A DNA stretch of 64,000 bases from Natronolimnobius sp. AArcel1 (GTDB lineage: Archaea > Halobacteriota > Halobacteria > Halobacteriales > Natrialbaceae), in the NCBI RefSeq assembly GCF_011043775.1, contig NZ_JAAKXY010000005.1, positions 1 through 64,000 on the forward strand, in the 5' to 3' direction. Shown here piece after piece: positions 1-64,000 of the stretch. A model generated the notes under the pieces. It was not told the DNA's origin, made no database searches, and saw nothing but the letters and a program-made list of their open reading frames with translations. Position numbers and translations under genes: made by a program. How positions within the stretch are numbered: position 1 is the first letter of the stretch; each line of letters begins with the position of its first letter.

Positions 1-128
1 GGGTGGGCAGTCGGCGGAGCGCTCGCAAATGGATTGAACAATTTGTGCATTACTACAACCGACAGAGACCGCATCAATCGCTCGATGGACGAACGCCGAC
101 TGAGGAGGTGCTAAACTAGACAGTGCCG
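1..128 (+). mobile_element. 3' end of an IS6-type transposase with its right terminal sequence
   Basis: The frame from base 3 encodes the last 38 codons of a DDE transposase, with the motif HYYNRQRPHQSLDGRTP, ending at TAG 117-119. Nearly the same end occurs at 18401-18529 and, inverted, at 53914-54090. In all three copies the stop is followed within a few bases by cagtgccg or a near variant, seen as ggcactgtc at 53914. This is therefore the probable terminal inverted repeat. The rest of the element lies left of the window, so it cannot be judged intact or decayed. The family call (IS6-like) comes from comparison with the more complete copy at 17901-18529. Confidence 0.8.
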
Positions 129-336
129 GTCAAAATTAACCCTCAAGCCAATTATAACCACAACTATTTTATCACTCTGCCCGCATATTAAGATAGCGCG
201 GGAATCGGACTGTCGTTGCCAGACTGTCCCTCCGCGCTATCAAATCATTACTGATACGACTTCCGACAACCATGCGTTCAGGTTCGGTTGCCGCCAATAC
301 CTGTGAACAAATCCAAGGCACCAATTCAAGAGTTTC

Positions 337-1554
337 TTAAGACTCGTCTTCTGATCCGTCTTCCTCCTCAGATTCAGACTCCTCTTCGAGACCGTCAATG
401 ATGACGGTAACTGTTTCAGAGGCTTCCGGCCATTCATCACTGTCTGGGTCTTCACCGGCAGTGATCTGGAGTTCCCACTCACCGTTTGTGAGGTCTGAAC
501 TCTGATACGGTCGAGTGAAGTCACCATTCGCAATTCCTGGTTCGGTGTGAATTGTTGTGCCCTCGTGGGTCATCGAGGTGTTATACTGGTAGAACTCCGT
601 ATCCGCACTGATAGAGATGGTTCCATCATCAGCAGGCGTCACCTGAAGTTCCTCCTGGGTTTCACCGTCGACAACGAGCGGGTTGTCTTCAGCACCCTCA
701 ATTGTGATGTTCTCGAGTGTTGGCGTTACAGGTTCGGACGTATCCTCCCCTTCTCCGACGACAGTCAGTGGCTCTGTGGCGGAATGAGAGATGCCCTGAA
801 GCGCAGCAACGTTGATTCCAACGATAGCCAACACGATCAATCCCACGAGACCAAGCAGGCCAAGCGCACCGAATTTCAATATACGCCCTCGAGACGACGA
901 TTGGCCTGAACTCGATCCGGTGGCCAGTGGTCGATCACTCCCTGAGTGACTCTCTTGTGAGGCTGTTCGTTCGGCGATCAACTCCTCTGTTTCTCTGAGC
1001 GGTTCGAGTCCGCTATAATCGCCAATCTCGATTGTTAGGTCACAGTCCTCGAGAGCATCAATCGCTGTATTCTCGCCAATGGCAATCGTTTTTGCATCTC
1101 CTTGACTGTATTTTCGCAATACACCAAGGGCTGAGTCAGCATCCTGGACACCGACGTGGACCTGATGACCACTCTGCAATAGGGACTCGAAATGGTCATG
1201 ATCAGTTGGCGTTCCAGGAGTAGACGTTCCACCCGGACCGAGTCCCTTGAATACCGCAACATCATCACTGGTCGTCTGGAGTGTCATACCGTACTCTTCG
1301 ACACGCTGTCGAAGATCGCGCTTGAACCGTTCGAACAACTTCCGTAACTCCTGGGTGCGATAGACGGCGTAGTACTGCTCAGCACGCCCTCGTTTTGACT
1401 CACGGGCACGGAAAAACACGATCAGTTCTGATGTCGATCCAATATCGAGGTACGCACGAACGCCACCAAAGAAGAACTGCTCGAGGCGCTGATCTACTTT
1501 AGCGCTATTATCGTATCGTTCACCTTGAGAGTCGTATATTGTAAGTTCTGTCAT
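337..1554 (-). CDS. Membrane protein of unknown function, partner of the downstream membrane GTPase
   Basis: A 405-residue protein I do not recognise. Residues 1-90 form an alpha/beta-looking domain rich in aromatic and basic residues. A Gly/Thr/Pro stretch near 105-118 leads to a second compact region (about 130-195). A Ser/Gly linker and one hydrophobic helix at about 227-250 follow. The C-terminal 150 residues look extracellular: beta-rich, Thr/Glu-rich, resembling an Ig-like domain, ending in an acidic tail of Glu, Ser and Asp. Its start lies only 13 bases after the stop of the GTPase gene on the same strand, so the two are very likely co-transcribed and may form a complex, with this protein carrying a signal or anchor across the membrane. 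The IS end at 1-128 lies downstream. Function is unknown; the topology is inferred from hydrophobicity read by eye. Confidence 0.85.
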   Translation of the reverse strand: MTELTIYDSQGERYDNSAKVDQRLEQFFFGGVRAYLDIGSTSELIVFFRARESKRGRAEQYYAVYRTQELRKLFERFKRDLRQRVEEYGMTLQTTSDDVAVFKGLGPGGTSTPGTPTDHDHFESLLQSGHQVHVGVQDADSALGVLRKYSQGDAKTIAIGENTAIDALEDCDLTIEIGDYSGLEPLRETEELIAERTASQESHSGSDRPLATGSSSGQSSSRGRILKFGALGLLGLVGLIVLAIVGINVAALQGISHSATEPLTVVGEGEDTSEPVTPTLENITIEGAEDNPLVVDGETQEELQVTPADDGTISISADTEFYQYNTSMTHEGTTIHTEPGIANGDFTRPYQSSDLTNGEWELQITAGEDPDSDEWPEASETVTVIIDGLEEESESEEEDGSEDES

Positions 1555-1567
1555 GGGTGCAGGTATG

Positions 1568-3010
1568 CTATTGACCTAGTCGCTTGAGGAGTCGATCGAA
1601 CCCGACTGTGACAAGCGAGTCAGACTCGTCACGAACTGGAACGCGTTCTCCCTCTTCGTTAACGGTTGTTTCGTAGTACACTGGGTGAACATCCACTTCT
1701 GGGGTCTGGCGAAGGAGCGCACTGAATCGCTCACTTTGACGGAGTTGCTCACCAACGTAATCACGGAACTTTCCGAACGATTCGTGCGCTTTGAGATCGT
1801 GTTCTTCCCAGAACTGCTCTGCGAACAGATCCGCCTTTGTGGCGACAACGACAACCTCTTTCTCCTCTGCAGCCTCGAGAATGCTGAAATACTCAGCAAT
1901 ACCAAGTCCTTCCTTATTCACGAAGCGCTCAATGTCGACTAACAGAATCAGTGTCGATGCCTCTTCGACACCAGCTGTAAGCTGTGCAAGTTCAGCATCA
2001 GGATTACTGATCTCTCCGTTGAGGGCATCAGGGATCCGGCTGAGATGCTCGCCAGCATAATCAACACTCGAGACGGTGACGTTCTTCGGGAATAGTTGCC
2101 CTTTGATGAACTGAAACTCGAGGTTCTTGAGTTCACTCCGACCAGTTGCTTCGACAATCCAATCAGTATCATCTCGGTCAAGGAACTCCACGAGTTCCAT
2201 GAGGTCTTGACTTGGATTGAGTGCTTCCCGTTTGGCCATTTTCTTATCCCGGCCTCGTTCAATCGCCTCGAGATAGGCGCCGATCAAGAGCAGACTTTTC
2301 CCAGACCCTGGTGGTCCAAGGACGAAGAAGTCATCATCTGAATCGTACCGAATAAATCGCCGCATCGTCACCACTGCAACCCCAGCCGCGATAGTATGTT
2401 CTGGGAGACCATCGACGTTGATCGAAATTGCACTTGTATCGATCGAATAGATCGCAATACCATCGGCAGAAATATCCAAGAATTCTGGATATGCCAGATG
2501 AGCTTCGATAAGCGAAACGAGAACGAGAACGATGAGCAGTAGATAGATGAATTTCCCTGCGCGGCGGAATTCAAAGGTTCCAGTCGATTTGAGTGTGAGT
2601 GTCTTCAGTACACCCCCGAAAAGAAGTCCAACTGCAAGTCCCGGAGCAGCCCACATGACAGTCTCAGCACCCTGAATGTTTGGCAAGAATGTTCCCGTCG
2701 TGCTAAACCCGACCATGAGTGTGCCGAGCCCAACCCAAAGCAGTAGTGCCGATACTCGCTTTTTTGGGTCAAGCGTCAAGACCAACAATAATCCGATCAC
2801 AAGACCCAAAAATGCGATGTTAAAAAGGTCTTGTCCAACTCCAACTAAGTGCCGGAAATCGAAAATTGCTGGAAGAACATGACCGCGCTCCCATCCTGAT
2901 GCAAACAACTGAGCTAGCAGTGGTGTGACTGCAACGACTACAATAAGGTACACACCAAGAGCAAGTTTTTCGCCATGCTGCCGGAGAAAGCGAAGCAGTT
3001 CCTGCCTCAT
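1568..3010 (-). CDS. Polytopic membrane protein with a cytoplasmic P-loop GTPase domain
   Basis: 480 residues. The N-terminal third has about five hydrophobic helices (roughly 16-38, 62-80, 86-105, 118-137, 151-170). A P-loop NTPase domain follows, with Walker A GPPGSGKS at 232-239, a DxxG-type switch motif (DYAG) at 317-320, a hydrophobic strand ending in VDIERF near 359, and TKAD at 391-394 in the place of the NKxD guanine-specificity motif. These motifs in this order point to a TRAFAC-type small GTPase. The strand order recalls Ras/SR-beta-like enzymes or the GTPases of prokaryotic conflict systems, but I cannot assign a subfamily. It is the first gene of a two-gene unit with the membrane protein at 337-1554. 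The role is unknown; signalling or defence at the membrane is a guess from architecture only. Confidence 0.85.
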   Translation of the reverse strand: MRQELLRFLRQHGEKLALGVYLIVVVAVTPLLAQLFASGWERGHVLPAIFDFRHLVGVGQDLFNIAFLGLVIGLLLVLTLDPKKRVSALLLWVGLGTLMVGFSTTGTFLPNIQGAETVMWAAPGLAVGLLFGGVLKTLTLKSTGTFEFRRAGKFIYLLLIVLVLVSLIEAHLAYPEFLDISADGIAIYSIDTSAISINVDGLPEHTIAAGVAVVTMRRFIRYDSDDDFFVLGPPGSGKSLLLIGAYLEAIERGRDKKMAKREALNPSQDLMELVEFLDRDDTDWIVEATGRSELKNLEFQFIKGQLFPKNVTVSSVDYAGEHLSRIPDALNGEISNPDAELAQLTAGVEEASTLILLVDIERFVNKEGLGIAEYFSILEAAEEKEVVVVATKADLFAEQFWEEHDLKAHESFGKFRDYVGEQLRQSERFSALLRQTPEVDVHPVYYETTVNEEGERVPVRDESDSLVTVGFDRLLKRLGQ

Positions 3011-3518
3011 AAGAACCTCTCCGAAGTACGAAGTCGACGTTGTAATAAGCGATTCCCCATCCCCCTTCGTGTCAACTTATCTGAATTCGTTTGATGAGTT
3101 GACTGTTTCCTTTCTCTCCCCATATTTAACACTGGTTCACTCTGATATATTTGTCCGAACGACGTTTCATTTGGGTGTTAGTTGAGACTCTCTTAGTAGT
3201 TTTGGTCACTGCAACAGTCATTTGGAGAACCCACAAGTAATATTATTCCAATAAATATATTATTTTTAGTAGTTATGAGAGCAGACAGGTTGGAGACCAT
3301 AGGCCTGGACCGATATGATTCACAGACGAAATACTACTTCGGACGGAAGAAAACGAAGTGTGACAGGAGCCGGTCGAACGAGCGGCTTCGATTGGATCGT
3401 AATTTTTCGCTTGTGGCCGGCAACCAACTCAATTTGTCAAGTGAGTATGCAGACAGCCGCCAAACCACCGCAAAAGCAAGAGTTACGGTGCCCATTTCCT
3501 AAGCCAAGAACAGAGCTA
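3011..3518. other. 508-base intergenic region
   Basis: This region separates the divergent GTPase module and the flavoprotein gene. It is AT-rich, with several TATA-like stretches (for example around 3249-3270). Short open frames run through it on the plus strand, including an in-frame upstream extension of the next gene from 3315, but their basic, Ser-rich translation does not resemble haloarchaeal protein. I see no RNA gene or repeat here. Confidence 0.5.
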
Positions 3519-5015
3519 ATGGCGCGCAACCAGTACGACATCGTCGTTGTCGGGGGCGGAATAGCGGGCTGTTTTGCGGCGGCAACAGCAGCAGCGGAGG
3601 GATTAGCCGTTGTGCAGTTAGAACGCAAACCTCGAGAACAGGGCGGGTACATCGCCTGTGGCGACGCGATCAAACGCCCACGAAAGCCCACACACTATCC
3701 AGGACCGATCGACATGGACGCGATTGCGGACGACGAGGCCGTCCTTATCGACAACAATATCGACCAGATCGAGTACTGGGACGAGCAACTCGGCGTTCGG
3801 AAGGTATTGCCCTACGACGAGCCAGGCAGCAACGTCATCGACCGCTACGAGTTTGGTCAGCGACTCCTCGAGCAAGCCGCAGCGAATGGGGCCGAGCAAC
3901 ACTACGATACGGTGGTCAACGATGTCATCCAGAACGGACGCGTCACGGGCGTCAAAGCGGTTCGAGACGGCGAGCCAGTAACCTACGACTGTGACGTCCT
4001 GATCGACACCGCAGGCGCCCAGTCAATCATACAGGATCTGGTCGAGTTCGACGCTCTCGAGACTGCAGGCGAGCCGACGTTCGAGATGCCCCATTACACC
4101 CACTTCGGGTCGGCCTACCGCGAGATTATCGAGACCGAATCGCCAGTCGAATACCACAACGCCATCGTCGGAAAACCACTCGAGGAACTTGGCTACATCT
4201 GGTATTTCCCACGGACGCCGACCCAGATCAACGTCGGACTCGGGTTCCAGATGAACAAGGACCCAATCCCGCTTGCTGACCGCGTCCGCCGCGATCTCGA
4301 GGGTCGTCCGGAGTTTCAGGGAGCAACGGTTGCGAAGCGATTCGGCAAGACGAACAAACTCGGATCTGCGATTGCCCTCCGGCGACCGCTAGATTCGATG
4401 GTTGCACCGGGCTATCTCACTGCTGGTGGCGCGGCTGGAACGACACACCCAATCACAGGCAAGGGGATTCGTGGAGCAGCGTATTCGGGGTACTCGGCTG
4501 GGCGGGCAGCCGTACAGGCAATCGAAGACGGCGATGTCTCCGAGGCCGGGCTCTGGGAACACAACCGCTGGCTCTATCGCGAACACGGCGAAGCCGCGAA
4601 ACTCGCCTCGTGGGACGCCTACAACGTCGCCGCGAGTTCCCTGGACCTACACCTCCTTCGCGCTGTCGCAGCACTCCTGCCAGAGGCAGAGCTTCGCGAA
4701 ATTGTCGGCACAACGGCAGAGATAGACAGTCTCAAGAGTAAACTACTCGTTGGCAGTGGCCTTCTCAAAAATTTCGTTTCGGAGTATCGCACTGGTACGT
4801 TCGACACACTCGGTGCGAGTAAGGGCGAACTGTACGACGCGATCCGCGGCGTCAAAACGACGCGTGACCACGTCGCGACGTACGAACGCCACTATGACCG
4901 GTATCCGGAAGATCGAGACGGGTTCGAACACTGGCTCGCACATCGAAAGCAACTCGATCAGGCGTTTTACGACGACCTTGGACTCTCCCCTGACGAGTAC
5001 AAGTATTCGCTGTAG
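3519..5015 (+). CDS. Geranylgeranyl reductase family FAD-dependent oxidoreductase
   Basis: 498 residues from the ATG at 3519. An in-frame extension to 3315 exists, but its composition is wrong for this organism and the FAD-binding fold begins a few residues after the chosen Met. The dinucleotide-binding motif VVVGGGIAGCFAA lies within the first 25 residues, followed by the YIACGDAIKRP segment. The substrate-side segment YIWYFPRTPTQINVG and a late FAD-contact segment GGAAGTTHPITGKG are typical of the archaeal geranylgeranyl reductase/halogenase-like flavoproteins that saturate isoprenoid double bonds of membrane lipids or quinones. At about 500 residues it is longer than the core archaeal digeranylgeranylglycerophospholipid reductase (about 400), so the exact substrate is open. 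The next two genes, an aldehyde dehydrogenase and a reductase-like SDR, suggest an isoprenoid or fatty alcohol/aldehyde route. Confidence 0.85.
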   Translation: MARNQYDIVVVGGGIAGCFAAATAAAEGLAVVQLERKPREQGGYIACGDAIKRPRKPTHYPGPIDMDAIADDEAVLIDNNIDQIEYWDEQLGVRKVLPYDEPGSNVIDRYEFGQRLLEQAAANGAEQHYDTVVNDVIQNGRVTGVKAVRDGEPVTYDCDVLIDTAGAQSIIQDLVEFDALETAGEPTFEMPHYTHFGSAYREIIETESPVEYHNAIVGKPLEELGYIWYFPRTPTQINVGLGFQMNKDPIPLADRVRRDLEGRPEFQGATVAKRFGKTNKLGSAIALRRPLDSMVAPGYLTAGGAAGTTHPITGKGIRGAAYSGYSAGRAAVQAIEDGDVSEAGLWEHNRWLYREHGEAAKLASWDAYNVAASSLDLHLLRAVAALLPEAELREIVGTTAEIDSLKSKLLVGSGLLKNFVSEYRTGTFDTLGASKGELYDAIRGVKTTRDHVATYERHYDRYPEDRDGFEHWLAHRKQLDQAFYDDLGLSPDEYKYSL

Positions 5016-5350
5016 GGGAGGCAAAGCCCCGATTCTGGGTATGCGAACGAGAAGACTATCCCTAGTTGTCAGAATGGACTATATTCTTGTCCGAAGAATT
5101 GATTTTGTTGTCAACTGTTACGTCAACAGCGTTTCGAGTCGCTCCGCGATCCGATCGAAGACAAAACGACTCACGTGACGATGGTCGTCCGGCAACTCTG
5201 TGTCCTGTGTATCACTACGGCTCGCAACTGGTAGCGGATGGAAATGATCTCTCAAGTTGTGCGCGTTTGGATGCCGAACCCATCGACACTTCCATACACC
5301 ATACTTCAGCGTACCAAAACTACAGGAGTTCCCGAGTCGAAACTCAAGAT
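5016..5350. other. 335-base intergenic region
   Basis: Just after the flavoprotein stop lies a short GC hairpin (gggg, eight bases, cccc, near 5015-5030). The rest shows no convincing gene. An open frame continuous with the aldehyde dehydrogenase runs back to 5066, but its composition and the conserved family start argue against using it. Confidence 0.45.
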
Positions 5351-6937
5351 ATGGCACAGACAAGCGGATCGCGAATCGTCGAGGAGACGACCCTCGAGAG
5401 CGGGCACCTCGAGCACCTCGCGGCTCGCATCGAGACGTCCGACGACAGGTCGTCGCTCGAGGTTCGAACGCCAGTCACCGATGAGGCGATTGGAGCGATC
5501 CCAGCCTGTACGCGTGACGACGTTGCGGGTGCGGTCGAACGTGCTCGCTCGGCCCAAAATAACTGGGAGCAGGTGACAGTCGACGAGCGGGCGGCGATCA
5601 TCCAGCGATTCGGAGACCTCGTCCTGAAACGCCGAGAGGAGTTGCTCGATGTGGTGCAACTCGAGACGGGGAAGGCCCGACACCACGCTGTTGAGGAGAT
5701 ACTTGACGTCCCGCTGACGTGTTCGTACTACGCGGCGAACGGCCCCTCGATACTCGCGGACGCGGATCGATCGGGTGCGATACCGCTGGCTTCCGACGCG
5801 ACGGTCACGTACGACCCCGTCGGCGTCGTCGGCGTGATCTCGCCGTGGAACTATCCGCTGACGCTCGCGATGACCGACGCGATCCCCGCCTTGCTCGCCG
5901 GCAACGCCGTCGTCTGCAAACCCGACGAGCGCACGCCGTTTATCGCGCTGGCGCTCGCGGACCTGCTGGCGGCGGCTGGGCTGCCGGACGGTCTCTTCCA
6001 GATCGTCACCGGCGAGGGAGCGACAGTCGGTCCCGCGCTGATCGACGAAGTCGACTACGTCGCCTTCACCGGCGGCACCGAGACGGGTCGAACGGTCGCC
6101 GAGCAGGCCGGCCGGAACCTGATCGACTGCTCGCTCGAACTCGGCGGGAAGAACCCGATGGTCGTCCTCGCCGATGCCGATCCCGAGACGGCCGCTCGCG
6201 GCGCGGTCAAGGGTGCGTTCACCAACGCGGGACAGCTCTGTCTCGCTCCCGAACGGATCTACGTCGACGACCGACGGTACGACGAGTTCGTGGACGCCTT
6301 CGTCGGCGCCACGCGGCGTCTCGAACTCGGTCTCGAGTTCGACTACGGGCCCGATATCGGCTCGCTAATCGATGGCGACCATCTGAGGGCTGTCCAGGAG
6401 TACGTCGACGACGCGGTCGCGGACGGTGCATCGCTGCTATCGGGTGGGCGTGCTAGACCCGATGTCGGTCCATTCTGTTATGAGCCGACAATCCTGACAA
6501 ACGTCGATCCCGACTCGCGGGTCGCTTGCGAGGAGACGTTCGGTCCCGTCGTCTCCGTGTACCCGGTCTCAGGCGTCGACGAGGCGATCGAACGGGCAAA
6601 CGACACCGAGTACGGCCTGAACGCCAGCGTCTGGACGCCCGACCGTGAGCGTGGCCGTGCAGTCGCACGCGAGATCGACTGTGGTACCGTCTGCGTTAAC
6701 GATCCGTACACCGTCGGCTGGGCGGCGACGGACGCACCGATGGGCGGCTTCGGCGACTCGGGGCTTGGCCGTCGTCACGGCCCCGAAGGACTCCGGCGGT
6801 ATGTCGACGCCCGGACGATCGCGACCTCACGGATCGGCCCGCTGGACGCGCCGTCTGGCGTCTCCCCGCGCTGGTTCGCGCACTTCATGCTCGGACTGAC
6901 AAAGGTTCAGCGGCGACTCACCAGGTGGTTGCCGTGA
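5351..6937 (+). CDS. Aldehyde dehydrogenase family protein (NAD(P)+-dependent)
   Basis: 528 residues from ATG 5351. It has the complete ALDH signature set: the coenzyme-binding segment SPWNYPLT, the FTGGTETGR loop, the general base Glu263 in LELGGKN, the catalytic Cys297 in GQLCLAPER, and the late EETFGPVV segment. It oxidises an aldehyde to a carboxylate; the sequence class is like succinate-semialdehyde or long-chain aldehyde dehydrogenases, and the substrate cannot be read. The C-terminal 40 residues extend past the usual ALDH end and are basic and hydrophobic (FMLGLTKVQRRLTRWLP), possibly a peripheral membrane contact. Its stop overlaps the start of the next SDR gene (GTGA), so the two are translationally coupled and likely handle the same substrate. 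Confidence 0.9.
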   Translation: MAQTSGSRIVEETTLESGHLEHLAARIETSDDRSSLEVRTPVTDEAIGAIPACTRDDVAGAVERARSAQNNWEQVTVDERAAIIQRFGDLVLKRREELLDVVQLETGKARHHAVEEILDVPLTCSYYAANGPSILADADRSGAIPLASDATVTYDPVGVVGVISPWNYPLTLAMTDAIPALLAGNAVVCKPDERTPFIALALADLLAAAGLPDGLFQIVTGEGATVGPALIDEVDYVAFTGGTETGRTVAEQAGRNLIDCSLELGGKNPMVVLADADPETAARGAVKGAFTNAGQLCLAPERIYVDDRRYDEFVDAFVGATRRLELGLEFDYGPDIGSLIDGDHLRAVQEYVDDAVADGASLLSGGRARPDVGPFCYEPTILTNVDPDSRVACEETFGPVVSVYPVSGVDEAIERANDTEYGLNASVWTPDRERGRAVAREIDCGTVCVNDPYTVGWAATDAPMGGFGDSGLGRRHGPEGLRRYVDARTIATSRIGPLDAPSGVSPRWFAHFMLGLTKVQRRLTRWLP

Positions 6938-8013
6938 CTGATACCGAGGTTTTCTTCACTGGATTTCCAGGCTTTCTCGGCTCCGCACTGCTCGAGCGCG
7001 TCCTCGCCCGCGGTGACGGACCGGTTGCCTGCCTGGTCCAGTCGCAGTACCTCGAGACCGCACGCAGGCGAGCACAGGAGATCACCGCCGGAATCGAGAG
7101 GGTCGACGATGACGCAGTTCGGCTCTACGAGGGTGACATCACCGAACCCGACCTCGGACTGGGCGAGAAGTCGCTCGCGGGCGTTCGCGAACTCTACCAC
7201 CTTGCGGCCGTCTACGACCTCGCTGTCGACCGCAATCTGGCGGAAGCCGTCAACGTTCGGGGCACTGAACACGTTCTCGAGTTCGCTGACAATCACGACG
7301 TGGATCGGTTCCACTACGTCAGCACCTGCTACGTCAGTGGCCGATACGATGGCGTGTTCACCGAGGACCACCTGCAGGAGGGTCAGACGTTCAACAACCA
7401 CTACGAGGAGAGCAAGTACCACGCGGAGGTCGCAGTCCAGGATCAGATGGACGCCGGCCTGCCCGCGACGATCTACCGGCCCGCGATCGTTGTCGGCGAT
7501 AGTCAGACAGGCGAGACCGACAAGTACGACGGCCCCTACTATCTGCTCCGGCTCTTGCTGGCCCAACCAAAGTGGCTCTCGGTGGCGTTTACGCTGCCAG
7601 GCTCGAGCGATGCCGAGCTAAACGTCGTCCCCAGAGACTACGTCGTCGACGCAATCGACTACCTCAGCTCATCCAAGCAGACCGTTGGCAAGGTCTACCA
7701 GCTCTGCGACTCTGCACCCCTACCCGTCCCGCAGTTCGTCGACGTCCTCGCCGAGGCAGCCGGCCATCGTACCGTCGCGCTGCCGACGACGAAACCGATC
7801 GCACGAACGGTGTCAAGTCGGCTTTCACCGTCACTCCCGCTCGAACCTGCAACCCTCGACTACCTCGACCATCCGACACGATACGCCTGCCCACAGACGC
7901 TACAGGCGCTTGAGGAGAGCGAACTCGAGGTGTCGCCGTTTGAATCGTACGTTGATCGACTCGTCGCGTACGTTCTCGAGAATCCTGCTATCGGCGACGA
8001 GCCAATGATTTAG
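6934..8013 (+). CDS. Extended SDR, fatty acyl/thioester reductase-like
   Basis: 359 residues from the GTG at 6934. A GTG at 6925 is in frame, but 6934 overlaps the upstream TGA as GTGA, the usual coupled arrangement. It has an N-terminal TGFPGFLGS nucleotide-binding motif and the catalytic YxxxK (Tyr-Glu-Glu-Ser-Lys) in the NNHYEESKYHAE segment. The STCYVSG segment and the YRPAIVVGDSQTGE segment are characteristic of the NAD-binding 4 (male sterility/thioester reductase) group of extended SDRs. Members reduce acyl thioesters to aldehydes or alcohols, or act on sterol- or isoprenoid-like substrates. With the aldehyde dehydrogenase and the geranylgeranyl-reductase-like flavoprotein upstream it suggests lipid or isoprenoid aldehyde chemistry; this is inferred from context. 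Confidence 0.85.
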   Translation: MTDTEVFFTGFPGFLGSALLERVLARGDGPVACLVQSQYLETARRRAQEITAGIERVDDDAVRLYEGDITEPDLGLGEKSLAGVRELYHLAAVYDLAVDRNLAEAVNVRGTEHVLEFADNHDVDRFHYVSTCYVSGRYDGVFTEDHLQEGQTFNNHYEESKYHAEVAVQDQMDAGLPATIYRPAIVVGDSQTGETDKYDGPYYLLRLLLAQPKWLSVAFTLPGSSDAELNVVPRDYVVDAIDYLSSSKQTVGKVYQLCDSAPLPVPQFVDVLAEAAGHRTVALPTTKPIARTVSSRLSPSLPLEPATLDYLDHPTRYACPQTLQALEESELEVSPFESYVDRLVAYVLENPAIGDEPMI

Positions 8014-8189
8014 CTGGAGTCTCGAGGATTGCCAGCAGAAGGACCACGAGAGCGACGATGGGAACATATAGTTCTTGAATCGACATCGGAGATGACCTCT
8101 CTTTCAGCTAATTACTTCTGCTCACCCGTCGCTTTCGATCCGTTTCACGACCTGCCTGCCTCTCAAACCCCGCTACCTAGACGGCGCTC

Positions 8190-9836
8190 TTATTCTGCGA
8201 GTCGTTCGTACACCGGCTGTTCGGCCGGTTCTGATTCGGTCGTGAGCCTCGAGACAGTCTTGCCGACGGCTTGGAGGCTGGCCGTCTGTTCTTCGCTCGC
8301 AGCCGCAACCGACTCTGTGGCCTCGGCGACGTCGTCGGCCGTCGTCGACAGTTCCTCGACCAAGTCAGCGATTGACTCGACACTGTGAGCCTGCTGATCG
8401 GCCGCTGCCGAGACATCGTCCATTCCTGTCGCAGTCGATCTGGCGGCCTCGTGGATTTCCTCGAAGGAATCGACCGTCCCGCGGATCTGATTACCTCCAG
8501 CGTCGACCCGCTCAACGGCCTCATCAGCTGCTTTGATCGTTTCCTCGGCGTCCGTCGCAACATCCTCGACTGCTCGTTCGATTGCCGACAGGTCTGCCCG
8601 CGTTTGTTCGGCGAACGAGCCTACCTCGGTCGCGATGACCTCAAGGGCCTCAATCGCAGTTTCGCCATCGGACCTCGAGGATTCGATCCGGGCGTTCTTG
8701 GCGAGGATCGTCGTTCGAGTCGTCAGTTCGTCGAGACGGTCAACGGTTTCATCAATCTCCTCGAGGCGCTCTTCGAGCGTTGCGGCCGCGCTCGAGACGC
8801 GGTCGACGGCATCCTCAATCGCCACAAGTTCCGAGAGTGCCTTGTCTGCCGCCTTTGAACCGTCAGCGGCGAGCCGTTCGGTTCGTTCGCTCTCCCGGCG
8901 AACCTCATCGGAGACGCTCGCGACCTCTTCGACCGCTGCGGAGACCTCACCGAGTTCACCCGCGACGTGGTCAACCGCCGTCGCCTGTTCGGCGGTGCGC
9001 TCCCCGATCCGCTGTGCGCGATTCGAAATCATTTCGCTCGCCTCGTGGAGTTCCGCAACCGGGTTCTCGACGTCGGTTTCGACTTCCCTGGCGAGTTGTT
9101 CTCGTCGGTCAATTTCGTTCTCGAGGCGTCCGGCATATGCATCAACGTACGTATCGGTCGCAACCTGCATGTCGAGGTTGATGATTCGGAGGAGCGAGAG
9201 AACGTCCATCATCCCGTCGTCGATTGCTCCGCGAACGGTTCGCTCGAAGGACTCGTCGAGTCCGTCGGCGGTGTCGTCTTCGGTTTCGAATCCCAACGCG
9301 CCAGCGAGCCGTTCCATCCCGCTAGTTGGTCCCTCGGCGTCGTACTCTTGGGCCCATTCCTCGATCGCTTCGACCACCTGATTCTGGATTCGCTCGTTCA
9401 GCTGTGGCAAGAGTAAATCGTAGTAGACGCCGTACTGGCCGACGTAGTGTTTTAGGGGCATGTCAAGCATCTCGTGCAGCTTGCCGATGCGGGCACGGTT
9501 TCTGAAGTACTCGCGATCATACTCACCCGCCGCAAGTGACACCAGATACGCTCGCTGGGTTTGTTTCAACCCGTCGAAATTCTTTGTCGAGCGTCCGATG
9601 ACGTCTCGAGTTTGCTCGTATTGCAAGAGATTGTCGTAGAAGTCGTCGGCAATCCGTTCCTGATTCCGCCGAAGTAACGGCTCGAGATCAGAAAGTCGCC
9701 GTTCGTCTGTCTCATCAAAGCCGATGAATTGCTTTCGCCAGTCGATCTCATTCTCCGTGAGCCCGATACGCTCGACGAGTTCGTCGGCATCGAGATACGG
9801 ATTCAATCCACCCTGGCCAAAGGACTGGTCGGACAT
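8190..9836 (-). CDS. hemAT: HemAT-type globin-coupled methyl-accepting transducer
   Basis: 548 residues, soluble. Residues about 20-180 form a sensor globin; His121 in the IGKLHEMLDMP segment is the expected proximal haem ligand, followed by KHYVGQYGVYY. A coiled linker leads to a long methyl-accepting chemotaxis signalling domain (about 260-530), with the hairpin tip around TILAKNARIESSRSDGE, where other transducers have an A-rich version of the same motif. There are no transmembrane helices, as expected for this cytoplasmic aerotaxis receptor, which binds O2 and passes the signal to CheA/CheW. No che genes are nearby. The gene stands alone; upstream lies the structured repeat at 9941-10023. 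Confidence 0.9.
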   Translation of the reverse strand: MSDQSFGQGGLNPYLDADELVERIGLTENEIDWRKQFIGFDETDERRLSDLEPLLRRNQERIADDFYDNLLQYEQTRDVIGRSTKNFDGLKQTQRAYLVSLAAGEYDREYFRNRARIGKLHEMLDMPLKHYVGQYGVYYDLLLPQLNERIQNQVVEAIEEWAQEYDAEGPTSGMERLAGALGFETEDDTADGLDESFERTVRGAIDDGMMDVLSLLRIINLDMQVATDTYVDAYAGRLENEIDRREQLAREVETDVENPVAELHEASEMISNRAQRIGERTAEQATAVDHVAGELGEVSAAVEEVASVSDEVRRESERTERLAADGSKAADKALSELVAIEDAVDRVSSAAATLEERLEEIDETVDRLDELTTRTTILAKNARIESSRSDGETAIEALEVIATEVGSFAEQTRADLSAIERAVEDVATDAEETIKAADEAVERVDAGGNQIRGTVDSFEEIHEAARSTATGMDDVSAAADQQAHSVESIADLVEELSTTADDVAEATESVAAASEEQTASLQAVGKTVSRLTTESEPAEQPVYERLAE

Positions 9837-9940
9837 ACGAGGTGAACTTGTTCGACGCTGACTTTAAGACCGATTCTAGTTTCCAGACGATAGAAATACC
9901 CCTAATCATGAGGGACCGTCACTACTCTCGCTGTTAGAAG

Positions 9941-10023
9941 ATAGTAGCCACTGACAGTCAGTGCACACCTACTCGCACGATGGCTGTGCCAGTAGTGTGT
10001 ACACAGTTTCAGTTGTTACTATA
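9941..10023. repeat. 83-base MITE-like structured repeat, copy 1
   Basis: It begins atagtagccactgacagt and ends cagttgttactata. The ends are imperfect inverted repeats (tatagta-c-actga). The interior folds into a long hairpin, with paired segments GTG/CAC, ACAC/GTGT, CTACT/AGTAG and GCAC/GTGC. A second copy with the same ends lies at 33042-33124, where the interior stem has changed at both strands together. This copy sits between the HemAT gene and the DUF4397 gene, about 100 bases from each start. It is not coding. Confidence 0.8.
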
Positions 10024-10136
10024 GAACGGGCCGGCTTCGGCGGGTGTTACTTCAACGCTCTCGAGGGTCGGAACTGCATCGGCCTCCGCCTGCAAGTGGT
10101 AGCACTATTACCGATATCGTCGTTCATGACACCCGC

Positions 10137-11012
10137 ATGACTGAAAATGGCGTGAGTCGACGGCGAATGATACAGATCGGTAGCGGCTTCGTGGTGGTCA
10201 GTGGCCTCGGAGGTACCACGGCCGCCTCGAGTGACCACGAACCGACCGACCAGCCGACCGATACCGGCTTCCAGACTCGAGTGGCACACCTCTCACCCGA
10301 CGCACCCGACATCGACATCTACGTCGACGGAGAGCAGGTCCGCGAGGGCATCCCGTACGGGACGGTCACCGACTACCGCGACCTCCCGCCTGGCACGTAC
10401 ACGATTCAGGTCGTTCCCGCCGGTGAAGACCCAGCCGACGCAGTGCTGGAAGAGACCGTCGAGGTCGACGACGAGGACCCTACCGTCGACGGTCTCCTCG
10501 CAGTGATCGGCGAAGTGGCCGCCGAAAACCAGCCCCTCGAGGCACTGTTTCTCGACGATGACAACAGCCCGGTCGATCCGAGTACCGCTCGGGTTCGCGT
10601 CCTTCACGCTTCACCCGATGCGCCTGCGGTGGACGTCGTCGCCGGTGAAAATGGGGACGCACTGTTCGAGAACGTCGGGTTCGGCGAATCCGGTTACGTC
10701 GAAGTCCCGGAAGGCGAGTATACACTGGACATCTATCCCGCGGGTGACCGAGAGACCAGCGTCTTCGAAGTCGACGTGTCCCTCGCCGGTGGAACCGTCT
10801 ACTCCGCGTTCGCGATTGGCTACCTCGAGCCGGAGGGGGCACCTGCCGATGAACCGTTCGAGATCCTCCTCACGGAGGATTCCCTCCCAGACGAAGAGGA
10901 CGTTGAACCGGACGAAGAGACGCCTGAAGAAGACGAGCCGGAGAAAGAGCCTGAAGAGGAACTGAAAGAAGACGAACCAGAGAAAAACGAGACAGAGAAG
11001 AAGGCTACGTGA
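10137..11012 (+). CDS. Tat-exported protein with two DUF4397 repeats
   Basis: 291 residues from ATG 10137 (MTENGVSRRRMIQIGSG). The start was chosen because the twin-arginine signal SRRRMIQ, with its hydrophobic stretch ending near GGTTAAS, then lies at the extreme N-terminus. Two tandem beta-sandwich domains follow, each opening with an RV(A/L)H-SPDAP segment (about residues 45 and 160) and a PAGE or PAGD turn; this is the DUF4397 signature of extracellular proteins. The C-terminal 50 residues are a Glu/Pro/Lys-rich tail of repeated EPE-like units with no membrane anchor, so the protein is probably secreted or loosely wall-associated. The function of DUF4397 is unknown. The preceding 110 bases carry the promoter; the repeat at 9941-10023 lies just upstream. 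Confidence 0.88.
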   Translation: MTENGVSRRRMIQIGSGFVVVSGLGGTTAASSDHEPTDQPTDTGFQTRVAHLSPDAPDIDIYVDGEQVREGIPYGTVTDYRDLPPGTYTIQVVPAGEDPADAVLEETVEVDDEDPTVDGLLAVIGEVAAENQPLEALFLDDDNSPVDPSTARVRVLHASPDAPAVDVVAGENGDALFENVGFGESGYVEVPEGEYTLDIYPAGDRETSVFEVDVSLAGGTVYSAFAIGYLEPEGAPADEPFEILLTEDSLPDEEDVEPDEETPEEDEPEKEPEEELKEDEPEKNETEKKAT

Positions 11013-11252
11013 CACTTCCGACTGCCGGCCGTGGAAAATTCTCGCTGCCATGGGGTAGTGAGTGTATTCACACAGGTACAGCCGAACATATGAGCAACTG
11101 CGACACGTTTGCGATGTTCGAAGCACTCACAGCGATACGAGTGAGGTGAGAGGAGAGCAGACGCGCAGGAACGCCACCGAGTTTCCCGTCGACGTCGTCG
11201 TATCGGCCGTTCAGCGGTGGTGCCCGATCGAGATACATCGGATGGGAGCGCC

Positions 11253-12377
11253 TCAGCGATCTGCTTTCTCGAAGGGGAAGACGTACTCCCAGTCGTCTTT
11301 CATACTGGTGACGACCCAGCCCCGCTCCGCTGCGACGTCGATAAATGGCTGGGCAGACTCGTCGACCACCTCACCTGTTAGGTCTTCGTCCATACTATAG
11401 GCATACTCACGCTCGGCGTCGTCATGGTTAACCAGCAGGCACAGCCGGGGACCATCCCCTGCATCGGCCCACTCGAGCATCTCGCGGTCTCCGACGTAGT
11501 TGCCGAACGCCGCGATGGGTTGCCTGCCGATGAACGTGTGGATACCCATTGGTTTGCCCTCCTCGTCGTCGACGAAATCGACCTCCGGCAGCTTGACCAG
11601 CACCGGCTCGCCGTCCCGGATCTCGTAGCGAGTCTTCCCGGTCGAGCCGACCACCTGCTCTGGCGGGATCCCGTAGGTCGCTTCGCTCATCTGTCGCATG
11701 AACTCGACGCCACCGCCGGAGACGATGAACGTCTCGAACTCGTTCGCCCGCAGAAACGAGAGCAGTTCCAGCATCGGCTGATAGGCCAGTTCCGTGTAGC
11801 GCCGGTCGAAACGCGGATGGCGCGCAGTATCCAGCCAGTCGGTCACGATCTCCGCGAACTCTGCTGTGGTCATTCCGGCGTGCGTGGCAGCGAGCAGTTC
11901 GACGATCTCTTGCTGATCCATCGCCACCAGCGTCTCGAGGTCGTTCTCTAGTGCCGCCTGGTAGGGTTGTTCGTCCTCCCACTCCGGGTGCTGAGGGGCC
12001 AGCTCTTGTATTCTGTCCGCTGTAAAGGCGAGCTGGGCGTACACTGGCCGCTCGACCCACAGCGTGCCGTCGTTGTCGAACGTGGCGATGCGCTCAGCGG
12101 GTGGTACGAAGCCGGGGGAGTCTGGCGTGGTCACTTCCTCGACGAACGTGAGGATGGCCTGCTTGGTCTGGCCGTCGTTCCAGGACGGAAGCACCTCAGC
12201 GGTCTCGTTTCGACTCAGGTGGGCGTTCGCACTCGGATCGGCTCGCTGGGCCGTGGCGCTACCGGCGCCCAGCGCGAGCAGTCCGGCGAGGCCCGCCCCG
12301 CGAACTGTGGCGCGGCGGGTTGCTCGCAGCGGTTCGAAGTCCGATTCCGCCGTCGTGTCTGGTTGTTCGTTGCTCAT
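11253..12377 (-). CDS. Tat-exported HAD-superfamily phosphatase-like protein
   Basis: 374 residues from ATG 12377 (MSNEQPDTT). A further Met 17 codons upstream is rejected because this start matches the start context of the DUF1254 gene at 14126. The N-terminus carries ATRRATVRGAGLAGL followed by a small apolar stretch ending GSATA, a likely Tat signal. HAD motif I is ATFDNDGTLW (Asp nucleophile and Asp two residues on). Motif II is in FETFIVSGGGVEF, and motif IV acidic residues are near FGNYVGDREML. The family is the phosphoserine-phosphatase-like HAD group, so a secreted phosphomonoesterase is likely; the substrate is unknown. The promoter region is a near duplicate of the one in front of the DUF1254 gene, so the two are probably co-regulated. 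Confidence 0.85.
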   Translation of the reverse strand: MSNEQPDTTAESDFEPLRATRRATVRGAGLAGLLALGAGSATAQRADPSANAHLSRNETAEVLPSWNDGQTKQAILTFVEEVTTPDSPGFVPPAERIATFDNDGTLWVERPVYAQLAFTADRIQELAPQHPEWEDEQPYQAALENDLETLVAMDQQEIVELLAATHAGMTTAEFAEIVTDWLDTARHPRFDRRYTELAYQPMLELLSFLRANEFETFIVSGGGVEFMRQMSEATYGIPPEQVVGSTGKTRYEIRDGEPVLVKLPEVDFVDDEEGKPMGIHTFIGRQPIAAFGNYVGDREMLEWADAGDGPRLCLLVNHDDAEREYAYSMDEDLTGEVVDESAQPFIDVAAERGWVVTSMKDDWEYVFPFEKADR

Positions 12378-12465
12378 GGCTCGTGTCTTTCTGAGTGTCC
12401 CACTGCAGCAGTGGACCGACTCAGACAACCCACGTCAGCATCTTATATAAATCAGCACCGACATT
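12371..12465 (-). promoter_or_regulatory. Promoter and leader of the HAD gene, duplicated at 14120-14217
   Basis: It contains a TATA box (ttatataa on the plus strand, 12443-12450) and a short leader to the ATG at 12377. The leader, the start codon and the first codons (Met-Ser-Asn-Glu) match the region before the DUF1254 gene almost base for base, with scattered substitutions and small gaps. The expected transcription start is about 25-27 bases inside the TATA box, giving a leader of about 40 bases. Confidence 0.7.
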
Positions 12466-12668
12466 TGAGAATAATATCAACACGTGAGGATAGTATTAGA
12501 TTGATAACTATCTCCGACTTCCCGAGCGCTCACAACTATCAGTGTGTGCTACATTCGAGCCGTCTATTCAGCAGACGCTGACCGAACTCCAGATCCGCTG
12601 ACAAAAACGGCGTGCTGGATACAGAAAATGCAAGATAACGGTCTAGTCGGGGATGACGGTAAAAGCGA

Positions 12669-14126
12669 TCACTCCTCCGCAGGGACGACTTCGGGCATGT
12701 CGTAGGACCCGTCGACCAGCGACCAGTGGGGGCCGAAGAACCGCGCTGTAAAGCGCATGCCTCCGTCGGGAGCTGGCAGCCAGTTCGTCGCCTGCTCGGG
12801 ATCGTCCGGTTCCTCGTATTGTACGTAAATGACGAGTTCGTTGGCCTCGGTGTGCAACAGTCCTTCTTCGAGCATATAGCTGTTGATGCTGTACCGGTCG
12901 AGGTCGTTCTCGACGAAGTAGCCCTGCGCATCGTAGATTGGAACCTCCCAGAACTCGGTGACTGGCGGCAGGTCATCGAGGTCGAACGTGATGGTGTACC
13001 GGTTCGATCCGTCCAGTGGGTCGCCGTTCGCGTCGGTGAATATGATCCCACCGATGTGAGACGCGGGCGAGTCGGGGCCCGCGAAACCGAAGTCGGCCAT
13101 GGCAGCCCGGGTCAACCAGTCGGTTCTGAAGTCCCCCGTGTTCTGAATAACGTTCCAGCCATTCATGTCAACCATGATGTCGCTGTTACCCTCCACGACG
13201 GCGGCTCTGACGCGCTCGAACCCGCTCTCGAACCCACCGGTCAGCGCCTCCTGGACGTCGGTCTCGAGGGCTGACCAGTCGAACTCCAGACCCGGGCCGA
13301 TTCCGACCTGCTCCAGCCGCTCGAGCATCGCAGCCTCCTTTCGGGAGTCGTCAATGAGCGACATGCTCGGGTCGTTCAGGACGAGGTTGAGGAGGGTGAA
13401 GAAGTCCGCTGCGGTCTGATTTTCGACCTGCTGTGCTGTGAGTTCCGTCATTCGCGGGATCGTCTCGTAGTCGCCGGGGACGACTGACTGTTCCGCTCGC
13501 GGCACGCTCGAGCGGTCGTTTTCGAGCCACTCGCTAAGCGGGGTGATGGTCGTCTGTGCCTGCAGGTCGTTGACGTACGCGATCTCGGATTCGTCCGTGG
13601 GATCGCCCAGCGCGTACCGAACGTTCGTAAACAGCGTATTCGTTCTTGCCTGGACGACGTCGGTCGCGGCGAAGTCGTCTGGAATCTCGCCCTCGTAGTC
13701 GTCCGGCAGGATCAGGTACGATCGCGCGTCAGTGCCGTTGAACTGATTCCCGGCGTAGAGGGGAAACATTCCATACTGGTTCATCAACTGGAGCGAAAAG
13801 TAGCGGTCGGTAACCTCGGGCATCTCGATGACGATGGGGCCGTCCTGCAGGTCGAGGGCGCCCATTGCGTATAGGGTGGTGGCGTTCGGAGTGACGACAG
13901 CCGTGAAGTCGGCCGTTATCGGTCGGCCCTCGTTGGGGTAGTACAACCGATTGACGCCCACGAAGAAGTTGCTGTCCTCTTTCTGCGTGTAGTTGAAGCG
14001 CGTCACGTAGTAGATGACCTGCTGGAGTCCGTAGCGGTAGGCATCTTCTGCGATCGATACTACACTGCTATCCGTATCGCTTTCCTGACTACCTTCTGTC
14101 GTCGTGTGGTTTGTTTCGTTGCTCAT
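12669..14126 (-). CDS. DUF1254/DUF1214 domain protein
   Basis: 485 residues, start ATG 14126 (MSNETNHTT). The N-terminal DUF1254 region (about 25-170) has YRYGLQQVIYYVTRFN and the VVTPNATTLYAMGALDLQDGP segment. The C-terminal DUF1214 region (about 370-480) includes the YTITFDLDDLPPVTEFWEVP-type segment and RFTARFFGP. The two domains occur together in bacteria and archaea and are described only as conserved, usually exported, proteins of unknown function. Here no clear signal peptide is visible. Its promoter and first codons are near duplicates of those of the HAD gene downstream, and both genes point the same way, suggesting a tandem pair under one control. Confidence 0.88.
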   Translation of the reverse strand: MSNETNHTTTEGSQESDTDSSVVSIAEDAYRYGLQQVIYYVTRFNYTQKEDSNFFVGVNRLYYPNEGRPITADFTAVVTPNATTLYAMGALDLQDGPIVIEMPEVTDRYFSLQLMNQYGMFPLYAGNQFNGTDARSYLILPDDYEGEIPDDFAATDVVQARTNTLFTNVRYALGDPTDESEIAYVNDLQAQTTITPLSEWLENDRSSVPRAEQSVVPGDYETIPRMTELTAQQVENQTAADFFTLLNLVLNDPSMSLIDDSRKEAAMLERLEQVGIGPGLEFDWSALETDVQEALTGGFESGFERVRAAVVEGNSDIMVDMNGWNVIQNTGDFRTDWLTRAAMADFGFAGPDSPASHIGGIIFTDANGDPLDGSNRYTITFDLDDLPPVTEFWEVPIYDAQGYFVENDLDRYSINSYMLEEGLLHTEANELVIYVQYEEPDDPEQATNWLPAPDGGMRFTARFFGPHWSLVDGSYDMPEVVPAEE

Positions 14127-14217
14127 GGCTCGTGCCTCTCTAAGTGGCCCACAGCAGCAATTGGGACCGACTCACACGTTCACACACCAGCATTCCATAT
14201 AATTCGGTGCCGATACT
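14120..14217 (-). promoter_or_regulatory. Promoter and leader of the DUF1254 gene, duplicate of 12371-12465
   Basis: A TATA-like box (catataat, 14196-14203 on the plus strand) and the leader up to ATG 14126 align with the HAD promoter. Shared blocks include cgttgctcatggctcgtg, gaccgactca and cagcat followed by the TATA box. Similarity fades beyond about 14217. Confidence 0.7.
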
Positions 14218-14392
14218 CGAGAAGGATTTCATGGCACGATGATAGTGATCGATGGATGACTATCACTGAATTCTCGATCGACTACCTGATTCTGTAGTGA
14301 CCGACCACGGACCGTTGTTCGTGCTTCACTCGCGCCTTCTATTCGCGTCGTGATTACCACCGCGTGAACGGTGTACTCGTTCATTTCGGCCT

Positions 14393-14632
14393 TCAGCGAC
14401 AGCGCTGGCTAGCAATAGCAACAATCGCCTTTGCAAGAGCGGGGTATAATGTCGGTGGAACGTGTATTCGGACGAAGTCTCCATGAGTACAGTTAACAAT
14501 CACCAACTCTCGGCCCGTGGTGTTCCAATCGACGTCAGCCATAGCCGTGAGCCGGAACTCTCGAGTGTCGACGAACAGGCCGCGATCCCGCGTGTACTCC
14601 TCGAACGATGAACTTCCTGGTGATTCTCCCAC
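14393..14632 (-). CDS. Doubtful small protein, or antisense of a small leader ORF
   Basis: A 79-residue frame on the minus strand with a plausible acidic composition and a GRELVIVNCTHGDFVRIHVP segment; I know no family for it. Its start overlaps the start of the plus-strand membrane protein at 14608. Competing with it on the plus strand is a 42-codon frame, ATG 14483 to TGA 14609-14611, whose stop overlaps the membrane-protein start as ATGA, the usual coupled arrangement. Codon third positions do not decide between them. At most one is likely real. Confidence 0.35.
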   Translation of the reverse strand: MGESPGSSSFEEYTRDRGLFVDTREFRLTAMADVDWNTTGRELVIVNCTHGDFVRIHVPPTLYPALAKAIVAIASQRCR

Positions 14633-15222
14633 TGGTATTCGTTATGATCGCTGGGCCACAAATCCTCAGCGCCATCTTTCTGGCCACGAGCGAGGACTGG
14701 CGGCGGAATTCGGCCGCGTTCGTCTTCGGCGCCTCCCTCTCAATCAGTCTCGTCGTCACGCTCGCGTATTATCTCGGCAGTGGCGTTCGTCAGGGCGGGT
14801 CGAACCGCATGCTGCAACTGCTCGTGCTCGTCATTCTCCTCGCCGCGATGGTGAACGTCTACCTGAAGCGTGAGCAATCGGAGCCGCCAACGTGGATGGG
14901 GAAACTCGAGACCGCGACCCCGAAGTTCTCGTTCCAACTGGGATTCCTGCTGATGGGGTTCTTTCCGACCGACATTCTCACGTCGATCACCGTCGGGACC
15001 TACCTCGCGAGTCACGGCGATCCGCTTTGGCACGCAACCGGGTTTGTCTTACTGACGCTACTGTTTCTGGCCGTTCCATCGCTATCCCTGGTTATGATCG
15101 GCGACCGTGCGGAGACGATCCTTCCGAAGGTTCGCACGTGGATAAACACACATTCGTGGATCGTGAGCGAAATCGTGATCCTCATCTTTGTCGTGATCAC
15201 GATCAACAACATCGTCGGGTGA
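14608..15222 (+). CDS. GAP/Sap family integral membrane protein
   Basis: 204 residues, almost entirely hydrophobic, with about six membrane helices. The pattern is a first helix starting at the Met (MNFLVILPLVFVMIAGPQIL), a charged SEDWRRNS loop, a central KFSFQLGFLLMGFFPTDI segment and a terminal helix. This fits the GAP family (named from the mycobacterial Sap/GAP lipid-export proteins), which is related to LysE-like exporters. The substrate is not readable. The start overlaps a 42-codon frame as ATGA. The gene stands between the DUF1254 gene and a solute-binding lipoprotein and has no obvious partner. Confidence 0.8.
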   Translation: MNFLVILPLVFVMIAGPQILSAIFLATSEDWRRNSAAFVFGASLSISLVVTLAYYLGSGVRQGGSNRMLQLLVLVILLAAMVNVYLKREQSEPPTWMGKLETATPKFSFQLGFLLMGFFPTDILTSITVGTYLASHGDPLWHATGFVLLTLLFLAVPSLSLVMIGDRAETILPKVRTWINTHSWIVSEIVILIFVVITINNIVG

Positions 15223-15365
15223 CTCTCTATCACAGGCAATAACGACCGTCGCGGTCGGCACTGAGACGGTATTGTCGACGATCCCGAGTACAGGTTAAGG
15301 TCGAAGAAACTCACGTTAACCGCCGGAAAGCTACTTTGCGAACTTTGTGGGGAGTTCGAGTGGAA

Positions 15366-16694
15366 ATGTCGCGAAGATCTAACGCTAGTGGACAGGAGCG
15401 CCGGAGCACGAACCGTCGACGGTTTTTGAAAGCGACCGGAGGAGCGGGCGTCGCCGGCCTTGCAGGCTGTCTGGGTGGCGAGTCGACGGCAACCGCCACC
15501 ACTTCCGAGGCTGACGATAGCAGCGACGAAGACGACGGGGGTGACGAGACGCCGACGGACACGATCACGCTCGGCGGATCGATGAGTCTCTCCGGCGACC
15601 TCTCCGACCTCGGACGGCTGTATGCGGACGCGTACGAACTGACCATAGAGCGGATCAACAACGCCGGCGGCGTCGAGGCAGGCGACGGGACCACCTACGA
15701 CCTCGAGTTGGTCCTGCGAGACGACGAGAGCGACCCCTCGAGGAGCGAAGCTATCTACCAGGACCTTGTTGACCAGGCGGAGATCGACTACCTGGTGGGG
15801 CCGTACTCGAGCGGAATTACATTGCCGGCCAGTGACGTCGCGGCGAACGCCGAGCGGCCGATGGTTGCGGGTGGTGGCGCTAGCACACAGATATTCGAGC
15901 GTGGAAACGAGTGGATTTTCAGCCTGTTACCGACCGCCGACACCTACGCCACTACGAGCATCGAGATGGCGATGGCGCAGCCAGATCCACCATCATCGGC
16001 GGCGATCCTGGCCAAAGCGGATCCGTTCAACCAGGACGTTGCGGAGGGCGCACGCGGAAATCTGCAGTCGGCGGGAGTTGACATCGTCGTCGACGAGACG
16101 ATCCCGGATGAGACGACCGACATCTCGACGTATCTCGCGCTCGTCGAGGATACCGACGCGGACGTGCTCCTCCTGTGCGGCTATCAGGACGACGTGGTGA
16201 TCGCGGCCGAGCAACTGGCGAGTGAGAACGTCGACGTCAACATGGCGTGGGCACCGGGCGGCAACCTCACTGACTCGTTTAGAGAACAGACCGGAGAGAA
16301 CGCCGACTACTGGTATGGCCCGTCGCCGTGGGTACCTACCGTCGACTCCGCGGACGACGTCTTCGGGTCGACGAGCGAGTTTATCTCGGCCATCGAGGGC
16401 GAGTACGGGTACGAACTCACCTATCACAGTGCGGCAGCCAGCGCCGTCGTCCAGACGTTCCAGCGTGCGTTCATGGCCGTCGACGAGCTGACCCCGAGGA
16501 CCGTACGTGACGCCATCCGCGAGACTCAGTTCGAGAGTCTCTACGGGGCCGTTCAGTTCGACGAGGACGGCACCATCCCGAGAGAGATGGTCGTCAATCA
16601 GTGGCAGCCAGACACAGGCAGGCAACTCGTGTGGCCGGAGGAGATCAGCGAAGCTGATCCTATCTACCCGGCACCGACCTGGGATGAGCGATAG
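15366..16694 (+). CDS. Solute-binding lipoprotein, branched-chain amino acid/amide type (type 1 fold)
   Basis: 442 residues from ATG 15366. A Tat lipoprotein signal is clear: RRRFLKATGGAGVAGLAGC, with the lipobox Cys near residue 36, then an acidic Thr/Asp-rich linker. The mature domain starts with ITLGGSMSLSGDLSDLG and continues with the VGPYSSGITLPASDVAANAE segment, characteristic of LivJ/AmiC-like periplasmic-binding proteins. No LivHMGF permease or ATPase genes are present. Only 9 bases separate its stop from the GTG of a cation:proton antiporter, so the pair may be one operon. Either the permease is encoded elsewhere or the protein works as a sensor. Confidence 0.85.
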   Translation: MSRRSNASGQERRSTNRRRFLKATGGAGVAGLAGCLGGESTATATTSEADDSSDEDDGGDETPTDTITLGGSMSLSGDLSDLGRLYADAYELTIERINNAGGVEAGDGTTYDLELVLRDDESDPSRSEAIYQDLVDQAEIDYLVGPYSSGITLPASDVAANAERPMVAGGGASTQIFERGNEWIFSLLPTADTYATTSIEMAMAQPDPPSSAAILAKADPFNQDVAEGARGNLQSAGVDIVVDETIPDETTDISTYLALVEDTDADVLLLCGYQDDVVIAAEQLASENVDVNMAWAPGGNLTDSFREQTGENADYWYGPSPWVPTVDSADDVFGSTSEFISAIEGEYGYELTYHSAAASAVVQTFQRAFMAVDELTPRTVRDAIRETQFESLYGAVQFDEDGTIPREMVVNQWQPDTGRQLVWPEEISEADPIYPAPTWDER

Positions 16695-16703
16695 GACGTA
16701 CCA

Positions 16704-17867
16704 GTGACAGATATCCAGATATTTTTTGCAGTCGGAATCGCACTCACCGCAGCCCTTTTCCTCGGAGAACTGGTCGGGCGTGCCGGAGAGCCCGTAATCC
16801 TCGGCGAGATCCTCGCGGGTGTCGCCCTCGGAGCGTACGCCCTCGAAATCGTCGACCCCGAGGGATCGTTCGCCCTGCTGGCGGCTATCGGTTCGATGCT
16901 GTTGTTGTTCGACGCCGGCTACGAGGAAATCGACGTCCAGCAACTCGAGCGAGGCGGACTCCCCGTTCTCATCATCGCGCTGTTCGGAGTCGGACTTCCG
17001 GCGGTTGGAGGTCTCGCGACGGGGCTGATATTCGGCTATCCGATGATTACGAGTCTCATACTGGCGATCACACTCGGTGTGACGTCAATCGGCGTCACTG
17101 CGCGAACCCTCCTCGACCTCGACCAGCTCGACACGGAGTACGGACTCCACGTCGTCGGGGCGGCAGTTACCGCCGAAATTCTCGGCCTCGTCGTGTTCTC
17201 GCTGTTAATGGCGACCCAACAGACGGGCGCTTCGACAGGTCAAATCGTCCGCATTCTCGGCCTCGTCGTCGCGTTTTTCGTCGGTGCATTCCTCGTCCAG
17301 TGGCTGCTGATCGACCGAATCTCCCGACTCCTCGCCGGCTCCCGTCAAACCGGTGCAGATATGATCGGGATCATGGGCCTCCTGTTTCTGTTCGGGTACG
17401 CCGCCGCCGCCGTCGGTCTGGACGTGATCGTCGGCGGGCTGGTCGCCGGACTAATCGTCAGCAGTGAACGTCGATTTCGCGAGACGGAGATCCGAGAGGG
17501 CATCGTCGGCATCGCCTACGGCGTCTTCATCCCGCTGTTCTTCGTCAACGTCGGGGCGCAGATGGACCCGACTGTCCTCCTTCAGTTCGATCAGCTCGTG
17601 ATCGCAGTCGTCGCGGTCGGCGTCGTCGTCAAAGTCGGCGGGAGTTATCTCGGTGCGCGGCTGGCGGGGCATCCGCACGAGGAAGCGTTGATTGTCGGCG
17701 TTGGGATGCTCCCTCGAGCCGGCGTAGAGCTGGTCGTGGCCACCACTGCGCTCGCTGCTGGCCTCATCGACGAACGACTCTTTTCTGCGGTGCTCGCACT
17801 CGTGCTCGTGTCAGTGCTCGCAACGCCACTGCTCCTCAAACGTGCGATTCGCCGGACAGCTGCGTAA
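16704..17867 (+). CDS. Cation:proton antiporter, CPA2 (KefB/NapA-like)
   Basis: 387 residues from GTG 16704, with about 12-13 membrane helices. Early GEILAGVALGAYALEIV and LLLFDAGYEEID segments match the Na_H_Exchanger domain of the CPA2 family. The unwound-helix region around TLGVTSIGVTARTLLDLDQL and the late PRAGVELVVATTALAAGLI segment are also typical. It should exchange Na+ or K+ for H+, but it lacks a C-terminal RCK/TrkA domain, so nucleotide gating is not indicated. It follows the solute-binding lipoprotein gene by 9 bases. The decayed transposase at 17901 begins 33 bases after its stop. Confidence 0.85.
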   Translation: MTDIQIFFAVGIALTAALFLGELVGRAGEPVILGEILAGVALGAYALEIVDPEGSFALLAAIGSMLLLFDAGYEEIDVQQLERGGLPVLIIALFGVGLPAVGGLATGLIFGYPMITSLILAITLGVTSIGVTARTLLDLDQLDTEYGLHVVGAAVTAEILGLVVFSLLMATQQTGASTGQIVRILGLVVAFFVGAFLVQWLLIDRISRLLAGSRQTGADMIGIMGLLFLFGYAAAAVGLDVIVGGLVAGLIVSSERRFRETEIREGIVGIAYGVFIPLFFVNVGAQMDPTVLLQFDQLVIAVVAVGVVVKVGGSYLGARLAGHPHEEALIVGVGMLPRAGVELVVATTALAAGLIDERLFSAVLALVLVSVLATPLLLKRAIRRTAA

Positions 17868-17900
17868 CCGTATTCGCCTCCCTCTTGTTTCTCTGTCCCC

Positions 17901-18529
17901 ATGCCGGCCCGTCGTTTTCACCGTGATGAGTTGATTACCAAGATGTTACTCTGCCCGAAAGATTGTATATGAATACTGTAATTCTCGCTGAATTAGGCGT
18001 TGAACGCACTCATGGCGCAGTTTGGAATGGGGTACATCGGCTGGCTGACAGCGTTCTTGACCCGCCGAGGGCGAAGCCCTCGCGGGTCGCGGTTGACGAG
18101 ACCGCTGGCAAAATAAACGGAGAATGGTCTTGGTTATACGCTGCAATAGACCTCGATACGAAATTGATTCTCAACACCCAGTTATTCGGACGCCACGGCA
18201 TCGATCCGGCGGCTGCGTTCCTGCATGGACTCCGCGAGAAACACGATCTCTCCGAGGCAGTGTTTCTCGTTGATTAGTTTGGCTATCGGAGTGCCCTTTG
18301 CGTGGTTAGGACTGAACGGTCGGGTTGACTATGCCGATCGAAATCTCATCGAAAAGTGATTTTACACATTCAAAATGCGCGTCGACCGTTTCCATAACTC
18401 ATGGGTGGGCAGTCGGCGGAGCGCTCGCAAATGGATTGAACAATTTATGCATTACTACAACCGCCAAAGACCGCATCAATCGCTCGATGGACGAACGCCG
18501 GCTGAGGAGGTGCTAAACTAGACACTGCC
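17901..18529 (+). pseudogene. Near full-length decayed IS6-type transposase
   Basis: It starts at ATG 17901 (Met-Pro-Ala-Arg-Arg). The frame shifts near 17966, continues through VERTHGAVWNGVHRLADSV and VAVDETAGKINGEWSWLYAA, and is stopped by TAG where a Gln precedes FGYRSAL. A one-base insertion at about 18298 shifts it again, and TGA replaces Trp in the EKWFHTFK segment; it ends at TAG 18519-18521. The DDE residues are recognisable (VDE, FLVD, LIEK). It therefore has at least two frameshifts and two nonsense changes and cannot make enzyme. The right end gacactgccg follows the stop; no matching left end is clear. It is the most complete of four copies in the window. Confidence 0.85.
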
Positions 18530-19248
18530 GGATTACAAATAATGTCGAACAGCGGATGTACAACCACTACAAGAACCCAATGGTAGACTCCAACAGAGTT
18601 GTAAATAATGACTGTAAAATTATGAGTTCTGCAATATGATTGATTTTTTCCAGTATGGCTTTATACTGTGCTATCTGTCTTGAAATGCCTCGCTGTTGTT
18701 GCGAGGTAGCCACTGACAGCCGACTACTAAAACTGGCTGTCATACTTGTCTCCCCCATGGGACGGAATCAGACCATGTTCCCGTCTGTTTCGGTCTTTTG
18801 TGCACTAATGTTGTTCAGGGAGTACTATTTGATAGTGGGATTTAGACATTTGAGATGACTGTGGACGAATCACCACTAGCAAAGTATACAATCCTATTAA
18901 CACATGTGGATTATATACTATCGTATGTGTCAGATTAGGGTCTGTCGTCTGTCTCAAAAAATATTTTTGCGTTTTACACGAAATCGAGGAGAAAGCCCAC
19001 GACTGAAGTCGTGGGAGTAGTCACAAGCGGTATAGGAGAAGGCCCCGGGACTTGGCCCCGAGGCGATCCACGCCTGGCAAAAACACGGTGAAAATGTCTG
19101 AACTCAATCCTGGTTGGTCAAATCCAAAAATACGTTCTCAATAGCACCGTCAGATACGTTGAACAGGGCTTAGTCTTCTACCGAGGAGGAATCAGTCGTC
19201 TAAACAAGGCTCATGAGTTATAACTTGTGTTAAATCATTAAGGAACTT
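18530..19248. other. AT-rich gap with an IS200/IS605-type hairpin
   Basis: 719 bases with no convincing gene. The stretch has low GC and stops in all frames. At 18996-19015 lies the perfect hairpin cccacgactgaagtcgtggg, preceded by gaggagaaag and followed by GC-rich inverted segments to about 19075. The same 20 bases recur at 62372-62391. A TATA-like box (gttataac, about 19214-19221) serves the RidA gene downstream. Confidence 0.55.
18996..19015 (+). mobile_element. IS200/IS605 end hairpin, solitary
   Basis: A nine-pair stem (cccacgact/agtcgtggg) with a two-base loop, identical to the copy at 62372-62391. Such imperfect-palindrome ends are recognised by TnpA and form part of the TnpB guide RNA in IS200/IS605 elements. 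No tnpA or tnpB remains beside it here, so it is a relic end or a non-autonomous derivative. Confidence 0.5.
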
Positions 19249-19671
19249 ATGTCGAGAGAGTCAATTTCTGACAAACAGTCAGTTTCACATCATATAAATG
19301 ATATCCGGTATCAGCGGAATCGGCCTGAATTCCAAGGTGCGTTCGCTCAGATGACCGGTGAATCTGACTTAGTGTTCGTAGAAGGGAAACTTCCGGTTGG
19401 TGAGGGCGAAGTCCAAAACGAACTACCTATAGAGCAACAAACTGGGTTGTGTTTAGAGCGCTTAGATGAGGAATTATCGCATCATGATCTTGGTTTGAAT
19501 GACGTACTCGAGACGACTATGTACCTGTCTGAACTGGATTCGTATGAAGAGGCCAACGAAGCCTACATTCAATATTTCGAAAGCCTATATCCAGCCCGTA
19601 CGACTATTGGCGTTGCTGAACTATTAGGTGGAGCCGGTATTATGGTTCGGGCCATCGCTGAAATGCCATAA
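19249..19671 (+). CDS. RidA/YjgF/UK114 family protein
   Basis: 140 residues. It has the typical RidA core with a segment DLVFVEGKLPVGEGEV, the helix CLERLDEELSHHDLGLNDVLETTMYL, and the C-terminal YPARTTIGVAELLGGAGI followed by a short strand. In the enamine deaminases this last motif carries Arg, present here as PART. The N-terminal 35 residues are longer than in the compact family members (about 125). Deamination of reactive 2-aminoacrylate-type intermediates is the family role; more distant members have other or unknown functions. It stands alone, flanked by mobile-element debris, in lower-GC DNA than its surroundings, and could be an acquired gene. Confidence 0.85.
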   Translation: MSRESISDKQSVSHHINDIRYQRNRPEFQGAFAQMTGESDLVFVEGKLPVGEGEVQNELPIEQQTGLCLERLDEELSHHDLGLNDVLETTMYLSELDSYEEANEAYIQYFESLYPARTTIGVAELLGGAGIMVRAIAEMP

Positions 19672-19806
19672 TATGGAGTAATGATTTTTCGGCCTTTTGT
19701 GCTAGATCTGCAACGGACTATCCCCAAAAATCATCCTTGAGGATTTGTCTCACTAACACCTATTATTATATTTTGACCAGGCAATATGCTACATGTAAAA
19801 CTCCCA

Positions 19807-19995
19807 TTATCGGTCGAGATACCGAAGTAACGCCAAGAGTGCCAATCCGGGAATAAGGACTAGTACGATTAACGAAGCTGCCATATCTGTTTGGCTGACG
19901 CCGAACTCCTCGCCGACGGTCCCGAATTCGATTGCAGCAAAAGTCAGAGCCAGCAGAATCACAAATACTGTCAAAGTAATGTTCGAGAGGCGCAT
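19807..19995 (-). CDS. Small two-helix membrane protein
   Basis: 62 residues from ATG 19995 (MRLSNITLTVFVILLALTF). An upstream Met adds nine residues that fit poorly. It has two hydrophobic helices: residues about 4-22, then an acidic turn FGTVGEEFGVSQTD, and about 38-56, ending in RYLDR. The composition is typical of the many small haloarchaeal membrane proteins of unknown function. It stands alone, with RidA on the other side facing it tail to tail. Confidence 0.6.
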   Translation of the reverse strand: MRLSNITLTVFVILLALTFAAIEFGTVGEEFGVSQTDMAASLIVLVLIPGLALLALLRYLDR

Positions 19996-20425
19996 ACAAA
20001 ACTGTGGGATGGGAACACACATGTATGTTGGGATCAGATTCGAGCCGAGCAGCGAGCGGATCAGGCGGGTCTATGTGGATAACATTTAGATCGTGCTATC
20101 CGGAAGGTATCCCAGTGTTAGTGTTTGATGAGCTATTTTCCATTTTTGTGGATAGCCTAATCAGATTCATGTACCTACACCATGTCCAAATTACCATGGT
20201 GTTTGTGAGCAGACCATTCACAATCATTGAACGGTAAATATTACAGACGTACTTTTGTAAAGGCATTCTATAATGGTTGATGATTTAGGAAGCGTGAGCG
20301 CTTAGCGTACAGAATATGGGCAATCTGGGACCTGTGTTTCGACTGAGGGAATGAGAGTTCCGCTTGGACGATTGTTCATCATTCTTGGATACCTTTACAT
20401 GGGTGCACGTCACATATGTGTATGC
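19996..20425. other. 430-base upstream region of the IclR gene
   Basis: It holds no gene. It contains the inverted repeat at 20177-20202 and a second small palindrome (aagcgtgagcgctt, about 20290-20303). An in-frame extension of the IclR gene back to 20351 is present but has hydrophobic and Cys-rich composition unlike the family. Confidence 0.5.
20177..20202. promoter_or_regulatory. Perfect inverted repeat upstream of the IclR regulator
   Basis: ACACCATG, ten bases, CATGGTGT: two perfect 8-base arms. It lies 224 bases before the IclR start codon in otherwise gene-free DNA. IclR-family regulators bind short palindromes and commonly control their own gene, so this is a candidate operator; the distance is larger than usual. 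Confidence 0.4.
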
Positions 20426-21199
20426 ATGGCAAAGACAAGCTCACAGGGGAAGATTGGGGCCGTGGAGACAGCGTTCGAAATCGTGGACACGCTCGAGTCG
20501 GAGAACACAATGGGTGTTTCGGAGGTTGCGACCGAACTCGACCTTCCGAAGAGTACAGCACATGTGTACCTGAAAACACTCGAGTCAGAGGGATACGCGA
20601 TCAACGAGGATGGAAGATACCGTCTCAGTTTACGATTCTTAAAACATGGTGGAGAGGCACGGAATCGACTAAAGCTTTACCGGGCCGCCAAGAGCCATGT
20701 TGACGAGCTTGCAAACGAAACGGGTGAAGCAGGGAACCTTGGAGTCGAAGAACGGGGCCAACGAATTATTGTCTACAAGTCGGAAGTGAAAAACGCAATT
20801 TACGACAATACGCCGACGGGTGAGCACACAAATCTCCACTGGACAGCGTTGGGCAAAGCAATTCTGGCGCATCTTCCCGCCGATCGCGTTGACGAAGTCA
20901 TTGACGAACACGGCTTGCCAAAACGTACTCAGAATACGATCACGGACCGAAACGAACTTGAGGTAGAACTTAACCAAATTCGAGAGCGGGGATACTCATT
21001 CGAGAAAGAGGAACGGCGGGAAGGCGTGACAGCCATCGCGGTTCCGATCCAGGATAAAGACGACCCGGAAACGGTCCATTCGGTTTCGATTTCGGGGCCA
21101 ACGAAGCGGATCAAACGAGGGGGAACCGTCCGCTCGGACCTCATCGATGCCGTCAAACAGACTGCAAACGTGATCGAGTTACAGTATAATCACTACTGA
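20426..21199 (+). CDS. IclR-family transcriptional regulator
   Basis: 257 residues from ATG 20426 (MAKTSSQGKIGAVETAFEI). The N-terminal winged helix spans about 10-75 (MGVSEVATELDLPKSTAHVY is the recognition region, followed by LKTLESEGY). The C-terminal effector-binding domain includes LHWTALGKAILAHLP and the IRERGYSFEKEERREGV segment found in sugar-acid and aromatic-acid responsive members; in Haloferax the IclR protein XacR controls pentose oxidation. The gene precedes lutC by 94 bases and points the same way, so it is the probable controller of the lactate/sugar genes that follow. A TATA-like cttttatattg at 21207-21217 indicates that the lut genes have their own promoter. Confidence 0.88.
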   Translation: MAKTSSQGKIGAVETAFEIVDTLESENTMGVSEVATELDLPKSTAHVYLKTLESEGYAINEDGRYRLSLRFLKHGGEARNRLKLYRAAKSHVDELANETGEAGNLGVEERGQRIIVYKSEVKNAIYDNTPTGEHTNLHWTALGKAILAHLPADRVDEVIDEHGLPKRTQNTITDRNELEVELNQIRERGYSFEKEERREGVTAIAVPIQDKDDPETVHSVSISGPTKRIKRGGTVRSDLIDAVKQTANVIELQYNHY

Positions 21200-21293
21200 C
21201 GTAATCTTTTATATTGTGTAGACAAAGACTAGCATAGGATCACATGTATTGGTCTGTATTCAGCCGACTGTTTAGTAAGGGTGTGGTATCCCT

Positions 21294-21815
21294 ATGAGTC
21301 GTAATGATCACGTCGAGACACCAGATCATTGCCGTGTGTTTCGGGACCGGCTTACCGAAGTCGGGGTCGATTCAACCATCATTCAGGCGACAGCGGTTGC
21401 CCACGAACTTGAGCAGCGACTCGAGTATCCTGCCGTCGGGGCGCCGCTTCGAATCACTGATGCGTCGTTGCCCGCTGAGATCGAAGACGAACCGACGCTC
21501 AAAGATCTCAAACGGGCTGCAGCCGGTGCCACATCAGCTTGTCTCGGCGTCGCGTCGCAGGGGAGTATCGTCGTTACGCCGAACGTGCAACTGGATGGGC
21601 CGGTGAGTCTCTATCCACCGAAACACATTGCTGTGTTACAGGTGTCCGATATCGTACCGGACACCGCGAGCGCGCTTGAAGAACTCTCATCTCAGTTTGC
21701 CACGGGGGCAAACGATGCAGTATTCATTACGGGGCCGTCCTCAACGGGGGATATGGGTAAATCCGTTGTCGGGGTTCATGGACCAGCGGAACTGGAGGTG
21801 TTACTTGTCGAATGA
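21294..21815 (+). CDS. lutC: LUD-domain lactate utilization protein LutC
   Basis: 173 residues forming a single LUD (YkgG) domain: the segment AAAGATSACLGVASQGSIVV and the YPPKHIAVLQVSDIVPD segment, with a C-terminal GPSSTGDMGKSVVGVHGP matching the family ending (SxTADIE-like, GVHGP). LutC is one of three subunits of the NAD-independent L-lactate dehydrogenase LutABC, which oxidises lactate to pyruvate and passes electrons to the respiratory chain. The other subunits are fused in the next gene, whose ATG overlaps this stop (ATGA, 21812-21815). Shorter than bacterial LutC (about 240), it lacks most of the N-terminal helical part. Confidence 0.85.
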   Translation: MSRNDHVETPDHCRVFRDRLTEVGVDSTIIQATAVAHELEQRLEYPAVGAPLRITDASLPAEIEDEPTLKDLKRAAAGATSACLGVASQGSIVVTPNVQLDGPVSLYPPKHIAVLQVSDIVPDTASALEELSSQFATGANDAVFITGPSSTGDMGKSVVGVHGPAELEVLLVE

Positions 21816-24040
21816 CGACAGATCACGATAACAAGGCGGCGGAGCTTCGACACTTGATTGAGACCGAAGGCGAAACAATTGAGCAAAACACGAAACTGAA
21901 TAATCGCCGGCGCTATGAGGCGATCAATGAGATCGGAGACGAGCGCCATGAAGCGTTGCGGACGCACGCACGCTCGATCAAAGAAGACGCGATCGAGCGA
22001 CTACCCGAATTGATCGAGCAGTTACGCAGCAGCGTCGAGGCAAATGGTGGAACGGTCTACGTTGCTCAGGACGAAGCTGACGCGAACCGGTATATCGAGC
22101 AGGTTGCTGACGACGTTGACGCATCGTCGCTCGTCAAGAGTAAGTCGATGACGACGGAGGAACTCGATCTTAACGCCCATCTCGAGGATTCGGGTGTCGA
22201 CGTGTTCGAAACCGATCTTGGTGAACTCGTGATTCAGGTCGCGGACGAGGAGCCGTCACATATCGTGGGTCCAAGTCTCCACAAATCCCGTGAGGAAATT
22301 GCTGAGTTATTCGAGGTCGAATTCGCGGATGAGTTCGAAGAGCCTCCACAGACTGCTGAGGAGTTGACGCAGTTCGCTCGTGACTATCTAGCAGAGCGAA
22401 TCACGGAGGCGGATATCGGCATGACCGGGGCGAATTTCATGATCGCGGAGTCAGGGTCGATCGCGTTAATCACGAACGAGGGGAATGCCCGAAAGGTGGT
22501 CGAAGAGACGAATACGCACATCGCCGTCGGCGGGGTCGAGAAGATTATTCCGACCCTTAGAGACCTTGAGCCATTTGTGGAACTTGTTGGCCGCTCGGGG
22601 ACGGGCCAGCCGATTACGGCCTACACGTCGATCCTTTCACCGCCGATTAATACGCCACCGATCGATCGCGCGAATACTGAGGACGATATCGATGCGGATC
22701 CAGAGCGGGAGTTCCACCTGGTGTTAATCGACAACGGTAGGATGGATATGCGCGAGGACGATGTGCTCCGAGAGACACTGTACTGTGTACGTTGTTCGGC
22801 GTGTCTCAACTCATGTGCGAATTTCCAGCACGTCGGCGGTCATGCCTTCGGTGGGGAGACCTACACGGGTGGCATTGCGACAGGGTGGGAAGCCGGAGTC
22901 CATGAACAGGAGTCGGCCGCGGAGTTCAACGATCTCTGTACTGGTTGTTCGCGTTGTGTCAACCAGTGCCCGGTCAAAATCGACATTCCCTGGATCAACA
23001 CCGCTGTTCGAGACCGGATCAATCGATCAGGCGACGAATCACTTACCGATCCGATTTACGAAGGGCTCACGCCGGATGAAGAAGACGGCGGCGTCAATCT
23101 CCAGAAGCGACTGTTCGGTAACTTCGGGACGCTCGCGAAGGTCGGAAGCGCGACTGCGCCACTTTCAAACTGGCTCGCAAGCGCCGGCCCGACCCGGACT
23201 GCGATGGACAAATTGATTGGTGTTGACCGTCGTCGAGAGTTGCCGACGTTCCAGCGGACGACGCTAGTCGACTGGTTTGACGCGCGAGGAGGTGCGATTG
23301 AGCGAACGACGGCGGCGACCGACCGTGAGGTTGTTCTCTATCCCGACATCTACACGAACTATATTGCCATCGAACGTGGGAAAGCTGCAATTCGGGCACT
23401 CGAAGCACTTGGGATCTCAGTAATACTTAGCGAGCCGATCGAGAGTGGCCGCGCGCCGCTTTCCCAGGGAATGATTGAGACGGCTCGCGGGAAGGCGAGC
23501 AACGTGCATACCAGTCTCGTCGAGCATATCGACGCCGGTCGGGATGTGGTCGTCATCGAACCGAGCGACCTCGCAATCTTCCGCGACGAGTACGAACGGC
23601 TGCTTCCCGAGGCGTCATACGAGAGACTGTCGGAGCACAGCTACGAGATTCTCGAGTACATCTATGGGTTGCTCGAGCAGGAGGGACTCGATCCTGATAC
23701 GCTGGCCGGACCGACTGAAACAGGCGGAGATCTAGTTGCCTACCACAGCCACTGTCAGCAACGGACGCTCGGACTTGAGGCTCATAGCATTGCTGTCCTT
23801 GAGCGCCTCGGCTACGCAGTCGAGACGAGCGACGTCGAGTGTTGCGGGATGGCCGGTTCGTTCGGGTACAAATCGCAGTACTACGAACTCTCAATGGATG
23901 TTGGTTCAGATCTTCAGGCACAGTTCGATGAGATCGATGCAGACCACGTTGTCGCGAGCGGTACGTCCTGTACGGAACAGATCGAGTCACTGATCGAGCG
24001 GCGACCACCCCACGTCATCGAACTTGTCGCCCCTCAATAA
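21812..24040 (+). CDS. Fused LutB-LutA: LUD domain, two 4Fe-4S motifs and CCG-type Fe-S domain
   Basis: 742 residues. Residues about 1-290 are a LutB-type LUD domain (GMTGANFMIAESGSIALIT, then HIAVGGVEKIIPTL). Two ferredoxin-type cysteine sets follow: Cys325, 328, 331, 335 and Cys376, 379, 382, 386. The last 230 residues are the cysteine-rich LutA/GlpC/HdrB-type region with YHSHCQQRTLG (Cys648) and ECCGMAGSFGY (Cys677-678). Bacterial LutA has two CCG modules; here the first lacks its cysteines (the DIYTNYIAI region has none), so only the second may hold a cluster. The gene is fused where bacteria have lutA and lutB apart. With LutC it should oxidise lactate or a related 2-hydroxy acid. Confidence 0.88.
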   Translation: MTTDHDNKAAELRHLIETEGETIEQNTKLNNRRRYEAINEIGDERHEALRTHARSIKEDAIERLPELIEQLRSSVEANGGTVYVAQDEADANRYIEQVADDVDASSLVKSKSMTTEELDLNAHLEDSGVDVFETDLGELVIQVADEEPSHIVGPSLHKSREEIAELFEVEFADEFEEPPQTAEELTQFARDYLAERITEADIGMTGANFMIAESGSIALITNEGNARKVVEETNTHIAVGGVEKIIPTLRDLEPFVELVGRSGTGQPITAYTSILSPPINTPPIDRANTEDDIDADPEREFHLVLIDNGRMDMREDDVLRETLYCVRCSACLNSCANFQHVGGHAFGGETYTGGIATGWEAGVHEQESAAEFNDLCTGCSRCVNQCPVKIDIPWINTAVRDRINRSGDESLTDPIYEGLTPDEEDGGVNLQKRLFGNFGTLAKVGSATAPLSNWLASAGPTRTAMDKLIGVDRRRELPTFQRTTLVDWFDARGGAIERTTAATDREVVLYPDIYTNYIAIERGKAAIRALEALGISVILSEPIESGRAPLSQGMIETARGKASNVHTSLVEHIDAGRDVVVIEPSDLAIFRDEYERLLPEASYERLSEHSYEILEYIYGLLEQEGLDPDTLAGPTETGGDLVAYHSHCQQRTLGLEAHSIAVLERLGYAVETSDVECCGMAGSFGYKSQYYELSMDVGSDLQAQFDEIDADHVVASGTSCTEQIESLIERRPPHVIELVAPQ

Positions 24041-24159
24041 GTCGGTCGAGCACGCATCACCGCACGGATCAACCAGCGTCTATAGCTGGTTTGGGTCAGG
24101 AACTTCCCTACAGAAGGATTTAATGAGTGTGCCCCTGTAGTTCAGAGTGGAGTATCACA

Positions 24160-24771
24160 ATGAGTCTCGAGAACAAAACGATCGCGATCATCGCATCGAA
24201 CGAGTTCGAGGACATCGAACTCGAGTATCCGCTGTTGTACCTGAGCCACCAGGGTGCTGATATTAAGCTGGTGCCAGTTCAATCTGGGCATCATCCACGC
24301 CCGGCGCTCACTGCAACTGAATCAAAGCCTGTCACCGGCCGATTCGGCACGCCGTTGCCACCGGAGGTGATGGCCGAGGGCAACCGCTACGAAACGGTTG
24401 ACTTCGAGGACTTGACTCTTGAGGATCTGGATTGTGTGCTGTACCCAGGTGGGTTCTCTCCGGACCATCTGCGAGTTGTTCCGGAGGTTGTCGAGTTTAC
24501 TCGCGAAGCCTATGAGGAGGGGCTGATCGTTGCCTCAATCTGTCATGGGCCGTGGATGCTGGTAGAAGCGGATCTCGCGGAAGGCCGCGATATCTGTGCC
24601 TACGAAGCAATTCACACTGACCTCGAGAACGCCGGCGCGACGGTAGTTGACGAACCGGCGGTACAGGACGGCAACATCGTCACCGGTCGCGTCCCGGACG
24701 ATCTGCCGGAGTTTAGCGAGGCCGTCGAAGCGGCTCTCGAGGACCACGAGGCGGAACCACCGACGGCCTGA
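24160..24771 (+). CDS. DJ-1/PfpI family protein
   Basis: 203 residues from ATG 24160. It has the PfpI fold: N-terminal strand KTIAIIASNEFEDIELEYPL, LDCVLYPGGFSPDHLR, and the nucleophile elbow VASICHGPWMLVEADL with Cys-His-Gly-Pro. The Glu of DIELEYP near residue 17-19 is in the family's acidic position, and the late GNIVTGRVPDDLPEF segment matches PfpI-type proteins. Members act as deglycases, glyoxalases or chaperones; the archaeal PfpI is also described as a protease, so the activity is undecided. It has its own TATA-like box (gatttaatg, about 24115-24123). Its position inside a sugar-acid cluster suggests handling of reactive dicarbonyls. Confidence 0.87.
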   Translation: MSLENKTIAIIASNEFEDIELEYPLLYLSHQGADIKLVPVQSGHHPRPALTATESKPVTGRFGTPLPPEVMAEGNRYETVDFEDLTLEDLDCVLYPGGFSPDHLRVVPEVVEFTREAYEEGLIVASICHGPWMLVEADLAEGRDICAYEAIHTDLENAGATVVDEPAVQDGNIVTGRVPDDLPEFSEAVEAALEDHEAEPPTA

Positions 24772-24783
24772 CTGTCGAATACC

Positions 24784-24791
24784 TTTATATT
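24784..24791 (+). promoter_or_regulatory. TATA box of a leaderless gene (SMP-30 lactonase)
   Basis: tttatatt centred about 26 bases before the ATG at 24813, the spacing expected when transcription starts at the start codon. The gap to the DJ-1 stop is only 41 bases, so this is a short independent promoter inside the cluster. Confidence 0.65.
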
Positions 24792-24812
24792 TCTCGCGGT
24801 CAAGTCGTCGGT

Positions 24813-25667
24813 ATGGCGTCGACAATTGTACCCAGCGTGCGGTGTCGCATCGGTGAGGGAGTACTGGTCCATCCTGAGCGAGACGACGTTTACTGGCTCG
24901 ACATTCCGACGGGCGAACTATACCGTTATGACCCGGCAACGGGTAATCACGATCGATTCCAGATGGAGCCGCCGGTCGGCGGATTCACGTTTCAGGAAGA
25001 TGGTTCGATACTACTGTTCGGTAGCGGCGGTCGTATCATCCGCTGGAATGATGGCGAAACATCGGTCGTGGTGGATGGTATCGAGGCCGAAGCGGGAATG
25101 CGTTTCAACGACGTGATTGCCGACCCACGAGGGCGGGTGTTTGTCGGGTCAATGACCGATGATGATCACTCCCTTGGACGGCTCTATCGGCTAGACACCG
25201 ACGAAACGATGACCCAACTTGAGGAGGGAATCGAACTTCCGAATGGGATGGGATTCTCACCGGACGCTGAGACGTTCTACCTCGCGGAGACGAATACGAA
25301 CCGGATTTACGCATACGACTACGAGGTCGAAACCGGTGACCTCTCGAATCGACGGGTGTTCAGCGAGCGAAACGAGCGCGGCAACTACGACGGTCTGACG
25401 GTCGATTCCGAAGGCGGCGTCTGGGTTGGTCTCTGGGACGGCGGCTCTGTTGTTCGACTGACGTCGGATGGCCAACCCGAAGAACGACTCGAGGTCCCCG
25501 CCCAGAACATCACAACGCTCAGTTTCGGAGGAGAGGATCGTCGGACGGCCTATGTGAACTCTGCGAGCTTCGAAGCGCCGTTGTCTGACGTGGCTGCCGG
25601 ACACCTATTCGCCCTCGAAATGCCCGTCTCGGGCAGCGCGGAGTATTACTCGGACGTGACCGAATAG
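24813..25667 (+). CDS. SMP-30/gluconolactonase/LRE family lactonase
   Basis: 284 residues of six-bladed beta-propeller type. Metal-site signatures are present: the IGEGVLVHPERDDVYWLDI segment (the Glu ligand), RFNDVIADPRGRVFVGSM (Asn-Asp), the ELPNGMGFSPDAETFYLAET segment with its Asn, and YDGLTVDSEGGVWVGLWDGG carrying the catalytic Asp. The family hydrolyses aldonolactones made by sugar dehydrogenases. In this cluster it would open the lactone formed by one of the SDR or Zn-dependent dehydrogenases. The gene is leaderless, with a TATA box 26 bases upstream, and is followed 255 bases later by the oppositely oriented solute-binding protein gene. Confidence 0.9.
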   Translation: MASTIVPSVRCRIGEGVLVHPERDDVYWLDIPTGELYRYDPATGNHDRFQMEPPVGGFTFQEDGSILLFGSGGRIIRWNDGETSVVVDGIEAEAGMRFNDVIADPRGRVFVGSMTDDDHSLGRLYRLDTDETMTQLEEGIELPNGMGFSPDAETFYLAETNTNRIYAYDYEVETGDLSNRRVFSERNERGNYDGLTVDSEGGVWVGLWDGGSVVRLTSDGQPEERLEVPAQNITTLSFGGEDRRTAYVNSASFEAPLSDVAAGHLFALEMPVSGSAEYYSDVTE

Positions 25668-25922
25668 CTGTCTGTGTCGATTCACGGTTTTGTTCGTAGT
25701 GGTATTCGGAATTGAGATCGTGATGCGTTTTCGGTTGTATCCCCGAAGATGTCCGCTCCAGTCACCACACTGAAAGTCCGTGCTGAGCGATCAATTGTCC
25801 TCAAGCGCACCTCTGATGTGTCGTGAGGAAGCGGGGGACAGTTGTCCGCAAAAAGTAGGGCTGCGGTTGGCAGACCGTTGTTCGATTCGTTTGTTCTCGA
25901 TTACTCCCTCAGTCTGTCGTGA

Positions 25923-27638
25923 TCAATCAACGGGATCGTAGTCTGCTGGATAGTGAAGCCGGCCAGTATCGGCGTGCCACTCGAAGCCGGCATCAAGCAG
26001 GACCTGCTGGCCAGCCTCGATGTCAAATTCGAACGTCGGAACGTCCTCGGTGTACCAGAACTCGAGGTCCGGTGCGACCGGCGCGTGAGTGACCTCTGCG
26101 AAACCATCGGCACCGACGTCAACGATATCATCGCGTGGGATTGTATGGGCGCACGCTTGGCGGAGATCGATGTTTGCGAACGGTTCGCGACGTTGATTCC
26201 ACGTAATGTAGTGGAGTGAGGTCATGTTCGCGTTCTGAAGTGCGATTCCATCTTCGTCCTCAAGGTCCACGAGTTGATCCGCAGGTAGATCGAAGTTAAC
26301 CAAGTCGACTTCGCCAGTCGTGACAAGGCTGGCCGACGAGGATGCGTCGGCGGACTCGAGTCGGATCAATTCCTCGACGTTTGGTTCGTGGTGGTGCCCA
26401 TCGTGACGGCTCAGACGAACCTCTTCACCGGGTTCGAACGCTTCGAACTGGAAGGGACCGCTGCCGATAAGGTCCTCATCGATGTCAATCTCGCTAGGAT
26501 CTTCACCCTCCCAAACGTGCTGTGGAATGAGGTGGGCTTCGGCTCCAGCGAGCACTTCTGACTCCCATGTTGCGTCGGGTTGAGAGAGTTCAAACGTAAC
26601 ATCGAGGTCCGTTTCGGCCTCAGCACTTTCGAAGTTCGTCGCAACCGCTTGGAAGTCAGGACTGTTCTCGTCAGAGTACTCGAACGTAAACGCGACGTCT
26701 TCAGCCGTCACCGGTTCTCCATCATGCCATTCCATTCCCTCACGAAGCGTAATCTCATAGGTGGTATCGTCGGCCCATCCGAACTCTTCGGCCGCCCAAC
26801 TCGAGGGCATGTAGTCGTTGTCCGGATCCGGGTGCATCAACCGATCGTAAATGAGTCGGATCATGTCACGAGACGAGCGAGCCTCGAGGCCAGTGACGGG
26901 GTTGAGTGTTGGCAGCTCTTCGTGGCTGGCGATGGTGAGCATATCATCGCCTTCGGCTCCGCCATCGAGTTCGAGATTGACCATGTTCCAGATACTGGCC
27001 AGGCCGTCCTCGAGGACTTCTTGAACGTTACTGACTCGATCTTCGTTGTACGGCATTGCCCGGTCTTGGACGGCAATCGGTGAGATAACCTGCTCTTCCA
27101 TCAGATACTCGTACATCTCGTGGACGATTTCTTGCCGATCGTCTTCGTCGACAGCTTCGCGCTGTTCCGCCATCCACTCTTCGTACTCTTCGCTATCGTG
27201 TCCGGACGTGTTATCTCCACCTTCACCGAGTGCGGCTTGAGAAAACGCACGAAGGAGGGCGTCGGGATCGTATCCGTCGAGGTAACGCATCGGGGCACAG
27301 TCGAAATCCCGCGTGTCGAACACCCGCTCGAGGTGTGCGTCGAGAGCGCGAGAGTTGTAATCGACTTCGAGTCCGAGCTCTTCCATGTAACCAGCATGTT
27401 CTTCGCCGTACCAGTACCGAAGCGGTGAATCGGGATCAAGGTTTTCGTACGCGACCGTGGGAACCTCTTCACCATCCGGATCTTCAGCGACACCCTCTTC
27501 GGGCGCTGTGTCTTCGTCGTCTCCACCGACACACCCGGTAACCGTCACGACGCCTGCAACCCCTGCTGCTTGTATAAATCGTCGTCGGGTCTGGCCATTC
27601 TGTACGCTTAACTGCACCTGTCTGGCATTGTCTACCAT
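25923..27638 (-). CDS. Solute-binding lipoprotein of the peptide/oligosaccharide family (SBP family 5), apparently circularly permuted
   Basis: 571 residues with a Tat lipoprotein signal (TRRRFIQAAGVAGVVTVTGC, lipobox Cys36). The order of the mature parts is unusual. Residues about 60-225 look like the distal C-terminal lobe of family 5 (GYMEELGLEVDYNSRALDAH, then DFDCAPMRYLDGYDPDALL, and a closing EIVHEMYEYLMEEQVISPIA helix). Residues 233-571 look like the family's normal N-terminus and middle (LTIASHEELPTLNPVTG, TYEITLREGMEWHDGEPVTA, IGSGPFQFEAFEPGEEV), ending at the point where the first part would continue. Together they make up one complete protein. It is transcribed away from the permease genes at 28045 and should feed that importer. 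The ligand is unknown; the neighbours suggest a sugar or sugar acid oligomer. Confidence 0.85.
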   Translation of the reverse strand: MVDNARQVQLSVQNGQTRRRFIQAAGVAGVVTVTGCVGGDDEDTAPEEGVAEDPDGEEVPTVAYENLDPDSPLRYWYGEEHAGYMEELGLEVDYNSRALDAHLERVFDTRDFDCAPMRYLDGYDPDALLRAFSQAALGEGGDNTSGHDSEEYEEWMAEQREAVDEDDRQEIVHEMYEYLMEEQVISPIAVQDRAMPYNEDRVSNVQEVLEDGLASIWNMVNLELDGGAEGDDMLTIASHEELPTLNPVTGLEARSSRDMIRLIYDRLMHPDPDNDYMPSSWAAEEFGWADDTTYEITLREGMEWHDGEPVTAEDVAFTFEYSDENSPDFQAVATNFESAEAETDLDVTFELSQPDATWESEVLAGAEAHLIPQHVWEGEDPSEIDIDEDLIGSGPFQFEAFEPGEEVRLSRHDGHHHEPNVEELIRLESADASSSASLVTTGEVDLVNFDLPADQLVDLEDEDGIALQNANMTSLHYITWNQRREPFANIDLRQACAHTIPRDDIVDVGADGFAEVTHAPVAPDLEFWYTEDVPTFEFDIEAGQQVLLDAGFEWHADTGRLHYPADYDPVD

Positions 27639-28044
27639 ATCTGTGTGATAGATTCGTCCACCATAATAAAATTTTATACGGTATTCTGCCCCCTACTATG
27701 ATAATCTATGGTCAACATTTGGTATTAAAACCTTTCCAACGTCTATATCGCCTTTCAGTCACTCTCAGGTGGTAATTCAATCGGTGGGGAACCGGGTTCG
27801 TGAAATCACCCTTACCAATTTTCGACCTCGAGCCAAAACCGAGACGGTTCATCGTCATTGTGTCGGGGCAATTGTCTCTGTGACCATCATAACTTATTTA
27901 TCATAGTATTACGCACGTCAACATGTGACAGTGATACGAGAAACAAGCGTGCAGCAAACAGTCTCGCGAACAACAACCCGTCAGTTGGAACTGTCGTGGA
28001 ATCGGAGTGATCGTCTTCAGAATCGAATACAGGTGTAATCGATA
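27639..28044. promoter_or_regulatory. Divergent promoter region between the binding protein and the ABC operon
   Basis: 406 bases without a gene. A TATA-like block (aataaaattttata, about 27666-27679) faces left towards the binding protein. Another (acttatttatc, about 27892-27902) faces right and would give the permease operon a leader of about 120 bases. Before the permease ATG there is a weak purine stretch (aggtg). An atggt...accat-type arrangement occurs near the left promoter, but no perfect operator is seen. Confidence 0.5.
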
Positions 28045-29022
28045 ATGAATATGCAACGTTATGTGGCCAGACGAATCGGGCAACTGATGGTCACTTACTT
28101 CGCGTTCCTGACGCTGCTCTTCGTCATCTTTCGACTTGCACCGGGGGATCCGACGACAATGTTCCTCCTTGAAGGAATGACTCCCGAAGAGCGCGAGGCA
28201 ATTCTTCAACGGTGGGGGCTTGATCAGCCCTTGTACGTACAGTACTACGAGTACCTCGGACAATTGTTGACGCTTGATCTAGGTCAATCGATCCGATATG
28301 AACAGCCGGTGACCGACATTCTTTGGACCCGGTTCTGGAACACGGTGTTGCTCATGGGGCCCGCTTTCTTCCTATCCTACATCATCGGCGTAGGTATCGG
28401 CGCGTTCATGGGCTGGGTTCGCGGGACCGTCAAAGAGAAAGGTGGCATCGTGCTCACGCTCATCGCCCGCTCCTCGCCGGAGTTCTGGACGGGTATTGTC
28501 CTGCTGACCGTGTTCTCGTTCTGGCTCGGATGGTTCCCCTCGGGCGGCATGCGAGCTCCTGGATACGAGGCCGCGACGTTCTGGGACCGATACCTTTCGC
28601 TGGATTTCGTTCACCACATGATACTGCCGCTCATGACCGGCGTCGTCTTCTACATGGCGACGCCTGCGCTGTTGATGCGCAGTAGCATGATCCAGGTGTT
28701 GAATTCCGATTTCATCGAGATCAAGAAAGCAGAGGGACATCCAGAATGGATTATCCTCTACAAGTACGCGGCGCGAAACTCCATCCTTCCCATCACGACT
28801 GTCGTGGCAATCGTTGTTGGTGTGGCACTTGGCGGCTCGCTCGTCATCGAGACGATCTTCAGTTGGCCGGGAATGGGCCGGGAGATGGTTGACTCGGTAC
28901 AGTACAACGATTATCCAGTTGCACAGGCGGTGTTCTTCCTGATGGGTAGTGTAGTTATCTTCATGAACTTTGTCGCCGACATCGTGTACGTTTACCTGGA
29001 TCCACGGGTGAAATACGAATGA
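28045..29022 (+). CDS. ABC importer permease, DppB/OppB type
   Basis: 325 residues; a start at 28051 is equally possible (Met-Asn-Met). There are six membrane helices, with a first helix directly at the N-terminus (RRIGQLMVTYFAFLTLLFVI) followed by the RLAPGDPTTMF segment typical of DppB. The binding-protein-dependent transport loop is KKAEGHPEWIILYKYAARNS, with the conserved E-A-x3-G pattern modified to E-G. It also has the SWPGMGREMVDSVQYNDYP ending of the family. It forms the membrane channel with the next gene, which it overlaps by four bases (ATGA). The transporter would import peptides or oligosaccharides. Confidence 0.92.
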   Translation: MNMQRYVARRIGQLMVTYFAFLTLLFVIFRLAPGDPTTMFLLEGMTPEEREAILQRWGLDQPLYVQYYEYLGQLLTLDLGQSIRYEQPVTDILWTRFWNTVLLMGPAFFLSYIIGVGIGAFMGWVRGTVKEKGGIVLTLIARSSPEFWTGIVLLTVFSFWLGWFPSGGMRAPGYEAATFWDRYLSLDFVHHMILPLMTGVVFYMATPALLMRSSMIQVLNSDFIEIKKAEGHPEWIILYKYAARNSILPITTVVAIVVGVALGGSLVIETIFSWPGMGREMVDSVQYNDYPVAQAVFFLMGSVVIFMNFVADIVYVYLDPRVKYE

Positions 29023-29951
29023 GCAGCGAGACACAACCGAAGTCAGAAACAGGAACGGCGAATCGGTTCGTCAGTAAGCGACGGATGAAGAAGCTATCAC
29101 AGGATCTCTCGACGCTTTGGAGAGTGATTCGAAGAGATCGCCTCGCGGTTATCGGTGTCGGAATACTCGTCGTGTATCTGGCTGTTGCCGCCTTCGGTGA
29201 ACTCCTTGCGCCACACGAACCAGGTGAGACACAGCGGGCAGGCGGCGAAGTGCTTCGAACCGAGGGACCGACGGCCGGTTACTGGTTCGGAACGACGAAC
29301 TACGGCGAAGATATCCTTTCGCAGGTCATTATATCGACGCGCGTTTCGGTCATGGTCGGACTGGCCGCCGCGGCGATGGCGGTCTTCATCGGTGCGAACG
29401 TGGCCCTGATCAGTGCCTATTACGGGGGCTGGGTTGACGACATCCTCATGCGAGTCGTCGACATCGCATACGGGCTGCCGTTCCTCCCGTTCGTGATCGT
29501 ACTGGTATTCATCCTCGGCGCGAACATCTGGAACATCATCATCGTTATTGCAGCCATCCTATGGCGCGATTCCGCACGGGTCGTTCGGTCTGAAGTACTC
29601 TCGCAGAAACAGCGACCCTACGTGAAATCTGCCCGTGCCATTGGGGCGAGCGATATTCGAATCATGTATCGGCACATTCTCCCCAACGTGTTGCCGCTTA
29701 TCGGCCTCTATGCCGCGTTTGCGGTCGCCTACGCAATCATCTACGAAGCCAGCATTGCGTTCCTTGGATTCGGCGACCCAACGCTTTACTCGTGGGGACA
29801 AATGCTGTTCCAGGCCTACCAGTCCGGCGCGATCCGCTACGCCTGGTGGTGGGTCCTGCCACCGGGTGTTGCCCTCATGCTGATCGTAATGGCCGTCTTC
29901 TTCATTGGACGGGCGCTCGAACAAATCACTAATCCGGAGTTGAGACACTAA
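29019..29951 (+). CDS. ABC importer permease, DppC/OppC type
   Basis: 310 residues, with an N-terminal cytoplasmic tail of about 35 residues before the first helix (VIGVGILVVYLAVAAFGELL). The DppC landmark GYWFGTTNYGEDILSQVI follows, where most members read GTD-x-G-RD. The coupling loop is SARAIGASDIRIMYRHILPN and the C-terminal ends with ALEQITNPELRH. The start overlaps the stop of the DppB-like gene, and the stop overlaps the ATG of the first ATPase gene by one base, so the four transporter genes form one tight operon. Confidence 0.92.
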   Translation: MSSETQPKSETGTANRFVSKRRMKKLSQDLSTLWRVIRRDRLAVIGVGILVVYLAVAAFGELLAPHEPGETQRAGGEVLRTEGPTAGYWFGTTNYGEDILSQVIISTRVSVMVGLAAAAMAVFIGANVALISAYYGGWVDDILMRVVDIAYGLPFLPFVIVLVFILGANIWNIIIVIAAILWRDSARVVRSEVLSQKQRPYVKSARAIGASDIRIMYRHILPNVLPLIGLYAAFAVAYAIIYEASIAFLGFGDPTLYSWGQMLFQAYQSGAIRYAWWWVLPPGVALMLIVMAVFFIGRALEQITNPELRH

Positions 29952-31024
29952 TGCTCGAAATCAACGATCTCAAGACGTACTACGAAACCGACGACGGCAA
30001 GTTCGTACATGCCGTCGACGGCGTCTCGATCAACGTTGAGGAACAGGAAACACTCGGACTCGTCGGCGAGTCCGGCTGTGGCAAGACAACGCTTGCGAAG
30101 TCGATCATCCGGTTGTTACCTCGAAACGGTGAGGTTGTCGACGGCGAAGTTTCGCTTCACGGCAAAGAAATCACCGAGATGAGCGACAAAGAACTCCGCC
30201 AGGAGATTCGGTGGACGGAAATTTCGATGATCCCGCAGACGGCAATGAACGGGTTTGACCCCGTAAAGACCGTCGGAAAGCAGATCGTCGACGTCATCCG
30301 TCGTCACGAGGATACGCCCAAAGCCGAAGCACGGGAGCGGGCCAAAGAGCTGTTTGAGAACCTTGGCCTCGAGGGGAGTCGAATTGACGATTATCCCCAC
30401 CAGTTCTCCGGTGGGATGGCTCAACGGGCGATGATTGCGATGGCACTTGCCCTGTCGCCGTCGATTATCCTGGCCGACGAGCCAACCACAGCACTCGACG
30501 TGATGATCCAAGATCGGATTCTCCGCCAGATCGACGAGCTACAAGAGGAGTTCGAGACAGCGATGATTATGATTACACACGACATGTCCGTCGTTTCGGA
30601 GAACTGTGACAAGATTGCCGTGATGTACGGTGGTCGCGTCGCCGAGTATGCCGACGCGCGGACAGTCATCAAGCAGCCACGCCATCCCTATACGATGGGG
30701 ATGCGAAACGCGTTCCCCGACATCTCACAGGACTCGCAGGATCTCATTTCGATTCCTGGTACGCCGCCGGAGGTGACCGATCCAGACGAGGGATGTCGTT
30801 TCGCACCACGGTGTCCGTTCGCAGAGGACGATTGCTGGGATGTGACGCCTGAACCGGAAGAGTACGATGGGCAGGTTGTCCGCTGTCACCGCTCAGACGA
30901 AGCCGAAGAGTTGCGGGAGCTTGCAAAGAAGAAAGAGACGTGGATGGACGAACCGGCCGAAGCCGAGTCGTCGGAGTCTGACGACCGGCGCGGTGACACG
31001 CTGACGGAGGTGAACGATGACTAA
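29951..31024 (+). CDS. ABC importer ATP-binding protein, DppD/OppD type
   Basis: 357 residues. Walker A GESGCGKTT is at 39-47, the signature is FSGGMAQRAMIAMALAL, Walker B is IILADEPTTALD, followed by the H-loop Met-Ile-Thr-His-Asp. After the nucleotide domain comes the oligopeptide-transporter C-terminal extension with a four-Cys cluster pattern (EGCRFAPRCPFAEDDCW then VVRCH), common in Dpp/Opp ATPases and often binding an Fe-S cluster. The ATG overlaps the preceding TAA. The gene end overlaps the next ATPase by eight bases. An acidic, Ser-rich tail closes the protein. Confidence 0.93.
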   Translation: MLEINDLKTYYETDDGKFVHAVDGVSINVEEQETLGLVGESGCGKTTLAKSIIRLLPRNGEVVDGEVSLHGKEITEMSDKELRQEIRWTEISMIPQTAMNGFDPVKTVGKQIVDVIRRHEDTPKAEARERAKELFENLGLEGSRIDDYPHQFSGGMAQRAMIAMALALSPSIILADEPTTALDVMIQDRILRQIDELQEEFETAMIMITHDMSVVSENCDKIAVMYGGRVAEYADARTVIKQPRHPYTMGMRNAFPDISQDSQDLISIPGTPPEVTDPDEGCRFAPRCPFAEDDCWDVTPEPEEYDGQVVRCHRSDEAEELRELAKKKETWMDEPAEAESSESDDRRGDTLTEVNDD

Positions 31025-32108
31025 CTCGGCACCGAATGGCGACCCGAAAGTACGGACACAGGGACTGAAAAAGCAGTTCAGCGCGGACACCAATCTGCTC
31101 TCGAGGCTGCTCGGAACCGGCGAAGAAGAGACGGTCAAAGCAGTCGACGGCGTTGACCTTGAGATCTACGAGGGTGAGTCGCTTGGTATCGCCGGTGAGT
31201 CCGGCTGTGGGAAGAGTACGCTGGGTGAAACGCTTCTCCAGTTGTACGAACCCACGGATGGCCAGATATTCTTCGATGGACAGGATATTACAGGTATGGA
31301 GTCGATCGACGACGCCGAGTTCCGGACCGAGGCGCAGATTATTCAGCAGGATCCCTACCAGTCGATCAATCCGCGCTTTACGGTCTACAACTGGGTCAAA
31401 GAGCCACTCGACGTTCACGGAATTGGTTCCGAGAAAGAGCGTGAACGACGCGTCCTCGAGGCAATCGAGATGGCCGGTTTGCAGCCAGCGGAGGCGTTTG
31501 CCAACGAGTACCCGACGGAACTTTCGGGCGGTGAGCGCCAGCGCGTCGGGATCGCGCGAGCGATTGTCTTGCGGCCGTCGTTTATGGTGGCTGACGAGCC
31601 GACGAGTATGCTCGACGTAAGCGTTCGTGCGAGTATTCTGGACACGCTCAACCGGCTCCAAGCGGAGTTGGATCTGGCGATCATGTACATTAGCCACGAT
31701 CTCTCACTGCTGAAACACACTTGCGATCGAATTGCGATCATGTATCTCGGGAGAGTCGTTGAGCAGGGGCCGGCGACGGAGGTCATTAACGATCCGAAAC
31801 ACCCCTACACGAAGGCACTCGTCTCCTCGACGCCGATCGTTGATCCAGACGAAGATCGCGAGCCGATCGAGATCGAAGGCGAGGTACCCGATCCGGTCGA
31901 TCTCGCGCCTGGCTGTCGGTTCGCGCCGCGCTGTCCCGAGGCCCGTGAAGAGTGTCGGGCGGACGAACCCCACATGTACGATGTCGGTGAGGGCGAGCAC
32001 ATCGCCCGCTGTGTCCTCTACGACGACGATATCGACGCGGAAGTAACGATGGGAATGGGAACAAACGACGCGAACGCGGATACGGAAGCTGAAATCGGCT
32101 CGGACTGA
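31017..32108 (+). CDS. ABC importer ATP-binding protein, DppF/OppF type
   Basis: 363 residues. Walker A GESGCGKST lies at 60-68, the Q-loop in IIQQDPYQSINPRF, the signature in LSGGERQRVGIARAI, and Walker B in MVADEPTSMLDVSVRAS. The C-terminal extension has the four-Cys pattern GCRFAPRCPEAREECR and a final IARCV. It forms the second half of the ATPase dimer with the gene upstream and closes the operon. An acidic tail rich in Asn, Asp and Glu is haloarchaeal. A T-rich stretch follows the stop. Confidence 0.93.
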   Translation: MTNSAPNGDPKVRTQGLKKQFSADTNLLSRLLGTGEEETVKAVDGVDLEIYEGESLGIAGESGCGKSTLGETLLQLYEPTDGQIFFDGQDITGMESIDDAEFRTEAQIIQQDPYQSINPRFTVYNWVKEPLDVHGIGSEKERERRVLEAIEMAGLQPAEAFANEYPTELSGGERQRVGIARAIVLRPSFMVADEPTSMLDVSVRASILDTLNRLQAELDLAIMYISHDLSLLKHTCDRIAIMYLGRVVEQGPATEVINDPKHPYTKALVSSTPIVDPDEDREPIEIEGEVPDPVDLAPGCRFAPRCPEAREECRADEPHMYDVGEGEHIARCVLYDDDIDAEVTMGMGTNDANADTEAEIGSD

Positions 32109-32118
32109 ATTCGCGACG

Positions 32119-32130
32119 TTTTTCTTTTGT
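32119..32130 (+). terminator. T-rich terminator of the ABC operon
   Basis: tttttcttttgt ten bases after the DppF-type stop. Archaeal termination often occurs at such T runs without a hairpin. The downstream gene is on the other strand. Confidence 0.5.
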
Positions 32131-32206
32131 TCGACCTCGGAGCAAGGTTTGACCGGAACGGAGCGTCCAACTGCTTGAGTTGGACTAATTACTCCCTGAT
32201 TGTCGC

Positions 32207-32986
32207 CTATCGAACCGTGTAGCCACCATCGATAGTGATTGATTCGCCAGTGACGTACGACGCGGCGTCGGAGGCGAGATAGACCGCGAGCGACCCAATG
32301 TCTTCTGGTTGGGCCATCTCTTCCTGTAGCATACCGTCGTACCAGACGGCGGCCATCTCAGGATCGGTCTCGAGGACACCCTCAATCAAATCCGTGCGGA
32401 CATAACCGGGATTGATCGTATTAACGCGAATGCCGTACTCAGCCCACTCCGACGCGAGTTGGCGGGTGAGCCCATCGACACCGGATTTTGAGGCCTGATA
32501 ACTGGCCTGAGGTTGTGGATGGTTCGCGATGAATGAAGAGATTGAGGAGACGGTGATGACCGAGCCACCGTCGTTGTCGATCATCTCCCGGCCCACGCGC
32601 TTCGAACACAGGTACGCTCCAGTAAGGTTTGACTCGAGAACGTTACTCCACGTCTCGAGGGTCATCTCTTCGGCAGGGGCGTTTCGGACGATACCGGCGT
32701 TGTTGACCAACACGTCGACCGAACCGAACGCGTTGACTGTGGCTTTAACCAGTTGGTCAACGTCGTCCTCATCGGTGATGTCTGCCGGAATCGCTTCAAC
32801 GGTCGCATCGGTTTCCGTGGCGATGTCGGTGGCGGCCTTTTGACCTCTCTCACCATCTCGGTTCGCAATTACGACGTCTGCGCCGGCTGTGGCGAGTGCC
32901 GTCGCGATTCCTTTTCCGATGCCCCGGTTCCCGCCAGTCACGATCGCGGTGTTACCTGCGAGGCTAAATTGCTCGAGAACGCTCAT
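32207..32986 (-). CDS. Classical SDR oxidoreductase (paralogue of 36190-36957)
   Basis: 259 residues from ATG 32986 (MSVLEQFSLAGNTAIVTGG). Another Met nine residues upstream is rejected because a TATA box (atttatgct on the minus strand, 33006-33014) lies about 25 bases before 32986, as for a leaderless gene, and the paralogue begins identically. It has TGGNRGIGKG for the cofactor, NNAG, the catalytic Ser (SSISSF region), Tyr-Gln-Ala-Ser-Lys (YxxxK), and a closing VTGESITIDGGYTVR. The family includes gluconate 5-dehydrogenase-like and sugar or sugar-acid dehydrogenases. The acidic ANRDGERG after the second strand suggests the NAD(H)/NADP(H) preference cannot be read simply. Confidence 0.9.
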   Translation of the reverse strand: MSVLEQFSLAGNTAIVTGGNRGIGKGIATALATAGADVVIANRDGERGQKAATDIATETDATVEAIPADITDEDDVDQLVKATVNAFGSVDVLVNNAGIVRNAPAEEMTLETWSNVLESNLTGAYLCSKRVGREMIDNDGGSVITVSSISSFIANHPQPQASYQASKSGVDGLTRQLASEWAEYGIRVNTINPGYVRTDLIEGVLETDPEMAAVWYDGMLQEEMAQPEDIGSLAVYLASDAASYVTGESITIDGGYTVR

Positions 32987-33041
32987 ACCTCCATTATTGA
33001 TTGCGGATAGCATAAATGATAGGACGATCAGAACACGGAAC

Positions 33042-33124
33042 TATAGTAGCTACTGACAGTCAGTGCACACCCAATCGCACGACGGCTATGCGATTGGGCG
33101 TAAACAGTTTCAGTTGTTACTATA
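33042..33124. repeat. 83-base MITE-like structured repeat, copy 2
   Basis: Starts tatagtagctactgacagt and ends cagttgttactata; the ends match copy 1 at 9941-10023. The interior hairpin pairs CCCAATCGCA with TGCGATTGGG. Relative to copy 1 two stem pairs have changed on both sides at once (T-A to C-G, C-G to A-T). It lies between two divergent SDR genes, just outside both of their TATA boxes. Confidence 0.8.
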
Positions 33125-33189
33125 GGCCCCGAGAACCATCACGCGGGTGGCCCGAGGATTTATGTGAGAGATCACTGATATACGGTCAC

Positions 33190-34002
33190 ATGGAACTCGC
33201 GCTTACGGAGAAGACAGCAATCGTCACCGGCGGCAGTCAGGGTATCGGTCGAGCAATCGCGGCATCGCTCGCCACCGAGGGTGCGTCGGTTGTAATTGCA
33301 GCGCGCACCAACCCGGAAGCCGCCGCCGCAGAGATTGAGGAGACGGCTGCGTCGGCCAGCGGAAACGTGCTCGGTGTCGCGGCGGACGTTACCGATCCCG
33401 ACGATGTCGACCGCCTCGTGGAAACGACGCTTGAGGCGTACGGGGAGATCGACGTGCTCGTCAACAACGTTGGCATCGTTGGCAGCGAGAGGCCGTTTCA
33501 CGAGATACCCGACGAAGAGTGGAATCGCGTTCTTGAGACGAATATTATGTCCACGGTTCGCGTCACGCGAACAGTGTTGTCGCATATGCGCGATCGCGGT
33601 TCGGGATCCATTATTAACATCACCTCCGAGGCGGGAACCCAGCCAGATCCCTTCAAGACGCACTATGACGCGAGCAAGGCGGCAATGATTAACATGACGA
33701 AGAACCTTTCAAAGACCTACGGCGAGGAGGGAATCCGTGTCAACGCGGTCTCCCCGGCGACGACAAAGACGCCGCTTGTCGAGGACATTTTCGAAGAACG
33801 TGCCGAAGAAACAGGCAAACCGATCGAACGGGTCGAACAGGCGTTTCTCGAGGAGGAGAAACCAGGTGTAGTCACGGGGCGACTCGGCAAGCCAGAGGAT
33901 GTTGGGAACGTAGTTGCGTTCCTAGCATCCGACAAGGCAGAGTTCGTCCACGGTGCAAACTGGCGTGTTGACGGTGGATCTATCTGGACGATGGACGCCT
34001 AG
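33190..34002 (+). CDS. Classical SDR oxidoreductase
   Basis: 270 residues from ATG 33190 (MELALTEKTAIVTGGSQGIG). A TATA box (gatttatgtg, 33156-33165) lies about 28 bases upstream, a leaderless arrangement; in-frame sequence further upstream crosses the repeat and is non-coding. It has TGGSQGIG, NNVG, the Ser of NITSEAGTQ, Tyr-Asp-Ala-Ser-Lys as YxxxK, and FVHGANWRVDGGSIWTM at the end. It differs from the two paralogous SDRs in the cluster. The IAARTNPEA segment after the second strand carries an Arg often seen in NADP-preferring enzymes. It is a probable sugar or sugar-acid dehydrogenase by context. Confidence 0.9.
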   Translation: MELALTEKTAIVTGGSQGIGRAIAASLATEGASVVIAARTNPEAAAAEIEETAASASGNVLGVAADVTDPDDVDRLVETTLEAYGEIDVLVNNVGIVGSERPFHEIPDEEWNRVLETNIMSTVRVTRTVLSHMRDRGSGSIINITSEAGTQPDPFKTHYDASKAAMINMTKNLSKTYGEEGIRVNAVSPATTKTPLVEDIFEERAEETGKPIERVEQAFLEEEKPGVVTGRLGKPEDVGNVVAFLASDKAEFVHGANWRVDGGSIWTMDA

Positions 34003-34011
34003 GCGAACTCG

Positions 34012-35034
34012 TTATTCTTTTGCCGCGCTCGTCTCGAGCGACAATGACGTCTCAACTGTTTCCCCGGCCTCGAGATGATTCGCCGTTCCGCGCTTGATTT
34101 GGCCGTCCAGTCCCGCTTCGGTCGGCACGGATGTCGCGGGCTCTAAGCCAACGTTGTAGTTGTGGCCAAAGTACGGCCCAGCCTCGAAACCAGCAAAGGA
34201 ACCTCAGTACCAGACGTACTCGTAGAGGCCGGCGTCAAACTCGACAGTCGCTGCGAGGTCACTATCTGAGTTCGAGACGGTGTATCGACCCTCGTTCAGG
34301 TTGGCGAACGCCGCCAGATCGTGGACGTGATCCTCGCTGGGCGGGAACTTACGCATGTCGACGCCGCCGTCGTCAGTCTCGCAAATCGGATACTCGAACT
34401 CGGCACCGTTTGGCAAGCGGCGTGTCTCCGGATCGTGGTCGAGGTCGGTGAGCACGTGCTCACGGTCAATATCGAGGGCCGCTGCAGGATTGACGAGCGG
34501 TTCGCCAAGCGCAATGTGCTGGAGCCAGGAGTAGTCGACACCGACTTCGCCATTGTTGGTGGCAGTTTCGTCCCACTGCAGCGCCGACACACCGCGTCCG
34601 AGGGTGAGTTTTCGTTCGATGTACAGCGGGTAGCAAGTAAGGTCCGTTGAGAGACGAACGCCGACGCGGTCGGCCTCTTCGATGGCCACAACATCGAAAG
34701 GGACGAGTGTCGACTCGCCGTGGAGCGCGAGCGTCGCACCGTGTTGGGTCGAAGGGCCGCCCGCAACGGGGAGAACGCTGTTCCATCCACCAGGGCAGTA
34801 GTCCATGAATGTGAAGTCATCGTCAGGCGCACCGATCTGGCCAGCCGACGGTGCCCGCCACTCGTGGGGTGCCTCGAGGAGGACGTTCACGTCAGTCTGC
34901 TTGTCCCGTATCTCGGTTACGTCGCCTCCTTTTCCGGCCAACATCTCGACGCGAAGGTGCTTGTTCTCGAGAAAGACGGTGTCGATACCACGGCGTTTGT
35001 ACTCGTCTGAACGGTTAGCTCGGACATTGGTCCA
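34012..35034 (-). pseudogene. Decayed aldose 1-epimerase-like (DUF4432-type) gene
   Basis: A continuous minus-strand reading frame of a mutarotase-like protein, broken by TGA 34204-34206 and without a good start codon. The coding resemblance runs upstream of the first Met (34944) through RGIDTVFLENKHLRVEML, but no ATG or GTG exists before a stop near 35040. After the internal TGA the same frame continues with FAGFEAGPYFGHNYNVGLEP and a normal family ending to TAA at 34012. The codon hit by TGA lies in a LWYW-like segment where Trp is usual. Aldose epimerases interconvert anomers before a sugar dehydrogenase. One nonsense change plus loss of the start suggests recent inactivation, though a sequencing error in the TGA cannot be excluded. 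Confidence 0.75.
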
Positions 35035-35157
35035 GATGTATTGTCACTCTACAACACCGTTTTTGATGGCTGTGTCTCCATTTTGATGGTCAGTGTAAAT
35101 TTGCTGACGGCAATAGTCGTTTGAAGGACCATGCTACTAAGTACCGTGGCCATCGGT

Positions 35158-35167
35158 AGCTATAATT
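35158..35167 (+). promoter_or_regulatory. TATA box of a leaderless dehydrogenase gene
   Basis: gctataattg centred about 28 bases before the ATG at 35191. It follows the same spacing as the promoters of 24813, 33190 and 36190. Confidence 0.55.
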
Positions 35168-35190
35168 GGTTCCACTCGGAGTTTTTTCGT

Positions 35191-36072
35191 ATGGCAATCG
35201 AGAACGTGGCCGTTACCGGCGGCAACGGAAAAATCGGTGAGGCGATCATCAAGCACCTGAACGAGCACGGCTACTACACGATCAACATCGCCCGCGGGAA
35301 ACAGCGCGAGGATGTCTCAGACGAGTACCGAACGACTGATTTGCTCGACGCCGGCGAAGTGTACGGCTCGATCGCCCGCAGCGATGCCGACGCCATCATC
35401 CATATGGGGACGATTCCGTGGCCGACAGAACACCCCGGCTACGTCACCTACGAGAGCAACGTCATGTCATCATATCACATCCTCGAGGCAGCCCACGAAC
35501 TTGGCCTCGAATCGATTGTTTTGGCCTCGAGCATCAACGTACTCGGCTGTGCCTACCAGGACGCCCCCGTTGAGGTGTTCTCCCTGCCGATGGACGAGGA
35601 ACATCCGGTGACGCCACGAGATCCGTACGCGATGGCGAAACACGCGATCGAAATCACGGCTGACGGCTTCGGTCGGCTGCCCGATACGCCACAGATCGCG
35701 TCGCTTCGGTACCCGTGGGTCGCGACCGAAGATGAGATGAGAGAGACCTTCGTCGAGAAGCCGCGAGATCTCGAGGGGTTGCGTGAAGCCTGGCACCACA
35801 CTACCCGCGACGTGTTGTTCTCATACCTCCACATCGACGATGGGGCTGAAGTTGCCCGCCTCGCGATGGAAGCCGATTTCGACGGCCACGAACGCTTCTG
35901 GACTGTCGCCGCCGACACGACCGCAGAGGAGCCGAGTGGGGTCATCCTTGAGGAGTATTACCCCGGCGCGGAGGTGCGCGAGGAAATTTCGGGGACAGAG
36001 TCACTCATCTCGATTGACAAAGCGCGTGAGATGCTCGATTGGGAGCCGACACGGAGCTGGCGTGACCTCTGA
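35191..36072 (+). CDS. NAD-dependent epimerase/dehydratase-family oxidoreductase
   Basis: 293 residues from ATG 35191 (MAIENVAVTGGNGKIGEAI). The TGGNGKIG motif opens an extended-SDR Rossmann fold. ADAIIHMGTIPWPTEHPGY, LASSINVLG and the catalytic Tyr-Ala-Met-Ala-Lys follow. The compact size and the GxxGxxG placement resemble uronate dehydrogenases (oxidation of glucuronate or galacturonate to the lactone) as much as UDP-sugar epimerases. With a lactonase in the same cluster, oxidation of an aldose or uronate to a lactone is a reasonable inference. The gene follows the decayed aldose epimerase gene divergently and is leaderless. Confidence 0.85.
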   Translation: MAIENVAVTGGNGKIGEAIIKHLNEHGYYTINIARGKQREDVSDEYRTTDLLDAGEVYGSIARSDADAIIHMGTIPWPTEHPGYVTYESNVMSSYHILEAAHELGLESIVLASSINVLGCAYQDAPVEVFSLPMDEEHPVTPRDPYAMAKHAIEITADGFGRLPDTPQIASLRYPWVATEDEMRETFVEKPRDLEGLREAWHHTTRDVLFSYLHIDDGAEVARLAMEADFDGHERFWTVAADTTAEEPSGVILEEYYPGAEVREEISGTESLISIDKAREMLDWEPTRSWRDL

Positions 36073-36189
36073 ATCTCGGGAAGCGCCGCAATTTGGGGTA
36101 GCCCCTCCGCATGACTGTGCCGATTGATTGAGAAAATATTTCATGGCTTACATAATCTTTATTCTGGTACCATGAGAAGTATTGACCCG

Positions 36190-36957
36190 ATGTCGGTACT
36201 AGAGCAGTTCAACCTAGACGGAGACACAGCGATCGTAACCGGCGGAAACCGTGGAATCGGCAAGGCGATGGCTACCGGACTGTCCGAAATGGGTGCAAAT
36301 GTCGTCATCGCGAATCGGGACGGCGAGGCGGGCCAGCAGGCAGCGGACGAAATCGCCTCAACAACTGATCAGGAGACGCGAGCGGTGCCAACCGACGTGA
36401 CCGACGAGGATTCCGTCGTCGCGCTGGTCGATGAAACCGTCGACGCGTTTGATTCTGTCGATGTGTTGATCAACAACGCAGGCGTTGCGTTCCACAAAGC
36501 CGCCGAGGAGAAGTCCCTCGAGGAGTGGCAGACGACGATTGACATTAATCTCACTGGTGCATTCTGCTGTGCGAAGTACGCCGGCCTCGAGATGATCGAC
36601 TCGGGCGGGGGCTCAATCATCAATGTTTCCTCGATGTCGGCATTCATCGCGAACTATCCGCAGAAACACGCGGATTATCAGGCCTCGAAAGCTGGACTTG
36701 AGGGATTGAAAACCCAACTCGCGTCGGAGTGGGCCGAGTACGGCATTCGTGTCAATAACATCAATCCCGGTTACGTCAATACAGGGATTCTCTCGGATGA
36801 TCCGGAGGAGCGCCAGACATGGAAGGACGAGATGTTGCAGACTGAGTTCGCAAAACCGGAAGATATCGCGCCGCTCGCGGTTTATCTTGCCTCCGATGCC
36901 TCATCGTATGTCACCGGCGAATCGGTCACCATTGACGGCGGGTACACGGTTCGGTAG
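36190..36957 (+). CDS. Classical SDR oxidoreductase (paralogue of 32207-32986)
   Basis: 255 residues from ATG 36190 (MSVLEQFNLDGDTAIVTGG). Upstream in-frame Mets at 36172 and 36124 exist. 36190 is preferred because the paralogue at 32986 begins with the same seven residues and a TATA-like tctttattct (36157-36166) lies 26-28 bases upstream. It has TGGNRGIG, NNAG, SSMSAFIANYP, Tyr-Gln-Ala-Ser-Lys and VTGESVTIDGGYTVR at the end. It is close to the minus-strand SDR over its whole length, showing a duplication inside the cluster. Members resemble gluconate 5-dehydrogenase-like enzymes. Confidence 0.9.
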   Translation: MSVLEQFNLDGDTAIVTGGNRGIGKAMATGLSEMGANVVIANRDGEAGQQAADEIASTTDQETRAVPTDVTDEDSVVALVDETVDAFDSVDVLINNAGVAFHKAAEEKSLEEWQTTIDINLTGAFCCAKYAGLEMIDSGGGSIINVSSMSAFIANYPQKHADYQASKAGLEGLKTQLASEWAEYGIRVNNINPGYVNTGILSDDPEERQTWKDEMLQTEFAKPEDIAPLAVYLASDASSYVTGESVTIDGGYTVR

Positions 36958-37125
36958 AGTTTCAGGTGGCACGGAGCACATTTCTTGTGGCAATTGTGGT
37001 TCTTCGACGGTTCGGCCGACTCCGACCGTATCGGCCCTACTCACAGAACGTTGTCGAAACCACAGCTGAGCGCGGCTAAGGTAAACATTTACATGGATGT
37101 CTTTCGTGATATTGTACCATAGCCC

Positions 37126-38250
37126 ATGAAAACGAGAGCCGTTGTGATGCAAGAACCCGGCGAGTTCGACGTACAGGAGTTTGAGTTGCCTGAACTTGGA
37201 CCGAACGACGTATTGATGCGCGTCGAACTCAACGGGGTCTGTGGGACCGATATTCACATCAATGAAGGCGGAATGGATCTGGACTTCCCTGTCCTCCCCG
37301 GCCACGAGTTCGCCGGACGGGTCGAGGAACTCGGTGGGAGCGTCGAGAACGACGCCCGTGGGAGGCCCCTCAAGGAGGGTGACCCTATCACGGCGATTCC
37401 GTTCTGGCCAGTCGAAGACGACTGGTATTCGGAGAACGTCCCGACCCGCGAGGTGTTGTTTGAAGGGATTACGGGTCTCGGTATGGCACCTACGGAAACG
37501 GGTAATGTCGGCGGTATGAGCGAGTACATGGTGCTGCCCGAGGAGGCAGACGTGTATCGTCTCCCCGAGGACATGAATCCTGACCTTGGTGCGCTTGCGG
37601 AGCCGCTTTCGATTGGTGTTCGCGCGTACGAACGCGCTACGATGCCGGGATTCCCGGACGTCAACGAGGGCGTCGGCCTTGGCAGTAGTGTGGCCGTGCA
37701 GGGTGCGGGTACGATCGGCCTCCTAACGATCGCAGCCGCCCACGCCGGCGGTTCCGGCCAGATTATCGCGATCGATGCCATTGAAGAACGCCTCGAGTTG
37801 GCCCGGAAATTCGGCGCGACGGATACTGTCAACATCGCTGAGTACGACGGCGAAGACGAGATTGTCGCCGCGGTCAAAGCCAAAACCGACAGTGGCCATG
37901 GACCCACCGCGGTGATTGAGGCGACCGGCATTCCACAAACCGTTCGCCAGGCGATCGAAATCCCCCACGATGGTGGTATCTTCGTTGAGGCAGGTCACTA
38001 CGCCTACAACGGGGAAGTCGAGATCAATCCGACCCGGATTGTCCAAAAGGAACTGACAATCATTGGTAGCAAGGCCGCACCTGCGAGCCAGTTCAAGACC
38101 GCTGTCGAACTTCTCCCGCGATTGGCCGAGGAGATGCCACTCGAGGACCTGTTCAACCACCGAGTGTCGATCGATGACGTTGCAGACGCCTACGAAACCC
38201 AGGCTGCCGGAAACGCGCTTCGGGCGTCGATTCATCCACACGGCGTATAA
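37126..38250 (+). CDS. Zinc-dependent sugar/alcohol dehydrogenase (MDR family) without structural zinc site
   Basis: 374 residues. The catalytic zinc site is present: NGVCGTDIHINEG supplies Cys, and PGHEFAGRVEELGG supplies His and Glu. The cofactor domain has GAGTIGLLTIAAA and an acidic residue after the second strand (IAIDAIEERLELA), favouring NAD. The four-Cys structural-zinc loop typical of threonine and sorbitol dehydrogenases is absent: the loop between residues 85 and 130 has no cysteine. The ALAEPLSIGVRAYERA segment matches the family. It probably oxidises a sugar, polyol or hydroxy acid. A TATA-like tttacat (about 37094) gives a short leader. Confidence 0.9.
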   Translation: MKTRAVVMQEPGEFDVQEFELPELGPNDVLMRVELNGVCGTDIHINEGGMDLDFPVLPGHEFAGRVEELGGSVENDARGRPLKEGDPITAIPFWPVEDDWYSENVPTREVLFEGITGLGMAPTETGNVGGMSEYMVLPEEADVYRLPEDMNPDLGALAEPLSIGVRAYERATMPGFPDVNEGVGLGSSVAVQGAGTIGLLTIAAAHAGGSGQIIAIDAIEERLELARKFGATDTVNIAEYDGEDEIVAAVKAKTDSGHGPTAVIEATGIPQTVRQAIEIPHDGGIFVEAGHYAYNGEVEINPTRIVQKELTIIGSKAAPASQFKTAVELLPRLAEEMPLEDLFNHRVSIDDVADAYETQAAGNALRASIHPHGV

Positions 38251-39524
38251 GCCTCCTCTAATCACGGGAGAGAGAAACGACACAGGGATACCGCTGTGGG
38301 TGTGCTACAGGGAAATGAAAAGTGGCGGTCACGCTCGTGAGGTGAGCCGAACGACACTAGCCACAAACCGTATGCAGATCGGGGGTGACGACGATGTTTT
38401 TAGATTCACGCTCTTTGCAGCGTGTTTCGACTCGGCGACCGTTGGTTCCGGCTTAGGTGTGGGACTGCTTAGTCTCATACTTGCTCAAGATGCGCTTAGC
38501 TTCGTCACTATCACAGAATAACCATGTCGACTGTCAGAGAGACGAGTTCGTCACTCAAGAGCCAGAAATCAACCCATACGTTGCCAAGACTACATTTCAC
38601 TTCCTGACGTATCGGTCTTGCCGTTAACCAGCTGTGGTTGGATACTGTAGCAGAAGTGTCCTGTCCGAAAGAGGGCGAAGACTAACCCGAACACGAGCAG
38701 CATGAATCGGTCGTCAGTTCGTCTTGAAATCTATGCAGATTAACGAATACGCGACAGATAGCTAATATAGGGTGCTGTGGTCGATCATACACTAACCATT
38801 GGCTGATATATTCAATAGCACACGACGGATGGTTTTCTCAAAAGATGGATTCGGACTGGTGTCCAATACAGTTGAACAACCAGATATTGTTGACAACACG
38901 CACACCATTTATGACGATTAAATAACTATCTCTATAGATATACGTCGTTTGTTGCTATCCTCCACTGCAAGAGCAGTTTTCGATAAACAACGAATTTGAT
39001 AAGGTGTGATGGCCCGAACGTTCACGAGCGGTTCGATTCAGTTTGCTTTGAGTCAATCCAATTACTAAGGCACCCCGTGATGCCTGTTTTCGGCCGGATA
39101 CCACCACGATCGAGTGTAGTGTCTGCACTTTCAATATTAATGGATGTCTTTTCGATATATTGACCATAATACGGACGTACCTATGTAAACCATAGCCAAT
39201 TTGATCGGATATTCGGTCCGTTGCTCTTTGTTTTACCCGTAACTCGTATGAGATTGCTTTACCTGTCTCACCTAAATGGTATTTTCTGACATAATCTTCT
39301 TTATTACTTATATAGAAATCGATGGGACTAAGATGCACCCGCTCCAATCGACATGATGTGTCCAACTAAGTTGACCAAGTGTTTATGTTGATTGGACGGG
39401 TTGGGAATAAATCAAACGCGTGATGGGTATATTATGGCGGATATAATCAATTAATTCGAAGTAATAATATGATCGTTGGCTTGATCTGCGGCGAGTCAAT
39501 TCCAGGGGACTCTGTAACAAGCGA
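38251..39524. other. 1.27-kb gene-free, AT-rich region
   Basis: No convincing gene on either strand; open frames are short, basic and Cys- or Ser-rich. It contains a likely relic promoter at about 39141-39170 (atggatgtctttt...gaccataa) that resembles the DNA just before the Zn-dehydrogenase gene (37093-37121). This suggests that a duplicated cluster segment has decayed here. Confidence 0.5.
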
Positions 39525-39690
39525 TCACTTGCGGGCGCTCCGCTGACTGCTCACCTACGAGTTATGGAAGCAGTCAACGCACATTTTGAAGGTGTGAAAT
39601 GACTTTTCGATGAGGTTTCGGTCCGTATAGTCAACCGGACTGTTCAGTTCTAATTGAGCAAAGGCAATCCGATAGCCAAATAGAACTCTT
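39525..39690 (-). mobile_element. Internal fragment of a decayed IS6-type transposase
   Basis: The plus-strand DNA (gggcgctccgctgactg, then catttcaaaat-like codons in reverse) aligns with the inverted copy at 54010-54170 over the segment from the Arg-Ser-Ala-Arg codons to the Phe-Gly-Tyr codons. It carries several substitutions and stops. Both transposase ends are missing. Confidence 0.6.
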
Positions 39691-39714
39691 GTCACACCGT
39701 GATGATCGTACTTT

Positions 39715-40584
39715 CCGAATTACCTCCCCGTTCGTAGTTGGTGATTGCAACAACGAGGCGAAGGCACAGCGCAAGAAACACCTGCACTCGTGCGTTCACG
39801 CGGCCCCGGGCGTGTGTTCGACCGAGGCTACAGTCCTTGACTGATTCGTTAGTTCGTTCGATGCCCGTCCCTTGGTTGACCGTCTCGTCTAGCGTCGATT
39901 GATTCAGTTGAACGTCTTCGTTACGTTCCTCAATGCGGTTTTCGACCCTGTAATCGATTTTTTGGGACCTCAGTGTTTCGCGGGTTATATCAGGTGACTG
40001 GCACCGAGCATCAACACCGCCGTCTCTTCTGGGGCTTGTTTGCTCTCGATGAATTCAGCTGCAATCGGTATCTTCGAACGGGTCAAAACGATCGTGCAGC
40101 CATAGCCGTAGTAGTACTCTTCAGCCGTTGGATCGTAGCATTTCGATGCGTCTGGATCGGTAGGCATCGCTCTCACGTCTGTCGAATCAATCGAGTAGGT
40201 CAAGTCGAGCAGGCCTCGCGAGATGGCCTGCTCGACGAAGTGGTCGAAAACCTCGTCAACGACGTGTTTGAGGTCAGTAAGAAAGCGATCGACCGCGTCT
40301 CTCGGCGGCGGTTGATCGAAACCACAGTTGAGCCAGACAACTATGTTGTTCAGTTCTCGCGCAACCGGACGAATGCCGTAGATGGTCTTGTAGTACCAGC
40401 AGAAACTCACGTATCATCTCGGGTGGTTTGTGATCTCGTGTTTGCCCCGTCTCCGCCGGGGCGAACACGTCGAACTCTTCGAGAAACTCGAAGGAGAGAT
40501 GCTCAACCAACGTAGCGTCTCCGTCTCAACGACATTGAAATACGTCTCTACCGTAGGATTCTTTTGTAGGGTCGCTGGGCTCAT
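39715..40584 (-). pseudogene. Decayed DDE transposase of an IS5-type haloarchaeal element
   Basis: It starts at ATG 40584 (Met-Ser-Pro-Ala-Thr-Leu). Frameshifts occur near 40500 and near 40410. The middle part reads VARELNNIVVWLNCGFDQPP, LTYSIDSTDVRAMPTDPDAS (first catalytic Asp) and AEEYYYGYGCTIVLTRSKIP. After ESKQAPEETA about 50 residues are missing, including the second Asp region, and the frame resumes with DYRVENRIEER to the NYERGGN end. The Glu region (VKDCSLGRTHARGRV) is recognisable. It therefore has two frameshifts and an internal deletion and is inactive. It lies directly against the IS6 remnant at 39525-39690. Confidence 0.75.
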
Positions 40585-41414
40585 ACCACTTCAGCGTTCA
40601 CCCTGCTCTCTGGTATGAGAACTGTTCTATGACACCCTCAAACAAAAGTGATTCTCGATTTAACAGTTTGACAAGTGATCCATCTTTGCTCCACCTACTG
40701 ATTAAATACGCTAATTCAGTCGGATTATCGATAGTCCAGACTACATCACAATCAAATCATACCGCTCGTCTATACGAAGTCGGGACCTGCGCTAGCTATA
40801 CACCAATTGGCAAAGTGACCGGGTACGATTTACGAGAGTACCCTTGTAATCCAAATTTGAACTCCTACAATATCATTGGAAATCCAATACTATCTGTTAT
40901 TATTATTTACTCTTTTTTATACTTGGACTCTACTAGCACTCAAACCAAAAAACGTTGGACATAGTGGGGGGCAAATTGATATATGGATTATATGTGTTGG
41001 GGCATTAGACATCCTGATTAAAATACCAATTCAGATACTTACTTAGCAAGAGGTTGCAATAGAGAGCCTATATATTGTTTCTAAAACACATACACAATAT
41101 CCAGATAGATCTCATAAATATTCTAATGTTATTGTCCTATGGGAGAGACCAAATTCTTGCTTATACCCTGTTTGCACCCGGGTATTACTGACCCCTATTA
41201 TATTCCCCGATGACACTGATTTCGTCTGTTGAAACCTCGAGTATCATGACCTCATGTTAGTGGGGCCCTCAGTATGGTATTGCAGAAACCTACATCGAGA
41301 ATCACTTACTTCGCATAAACGCACCCAGTGAGGATCCGTTTTGACAAAAGTGGAAGCTGTGAGTCTCGACTGGCCCAAACACATATATACTACTAACATA
41401 AACTATAATCTGCA
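40585..41414. other. 830-base AT-rich gap before the second ABC locus
   Basis: Low GC; one 111-codon frame (40629-40964, plus) is uncharged and Ser/Thr/Tyr-rich and not credible as a haloarchaeal gene. The promoter of the binding-protein gene is at the right end: atatata at 41383-41389, about 28 bases before ATG 41415. Confidence 0.5.
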
Positions 41415-43229
41415 ATGGTAGATGAAAGCATAGCAACCAGTAGCATGATCAAGTCAATGAAACGTAGAAGGATTCTACAAACAGCTGGAGTAGTGGGTCT
41501 TACAGGCCTCGCAGGCTGTTTCAGTGACGAGGGGGGTGATGACGACTCTACGGGGGGTGACGAACTCCCTGATACGGAAGAGGTTGAGTTCGTTGATACA
41601 GAATTCGTGACACCGACCGTGGTGCAGCCAGATAACATCCAGTTCAATCCGTACAACGATAATAATTACTCGTGGCGGGTGGGTCTGGTACTTTTCGACG
41701 ATCTAGTGTACCAAGAGAAATACAACAACACATTCGAACCTGGTGTTGTGACTGATTGGGCCGTTACGGAAGAGGATGTCTCTCTCGACATTCGTGAGGG
41801 ACTCTCCTGGCACAATGGAACTGATATTACGGCTGAGGACGTGGTTCGCAAACTCAGACTAGAGTTGCATGACGGAAGTAATCTCGGAAACTACATTGAT
41901 ATTGACACGATCGTAGCCTCTGACGATCACACGGTGGAGATGGAGTTCGATCAACCGTTGGGCGAGACGATGCTGCTCAACTTTTTAATGGAAATTACGC
42001 TGGATACGCCTGAAACGTACTATCAGGAGTTTTTGGAAGACTTCGAAGATGGTGGTGACGGAGAAAACGCTGATGGTGAAACGCTTGCAGAGTACACCAT
42101 CGAAGACCCAATTGGAAGCGGACCGTTTGCTTTTGATCAAACCGTCGAGCAAGAACTCCACCTCGAGTTGTATGAAGCGCACCCTGATGCCGATAACATC
42201 AATTTTTCAGGGTACCACTTTCGGTTTCTCGATACCAACGAAGGACGTTGGCAGGAAATCGGAGAGGGTCAAATTGACGGACTCCACAGCGTGTTTACGC
42301 CACCAAACATCGTGGATGGGTTCCCAGACCACGTCCAAGAGTTTAGGCTCGACGCCAACTACGGAATGGGAATCTTGTGGAACCACGATCACAAACATTT
42401 CGGGCAGCGTGAGGTCCGTCAAGCGATTGCGCACGTAATCGATCGTGAGACGACAGCGGCGAATGCTGGTCCTGACACCGAAGAACCGGTGAACACGCCA
42501 ACCGGGATTTTGGGTAATCATGACGACACTGCAGACGAGTGGCTCGGTGATTATGCTGAGGACTTCGAACAGTACGATCAAGACACTGATCGTGCGGCCG
42601 AACTCCTCGAAAGCGCCGGATTCCAGCGTGATGATGGAACCTGGTATGATGAAGACGACGATCCCCTTGAGTTCCCTGTGAAAGCCCCCGCAGGGTACAG
42701 CGATTGGGTTGACGCGATTCAAACGTTTAATGACCATCTGAACGATTTCGGGATTCAAGCAGAGTTCGTCTCTCGGGACGAGGCTGCTTTCTGGGGCCAA
42801 GATATCTACGGTGATGAAGGCTTTGACGTCGCCCTTCACGAGTGGGCAAACGTGCAACGCCATCCGTATTTCAGCCTCGAGTGGCTCCTTGACAGCGGGG
42901 ATAACGAAACCGTTCGAAATTACGATGACAGCGAGATTGAGCTGCCTCCGGTTGGTGAGGACAGCGGATCGGAGACGTTTGTTCCGGCTGAGGATCTCCA
43001 GAACCTTGCCATGGCAGATGAGACTGAAGAAGAGCGCGAGTACGCGCAACGACTTGCTTGGGTAGTCAATCAAGACCTCGTGATGCACCCCATCATGGAA
43101 AAACAGGATCAATCATTTATTTCGACGGATCGGTTCATGACGACCTCTCTTGATGACCCGGATGCCCACGTCGACTTCCCGACTACGTATTTGCTCCGGC
43201 AGGGTAAACTGGTTGCCAGAGAAGAATGA
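41415..43229 (+). CDS. Solute-binding lipoprotein of the peptide/oligosaccharide family (SBP family 5)
   Basis: 604 residues. ATG 41415 is favoured because the TATA box atatata lies about 28 bases upstream; internal Mets at 41445 and 41457 are possible. The Tat lipoprotein signal is KRRRILQTAGVVGLTGLAGC, then an acidic linker. The domain order is the normal one: SLDIREGLSWHNGTDITAED early, DPIGSGPFAFDQTVEQE in the middle, AAELLESAGFQRDDGTWYDE, and the distal lobe YSDWVDAIQTFNDHLNDFG at the end. It is the first gene of the ABC operon, 25 bases before the first permease. Family members bind peptides, cello- or laminari-oligosaccharides and other sugars. The neighbouring GH3 and GH81 enzymes suggest beta-glucan oligosaccharides. 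Confidence 0.92.
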   Translation: MVDESIATSSMIKSMKRRRILQTAGVVGLTGLAGCFSDEGGDDDSTGGDELPDTEEVEFVDTEFVTPTVVQPDNIQFNPYNDNNYSWRVGLVLFDDLVYQEKYNNTFEPGVVTDWAVTEEDVSLDIREGLSWHNGTDITAEDVVRKLRLELHDGSNLGNYIDIDTIVASDDHTVEMEFDQPLGETMLLNFLMEITLDTPETYYQEFLEDFEDGGDGENADGETLAEYTIEDPIGSGPFAFDQTVEQELHLELYEAHPDADNINFSGYHFRFLDTNEGRWQEIGEGQIDGLHSVFTPPNIVDGFPDHVQEFRLDANYGMGILWNHDHKHFGQREVRQAIAHVIDRETTAANAGPDTEEPVNTPTGILGNHDDTADEWLGDYAEDFEQYDQDTDRAAELLESAGFQRDDGTWYDEDDDPLEFPVKAPAGYSDWVDAIQTFNDHLNDFGIQAEFVSRDEAAFWGQDIYGDEGFDVALHEWANVQRHPYFSLEWLLDSGDNETVRNYDDSEIELPPVGEDSGSETFVPAEDLQNLAMADETEEEREYAQRLAWVVNQDLVMHPIMEKQDQSFISTDRFMTTSLDDPDAHVDFPTTYLLRQGKLVAREE

Positions 43230-43254
43230 ACGTCAAGAGCACTGAGAGAAACAT

Positions 43255-44277
43255 ATGAAACGATACCTCGTAGAACGCACCGTACAACTGGTATGTACCA
43301 TCTTCGCGGTGATGACCCTGACGTTCTTCTTGATCCGGTTACTTCCTGGTGGACCAGCAGATGCCCTACGAGCAAATCTCCTCCAGAATAATCCGGAGAT
43401 GAGTGCCGATCAGATCAATCGACGCGTCGAAGCACAACTGAATATCATGCCCGATGAGCCGCTCTACATCCAGTACGTCTCGTACGTCTCTGACCTGTTG
43501 CGTGGGGATATGGGGGAATCCATGTCACAGGGGAGTCCTGTTACGGAAGTGATTGCTAATGCGGCCCCGTGGACGATTTTTTTCATCGGAACGGGTGTCA
43601 CAGTCGCATTCGTGCTCGGGATTTCATCTGGGGCAATTATGGCTTACCGCGAAGGCAGTAGGTTCGATAGCGGATCAACTGTCACGGCAATCTTGATGAA
43701 TTCTATCCCAGACTACATCTACGGGCTCATCTTCCTTTGGTTGCTGTCGTATCAACTCGAGGTCTTCCCAACTGGAGGACGTTATTCCAGTACGACAGAG
43801 GCCACGGTTACCCCCCTTGCACCGATCGAAACGCTCACATTCTTTGGGGACGCACTCTGGCATGCTGCGTTGCCAATCACCTCTATCGTTTTGGTCGCTT
43901 GGGGCGGCTGGGCCCTCGGGATGCGTGGAAACAGCATCCAGATTCTCGGTGAAGACTACCTTCGTGTTGCCCGTCTCCGTGGGCTACCACAGCGTCGGAT
44001 CGCGTTACGGTACGTCGGTCGCAATGCGGTGCTTCCGATGTACACGTCAATGTTGATTACGATTGGCTTCCTGCTCGGTGGATCGATTATCATCGAACAG
44101 GTGTTTAGTTATCCCGGGATGGGGTACTATATGATCGAGGCGCTGCAGCAACGCGATTATCCGCTGATGATGGGCGTATTCCTTGTCATCACGATCACTG
44201 TTGCAATCGCTGTATACATCGCTGACCTTACCTACGGGCTGATTGACCCACGTGCAAGTGTTGGTGATATACAATGA
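43255..44277 (+). CDS. ABC importer permease, DppB/OppB type
   Basis: 340 residues with six helices. The first helix begins at residue 9 (TVQLVCTIFAVMTLTFFLI), followed by RLLPGGPADALRANL. The coupling loop is VARLRGLPQRRIALRYVGRN, and the end has SYPGMGYYMIEALQQRDYP, all as in DppB/OppB. It is preceded by the binding-protein gene by 25 bases and overlaps the next permease by four bases (ATGA). It forms the channel of the second importer of the window, clearly distinct in sequence from the first (28045). Confidence 0.92.
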   Translation: MKRYLVERTVQLVCTIFAVMTLTFFLIRLLPGGPADALRANLLQNNPEMSADQINRRVEAQLNIMPDEPLYIQYVSYVSDLLRGDMGESMSQGSPVTEVIANAAPWTIFFIGTGVTVAFVLGISSGAIMAYREGSRFDSGSTVTAILMNSIPDYIYGLIFLWLLSYQLEVFPTGGRYSSTTEATVTPLAPIETLTFFGDALWHAALPITSIVLVAWGGWALGMRGNSIQILGEDYLRVARLRGLPQRRIALRYVGRNAVLPMYTSMLITIGFLLGGSIIIEQVFSYPGMGYYMIEALQQRDYPLMMGVFLVITITVAIAVYIADLTYGLIDPRASVGDIQ

Positions 44278-45290
44278 GTAATCAGATGGACTCTGCTGAT
44301 CTGCTAGAGAGTGACGAGGCCATCGAGACGGTCGCAGACAAAACGCTCAGCAAGCGCGAGCGGTGGACACTCACGATCGAGCGAAGTGTTCTTGCTCCTG
44401 CTCGAATTGCTTGGGCAGACCTACGAGCACGCATTGGATTCGTAATAATATCTCTGTTCGTCATGATGGGTGTGCTCGGTACCCGTCTTGTCGGAGAACC
44501 GCAAACGAACCAGGGCGAGCGTCTCGAACCCCCGTTCCAAAGCCTTGCACACCCACTGGGAACTGACAGCGTTGGGCGCGACATTTTTGGACAGATCGTT
44601 CACGCGACCCCGAACATGCTGTTGATGATCTTAGCTGGCGGTGTGTTTACCACTGTGATGGCGACCGCTGTTGGGACGACCTCGGGCTACCTCGGTGGGA
44701 GAACAGATCGAGCGATTATGTCGGTCACCGATATCGTGCTGACGATTCCGGGGCTACCGCTTGTCGTCATCTTGGCTGCAGCACTGACACCCACAAACCC
44801 GATCGTGATTGGTGTGATACTGACGATCAATGCGTGGGCCGGTCTGGCTCGAGCCATACGGTCTCAGGTGCTGACGATCCGTGAGAGTTCATATGTCGAA
44901 GCATCAAAGGCAATGGGGATGTCGACGTCTTCGGTCGTCCGACGCGATATCCTGCCGAATATTATGCCGTATGTGCTGATCAACTTCGTCACCGCCGCAC
45001 GAAACGTCATATTCGCGTCCGTTGGACTGTACTTTATTGGTGTTCTCCCGTATGACGATGTCGTTAATTGGGGAGTTATGATTGACCTGGCCTACCAGGG
45101 TGGCGGACTTCAATCGATGACAGCAGCACATTGGCTGTTCGCTCCGCTGTTTACGATTACTCTGCTTTCGTTCGGGCTGATCATGTTCGCACAGGGCACC
45201 GATCGAATGTTTAATCCACGCGTCCGCGCTCGGCAGTCGACGACCACTGAGAAGAACGGTTCGCGGTCCGATCCTACAGGTGATCACTGA
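44274..45290 (+). CDS. ABC importer permease, DppC/OppC type
   Basis: 338 residues. A longer N-terminal cytoplasmic part (about 50 residues) precedes the first helix. The family landmark HPLGTDSVGRDIFGQIVH is complete here, with GTD and GRD. The coupling loop reads VEASKAMGMSTSSVVRRDIL and LPN follows. The C-terminal tail after the last helix is polar (TTTEKNGSRSDPTG). Its stop overlaps the ATG of the ATPase gene by one base. Confidence 0.92.
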   Translation: MSNQMDSADLLESDEAIETVADKTLSKRERWTLTIERSVLAPARIAWADLRARIGFVIISLFVMMGVLGTRLVGEPQTNQGERLEPPFQSLAHPLGTDSVGRDIFGQIVHATPNMLLMILAGGVFTTVMATAVGTTSGYLGGRTDRAIMSVTDIVLTIPGLPLVVILAAALTPTNPIVIGVILTINAWAGLARAIRSQVLTIRESSYVEASKAMGMSTSSVVRRDILPNIMPYVLINFVTAARNVIFASVGLYFIGVLPYDDVVNWGVMIDLAYQGGGLQSMTAAHWLFAPLFTITLLSFGLIMFAQGTDRMFNPRVRARQSTTTEKNGSRSDPTGDH

Positions 45291-46336
45291 TGAGTAAACA
45301 AGAAAAAATCAACTCTACGACTAGCCGCACAGAGCCGATTTTGGAGATCCAGAATCTGACCGTTCAATTCGAAATGGACCGCGGGACGTCACGGGTGATC
45401 GACGATGTCCACCTTGATATCAATCGAGGCGAAATTATTGGTATCGTTGGTGAATCGGGGTCTGGAAAGTCGATGCTCGCGTCATCGTTACTCGATGCTG
45501 TCGTTACTCCCGGTGTCACTCTCGGCGAGATTATCTATCGGTCGACAGACGGCAAGTCAGTCGACGTTCTTGATCTTGGCGAGGAAGAACTTCGGAAGTT
45601 CCGTTGGGAAGAGACCTCGATGGTGTTTCAGGGGGCACTTTCTTCGTTCAACCCGACGATGAAGATCCGCGAGCACTTCGAGGAGACACTCGAGGCGCAC
45701 GGCTATTTGGTTGGCGAGGGAATGGAGCGTGCAGCTAACCTCCTCAACGATCTGTATCTTGATCCAAACAGAGTGTTAGACTCGTACCCACACGAACTCT
45801 CCGGCGGGATGAAACAACGAACGCTGATCGCGCTCGCACTCGTACTGGAGCCAGACGTACTCGTCATGGACGAGCCGACCGCAGCACTGGATCTCCTCAT
45901 GCAGCGCTCAATCGTCAGTCTGCTTGCTGAGATCCGGGATAAGTATGAGCTGACGATGGTGTTTATCACGCACGATCTTCCACTTGTGACGAAACTTGCA
46001 GATCGGATTGGTGTTCTGTACGCCTTCGAGCTTGTGGAGCTAGCGGACACGGAAGCGATCCTCCGAGAACCGACACATCCATACACTCGAGCACTGTTGA
46101 ACGCGACACCGAACCTCGATGCGCCACTGGAAGAGATGCGCCCAATTGAGGGGGCCGCCCCTGATCCAGTAAATGTGCCCGCAGGCTGCTCCTATCATGA
46201 CCGATGTCCACTAGCGACCGATGAGTGTGAACATGAGCAGCCATCGTTCGAACACGTAAGCGAAACTCACGATGTCGCCTGTCACCACTGGCAGGACGCC
46301 GATGAAGTTCCGCTGACAACGGAGGTAGAGCAATGA
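45290..46336 (+). CDS. ABC importer ATP-binding protein, DppD/OppD type
   Basis: 348 residues. Walker A GESGSGKSM (about 59-67) has Met where most members have Thr. The signature is LSGGMKQRTLIALALVL and Walker B is VLVMDEPTAALDLL, followed by FITHDLP. The C-terminal extension has a CSYHDRCPLATDECEHEQ four-Cys pattern and a later ACHHW. It forms a heterodimer with the next ATPase. The ATG overlaps the preceding TGA by one base and the stop overlaps the next ATG (ATGA). Confidence 0.92.
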   Translation: MSKQEKINSTTSRTEPILEIQNLTVQFEMDRGTSRVIDDVHLDINRGEIIGIVGESGSGKSMLASSLLDAVVTPGVTLGEIIYRSTDGKSVDVLDLGEEELRKFRWEETSMVFQGALSSFNPTMKIREHFEETLEAHGYLVGEGMERAANLLNDLYLDPNRVLDSYPHELSGGMKQRTLIALALVLEPDVLVMDEPTAALDLLMQRSIVSLLAEIRDKYELTMVFITHDLPLVTKLADRIGVLYAFELVELADTEAILREPTHPYTRALLNATPNLDAPLEEMRPIEGAAPDPVNVPAGCSYHDRCPLATDECEHEQPSFEHVSETHDVACHHWQDADEVPLTTEVEQ

Positions 46337-47406
46337 GCACGGACGAGACGGTTATCTCGCTGTCCGGCGTAGACGTTCACTTCGAGTCGGAAAGTGGAAT
46401 GAATCCGTTCAAAGAGTCTCAGACGGTCCGTGCCGTCGACGACATCAATATCGAAATTGCTGAAAACGATGTCATCGCTATCGTCGGTGAATCTGGTAGT
46501 GGGAAGACAACGCTTGGAAAGACCGCGGTAGGTCTCCAGAAGCCCACCAACGGGACGGTCAGCTATCGGGGACAGGACATCTGGAAAGCCCGCAAACGCT
46601 TTTCGAATCCGGACATCCCATTTCCCGAGATCCGCCGGTCGCTCCAGATAATCCATCAGGATCCGGAATCATCGCTCAACCCACACAAATCGGTACGGTC
46701 GTCACTCGAACAGCCACTCAAAAAGTGGCAACAAGACCTCGGGCCGGAAGACAGAGAGGCTCGGATTCTGGCCATGCTGGAAAAAGTCGGGATGTCGCCA
46801 CCACACGACTACGCACAGCGATACCCACATCAGCTGTCCGGTGGGGAGACACAACGTGTCGCTCTCATCCGTGCCCTATTGATGAATCCTGATCTCATTC
46901 TCGCAGACGAGGCAGTGTCGGCACTAGATGTGTCCTTGCGGGTGGAGATGATGGATCTCATGTTAGATCTCCAAGACTCGTTCGATACATCGTATCTATT
47001 CATCAGTCATGACCTTTCCAACGCTCGGTACGTCGCCGAGCATGCGGATGGGTATCTCGGCGTGATGTATCTTGGCGAACTCGTTGAGTTCGGTCCTGCG
47101 AAAGAGGTACTGCAGAATCCGCAACACCCCTACACCAAGGTCTTGCGGTGGGCAACGCCGTCGCTTGAGATCGCCGACGAAACAGAACCACCGGTCCGAA
47201 AGATCGACATTCCAGACCCCGTGAATCCACCTTCTGGCTGTCGGTTCCACACGCGGTGTCCGTATGCGACTACGTACTGTCAGGAAACCGCTCCAGACAC
47301 TCAGTCACTCGGTGATTTGGATCATCGTGCGGTCTGCTATCGAATCGACGAAGATAGCAAGTATTGGAACGCGGAACCGTTGGAGGGTGCACATATTGAC
47401 CGATGA
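46333..47406 (+). CDS. ABC importer ATP-binding protein, DppF/OppF type
   Basis: 357 residues. Walker A GESGSGKTT (about 55-63), the Q-loop in IIHQDPESSLNPHKSV, the signature LSGGETQRVALIRAL and Walker B LILADEAVSALDVSLR follow in order; note Ala-Val in place of the usual Pro-Thr after the Walker B Glu. An H-loop FISHDLSNARYV and a four-Cys C-terminal extension (GCRFHTRCPYATTYCQE) complete it. It is the last transporter gene. The GH3 gene starts 94 bases later on the same strand and may be read through. Confidence 0.92.
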   Translation: MSTDETVISLSGVDVHFESESGMNPFKESQTVRAVDDINIEIAENDVIAIVGESGSGKTTLGKTAVGLQKPTNGTVSYRGQDIWKARKRFSNPDIPFPEIRRSLQIIHQDPESSLNPHKSVRSSLEQPLKKWQQDLGPEDREARILAMLEKVGMSPPHDYAQRYPHQLSGGETQRVALIRALLMNPDLILADEAVSALDVSLRVEMMDLMLDLQDSFDTSYLFISHDLSNARYVAEHADGYLGVMYLGELVEFGPAKEVLQNPQHPYTKVLRWATPSLEIADETEPPVRKIDIPDPVNPPSGCRFHTRCPYATTYCQETAPDTQSLGDLDHRAVCYRIDEDSKYWNAEPLEGAHIDR

Positions 47407-47500
47407 TCACGTCGCTTCAGGTGTCGGACGCAGTGGGGTGGTTCCCTGTTCGCTCGACGCAACGTACAGTCTGGTAAACAACAAATAAACAAACGATACA

Positions 47501-49702
47501 ATGAGTACAAACACACAACGCAAGCAGGAGACGGATAGTATTGATGTCGAACGGAAGCTCGAGCAGCTCACCCTCCGCGAAAAAGCCGGACAACTCGCAG
47601 GAACGTATGTTGGAACGATGGATGAAACGAGAACGACAGATGATGTCGTAGAGTTGGTCCGCGATTACGGGCTTGGGTTTGCGACGCCCTTTGGGTACGG
47701 TGCCTCGCCGATCAGAGATCCCATCGAGGCCGCCGAAACGGTAAATCGGATCCAGCGGGTTGCCGTCGAAGAGACTGACCACGGTATCCCCTTGATCGTG
47801 CCGGTTGATGCGATTCACGGCAACGCCTACCTCCAGCAAGCGACGATCTTCCCGCACAACGCGGGGCTTTCGGCAACGCGGAGCCGAGACCTCGTCTCCA
47901 AGATGGGGGAACTCACGGCAACTGAAGTCGCAGTGACCGGCGGGAAGGTGACCTACGGGCCAACCTGTGACGTTGCTCTGGATCCGCGTTGGGGTCGAAC
48001 GTTTGAAAGTTTCGGCGAATCGGCATACCTCTGTGGCGAACTGGCTGCAGCGAAAGTCAGCGGTGTCTCGGAAGCAAGCGAAGACGTCGCAGCGATGGCG
48101 AAACACTTCCCGGCCTATGGCGATCCGAGTCGGGGAGAGGATGCTGCTCCGGTCGATAAGTCGCTGTCATCGATTCGACGCGACTTCCTTCGTGCATTCG
48201 AGCCTGTGATTGATGCCGGTGTCGATGGGGTGATGCCGAGTTACAACTCGATCAACGGCATTCCTTCGCACGCATCTCAACACTTCCTTCGAGACGTCCT
48301 CCGCGATGAACTGGAATTTGACGGCTACGTTGCTTCGGACTGGAATGGGGTGAACATGCTCCACCAGCACCACGGTGTGGCGAGTGGTCCACGCGAATCG
48401 ATCAAACGAGCGACCGAAGCTGGCGTTGATGTTCACTCATTGGGCGAGGGCGAACACGTAGAACATGTTGTCTCCCTCGTCGAATCCGGCGAGATTGACG
48501 AAGCACTCGTCGACGAATCTGTTCGTCGGATCCTTACGCTCAAAGACGAACTTGGCCTCTTTGGCGATCCGTATGTCGACGTAGACCGTGTGGAGACGTC
48601 GCTTGGCTGTGAAGAACACCAACAGGTCAGTCTCGAAGCTGCTCGTCAGTCGATGACGCTCCTGCGAAACGAGGACGAAACCCTTCCCTTCTCACCGGAG
48701 GTGGATGAGGTGCTCGTGACCGGTCCAAACGCAGACGAACTCTCACATCAAGTCGGCGGTTGGAGTCTCAAACCCGACGAAGGATTAGAAGGAGAGACGG
48801 TCCTCGACGGGGTAGCGTCTGTCGTATCCGATGACACAACAGTAACGTACGAACCTGGTTCGGGGATCCGAGAACCGGTCGATATCGAGGCGGCAGCCAC
48901 CGCCGCTTCGGACGCCGATGCTGCGGTTGTTGTACTCGGCGAGAACTGGTATATTCACGAGTTTGGCCCACAGGACGTGACTGGATCGACCGGAGAATTC
49001 CCTAAGCGGAGTACGCTCTCGTTGCCGTCCGCCCAGCGTGAGTTACTCGAGGCGATTATGGATACTGGTACCCCTGTTGCTCTCGTGATGATCTCTGGTC
49101 GGCCACTCGCAGTTCCCTGGGCCGCCGAAAACGTCCCTGCGATTGTCCAGGCGTACTATCCTGGGAGTGCTGGTGGCCTCGCAGTGGCGGAGACTGTGTT
49201 TGGTCAGGTCAATCCAAGCGGGTCGTTGCCGGTTTCGGTCCCCCGGTCAACGGGTCATCTTCCGGTGCGGCACAATTATCTTCCTGGACCAGCGCCGATT
49301 GGTGACGACGAACAAGAGCCGTCGTACGATCCGTTGTGGGAATTCGGCCATGGACTGTCGTATACGGAGTTCGAATACCGGTCGTTCGAAGTTGACACAA
49401 CGACTGTTAGTAACGGTGACACAGTCACAGTTGACGTCACACTTGCTAACACTGGTGATCGATCCGGGGCGACTGCAGTGCACATCTTCGTGAGTCATCC
49501 AGTGAGTTCTGTCGTGACGCCAGTCAAGCAACTGGTCGGGTTTGATCGCATAGAGCTAGCCCCCGGTGAAGAACGGACAACCTCGCTCGAGGTGGACGCA
49601 AAGCAGTTTGGCGTTGTCAAGCCGGATGGGACGTCCGTCCTCGAACCCGGATCCGTCGAACTCTCGTGCGGTGAGATGACTCGTACGCTCGAAATCGAAT
49701 AG
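47501..49702 (+). CDS. Glycoside hydrolase family 3, beta-glucosidase-like
   Basis: 733 residues, no signal peptide, so intracellular. Domain 1 is the TIM barrel: LTLREKAGQLAGTYVG, VPVDAIHGNAYL, CDVALDPRWGRTFESFGE, MAKHFPAYGDPSRGEDAA and the nucleophile Asp280 in GYVASDWNGV. Domain 2 is the alpha/beta sandwich with RQSMTLLRNEDETLPFSP and AAAVVVLGENWYIHEFGPQD-type strands; SLPSAQRELLEAI and PWAAENVPAIVQAYYPG follow. A fibronectin-III-like domain closes the chain (from about 640: TVDVTLANTGDRSGATAVHIF). This is the usual beta-glucosidase architecture; it would split imported beta-gluco-oligosaccharides to glucose. It follows the ABC operon and precedes a convergent TrmB gene. Confidence 0.92.
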   Translation: MSTNTQRKQETDSIDVERKLEQLTLREKAGQLAGTYVGTMDETRTTDDVVELVRDYGLGFATPFGYGASPIRDPIEAAETVNRIQRVAVEETDHGIPLIVPVDAIHGNAYLQQATIFPHNAGLSATRSRDLVSKMGELTATEVAVTGGKVTYGPTCDVALDPRWGRTFESFGESAYLCGELAAAKVSGVSEASEDVAAMAKHFPAYGDPSRGEDAAPVDKSLSSIRRDFLRAFEPVIDAGVDGVMPSYNSINGIPSHASQHFLRDVLRDELEFDGYVASDWNGVNMLHQHHGVASGPRESIKRATEAGVDVHSLGEGEHVEHVVSLVESGEIDEALVDESVRRILTLKDELGLFGDPYVDVDRVETSLGCEEHQQVSLEAARQSMTLLRNEDETLPFSPEVDEVLVTGPNADELSHQVGGWSLKPDEGLEGETVLDGVASVVSDDTTVTYEPGSGIREPVDIEAAATAASDADAAVVVLGENWYIHEFGPQDVTGSTGEFPKRSTLSLPSAQRELLEAIMDTGTPVALVMISGRPLAVPWAAENVPAIVQAYYPGSAGGLAVAETVFGQVNPSGSLPVSVPRSTGHLPVRHNYLPGPAPIGDDEQEPSYDPLWEFGHGLSYTEFEYRSFEVDTTTVSNGDTVTVDVTLANTGDRSGATAVHIFVSHPVSSVVTPVKQLVGFDRIELAPGEERTTSLEVDAKQFGVVKPDGTSVLEPGSVELSCGEMTRTLEIE

Positions 49703-49745
49703 CGACGCCAACTGACGGCGATACCTCCTTGTTCAGTTTTATCGG

Positions 49746-50843
49746 TTACCGAAAGGATGAGATCGATTTTCCGTCGTGTTCAATGGCGATGACATCGATC
49801 CGATGCGCTTCAATATCCTCAAACACAGCACCCCAACCACCGACGTTGACTAGTTGATCACCGGTGTCGACTAGCATAGTCGTATAGGTTCCCAACTCTG
49901 AAAGTGATAATCGAGTCATGTTTGGTTGTCTATGTGGGTATGTCATTGATTCTACAGTCCCTGTCACAGTAATTTCGGAGCTGGTTTGAATTTCCGATCC
50001 TTTGATCCAAATTGTCACCTCGTACCCGTCGTCCTGTATTAGCGAATAGAAATCGCGGAAGAACTCCTTGAGAGTCACGTATGAAATTATCGTCGGCTCG
50101 TCACGATAGACTGTTGGATAGAGATTCCAAAGGCAGGTCAGGAAGTACCAGTGGAAAATAAACGGGAGGATTCGATCGTGAATCAACACTCCGTATGTCT
50201 CGTCGGATCGACTATTTGGCGCGAAACAGATCCGGTGTCTATCGATGATTACCAGAAACGGCCCAGGTATTGAACACACTCGTAGCTCCGAGACGGCCCC
50301 TTTGAGCATCTGATCATCGATGGGCACGTCATTGTGATCCTGGAGGTAGAGTGCGGTTCTGACGACAACCCCTCTATCTCGAGCAATCCGAAGCTCCGGG
50401 AGCAACTCTTTCAGTTGAGCGGGTGTCGCAGCAATTTCGACAACGCTATCCGCATCTTCAATCTTACTGATGGCCTGCTCAACGGCGGTTTCTGGATGTT
50501 TTGTGACGCTGATTCGGTAATCAACAGTGTCCGGTTCTTGATATCGGTCCGTGATATCTTCAGCTGCATCTGCTAACAGTTGCCCTCTTGACGTCAAGTT
50601 CTCAACTACTTCCTCCGGCGGCTTCGGTTGTGCATACAGTTTTTCTTGATCCATCGTCTCGATATAGCCGTGTTTTTCCAGACTCCGAAGGACATCGTAT
50701 ATCTGAGAAGATGAAACAGAGCACTTGCGGGCGATTTCGACGGCCGGTGCCGTACCGAGACCGAGTAGTGTCAGGTAAGCGTCCGCCTGATACTCGGTCA
50801 GTCCGGCGTACTTCAGCGCTTGCTCAGTGAGTTCACGGTCCAT
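49746..50843 (-). CDS. TrmB-family transcriptional regulator
   Basis: 365 residues. The N-terminal winged helix, about 8-75, reads ALKYAGLTEYQADAYLTLL and VSSSQIYDVLRSLEKHGYIE. The RQLLADAAEDITDRY-like coiled helix links to a phospholipase-D-like sugar-binding region with ISVTKHPETAVEQAISKIE, EIAATPAQLKELLPEL and GVVVRTALYL. The last third has the beta-barrel typical of long TrmB proteins (MVDTGDQLVNVGGWGAVF). TrmB proteins sense maltose, trehalose or glucose and repress or activate sugar-uptake genes. Convergent with GH3 (43-base gap) and between GH3 and GH81, it is the likely regulator of the beta-glucan locus. Confidence 0.9.
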   Translation of the reverse strand: MDRELTEQALKYAGLTEYQADAYLTLLGLGTAPAVEIARKCSVSSSQIYDVLRSLEKHGYIETMDQEKLYAQPKPPEEVVENLTSRGQLLADAAEDITDRYQEPDTVDYRISVTKHPETAVEQAISKIEDADSVVEIAATPAQLKELLPELRIARDRGVVVRTALYLQDHNDVPIDDQMLKGAVSELRVCSIPGPFLVIIDRHRICFAPNSRSDETYGVLIHDRILPFIFHWYFLTCLWNLYPTVYRDEPTIISYVTLKEFFRDFYSLIQDDGYEVTIWIKGSEIQTSSEITVTGTVESMTYPHRQPNMTRLSLSELGTYTTMLVDTGDQLVNVGGWGAVFEDIEAHRIDVIAIEHDGKSISSFR

Positions 50844-50917
50844 AGCTGGCCATTGTCCTCGGATATCAAAACCCTATGGTATGAGACGAGCCACGTCAAG
50901 CGTATCTGGAACGCTCA

Positions 50918-51151
50918 CTATCGCTTGCGACAACGGTAGACGACGTACGAACAGACGCCCGTCGTTGAACCAATGATAAGCAGATTGAATGTCATAATTC
51001 CACGGGTATAGCCATCAAAAGAGCCAAACATGAACGAGAATGCGATTAATCCAAGTAGCATCGTGTTTACTCCGAGTATCGCGAACCAGGCCGTTTTGTA
51101 GGCGCAGACGTGTCTCCAGAATCGTTCGCTGAATGACTCAGCTGAATCCAT
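50918..51151 (-). CDS. Small two-helix membrane protein
   Basis: 77 residues from ATG 51151 (MDSAESFSERFWRHV); a Met nine residues earlier is possible. Two helices (about 20-41 and 50-70) are separated by FGSFDGYTRG, and the protein ends VVYRCRKR, positive inside. I know no family. It lies between the TrmB gene (same strand, 74 bases upstream of its start codon) and GH81, and could be co-transcribed with trmB because both run leftward. Confidence 0.6.
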   Translation of the reverse strand: MDSAESFSERFWRHVCAYKTAWFAILGVNTMLLGLIAFSFMFGSFDGYTRGIMTFNLLIIGSTTGVCSYVVYRCRKR

Positions 51152-51371
51152 ATATCGACACAGATGAGCCCTCGGCATTTTGTTTTACCGTTTCGATTGG
51201 ACAGTGAGCAGTCTGTAATCAGTGACGCACACCCCAGCGACCCAAAGTTATTTACAATAGATCGTGATATTTGACTCGCATGGTAGTTCATAGTTCAATG
51301 AACGCGCCAGTGAGAGTTCTCTCGAGCAAGTTACTCACCGCTGATCGGCAGTGGACGATGGAGAGGCACCA

Positions 51372-53783
51372 ATGACTGACGAAGAAGCCAGGTACGCGAC
51401 ATCGCGACGGGCGTACTGTGCGGCACTTGGTACGGTTTCATTCACCAGCACGACCGGTTTGGCCGGTGCGTCCGGTTCCCGCCGCAGCGAGACGTCGGCT
51501 GACAATGGCGGCTATCACGACGACCCACCGTCGGATGCAGAGACGCACGACTACGGGCGATATACAACCGATGACTTCGGTGATCAGCCCGTGCCGACGA
51601 ACGACTGGTACTCGACGATTCCGTTAGAGGGGCTCGGTGCCGAGGACGCAATCACCGGCAGCGACGCGCTAATCGCCGCCCACCCTCTCGTTTTTCGAAC
51701 GCAGGAGGCCGGACTCGAGGTGGGTCATCCGACAGACTGGGAGACAAACTGGGATGCTGACGCTCAGGTTGGCGACGCATGGATGAACACGAGCACGGAC
51801 CTAACGGTACGGCACGCAGACGCAGAAAGTCATGACGAGGTCGCGCTCGATGCCCATGGGGACTGGTCGGTGAGCGCGCTGTGGGACGAGGGGACGGCAA
51901 CTGCGCTCCGAACGACGATTGCTCAGGGTTCACCGTTCGTTTTCTGTGAGGCGGACGGGGGTGTCACTCTCGAGTTCGCGGCTGAGGCCGAGGTCTTCGC
52001 GGACGAGGGGAGCGTCGTTGGCATCACACTCGCCGGGAATGACTATGGACTCTACGCGCCCGCTGCGAACGACTGGTCGGTCGCGGACGAAACCGCATCC
52101 ACTGCTGGTGAGTACTGTACGATTGCACTCTTGCCCGATCCCGACTTCCTCGGTACGTTCGAGAAGTACGCGTATAACCACGTCACCGACACGGTCTTCG
52201 ACTGGGCGTACGACCGCGAGGGGGCCAACGCAACCACTGCGTTTGCCTTCGAGACCGAACCATTCCCAGAGAGTACCGCGTCGGGCACGGTTACCGCACT
52301 GTACCCCCACCAGTGGAAATATGCGGACGACGCAGACCTTGCGGAGTTGGACGCCACGTACCCCTCCCCGCGGGGCGAGATGCGCCTCGTGGCCGGCGAG
52401 TCGTTCTCGGTGTCCTACGACTACGGCGGAACTCTCCCGTTCCTCCCCGACGTAGGCGACTACGACGATGATCGGCTCGAGGGGTTGCTTGCGGACGTTG
52501 ACGAGGACATCGCCGGCGGCATCGATCAGGACACGTACAACTTCGGGAAGGACGCCGCGAGCCGGCTGGCGAAGACCGCGGCGGTCGCCGATCAGGTTGG
52601 GTTCGAAGAGAAACGTGACGCGATGCTCGAGTCGGTCCGGATGGGACTCGAGGAGTGGTTCACGCCGTCGGACTCGGCGACGTTCTACTACGACGACTCG
52701 CTGGGCGTTCTCCAGGGAATACCGAGCAGCCACGGGTCAGTGGCGGAACTCAACGACCACCACTTCCACTATGGTCAGTACGTCTGGGCGGCCGCCCGGA
52801 TTGCCCGGCACGACCCTGAGTGGGCCGGTACCGACGAGTGGGGAGGTATGGTCGAAGAGTTGATCCGTGACTACGCGAACCCGGATCGGGACGACGACCA
52901 GTACCCGTTCAACCGTAACTTCAGTGTCTACGCTGGCCACTCATGGGCCCACGGCTCCGGCGGGTTCGACCGCGGGAACAACCAGGAATCATCTTCAGAG
53001 GCGCTGCAATCGTATGCGGCGATGATCGAGTGGGGCGAGTACACCGGTAATACTGAGATCCGAGACTTCGGAATCGTCCTTTACTCTACCCACATCCGAG
53101 CGGTCCGTGAGTACTGGTTCGATGCCGACGAGGAAACCTTCCCAGACGACTGGGAGACAGATTTTGCAGGTATCGTCTGGGGAGACGGCGTTGCCCACTC
53201 GACGTGGTGGACTGCCGACAGTGAGGCCGTGTTTGGGATAAACATGCTCCCATTATCGGGCTACTCGATGCACCTCGGCTGGGACGAGGCGGCAGCCGAA
53301 CGCACGTTCGATGAAATCGCTTCTCTCAAAGACGATGAGTTCACGTATTGGCCTGACATCATGTGGATGTACCGAGCGTTTTCTGACAGCGAAGACGCTA
53401 TTGAACGGTTTGAATCACGGTCTGATGACTATAGTCCGGAGTCCGCACAGGAACCGGCACACACGCTCTACTGGCTGTACGCACTTGACACAATGGGAAG
53501 TCCGGATCTGTCAGTGACGGCTGACACTCCCCTCTACACCGTCTTTAGCAACGGTGAAAAGCGAACTTACGTTGCCTACAACGCTGCCAACACAGAGACG
53601 ACGGTGACTTTCTCGGATGGAACTAAGCTCAATGTTCCAGCGAATGCGATGGCTACGTCGACCGCTAAATCCAATGATGACGAACGTGGTCCACCTGAAC
53701 ACGCCGGACCACCGAGTGAAAACGATACGCGTGGCCCACCGGAACACGCCGGTCCGCCAGAACACGCTGAACCGTCGAAGTAA
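51372..53783 (+). CDS. Tat-exported glycoside hydrolase family 81, endo-1,3-beta-glucanase
   Basis: 803 residues from ATG 51372; an in-frame GTG at 51351 is possible. The N-terminus has SRRAYCAALGTVSFTSTTG, a Tat signal. The GH81 start is FGDQPVPTNDWYSTIPLEG and the beta-sandwich segment LYPHQWKYADD follows. The catalytic core shows LNDHHFHYGQYVWAAA with the proposed acid Asp462, and GNNQESSSEALQSYAAM with Glu539 and Glu543. Enzymes of this family cut beta-1,3-glucans such as laminarin and curdlan. The tail after about 765 is a repeated GPPEHAGPP-type linker with no anchor. It stands next to TrmB and the GH3/ABC genes and would supply their oligosaccharides. Confidence 0.92.
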   Translation: MTDEEARYATSRRAYCAALGTVSFTSTTGLAGASGSRRSETSADNGGYHDDPPSDAETHDYGRYTTDDFGDQPVPTNDWYSTIPLEGLGAEDAITGSDALIAAHPLVFRTQEAGLEVGHPTDWETNWDADAQVGDAWMNTSTDLTVRHADAESHDEVALDAHGDWSVSALWDEGTATALRTTIAQGSPFVFCEADGGVTLEFAAEAEVFADEGSVVGITLAGNDYGLYAPAANDWSVADETASTAGEYCTIALLPDPDFLGTFEKYAYNHVTDTVFDWAYDREGANATTAFAFETEPFPESTASGTVTALYPHQWKYADDADLAELDATYPSPRGEMRLVAGESFSVSYDYGGTLPFLPDVGDYDDDRLEGLLADVDEDIAGGIDQDTYNFGKDAASRLAKTAAVADQVGFEEKRDAMLESVRMGLEEWFTPSDSATFYYDDSLGVLQGIPSSHGSVAELNDHHFHYGQYVWAAARIARHDPEWAGTDEWGGMVEELIRDYANPDRDDDQYPFNRNFSVYAGHSWAHGSGGFDRGNNQESSSEALQSYAAMIEWGEYTGNTEIRDFGIVLYSTHIRAVREYWFDADEETFPDDWETDFAGIVWGDGVAHSTWWTADSEAVFGINMLPLSGYSMHLGWDEAAAERTFDEIASLKDDEFTYWPDIMWMYRAFSDSEDAIERFESRSDDYSPESAQEPAHTLYWLYALDTMGSPDLSVTADTPLYTVFSNGEKRTYVAYNAANTETTVTFSDGTKLNVPANAMATSTAKSNDDERGPPEHAGPPSENDTRGPPEHAGPPEHAEPSK

Positions 53784-53913
53784 GCGGTTTGGGACTGTTG
53801 ACGCGGTCGTGTTTGGTTTAGCGAGTTCCACCAGACGGCGAAGGCTTACAACCATGTTTCGGCAGTCGCTGGATCGACGTTGTTGAAACTATTCCTGAGC
53901 GATGAGGTTTACG

Positions 53914-54349
53914 GCACTGTCTAGTTTAGCACCTCCTCAACCGGCGTTCGTCCATCGAGCGATTGATGGGGTCTCTGGCGATTGTAGTAATGCACAAATT
54001 GTTCAATTCATTCACGGGCGCTCCGCCGACTGCCCACCCACGAATTATGGAAACGGTCGACGCGTATTTTGAATGTGTGAAACCACTTTTCGATAAGGTT
54101 TCGGTCGATATAGTTAACCCGACCGTTCAATCATAACCGAGCAAGGGCACTCCGATATCCAAATTGATCGACGAGAAACACCGCATCGGAGAGATCATGT
54201 TTCTCGCGGAGTCTATGCAGAAATGCAGCCGCTGGATCGGTGCCGTGTCGACCGAACAATTGAGCGTCGAGAATCAACTTTGTGTCGAGGTCTATTGCAG
54301 TGTACAACCAAGACCATTCACCGTTTATTTTGACAGCAGTCTCATCTTG
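53914..54349 (-). pseudogene. Decayed IS6-type transposase, third copy (5'-truncated)
   Basis: On the minus strand the frame runs from DETAVKINGEWSWLYTA through FLVDQFGYRSALARL, where a TGA replaces Gly. It continues with LNGRVNYIDRNLIEKWFHTF, a second TGA replaces Trp in ARKWIEQF, and it ends at TAG 53922-53924. The end ggcactgtc at 53914 matches the other copies. Upstream of the first catalytic Asp the homology stops abruptly at about 54349, so the 5' third is missing or replaced. It is inactive. It lies between GH81 and the 3' end of the surface protein gene. Confidence 0.8.
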
Positions 54350-54475
54350 AGAGTGACAAGAGCAGTACGTCAGCGGACTACTCTTATCAACGGCGTAACT
54401 GAGATGCATTGGGTTCAGATGGAGGAACCCTCTCCTCTCATCTTTAACCAACAAATCTCGAATGTGCTTTGTTGG

Positions 54476-57400
54476 TTAAGTCCTATTCTCTTGGAACCGC
54501 CCGAAAGCAGCGAGGAAGACGACAATCGCCAGTAGCGTGATACCAACGCTGAATCCCGATGTTCCATCGTCGACGTCTTCGGTCACACTATTCTCACCAC
54601 TGTCCCCGGCGCTCGAGACACCATCATCATCCACGTCAGATGTCTCATTACCCCCCATTTCGTCAGAAGTCGAGCTGGGGGTCTCCGCATTAGGCACGCC
54701 AACACCAACTGCAAACTGCGAGAACCCATCGACGGCGGCACTGAAGCGTATTTCGTCGCTCGTTTCATCGATAACTGTCGTCTCGAGTGATCGCCACTCG
54801 TTCGCGTCGGGGTCGAAGTGGTACAATGAGACCGCATCGAGGTCACCGTCGGCAGTCTCGAGCGCTTCGATCGGAGCGGTGAACTCGATCGTCGCCGAAT
54901 CGAACTGGCCAGGTTCGAAGTCGGTGCCAATTTGGAGGTGGCCAACTGCCTCGAGACCCTGGTCTAGGTCGCGAACGTCGTCGGTGGTCGGCGTGTTGCT
55001 CTCACGGATCGTTAGCGCCGTGTCGATCGACTCGGAGAATGTGATCTCGAGTTGTTCGGTCGTCGCTATTGGGCTGTCCTCGGCTGCAGTGTCGTCGGTG
55101 AAAAACCGGAGTTCGATCGTTTGGGTATTGCTGAATTCAAGGTGTGATTCAGAGACGCCGTCGCTAACGGAGGGAGTGACGTCGGCCCGAAGTTCATCAC
55201 CCACAGTCCGAACCGATGTCGTCCCGTCGCCGTCTACTGCCGTGCTGGAACTGCTCGTCCCGCCTCCAGTCGCGGCGTCGGGTACGGCTTCGACGGTCAC
55301 CACCTCGCTGTCAGTGTCGTCGCCGCTCGTCACGGTCACGCTTCCCGTACCGGCGTCGCTGACCGCGGTGTCCCATTGCAGGGTACGCTCCTCGGAGTCA
55401 CCGCTCTCGAGTGTGACCGCTTGGGTGTCCCGCTCGTCGCCGTCGAAATCACGCAGTTCGACAGTCCGGTCGCCGTCTGCGGCCCAGTTAGTGACGTTTG
55501 CGGTCACCTCGAGGGGTTCGCCCTCGTCAACTGGTGCGTTGGTATCGGTGACGTTCACCCCGTAGAACGGTTCGGTGTCTTGCCAGGCGAGCGCTGGGTA
55601 GGCGCCGGTGGCGTGCCAGGAGCCCTGGGTGCTCTCAGCGGGGAACTCGAAGCCGGACATGAGCGCGGTAGCGTTTGCGCCGGTCATCTGGTCGGTGGTG
55701 AGGCCTTCCCCACCCCCGGCTGAGTCGTCTTGGCCAGTCGTTTCAGTGTCCCAGTAGGAGCCTTCGACATCGCTTTCGGTGTCGTGGAAGCCAACCAGCC
55801 CGCCAGCCGTCGTTCCGTTGACAGTGCCAGTGGCGTACGACTCGCTGACTGTGCCCTCGGTGTTGTAGCCGACCAGCCCGCCGACATAGGTGTCTCCTTT
55901 GACAGTTCCTGTGGCGTACGACTCGCTGACTGTGCCATCGTTGTAGCTGATCAGCCCACCGACAGTATTCCCACTTCCTTTGACATCACCGGTTACGTAC
56001 GACTCGCTGATCGTGCCATTGTTGTAGCCGACCAGCCCGCCGACATTGTTTTGTCCATGAATTTTGATATCATCGAGTCCAACCTTCTCGATGGTTGCAT
56101 CGTCTGTGTACCCAAACAGGCCTATAACGTCCTCTTCGCGATCGATTGTAAGATTCGAAATCGTGTACTCGCTGCCGTTGAACCAGCCCGTGAACTCCTC
56201 GCCGTCCTCACCAATTGATTCGAATCCGTGACCATTGTTAACCGCTGCATCGGCCACGTCTTCGTAGCCAGCCGTCTCTGTGTCAAGGTCGTTTGCCAGC
56301 GTGAAGTTCGCGTCCAGGTTCTCGCGAACGTTGTCGAGATGGTACCAGTCTTCGATCACGTAGGGGTCGTCCTCGCCGTTGCCGTCCGCGTATAGCGTGG
56401 CGTTCGGTGCTGGGTCCTGTGGATTGTTTTGGAGGGTAGGATAGTACTCGAGGGCCCCGTTGGCAGAATCACCCTCGGATACGTCCCACGACTCCTCAAA
56501 GTCAAATTTCATGCTGTCTTCGGCACTGTCGCCAGTCATCTCTCCAGTGGTGAGTCCCTCACCGTTGCCGCCAGATGCTGATTGACCCGTAGTCTGTGTG
56601 TCCCAGTAGGAGTCGGAGACGTCACCGTCGTCGTATCCGACGAGTCCACCGAGCGTCGTAACGCCGTCGACAGTGTCGACGGCCCCAATCGCGTACGAGC
56701 CCGCACCCGTTGCGTAGGAGTGAGACACCGTCCCCTCGTTCACACCGACCAGCCCGCCCAGGTTGTAACCCCCATCGACGTCGACGCTGGCGACGGACTC
56801 CGTTACCGTCCCGCCGTTACTGCCGACAACGCCACCCTGTGTATGGTGGGAACCCTGTAGATCTCCAGAAACCGTGGTTCTCGTTACGTCTCCGGAGACG
56901 AGGTTTCCGACTGCTCCCCCGAAAATTGAGGTCCCATCGAGGCTGAGGTCCACAGTGGCGTTAGTTATTGAGGTCTCTTGGCCATACCCTACAACTCCTC
57001 CCGTCCCCGCTCTGCCAGCGACCGATCCCTGAACGAAAACGTCGGTCACGTCCGTATCGATCGCCGACCCGATGATTCCGCCGGTGTAACACAGGCCGTT
57101 GGAGTCACACTGGCCGCCGGAGACATCGATCGCTTCGAAGTGGACGTCCGCTATCGTCGCCCCGTCGGTACCCCCGAACAGTCCAGTCTCGTCCTCGTCG
57201 CTGTCGATGACCAGATTCGAAATCGTGTGGCCGTCACCACTGAACTCACCCTCGAACGGACTATCTTGACAGACACCGCTGTTGACATCTCCGCACTCAC
57301 CGATCGGCTCGAAGCCATCCTCGCCATCCCACTTCTCAGTCCCAGAGGCATCGATAGTAAGCGCGAGTCGGTAGTCATCAGCCAGCGAGCCACTATCGAG

Positions 57401-58573
57401 GCCAATTGCCTGCAACACCTTGTCGCTGGTGACGAGTTTGACATCCCCGTCCGTCTCCATCTCCTCGAGAAGCCGCTCTTTTTCAGCATCGTCTGGTTCC
57501 GTGAAGTGCGGTGTCGACGTCGTGCGGGCGTTGTTCTGCAGGTCTGGGTAGTCACCGACGACGGTAGTCCAGGTGTCGTCGAAGTCGAGGCCGTCGCCTG
57601 GCTCAGTCATGTTGCCATTGCTGCCGTCATAGGCCCACCTACCCTGCATCTCTTGGGTGCTAAGGCCGTTGACCTCGTCGACATCATGATCGCCATTACC
57701 GATGCCGTCGTTATCACCGCTCAACCCACTTCGTTCGGTGTCCCAGTATGATTTCTCGACTGTTCCGTTGAAGTCGTCGAGGTTGAAGCCGACCAGCCCA
57801 CCGATATCATCGTCTCCTGTGATAGTCCCAGTGGCGTAGGACTGCTCGAGTGTGCCCCGGTTGAAGCCGACCAGCCCGCCGACATTGTTTCCGTCTCCTG
57901 TGACAGTCCCGGTGGCGTACGACTCGCTGACTGTGCCTTCATCACTGTTCCAGCCGACCAGCCCGCCAACATGGACGTATCCTGTGACAGTACCAGTGGC
58001 GTACGACTCGCTCACTCCGCCAAAGTTGTCGCCGACCAGCCCGCCGACCGATAGGTCTCCTGTGACAGTCCCGGTGGCGTACGACTCGCTGACTGTGCCG
58101 TCGTTGTCGCCGACCAATCCGCCGACATCATTGTTACCGTGGATGTCGACATCTTCTAGTCCGACGTTCTCGATGCTCGCGTCTTCGTCAGTCCCACCAA
58201 ACAGGCCCACATGGTTCTCGCCACTGCGGTTGATGATGAGATGCGAAATGGTGTGCTCGTCACCGTCGAACGCTCCTGTGAATCTGTCTATATCATCTCC
58301 AATCGGGTCGAAGCCATCCCCATCGTTCCAGTTCTCGGTATCGCTCGAATCAATATCGTTCCCGAGTTCGTAGTGTGCACTCAGATTACCACTCATCGCC
58401 TGCAACTCCGAGGCGTTCGTGATGATGTAGGGATCACCGTCGACACCCTCACCGTCCAGATCAGTATCGGGATCGAGGTCGACCGAATCGGCCGCTACCG
58501 CTCCCACAATTCCGACAGCGAAAACGCTTGCTGCGATGATAAAAACCATCGCCCCTAACCAAAGGACTCTCAT
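54476..58573 (-). CDS. Large GLUG-repeat surface protein with C-terminal membrane anchor
   Basis: 1365 residues from ATG 58573 (MRVLWLGAMVFIIAASVFA), chosen because the signal helix then starts the protein. The chain holds three units, each opening with a lead such as YIITNASELQAM, an NWNDGDGFDPIG-type turn, an SHLIINR or SNLTIDR strand and LFG, then tandem GLUG motifs (GGLVG-N-GTVSESYATGTV) up to an SYWDTxTTGQ closing. After these come a CARDB-like domain (VNVTDTNAPVDEGEPLEVTA), a PGF-pre-PGF-like segment (FFTDDTAAEDSPIATTEQLE and DGFSQFAVGVG), an acidic Ser-rich spacer and one terminal helix (VGITLLAIVVFLAAF). It is probably an adhesin- or S-layer-associated protein. The repeats are also visible in the DNA. 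Confidence 0.88.
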   Translation of the reverse strand: MRVLWLGAMVFIIAASVFAVGIVGAVAADSVDLDPDTDLDGEGVDGDPYIITNASELQAMSGNLSAHYELGNDIDSSDTENWNDGDGFDPIGDDIDRFTGAFDGDEHTISHLIINRSGENHVGLFGGTDEDASIENVGLEDVDIHGNNDVGGLVGDNDGTVSESYATGTVTGDLSVGGLVGDNFGGVSESYATGTVTGYVHVGGLVGWNSDEGTVSESYATGTVTGDGNNVGGLVGFNRGTLEQSYATGTITGDDDIGGLVGFNLDDFNGTVEKSYWDTERSGLSGDNDGIGNGDHDVDEVNGLSTQEMQGRWAYDGSNGNMTEPGDGLDFDDTWTTVVGDYPDLQNNARTTSTPHFTEPDDAEKERLLEEMETDGDVKLVTSDKVLQAIGLDSGSLADDYRLALTIDASGTEKWDGEDGFEPIGECGDVNSGVCQDSPFEGEFSGDGHTISNLVIDSDEDETGLFGGTDGATIADVHFEAIDVSGGQCDSNGLCYTGGIIGSAIDTDVTDVFVQGSVAGRAGTGGVVGYGQETSITNATVDLSLDGTSIFGGAVGNLVSGDVTRTTVSGDLQGSHHTQGGVVGSNGGTVTESVASVDVDGGYNLGGLVGVNEGTVSHSYATGAGSYAIGAVDTVDGVTTLGGLVGYDDGDVSDSYWDTQTTGQSASGGNGEGLTTGEMTGDSAEDSMKFDFEESWDVSEGDSANGALEYYPTLQNNPQDPAPNATLYADGNGEDDPYVIEDWYHLDNVRENLDANFTLANDLDTETAGYEDVADAAVNNGHGFESIGEDGEEFTGWFNGSEYTISNLTIDREEDVIGLFGYTDDATIEKVGLDDIKIHGQNNVGGLVGYNNGTISESYVTGDVKGSGNTVGGLISYNDGTVSESYATGTVKGDTYVGGLVGYNTEGTVSESYATGTVNGTTAGGLVGFHDTESDVEGSYWDTETTGQDDSAGGGEGLTTDQMTGANATALMSGFEFPAESTQGSWHATGAYPALAWQDTEPFYGVNVTDTNAPVDEGEPLEVTANVTNWAADGDRTVELRDFDGDERDTQAVTLESGDSEERTLQWDTAVSDAGTGSVTVTSGDDTDSEVVTVEAVPDAATGGGTSSSSTAVDGDGTTSVRTVGDELRADVTPSVSDGVSESHLEFSNTQTIELRFFTDDTAAEDSPIATTEQLEITFSESIDTALTIRESNTPTTDDVRDLDQGLEAVGHLQIGTDFEPGQFDSATIEFTAPIEALETADGDLDAVSLYHFDPDANEWRSLETTVIDETSDEIRFSAAVDGFSQFAVGVGVPNAETPSSTSDEMGGNETSDVDDDGVSSAGDSGENSVTEDVDDGTSGFSVGITLLAIVVFLAAFGRFQENRT

Positions 58574-58901
58574 TGCCCCTCCGGGGCCAGTATTGGTTCT
58601 GAAACAGTCTGGCGTCCTCGAGCACTCTGCCAATCAATCCAGAGGAGACGGACAGTCTCACACAGGTTTTGGCAATTCTGTGACAATCGAAGCCAGGTGG
58701 ATACCGAGTGAAGAAGATCTTGCATTGCGTACGCAAACCGTACTGTTACAGTCATCATAAACTGAATACCAGCGGATAGTGGTATGCGAAAATGACGTGC
58801 TGAAACGGTTTCTGTCTACTACACGCCCATTATGTGTCTTGAATGACTAATGTTGAACCGATAAGGTCCTACTGCCCGATGAGAAAGACACGCATAAATT
58901 C
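58574..58901. other. 328-base divergent intergenic region
   Basis: No gene. It carries the promoters of the surface protein (leftward) and of the histidine kinase (rightward). Short frames across it are shadows of the surface protein's in-frame upstream extension. Confidence 0.5.
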
Positions 58902-60623
58902 ATGTATATCACCGGGCTGCTCGCCTATGCTGGCTCAGCACTCATTGGCGGCCTGCTCGCCGTCTCGTTACTAGTCAAATACGACCGTCGACAGCCAGCC
59001 TTCACGTTCGGCCTGTTTCTGCTCGTTATCGGCTTCTGGGCAACTACCTACGTCGGCTATCTCGTCGCAACCACCGAGGCATGGCTGCTGTTTTTTATCC
59101 AACTATCGTATCTCTCTGTCGTCACAGCCCCAGTTGTCTGGGTCGTCTTCGCTCTCCAGTACACCGATCGTGAGGCGTGGCTCTCGCGACGGCGGATGGT
59201 CTTCCTATCGGTCGTTCCGGCAAGCGTTCTCGCGCTCGTCTGGACCGCTCCATACCACTCCTGGTTCTACGCCGAGATGTTCGTTCGGACGGTCGATGGT
59301 ATCGCCTTACTCGAGACACCACCCGAAATCGGCCACCGGATCAATATCGTCTACTCCTACGGCCTGCTCCTGATCGGGACGGGCCTTATCGTCGGTGAGA
59401 CCGTCACGAACAACCGGCTGTACAGACGCCAGTCGCTGGTGCTTTTTGGCTGTCTGAGCGCACCGTGGCTCGCCAATGGCCTGTTCCACCTTGGTTACCA
59501 GCCAATTCCGACAGCGGACCTCACACCAGTTGTCTTCGTCATCATCGGCATCCCACTGGCTGCCATCGTTCAGCGTGCCGAACTCACCGGGTTTGTCCCG
59601 GTTGCCCATGAACGAGTGTTTCACACCCTCGACAATCCGGTGTTCGTCATCACTACGTCAAACCGGATTTTGGATGCCAACCGTGCCGCACAGCGATTGG
59701 TCGATGCTGATGGCGACCAGGTTGGGGGACGTGACCTCACCACGATCCTTCCGGACCCACTGCTCGAGGGCGGCAATCTCCATCCGGAACTCGAGGAGGC
59801 AATGGAGTGTGTGATCGAGGTCGATGGCGTCCCACGGCAGTATATCGCCCGACTCAGGGGCACCGAGACGGCTCCCCAAGGAAATCCTCGCGGCTGTATC
59901 CTCTCGTTGACCGATATCACGCTTCAAAAGCGTCAACAGGAGAGCCTCGAAGCCAAAAACGAACAGCTTGAACGACTCGCGAGCGTCGTCTCACACGATT
60001 TGGCGACACCGTTGGCGACTGGCGAGAATCTCCTCCATCTGATAAAATCGGACCTGGATTCGTCCCACTCCGAAATGCAACAGTCGCTGTCGGATCTAGA
60101 AACCGTCCACCATCGGCTCCGAGCCTTTGCAGAGGGCCTTCCAGCGCTCGCTCGCGAAAGCACTGATGTGGAGACACCAATTGACTGTGATCTCGAAACA
60201 GTCGCTTGGGAAGCGTGGGAGGTGGTTGACACCGGCGATCTTCGCCTGTCGATTGACTCGACCGACACACTACAGGCAGACCCCAATCGGCTCCAGCAAG
60301 CATTTGAGAACCTGTTTGGGAACGCCGCCGAACATGCGGTCAGTGGGCAGGCAGGAGCGACAACTGTCCGAATTGGGCGACTGCCCGCTGCTTCGGGATT
60401 TTATCTCGAGGACGACGGGCCAGGAATTCCTGCGGGTAGACGCGAGGATTTGTTGGCTTTTGGGGTGTCGACCGGGAGCGGATCCGGCTATGGGTTAGCA
60501 ATTGTCCGGACAATTGTTGAAGCCCATGGCTGGTCACTATCGATCACTGATGGCGCTCAAGGCGGTACGCGCTTCGAGATTGAGACAGCTTCACACGCTC
60601 GGCAAGCCAGTTCTTCCGTGTAG
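58902..60623 (+). CDS. Seven-helix membrane histidine kinase with PAS domain
   Basis: 573 residues. About seven hydrophobic helices in residues 1-225 form a 7TM histidine-kinase sensor (AYAGSALIGGLLAVSLLV onward). A PAS domain follows (about 240-350; FHTLDNPVFVITTSNRILDA, then CILSLTDITLQKR). HisKA carries His365 in VVSHDLATPLATGEN. The ATPase has the N-box Glu-Asn-Leu-Phe-Gly-Asn (FENLFGNAAEHAV), the G1 box DDGPGIP and a G2 box GSGSGYGLAIV. The response regulator gene begins about 107 bases downstream on the same strand, so the two form a likely pair. The stimulus is unknown. Confidence 0.9.
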   Translation: MYITGLLAYAGSALIGGLLAVSLLVKYDRRQPAFTFGLFLLVIGFWATTYVGYLVATTEAWLLFFIQLSYLSVVTAPVVWVVFALQYTDREAWLSRRRMVFLSVVPASVLALVWTAPYHSWFYAEMFVRTVDGIALLETPPEIGHRINIVYSYGLLLIGTGLIVGETVTNNRLYRRQSLVLFGCLSAPWLANGLFHLGYQPIPTADLTPVVFVIIGIPLAAIVQRAELTGFVPVAHERVFHTLDNPVFVITTSNRILDANRAAQRLVDADGDQVGGRDLTTILPDPLLEGGNLHPELEEAMECVIEVDGVPRQYIARLRGTETAPQGNPRGCILSLTDITLQKRQQESLEAKNEQLERLASVVSHDLATPLATGENLLHLIKSDLDSSHSEMQQSLSDLETVHHRLRAFAEGLPALARESTDVETPIDCDLETVAWEAWEVVDTGDLRLSIDSTDTLQADPNRLQQAFENLFGNAAEHAVSGQAGATTVRIGRLPAASGFYLEDDGPGIPAGRREDLLAFGVSTGSGSGYGLAIVRTIVEAHGWSLSITDGAQGGTRFEIETASHARQASSSV

Positions 60624-60730
60624 CATACCACCATGCCGTGGCATACGGTTTAATACTCTCTCCTAATACTATCAGCTGTGATGGAGTATATTCGAAATGG
60701 TGTGGTCGTCGCAGGTCCCAGTCAACGGGT

Positions 60731-62350
60731 ATGTGGAGTGTGCCCGTGACCGAGACGGCAGATTCAGTTTCGCCACCCACGTCGCAGCGGTCGATTTCAG
60801 TGCTCCTAATCGACGACGACGAGACGTGGGCCCGGACACAGCGTCGACTGCTCGAACGCTCCCACGAGCACCTCACTGTATCGACGGCAACTAGTTTCCA
60901 GGCGGCCCGAGACGCGCTCGAAGCCACCGAACCGGACTGTATCGTCTGTGACTACCAACTCGGCGACGGCACCGGTGTCGAACTGTTGGCCGAGGTTCGT
61001 GCCACCGAGCCCGAGTTGCCGTTCATCCTGGTAACTGGACAGGGTGACGAGGCGGTTGCCAGCGATGCGATCGGCGCACAGGTAACCGACTACGTCAGAA
61101 AGATGGATCTCGGCAAGCAGCCCACCGGGTTAGTCCGGCGGATCGAAACAGCTGTCCAAGCTGACCGGAGCCGCCGGGCGTTGGCCCGTGAACGACGGTC
61201 CAAAGAGGCCCTTCTCAAAGCTGTAACCGCCTCGGCCACTCGCTCAGAACTCGGCGGAGTCATCTGCGAACAACTGGTCGACAGTGGATACGCCTGTGCG
61301 TCAATCGCTGTTCTCGACGATGACCGCGGGGTTGTCCCACTGGCGGCGGCTGGTGACACCGACTATCTTGAAGCTGCAATCACACCAGGGACACGGCCAG
61401 CCGACTGCACCGAACCCACCCTCCGCGCAGTCGACGAAACCGAACTGGTCGTCCACTCACTGACACCTATCGAGGAAATAAAGACTGAGTCGACCAACTG
61501 GGAGCAGGTTGCCGTCGCCCACGGGTTTGGGTCAGCGGCTGCGGTCCCGATCAGCCACAATGACGTCTATTTCGGTGCGCTAACAGTTTATAGCTGGACA
61601 CCACAGATCGACGACCGTGAACAGGTGTTGCTCACCGAGTACGCCGAGACAATCGGCTATGCCTTCCAGACGGCCGCCTGGAAGCAAACACTCCTCTCGT
61701 CTGGTACTGCGACTGTCGAATTTGCACTCAGCAATGGGTGCCATCCACTCCTCGAGCTTGCCGCAGCACTCCCTGAAAATCCGACGCTCCACGTCACAAC
61801 GGTTGTCCCTCGAAGTGACCACGAAGTGCTCTACGTGACGCGTCTCGAGGGGGTCGCGGAAGCCACCCTCTCGGAAATCGTTGAAACGACCGAAATGATT
61901 GTCTCAATCGACTACCACCGAACCAATGATGCCATCCAGTGTGGACTCGTCGTCGAATCACCATCTCCCGAAATGCGACTCGTCGATGCCGGGGTCTCGC
62001 TATTTCAAACCGTTGTCGACGGCAGGCACGCACGGATTTCGGCCGTCCTTGGTGGGGAGAATACCGTCAATGGGTGTGTCGACGTCCTCTCGGACCTCTA
62101 TGGTGAAGGTGCGGTGAAAACGCTCTGGACCACCGATGAAGCCACTATGTCACGAACCGAGCCGGTCGCCAATCTTACCGACCGACAGCGACAGGTACTC
62201 GAACTCGCCGTTGAGGCAGGCTACTTCGAGCGACCGCGTCACAACAACACGGGCGAACTCGCTGATGCCCTCGACATTTCGCGGGCGACTTTCACTCAGC
62301 ACCTGCGGGCCGCCCAGCGGAAGTTGTTTGGATCGGGAATTCACAGGTGA
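60731..62350 (+). CDS. Response regulator receiver-GAF-HTH10 (bacterio-opsin-activator type) protein
   Basis: 539 residues from ATG 60731 (MWSVPVTETADSVSPP). An upstream frame to 60638 is possible, but the receiver domain already starts 20 residues after this Met. The receiver has VLLIDDDETW, the phosphoacceptor Asp74 in CIVCDYQLGDG and a Lys in YVRKMDL. A GAF domain follows (about 165-320; AVPISHNDVYFGALTVYSW). A BAT-type GAF/HTH domain then ends with NLTDRQRQVLELAVEAGYFE and ALDISRATFTQHLRAAQRKL, the HTH10 DNA-binding unit. It should be the partner of the upstream kinase, turning phosphorylation into transcription. Targets are unknown. Confidence 0.9.
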   Translation: MWSVPVTETADSVSPPTSQRSISVLLIDDDETWARTQRRLLERSHEHLTVSTATSFQAARDALEATEPDCIVCDYQLGDGTGVELLAEVRATEPELPFILVTGQGDEAVASDAIGAQVTDYVRKMDLGKQPTGLVRRIETAVQADRSRRALARERRSKEALLKAVTASATRSELGGVICEQLVDSGYACASIAVLDDDRGVVPLAAAGDTDYLEAAITPGTRPADCTEPTLRAVDETELVVHSLTPIEEIKTESTNWEQVAVAHGFGSAAAVPISHNDVYFGALTVYSWTPQIDDREQVLLTEYAETIGYAFQTAAWKQTLLSSGTATVEFALSNGCHPLLELAAALPENPTLHVTTVVPRSDHEVLYVTRLEGVAEATLSEIVETTEMIVSIDYHRTNDAIQCGLVVESPSPEMRLVDAGVSLFQTVVDGRHARISAVLGGENTVNGCVDVLSDLYGEGAVKTLWTTDEATMSRTEPVANLTDRQRQVLELAVEAGYFERPRHNNTGELADALDISRATFTQHLRAAQRKLFGSGIHR

Positions 62351-62371
62351 CTGGCTTCGAACTGTCAGTAA

Positions 62372-62470
62372 CCCACGACTGAAGTCGTGGGCTTCCTCCT
62401 TGCATTTCTGTGAGTCGATTTCCTGGCAGGTCTTTCTTGACGTAGTAGTCTGCGGCGCTGTCACAAGTAG
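62372..62470 (-). mobile_element. IS200/IS605 end with the last codons of a tnpB-like gene
   Basis: The hairpin cccacgactgaagtcgtggg (62372-62391) is identical to 18996-19015. On the minus strand the preceding codons read NPTCDSAADYYVKKD, resembling the zinc-ribbon end of haloarchaeal TnpB (CxxC...ADYNAAKN-like), then a short unrelated tail into the hairpin. The rest of the element is gone. It abuts the HTH10 gene (stop at 62350). Confidence 0.45.
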
Positions 62471-62494
62471 GGTTAGAAATTATACTTCTGTGAA

Positions 62495-63040
62495 TTGACG
62501 GAAAGACAGTTATCTGCCCAGTCACGGAGCGTTAGACGGAACCGGCCACTAGAACCGTCTCAGGCAGAGACGCTCGCAGCGTACGATGGAATGCGTGGTA
62601 GTGTAGAACTCACCCGTGGAGTGTTGCTTGCCGCTGGATTGATGTATGTCACTGACCCGGATGAAGTGCCCGCTACGGAGGTGATAGAGATAATTGATCA
62701 GCTTTGAGAACTTGACGGAGCACTCGTCAAACAATCTGACGAAATTGAGCAAATATTCGCAGAAGTAGACGTTTCGGCTTCTCTGGTCGTCTCGCTGTCT
62801 ACGGACGATGGTCCCAAGTTGGTGGCCATACGGCGAACGATCTCTGATATTACCCACGAGCTTGAAACAAAGCGGATAGATGGACAGCGATACGAGTTCG
62901 AAGTTTTCGTAGAATCCCCGGAGAGCGCCTGCAGACGAGGGGAAGACCTCCAACCAATTTTACAGGAAGGTGTTGTTCTCTCGGAGAACGAGGCACTGTG
63001 GGAAGTGAAGTACGATCTGTTCGGAGGTGGTGACGAATGA
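62495..63040 (+). pseudogene. Gene split by an in-frame TGA; nucleotidyltransferase (MNT)-like, low certainty
   Basis: One continuous frame interrupted only by TGA 62705-62707, where CGA (Arg) would read through. The first part (from TTG 62495 or ATG 62591) includes LTRGVLLAAGLMYVTDPDEV. The second has FAEVDVSASLVVSLSTDDG, THELETKRIDGQRYEFEVFV, and a LQPILQEGVVLSENEAL segment like the end of antitoxin nucleotidyltransferases. The GSxxxG active-site motif expected of an MNT enzyme is not seen, so the family is uncertain. The stop overlaps the next ATG (ATGA), as in a toxin-antitoxin operon. Confidence 0.5.
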
Positions 63041-63291
63041 CGTCGAAAAAGTTTGAGTCGGCGCTCGGTGATGCGGAAGATGCGTTCCAGAGAAAACCCA
63101 CAAATCCTGAGGTCGGACTCGAGCACGTTTCCGACTCAACTGTCCTCCAGTTACGGAAGGCCTGTCACCTTCTCGATGCTGTAGGTTTCCTGCTCAATCG
63201 TAATGGGCACTTCACAGTCATTATCGAGGCGTGTTTCGTCTCTATCGAGCGCTCGATCCACTTCTACGTTGAAGAGAAGGGATATGATTGA
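63037..63291 (+). CDS. Short HEPN-like protein, probably truncated
   Basis: 84 residues. The helical composition includes VLQLRKACHLLDAVGFLLNR and FTVIIEACFVSIERSIHFYV, which resembles the first half of HEPN-domain proteins of haloarchaeal HEPN/nucleotidyltransferase pairs. The frame ends in YVEEKGYD, and the usual second helical pair with the RxxxxH motif is not present, so it looks shortened. Translationally coupled to the broken upstream gene. The function (RNase toxin or degraded remnant) is inferred from the family resemblance only. Confidence 0.5.
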   Translation: MTSKKFESALGDAEDAFQRKPTNPEVGLEHVSDSTVLQLRKACHLLDAVGFLLNRNGHFTVIIEACFVSIERSIHFYVEEKGYD

Positions 63292-63371
63292 AGTCGAAGA
63301 GGCAGCACCACTGAGTCGGTCCTGATGATCTACAGACTAGTATCAAACGCCGCTGAGACCAAATTGTGGAC

Positions 63372-64000
63372 TTACAACAACTGTTCTAGGATTTTTCGCT
63401 GTCCAGCCCGGAGATGTTGGGTGAACGTGGCTCGAGCAATACCAAGATGATCCGAGAGCTCTGTTGCACTCGAGCCACGTGGAATCTCGAAGTACTCATC
63501 GTAGAACGCGTGCCGAAGGACCTCCTGCTGGCGGTCGGTAAGTGGTTCGAGAATCTCAGTGGTCGACCCAAAGGACTGGGCCTCTGATTCGGTCCCAAAC
63601 CAGACAATTGAGGCAGTTACGTTGTCGTAGGTTTCCTCGAGAGAGTCGACAATGCTCGCGACAGAACTCGGCTCTGGAACGCTTCCAGAAAGGATGGTTT
63701 GCTCAGCAGAAACACTGGTACTGCGATACCTCACACCAGCTTCAGTGAGCGACGTTTCGGGTGTGGGTGGTGATGCAAGTAGATCACAACGGATCGTGTC
63801 TGACTCACGTGTCCACTCGAGAAGCTCGAGTCCTTCGCAGCTGTCTACAGCAGACTCGAGTTCGCCGGGGCGAACCCCCTTGACACGAGCCAGGTATAAC
63901 GTCTGGCCATCGGTGCGCTCCAGGACCGATAACACAGCAATGTCGGTAGAAACTGCCACAGCGCGAGCTAACTGGACGAGAAGAATCTCTTCATCGGTAA
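63372..64000 (-). CDS. HTH10 (bacterio-opsin-activator type) regulator, 5' end outside the window
   Basis: At least 209 residues, running open to the window edge at 64000 (acc gat gaa gag att... on the minus strand, the end of a GAF-type helix, DEEILLVQLARAVA). It then reads TDIAVLSVLERTDGQTLYLARV, a BAT-associated domain, and ends with PLTDRQQEVLRHAFYDEYFE and LGIARATFTQHLRAGQRKIL, the HTH10 DNA-binding region. It is similar in order and length to the C-terminal half of the regulator at 60731, facing it across the broken gene pair. The full domain set, including any receiver or PAS, is not visible. Confidence 0.88.
   Translation of the reverse strand, partial: TDEEILLVQLARAVAVSTDIAVLSVLERTDGQTLYLARVKGVRPGELESAVDSCEGLELLEWTRESDTIRCDLLASPPTPETSLTEAGVRYRSTSVSAEQTILSGSVPEPSSVASIVDSLEETYDNVTASIVWFGTESEAQSFGSTTEILEPLTDRQQEVLRHAFYDEYFEIPRGSSATELSDHLGIARATFTQHLRAGQRKILEQLL

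Follow-up and report, generated by a model that had tools for sequence, protein, structure and literature searches.

The window analyzed here, a stretch of 64,000 nucleotides from the haloarchaeon Natronolimnobius sp. AArcel1 (contig NZ_JAAKXY010000005.1, positions 1 to 64,000), contains the gene of a substrate-binding protein (SBP) whose segments do not follow the order of its family, SBP_bac_5. An earlier note on the same DNA had read the protein as a circular permutation of SBP family 5 and had named a rearrangement between two receptor genes as the alternative. The locus thus raises the question of whether a complete receptor has been naturally permuted, how widely the permuted form is distributed and whether it still serves an importer. 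The favored reading, held with considerable confidence, is that the window protein is a permuted, normally folded, two-lobed cluster C receptor of the adjacent Dpp/Opp-type importer (28045-32108), that it belongs to a clade of haloarchaeal and many bacterial proteins (type 1), and that a second group (type 2) was permuted independently.

Segment order of the window protein

The location of a Tat lipoprotein reading frame was confirmed (571 amino acids, lipobox VTGC36), and the gene was divided into the following segments, all on the minus strand:

25923-27638, minus: SBP_bac_5-type receptor gene, 571 amino acids (ORF translation)
27531..27638, minus: signal region, residues 1-36, twin-arginine motif TRRRFIQ and lipobox VTGC (ORF translation)
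27444..27530, minus: acidic spacer from the lipid anchor to the first folded segment, residues 37-65 (ORF translation, alignment A1)
26982..27443, minus: "tail", residues 66-219, homologous to the C-terminal portion (~150 residues) of canonical family members (profile against AppA and Dpp; tail HMM)
26946..26981, minus: new junction, residues 220-231, linking the canonical C-terminus to the canonical N-terminus (head and tail HMM boundaries)
25959..26945, minus: "head", residues 232-560, homologous to the N-terminal portion (~320 residues) of canonical family members (PF00496 4-286; AppA 24-345)
25923..25958, minus: new C-terminus (cut site), residues 561-571 and stop codon, just after the ...LLDAGFEW..DTGRLHYP motif

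The twin-arginine motif and the lipobox meet the secreted-protein criterion of cluster C SBPs, and C36 is presumed to be the lipidated N-terminus. The TAT_signal match is weak in Pfam, and the NCBIfam TAT_signal_seq model lies just above its cut-off (17.3 bits vs 16.7).

The Pfam model PF00496 (SBP_bac_5) matches the window protein with an E-value of 8.5e-53, only at residues 280-560 and only over profile positions 4-286 of 368, and the canonical protein encoded at 41415-43229 in the same window covers positions 2-366. Since the match ends at position 286, the last ~80 domain positions are missing from the C-terminus of the window protein, where the stretch beyond the Pfam domain is likewise absent. 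The protein was re-ordered in silico (residues 228-571 followed by 56-227), with a shuffled N-terminal part as the control. Re-ordering extended the Pfam match from position 286 to 360 and raised the score from 181.5 to 187.3 bits (+5.8), and the shuffled control stopped at 290 without any gain (180.9 bits). Against canonical receptors from related genomes, the re-ordered query aligned over almost its whole length (e.g., 19-495 unbroken), and its match to permuted receptors was now split into two places.

The missing segments were located with a profile of 27 homologues (alignment A1) that was searched against the sequences of the PDB. Profile positions 231-546 match residues 24-345 of AppA (1xoc, 225 bits) and positions 56-210 match residues 359-507 (59 bits, i-E 2.5e-15), in swapped order. 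The Dpp chain 8z1y gives the same picture, with positions 229-545 matching residues 29-368 and positions 64-201 matching residues 383-516 (i-E 6.7e-17), again swapped. Residues 232-560 and 66-219 of the window protein thus correspond to residues 24-345 and 359-507 of solved family members; every segment occurs once, with none missing and none doubled, and the alignment to the structures leaves no residue gap at the cut, which bears out the earlier observation that no part is absent or repeated. The yardstick that had been suggested, the canonical protein at 41415, is too diverged for the tail HMM to serve in that role.

In a scan with separate head and tail HMMs, the tail preceded the head in 150 distinct proteins and followed it in 36 canonical proteins; a further 8 proteins had no recognizable tail, and the tail HMM matched none of 1866 non-receptor ORFs. 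The canonical N-to-C order of segments is not met in the window protein, where the tail precedes the head, which makes it a permuted variant and not an ordinary family member. The sequence comparisons show it to be a complete cluster C (Dpp/Opp/Nik-type) receptor with its segments in circularly permuted order, as first proposed. None of the NCBIfam and Pfam models matched has the permuted order, and most matches stop near the cut; the N-terminal part of one permuted protein matches the NCBIfam OppA model at profile positions 398-502.

Distribution and history of the permuted form

Homologues that are colinear with the window protein share the swapped order end to end from 65% down to ~25% identity. 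The order is thus fixed and inherited and does not stem from a local rearrangement. An ancient two-gene chimera at the origin of the type 1 clade is not excluded by the short tail alignment. The same order was sought in related haloarchaea and permuted-type colinear matches were present in at least 88 of 194 genomes, a lower bound that includes some type 2 proteins and counts only full-length colinear matches above 410 bits (canonical proteins in the set reach a maximum of 335 bits). The source genome itself encodes three permuted receptors: the window protein and the proteins at C9:17492-19360 and C6:20338-21300.

Judged by record titles, which include several metagenome bins, the permuted form also occurs in at least eight bacterial phyla, with holders among the Alpha- and Gammaproteobacteria, Bacillota, Spirochaetota, Deinococcota, Actinomycetota, Chloroflexota, Atribacterota and one desulfobacterial bin. 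It is uncommon in bacteria: an alphaproteobacterial sample of 142 genomes had it in 7, and a Bacillota sample of 149 genomes in 6 (centre genome included in both). On one contig assigned to the Atribacteria (L121), two SBP_bac_5 genes adjoin, one canonical and the other permuted, each with transporter genes. A subgroup of type 1 (L020, L022, L025, L030 and several of L049-L060) carries a longer N-terminal part and an additional C-terminal extension of 34-40 residues (FPNGEAWGAFVERIQPEN...), for which no tail homology was found by HMM.

Most of 141 type 1 proteins have their C-terminus at almost one position of the model, directly behind the ...AxxLLxxAGYxWDxDGxLxYP element, and the tail starts with the strand that follows. 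In canonical proteins these two model edges are -3 to 13 residues apart, so no residues have been lost at the type 1 cut. At the other end of the rearrangement, the gap at the head-tail junction is mostly 8-13 residues and ranges from 8 to 46 across the family. In the phylogenetic analysis a single branch separates type 1 from the other proteins (SH-aLRT 83; FastTree 0.90 for head and tail, 0.987 for the head alone). Since type 1 is flanked by canonical proteins on either side, the canonical order was taken as ancestral.

Type 2 consists of eight haloarchaeal proteins (L024, L026, L196, L197, L199, L202, L203 and L214) that are cut ~20 residues earlier than type 1, with the AxxLIxxGF helix at the N-terminus, and was seen only in haloarchaea in the sample searched. 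In the tree it stands apart from type 1, beside L063, a canonical-order receptor in the genome of the window protein itself (C3:781876-782976). L063 compares with type 2 at 30-33% over the head and 28-33% over the tail, in swapped order, and is a candidate for the unpermuted state. A tree in which types 1 and 2 are held as a single group was rejected (p-AU 0.0077), which points to two separate permutations; on this phylogenetic evidence, the permutation of cluster C receptors probably arose twice, independently.

The only rival with real weight, and one that retains a small chance of being correct, is an ancient chimera in which the head and the N-terminal tail derive from two separate SBP_bac_5 genes, mimicking a permutation. 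It draws support from the bit scores of the tail and the head against canonical relatives, which correlate only moderately (Spearman 0.36), and from the tail-only tree, in which type 1 is not resolved as one clade; the 134 columns of that tree are too few. Against a chimera, each part occurs exactly once without a residue gap at the cut, and the best canonical match is the same pair (L164) for the head HMM and the tail HMM. For type 2, both the head and the tail point to the same canonical relative, a concordance that favors a true permutation of one gene. A relic of tandem duplication was also sought because the route to a permutation by duplication and trimming predicts one; no permuted protein contains a second tail segment, and the 34-residue extension of the one subgroup is not tail-like.

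Predicted fold, importer and inferred receptor function

The structure of residues 54-571 was predicted by AlphaFold2 from an alignment of 79 permuted homologues from public contigs, with a pLDDT of 95.3 and a pTM of 0.92; a control prediction of the canonical protein at 41415 from its single sequence failed at a pLDDT of 34. Structures of SBP family 5 make up the entire top 50 of a Foldseek search of the PDB with the model (E down to 2e-18). The alignments extend over only about 340-410 columns with TM values of about 0.4-0.54, as expected when a sequential aligner meets a permuted chain, and none of the top PDB matches is aligned over the full length or shares the segment order.

In DppA and OppA lobe I carries both canonical termini, and the stretch that contains the type 1 cut is, judging from these proteins, presumably part of lobe II. 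From this it follows that lobe I should be continuous and inserted, and that the lipid anchor should sit on lobe II. This lobe assignment and the geometry of the anchor are inferred from these canonical proteins, without an order-independent superposition of the model. In the arrangement envisaged, the chain would start and end at a loop of lobe II, after the AxxLLxxAGYxWDxDGxLxYP element, and the canonical N- and C-termini, together in lobe I, would be joined via the short linker. Lobe I would then form one continuous stretch between the two parts of lobe II, so that the canonical arrangement is inverted, with the lipid anchor on lobe II instead of lobe I. The ligand would be bound by closure of both lobes and then handed to the permease pair.

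A complete importer, with two BPD_transp_1 permeases and two OppD/F ATPases, is encoded beside the receptor gene at 28045-32108:

28045..29022, plus: DppB/OppB-type permease, divergent operon (BPD_transp_1; best NCBIfam match Opp2B)
29019..29951, plus: DppC/OppC-type permease (best NCBIfam match Opp4C)
29951..31024, plus: OppD-type ATP-binding protein
31017..32108, plus: OppF/DppF-type ATP-binding protein (ORF; same class downstream of other permuted receptors)

The window gene is divergent from these genes, unlike nearly all of its relatives, which precede their transporter genes on the same strand, and its pairing with the importer rests on adjacency for that reason. Of 82 further loci with a permuted receptor, 79 have Dpp-type transporter genes directly downstream on the same strand, and in 46 of them the order is exactly B-C-D-F. 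Among the three exceptions, two are cut off by a contig edge.

The neighboring genes bear on the ligand. Those of the relatives encode hydantoinase/oxoprolinase, M20, M28, M24 and M81 peptidases, TldD-type proteins, D-aminoacylase, dipeptide epimerase, creatininase and threonine/serine dehydratase, a set that suggests peptides, N-acyl or D-amino acids, or cyclic amides as ligands. Around the window receptor lie an IclR regulator, a LUD/Fe-S lactate-type oxidase, an SMP-30 lactonase and several sugar-type short-chain dehydrogenases, and none of the genes named for the relatives adjoins it. With such neighbors a sugar or sugar acid is as likely a ligand for the window protein, an inference that no binding data support as yet.

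Further features of these neighborhoods were recorded. The canonical receptor of the window lies 14 kb away with its own permeases and ATPases (41415-47406) in a similar, sugar-acid-like neighborhood, and the window also contains a 1385-amino-acid ORF on the minus strand (54476-58633). A conserved gene block that encodes the permuted receptor, the importer, a hydantoinase/oxoprolinase and an M28 peptidase recurs on alphaproteobacterial plasmids (L079, L080, L081 and L084).

An ordinary Venus-flytrap receptor function is the most likely role of the window protein. The domain order, its completeness and conservation, the clade structure, the operon linkage and the confident fold prediction are direct results of the analysis, and receptor function in the sense of ligand binding and transport is inferred from them without binding or uptake data. 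That the protein has lost its transport role and acts as a ligand sensor for gene control is improbable: it draws support from the window gene being divergent from the transporter and not leading its operon, and against it stand the retained flytrap fold of the model and the transporter genes that directly follow in nearly all related loci.

Even less can be said for a receptor made of the head alone with ~165 unrelated residues inserted at its N-terminus, a reading that retains only the slimmest chance. The N-terminal part on its own has no Pfam match and only weak single-sequence matches in the PDB, as such an insertion would, yet its profile matches the C-terminal segment of AppA and Dpp (i-E 1e-15 to 1e-17) and no non-SBP ORF, and the Pfam match is extended by re-ordering and not by shuffling. 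Aligned separately to the family, residues 60-225 match its C-terminal part, so that the failure to align there, which would have refuted the permutation, did not materialize, and residues 230-571 do not run through the whole family as an insertion would require. The insertion is ruled out by the match of the N-terminal profile to family C-termini. An assembly artefact or a recent rearrangement private to the source genome, for which no favoring evidence was found, has a negligible chance and is ruled out by the distribution of the permuted form, since the same order recurs in 150 distinct proteins, including those of complete genomes and plasmids of unrelated organisms.

Relation to known binding proteins and significance

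Like the canonical cluster C SBPs (DppA, OppA, AppA, NikA; PF00496), the permuted receptor contains all recognizable segments of the family, a predicted fold of the same two lobes, and the same Dpp/Opp-type permease and ATPase partners. It differs in that their C-terminal ~150 residues stand at its N-terminus, and in that its chain ends presumably lie in a loop of lobe II and the canonical termini are joined through a short linker. Engineered circularly permuted binding proteins serve as biosensors and demonstrate a tolerance of flytrap proteins for new termini; those proteins are man-made, whereas the family of the window protein is natural.

A natural parallel is TpMglB-2 (Tp0684) of Treponema pallidum, a circularly permuted binding protein of an ABC importer that has kept ligand binding and that, together with relatives in treponemes and Gram-positives, was named "Cluster Bc" (Brautigam et al. 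2016, PMC4990184). Both have a naturally permuted SBP topology, but the window protein is a parallel case and not a member: TpMglB-2 is a glucose-binding cluster B protein of the type I fold in which strands of the N-lobe moved to the C-terminus (PMC4990184), and the significant Pfam and PDB matches and the top fold matches of the window protein belong to family 5, cluster C, so that homology to cluster B or MglB is not met. The authors of that study raise a link between permutation and membrane tethering and also discuss a fusion or chimera as an alternative (PMC4990184). In the permuted cluster C receptors, by contrast, many bacterial members have a signal peptide without an obvious lipobox, which weakens permutation as an adaptation to tethering, although only a simple lipobox pattern was applied. 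Searches of the open-access text in PMC brought up no report of a permutation in cluster C and no natural SBP permutation other than TpMglB-2 (subscription literature and unpublished annotations were outside the scope), and the large family of permuted cluster C receptors is apparently unreported. By analogy, these receptors may be named "Cluster Cc".

One tentative explanation, more doubtful than probable, is that cluster C receptors were permuted at least twice at neighboring points of lobe II and that the permuted forms were kept over very long periods across the Archaea and Bacteria because the moved chain ends, and the lipid anchor where present, would alter the hold of the receptor over the permease or its docking on it.

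Few receptor families are as common in prokaryotes as SBP_bac_5. Its domain models assume a single order, the N-terminal third of the permuted proteins falls outside them, and members of the permuted clade are annotated merely as "ABC transporter substrate-binding protein"; an order-dependent structure search likewise covers only about two thirds of the chain. The permuted receptors represent a natural experiment on the receptor-permease interface that concerns both the lobe that bears the anchor and the role of chain connectivity in docking, and they are unusual in that natural permutation seems to have happened more than once at almost one site, and in that the genome of the window protein also encodes a candidate unpermuted relative.
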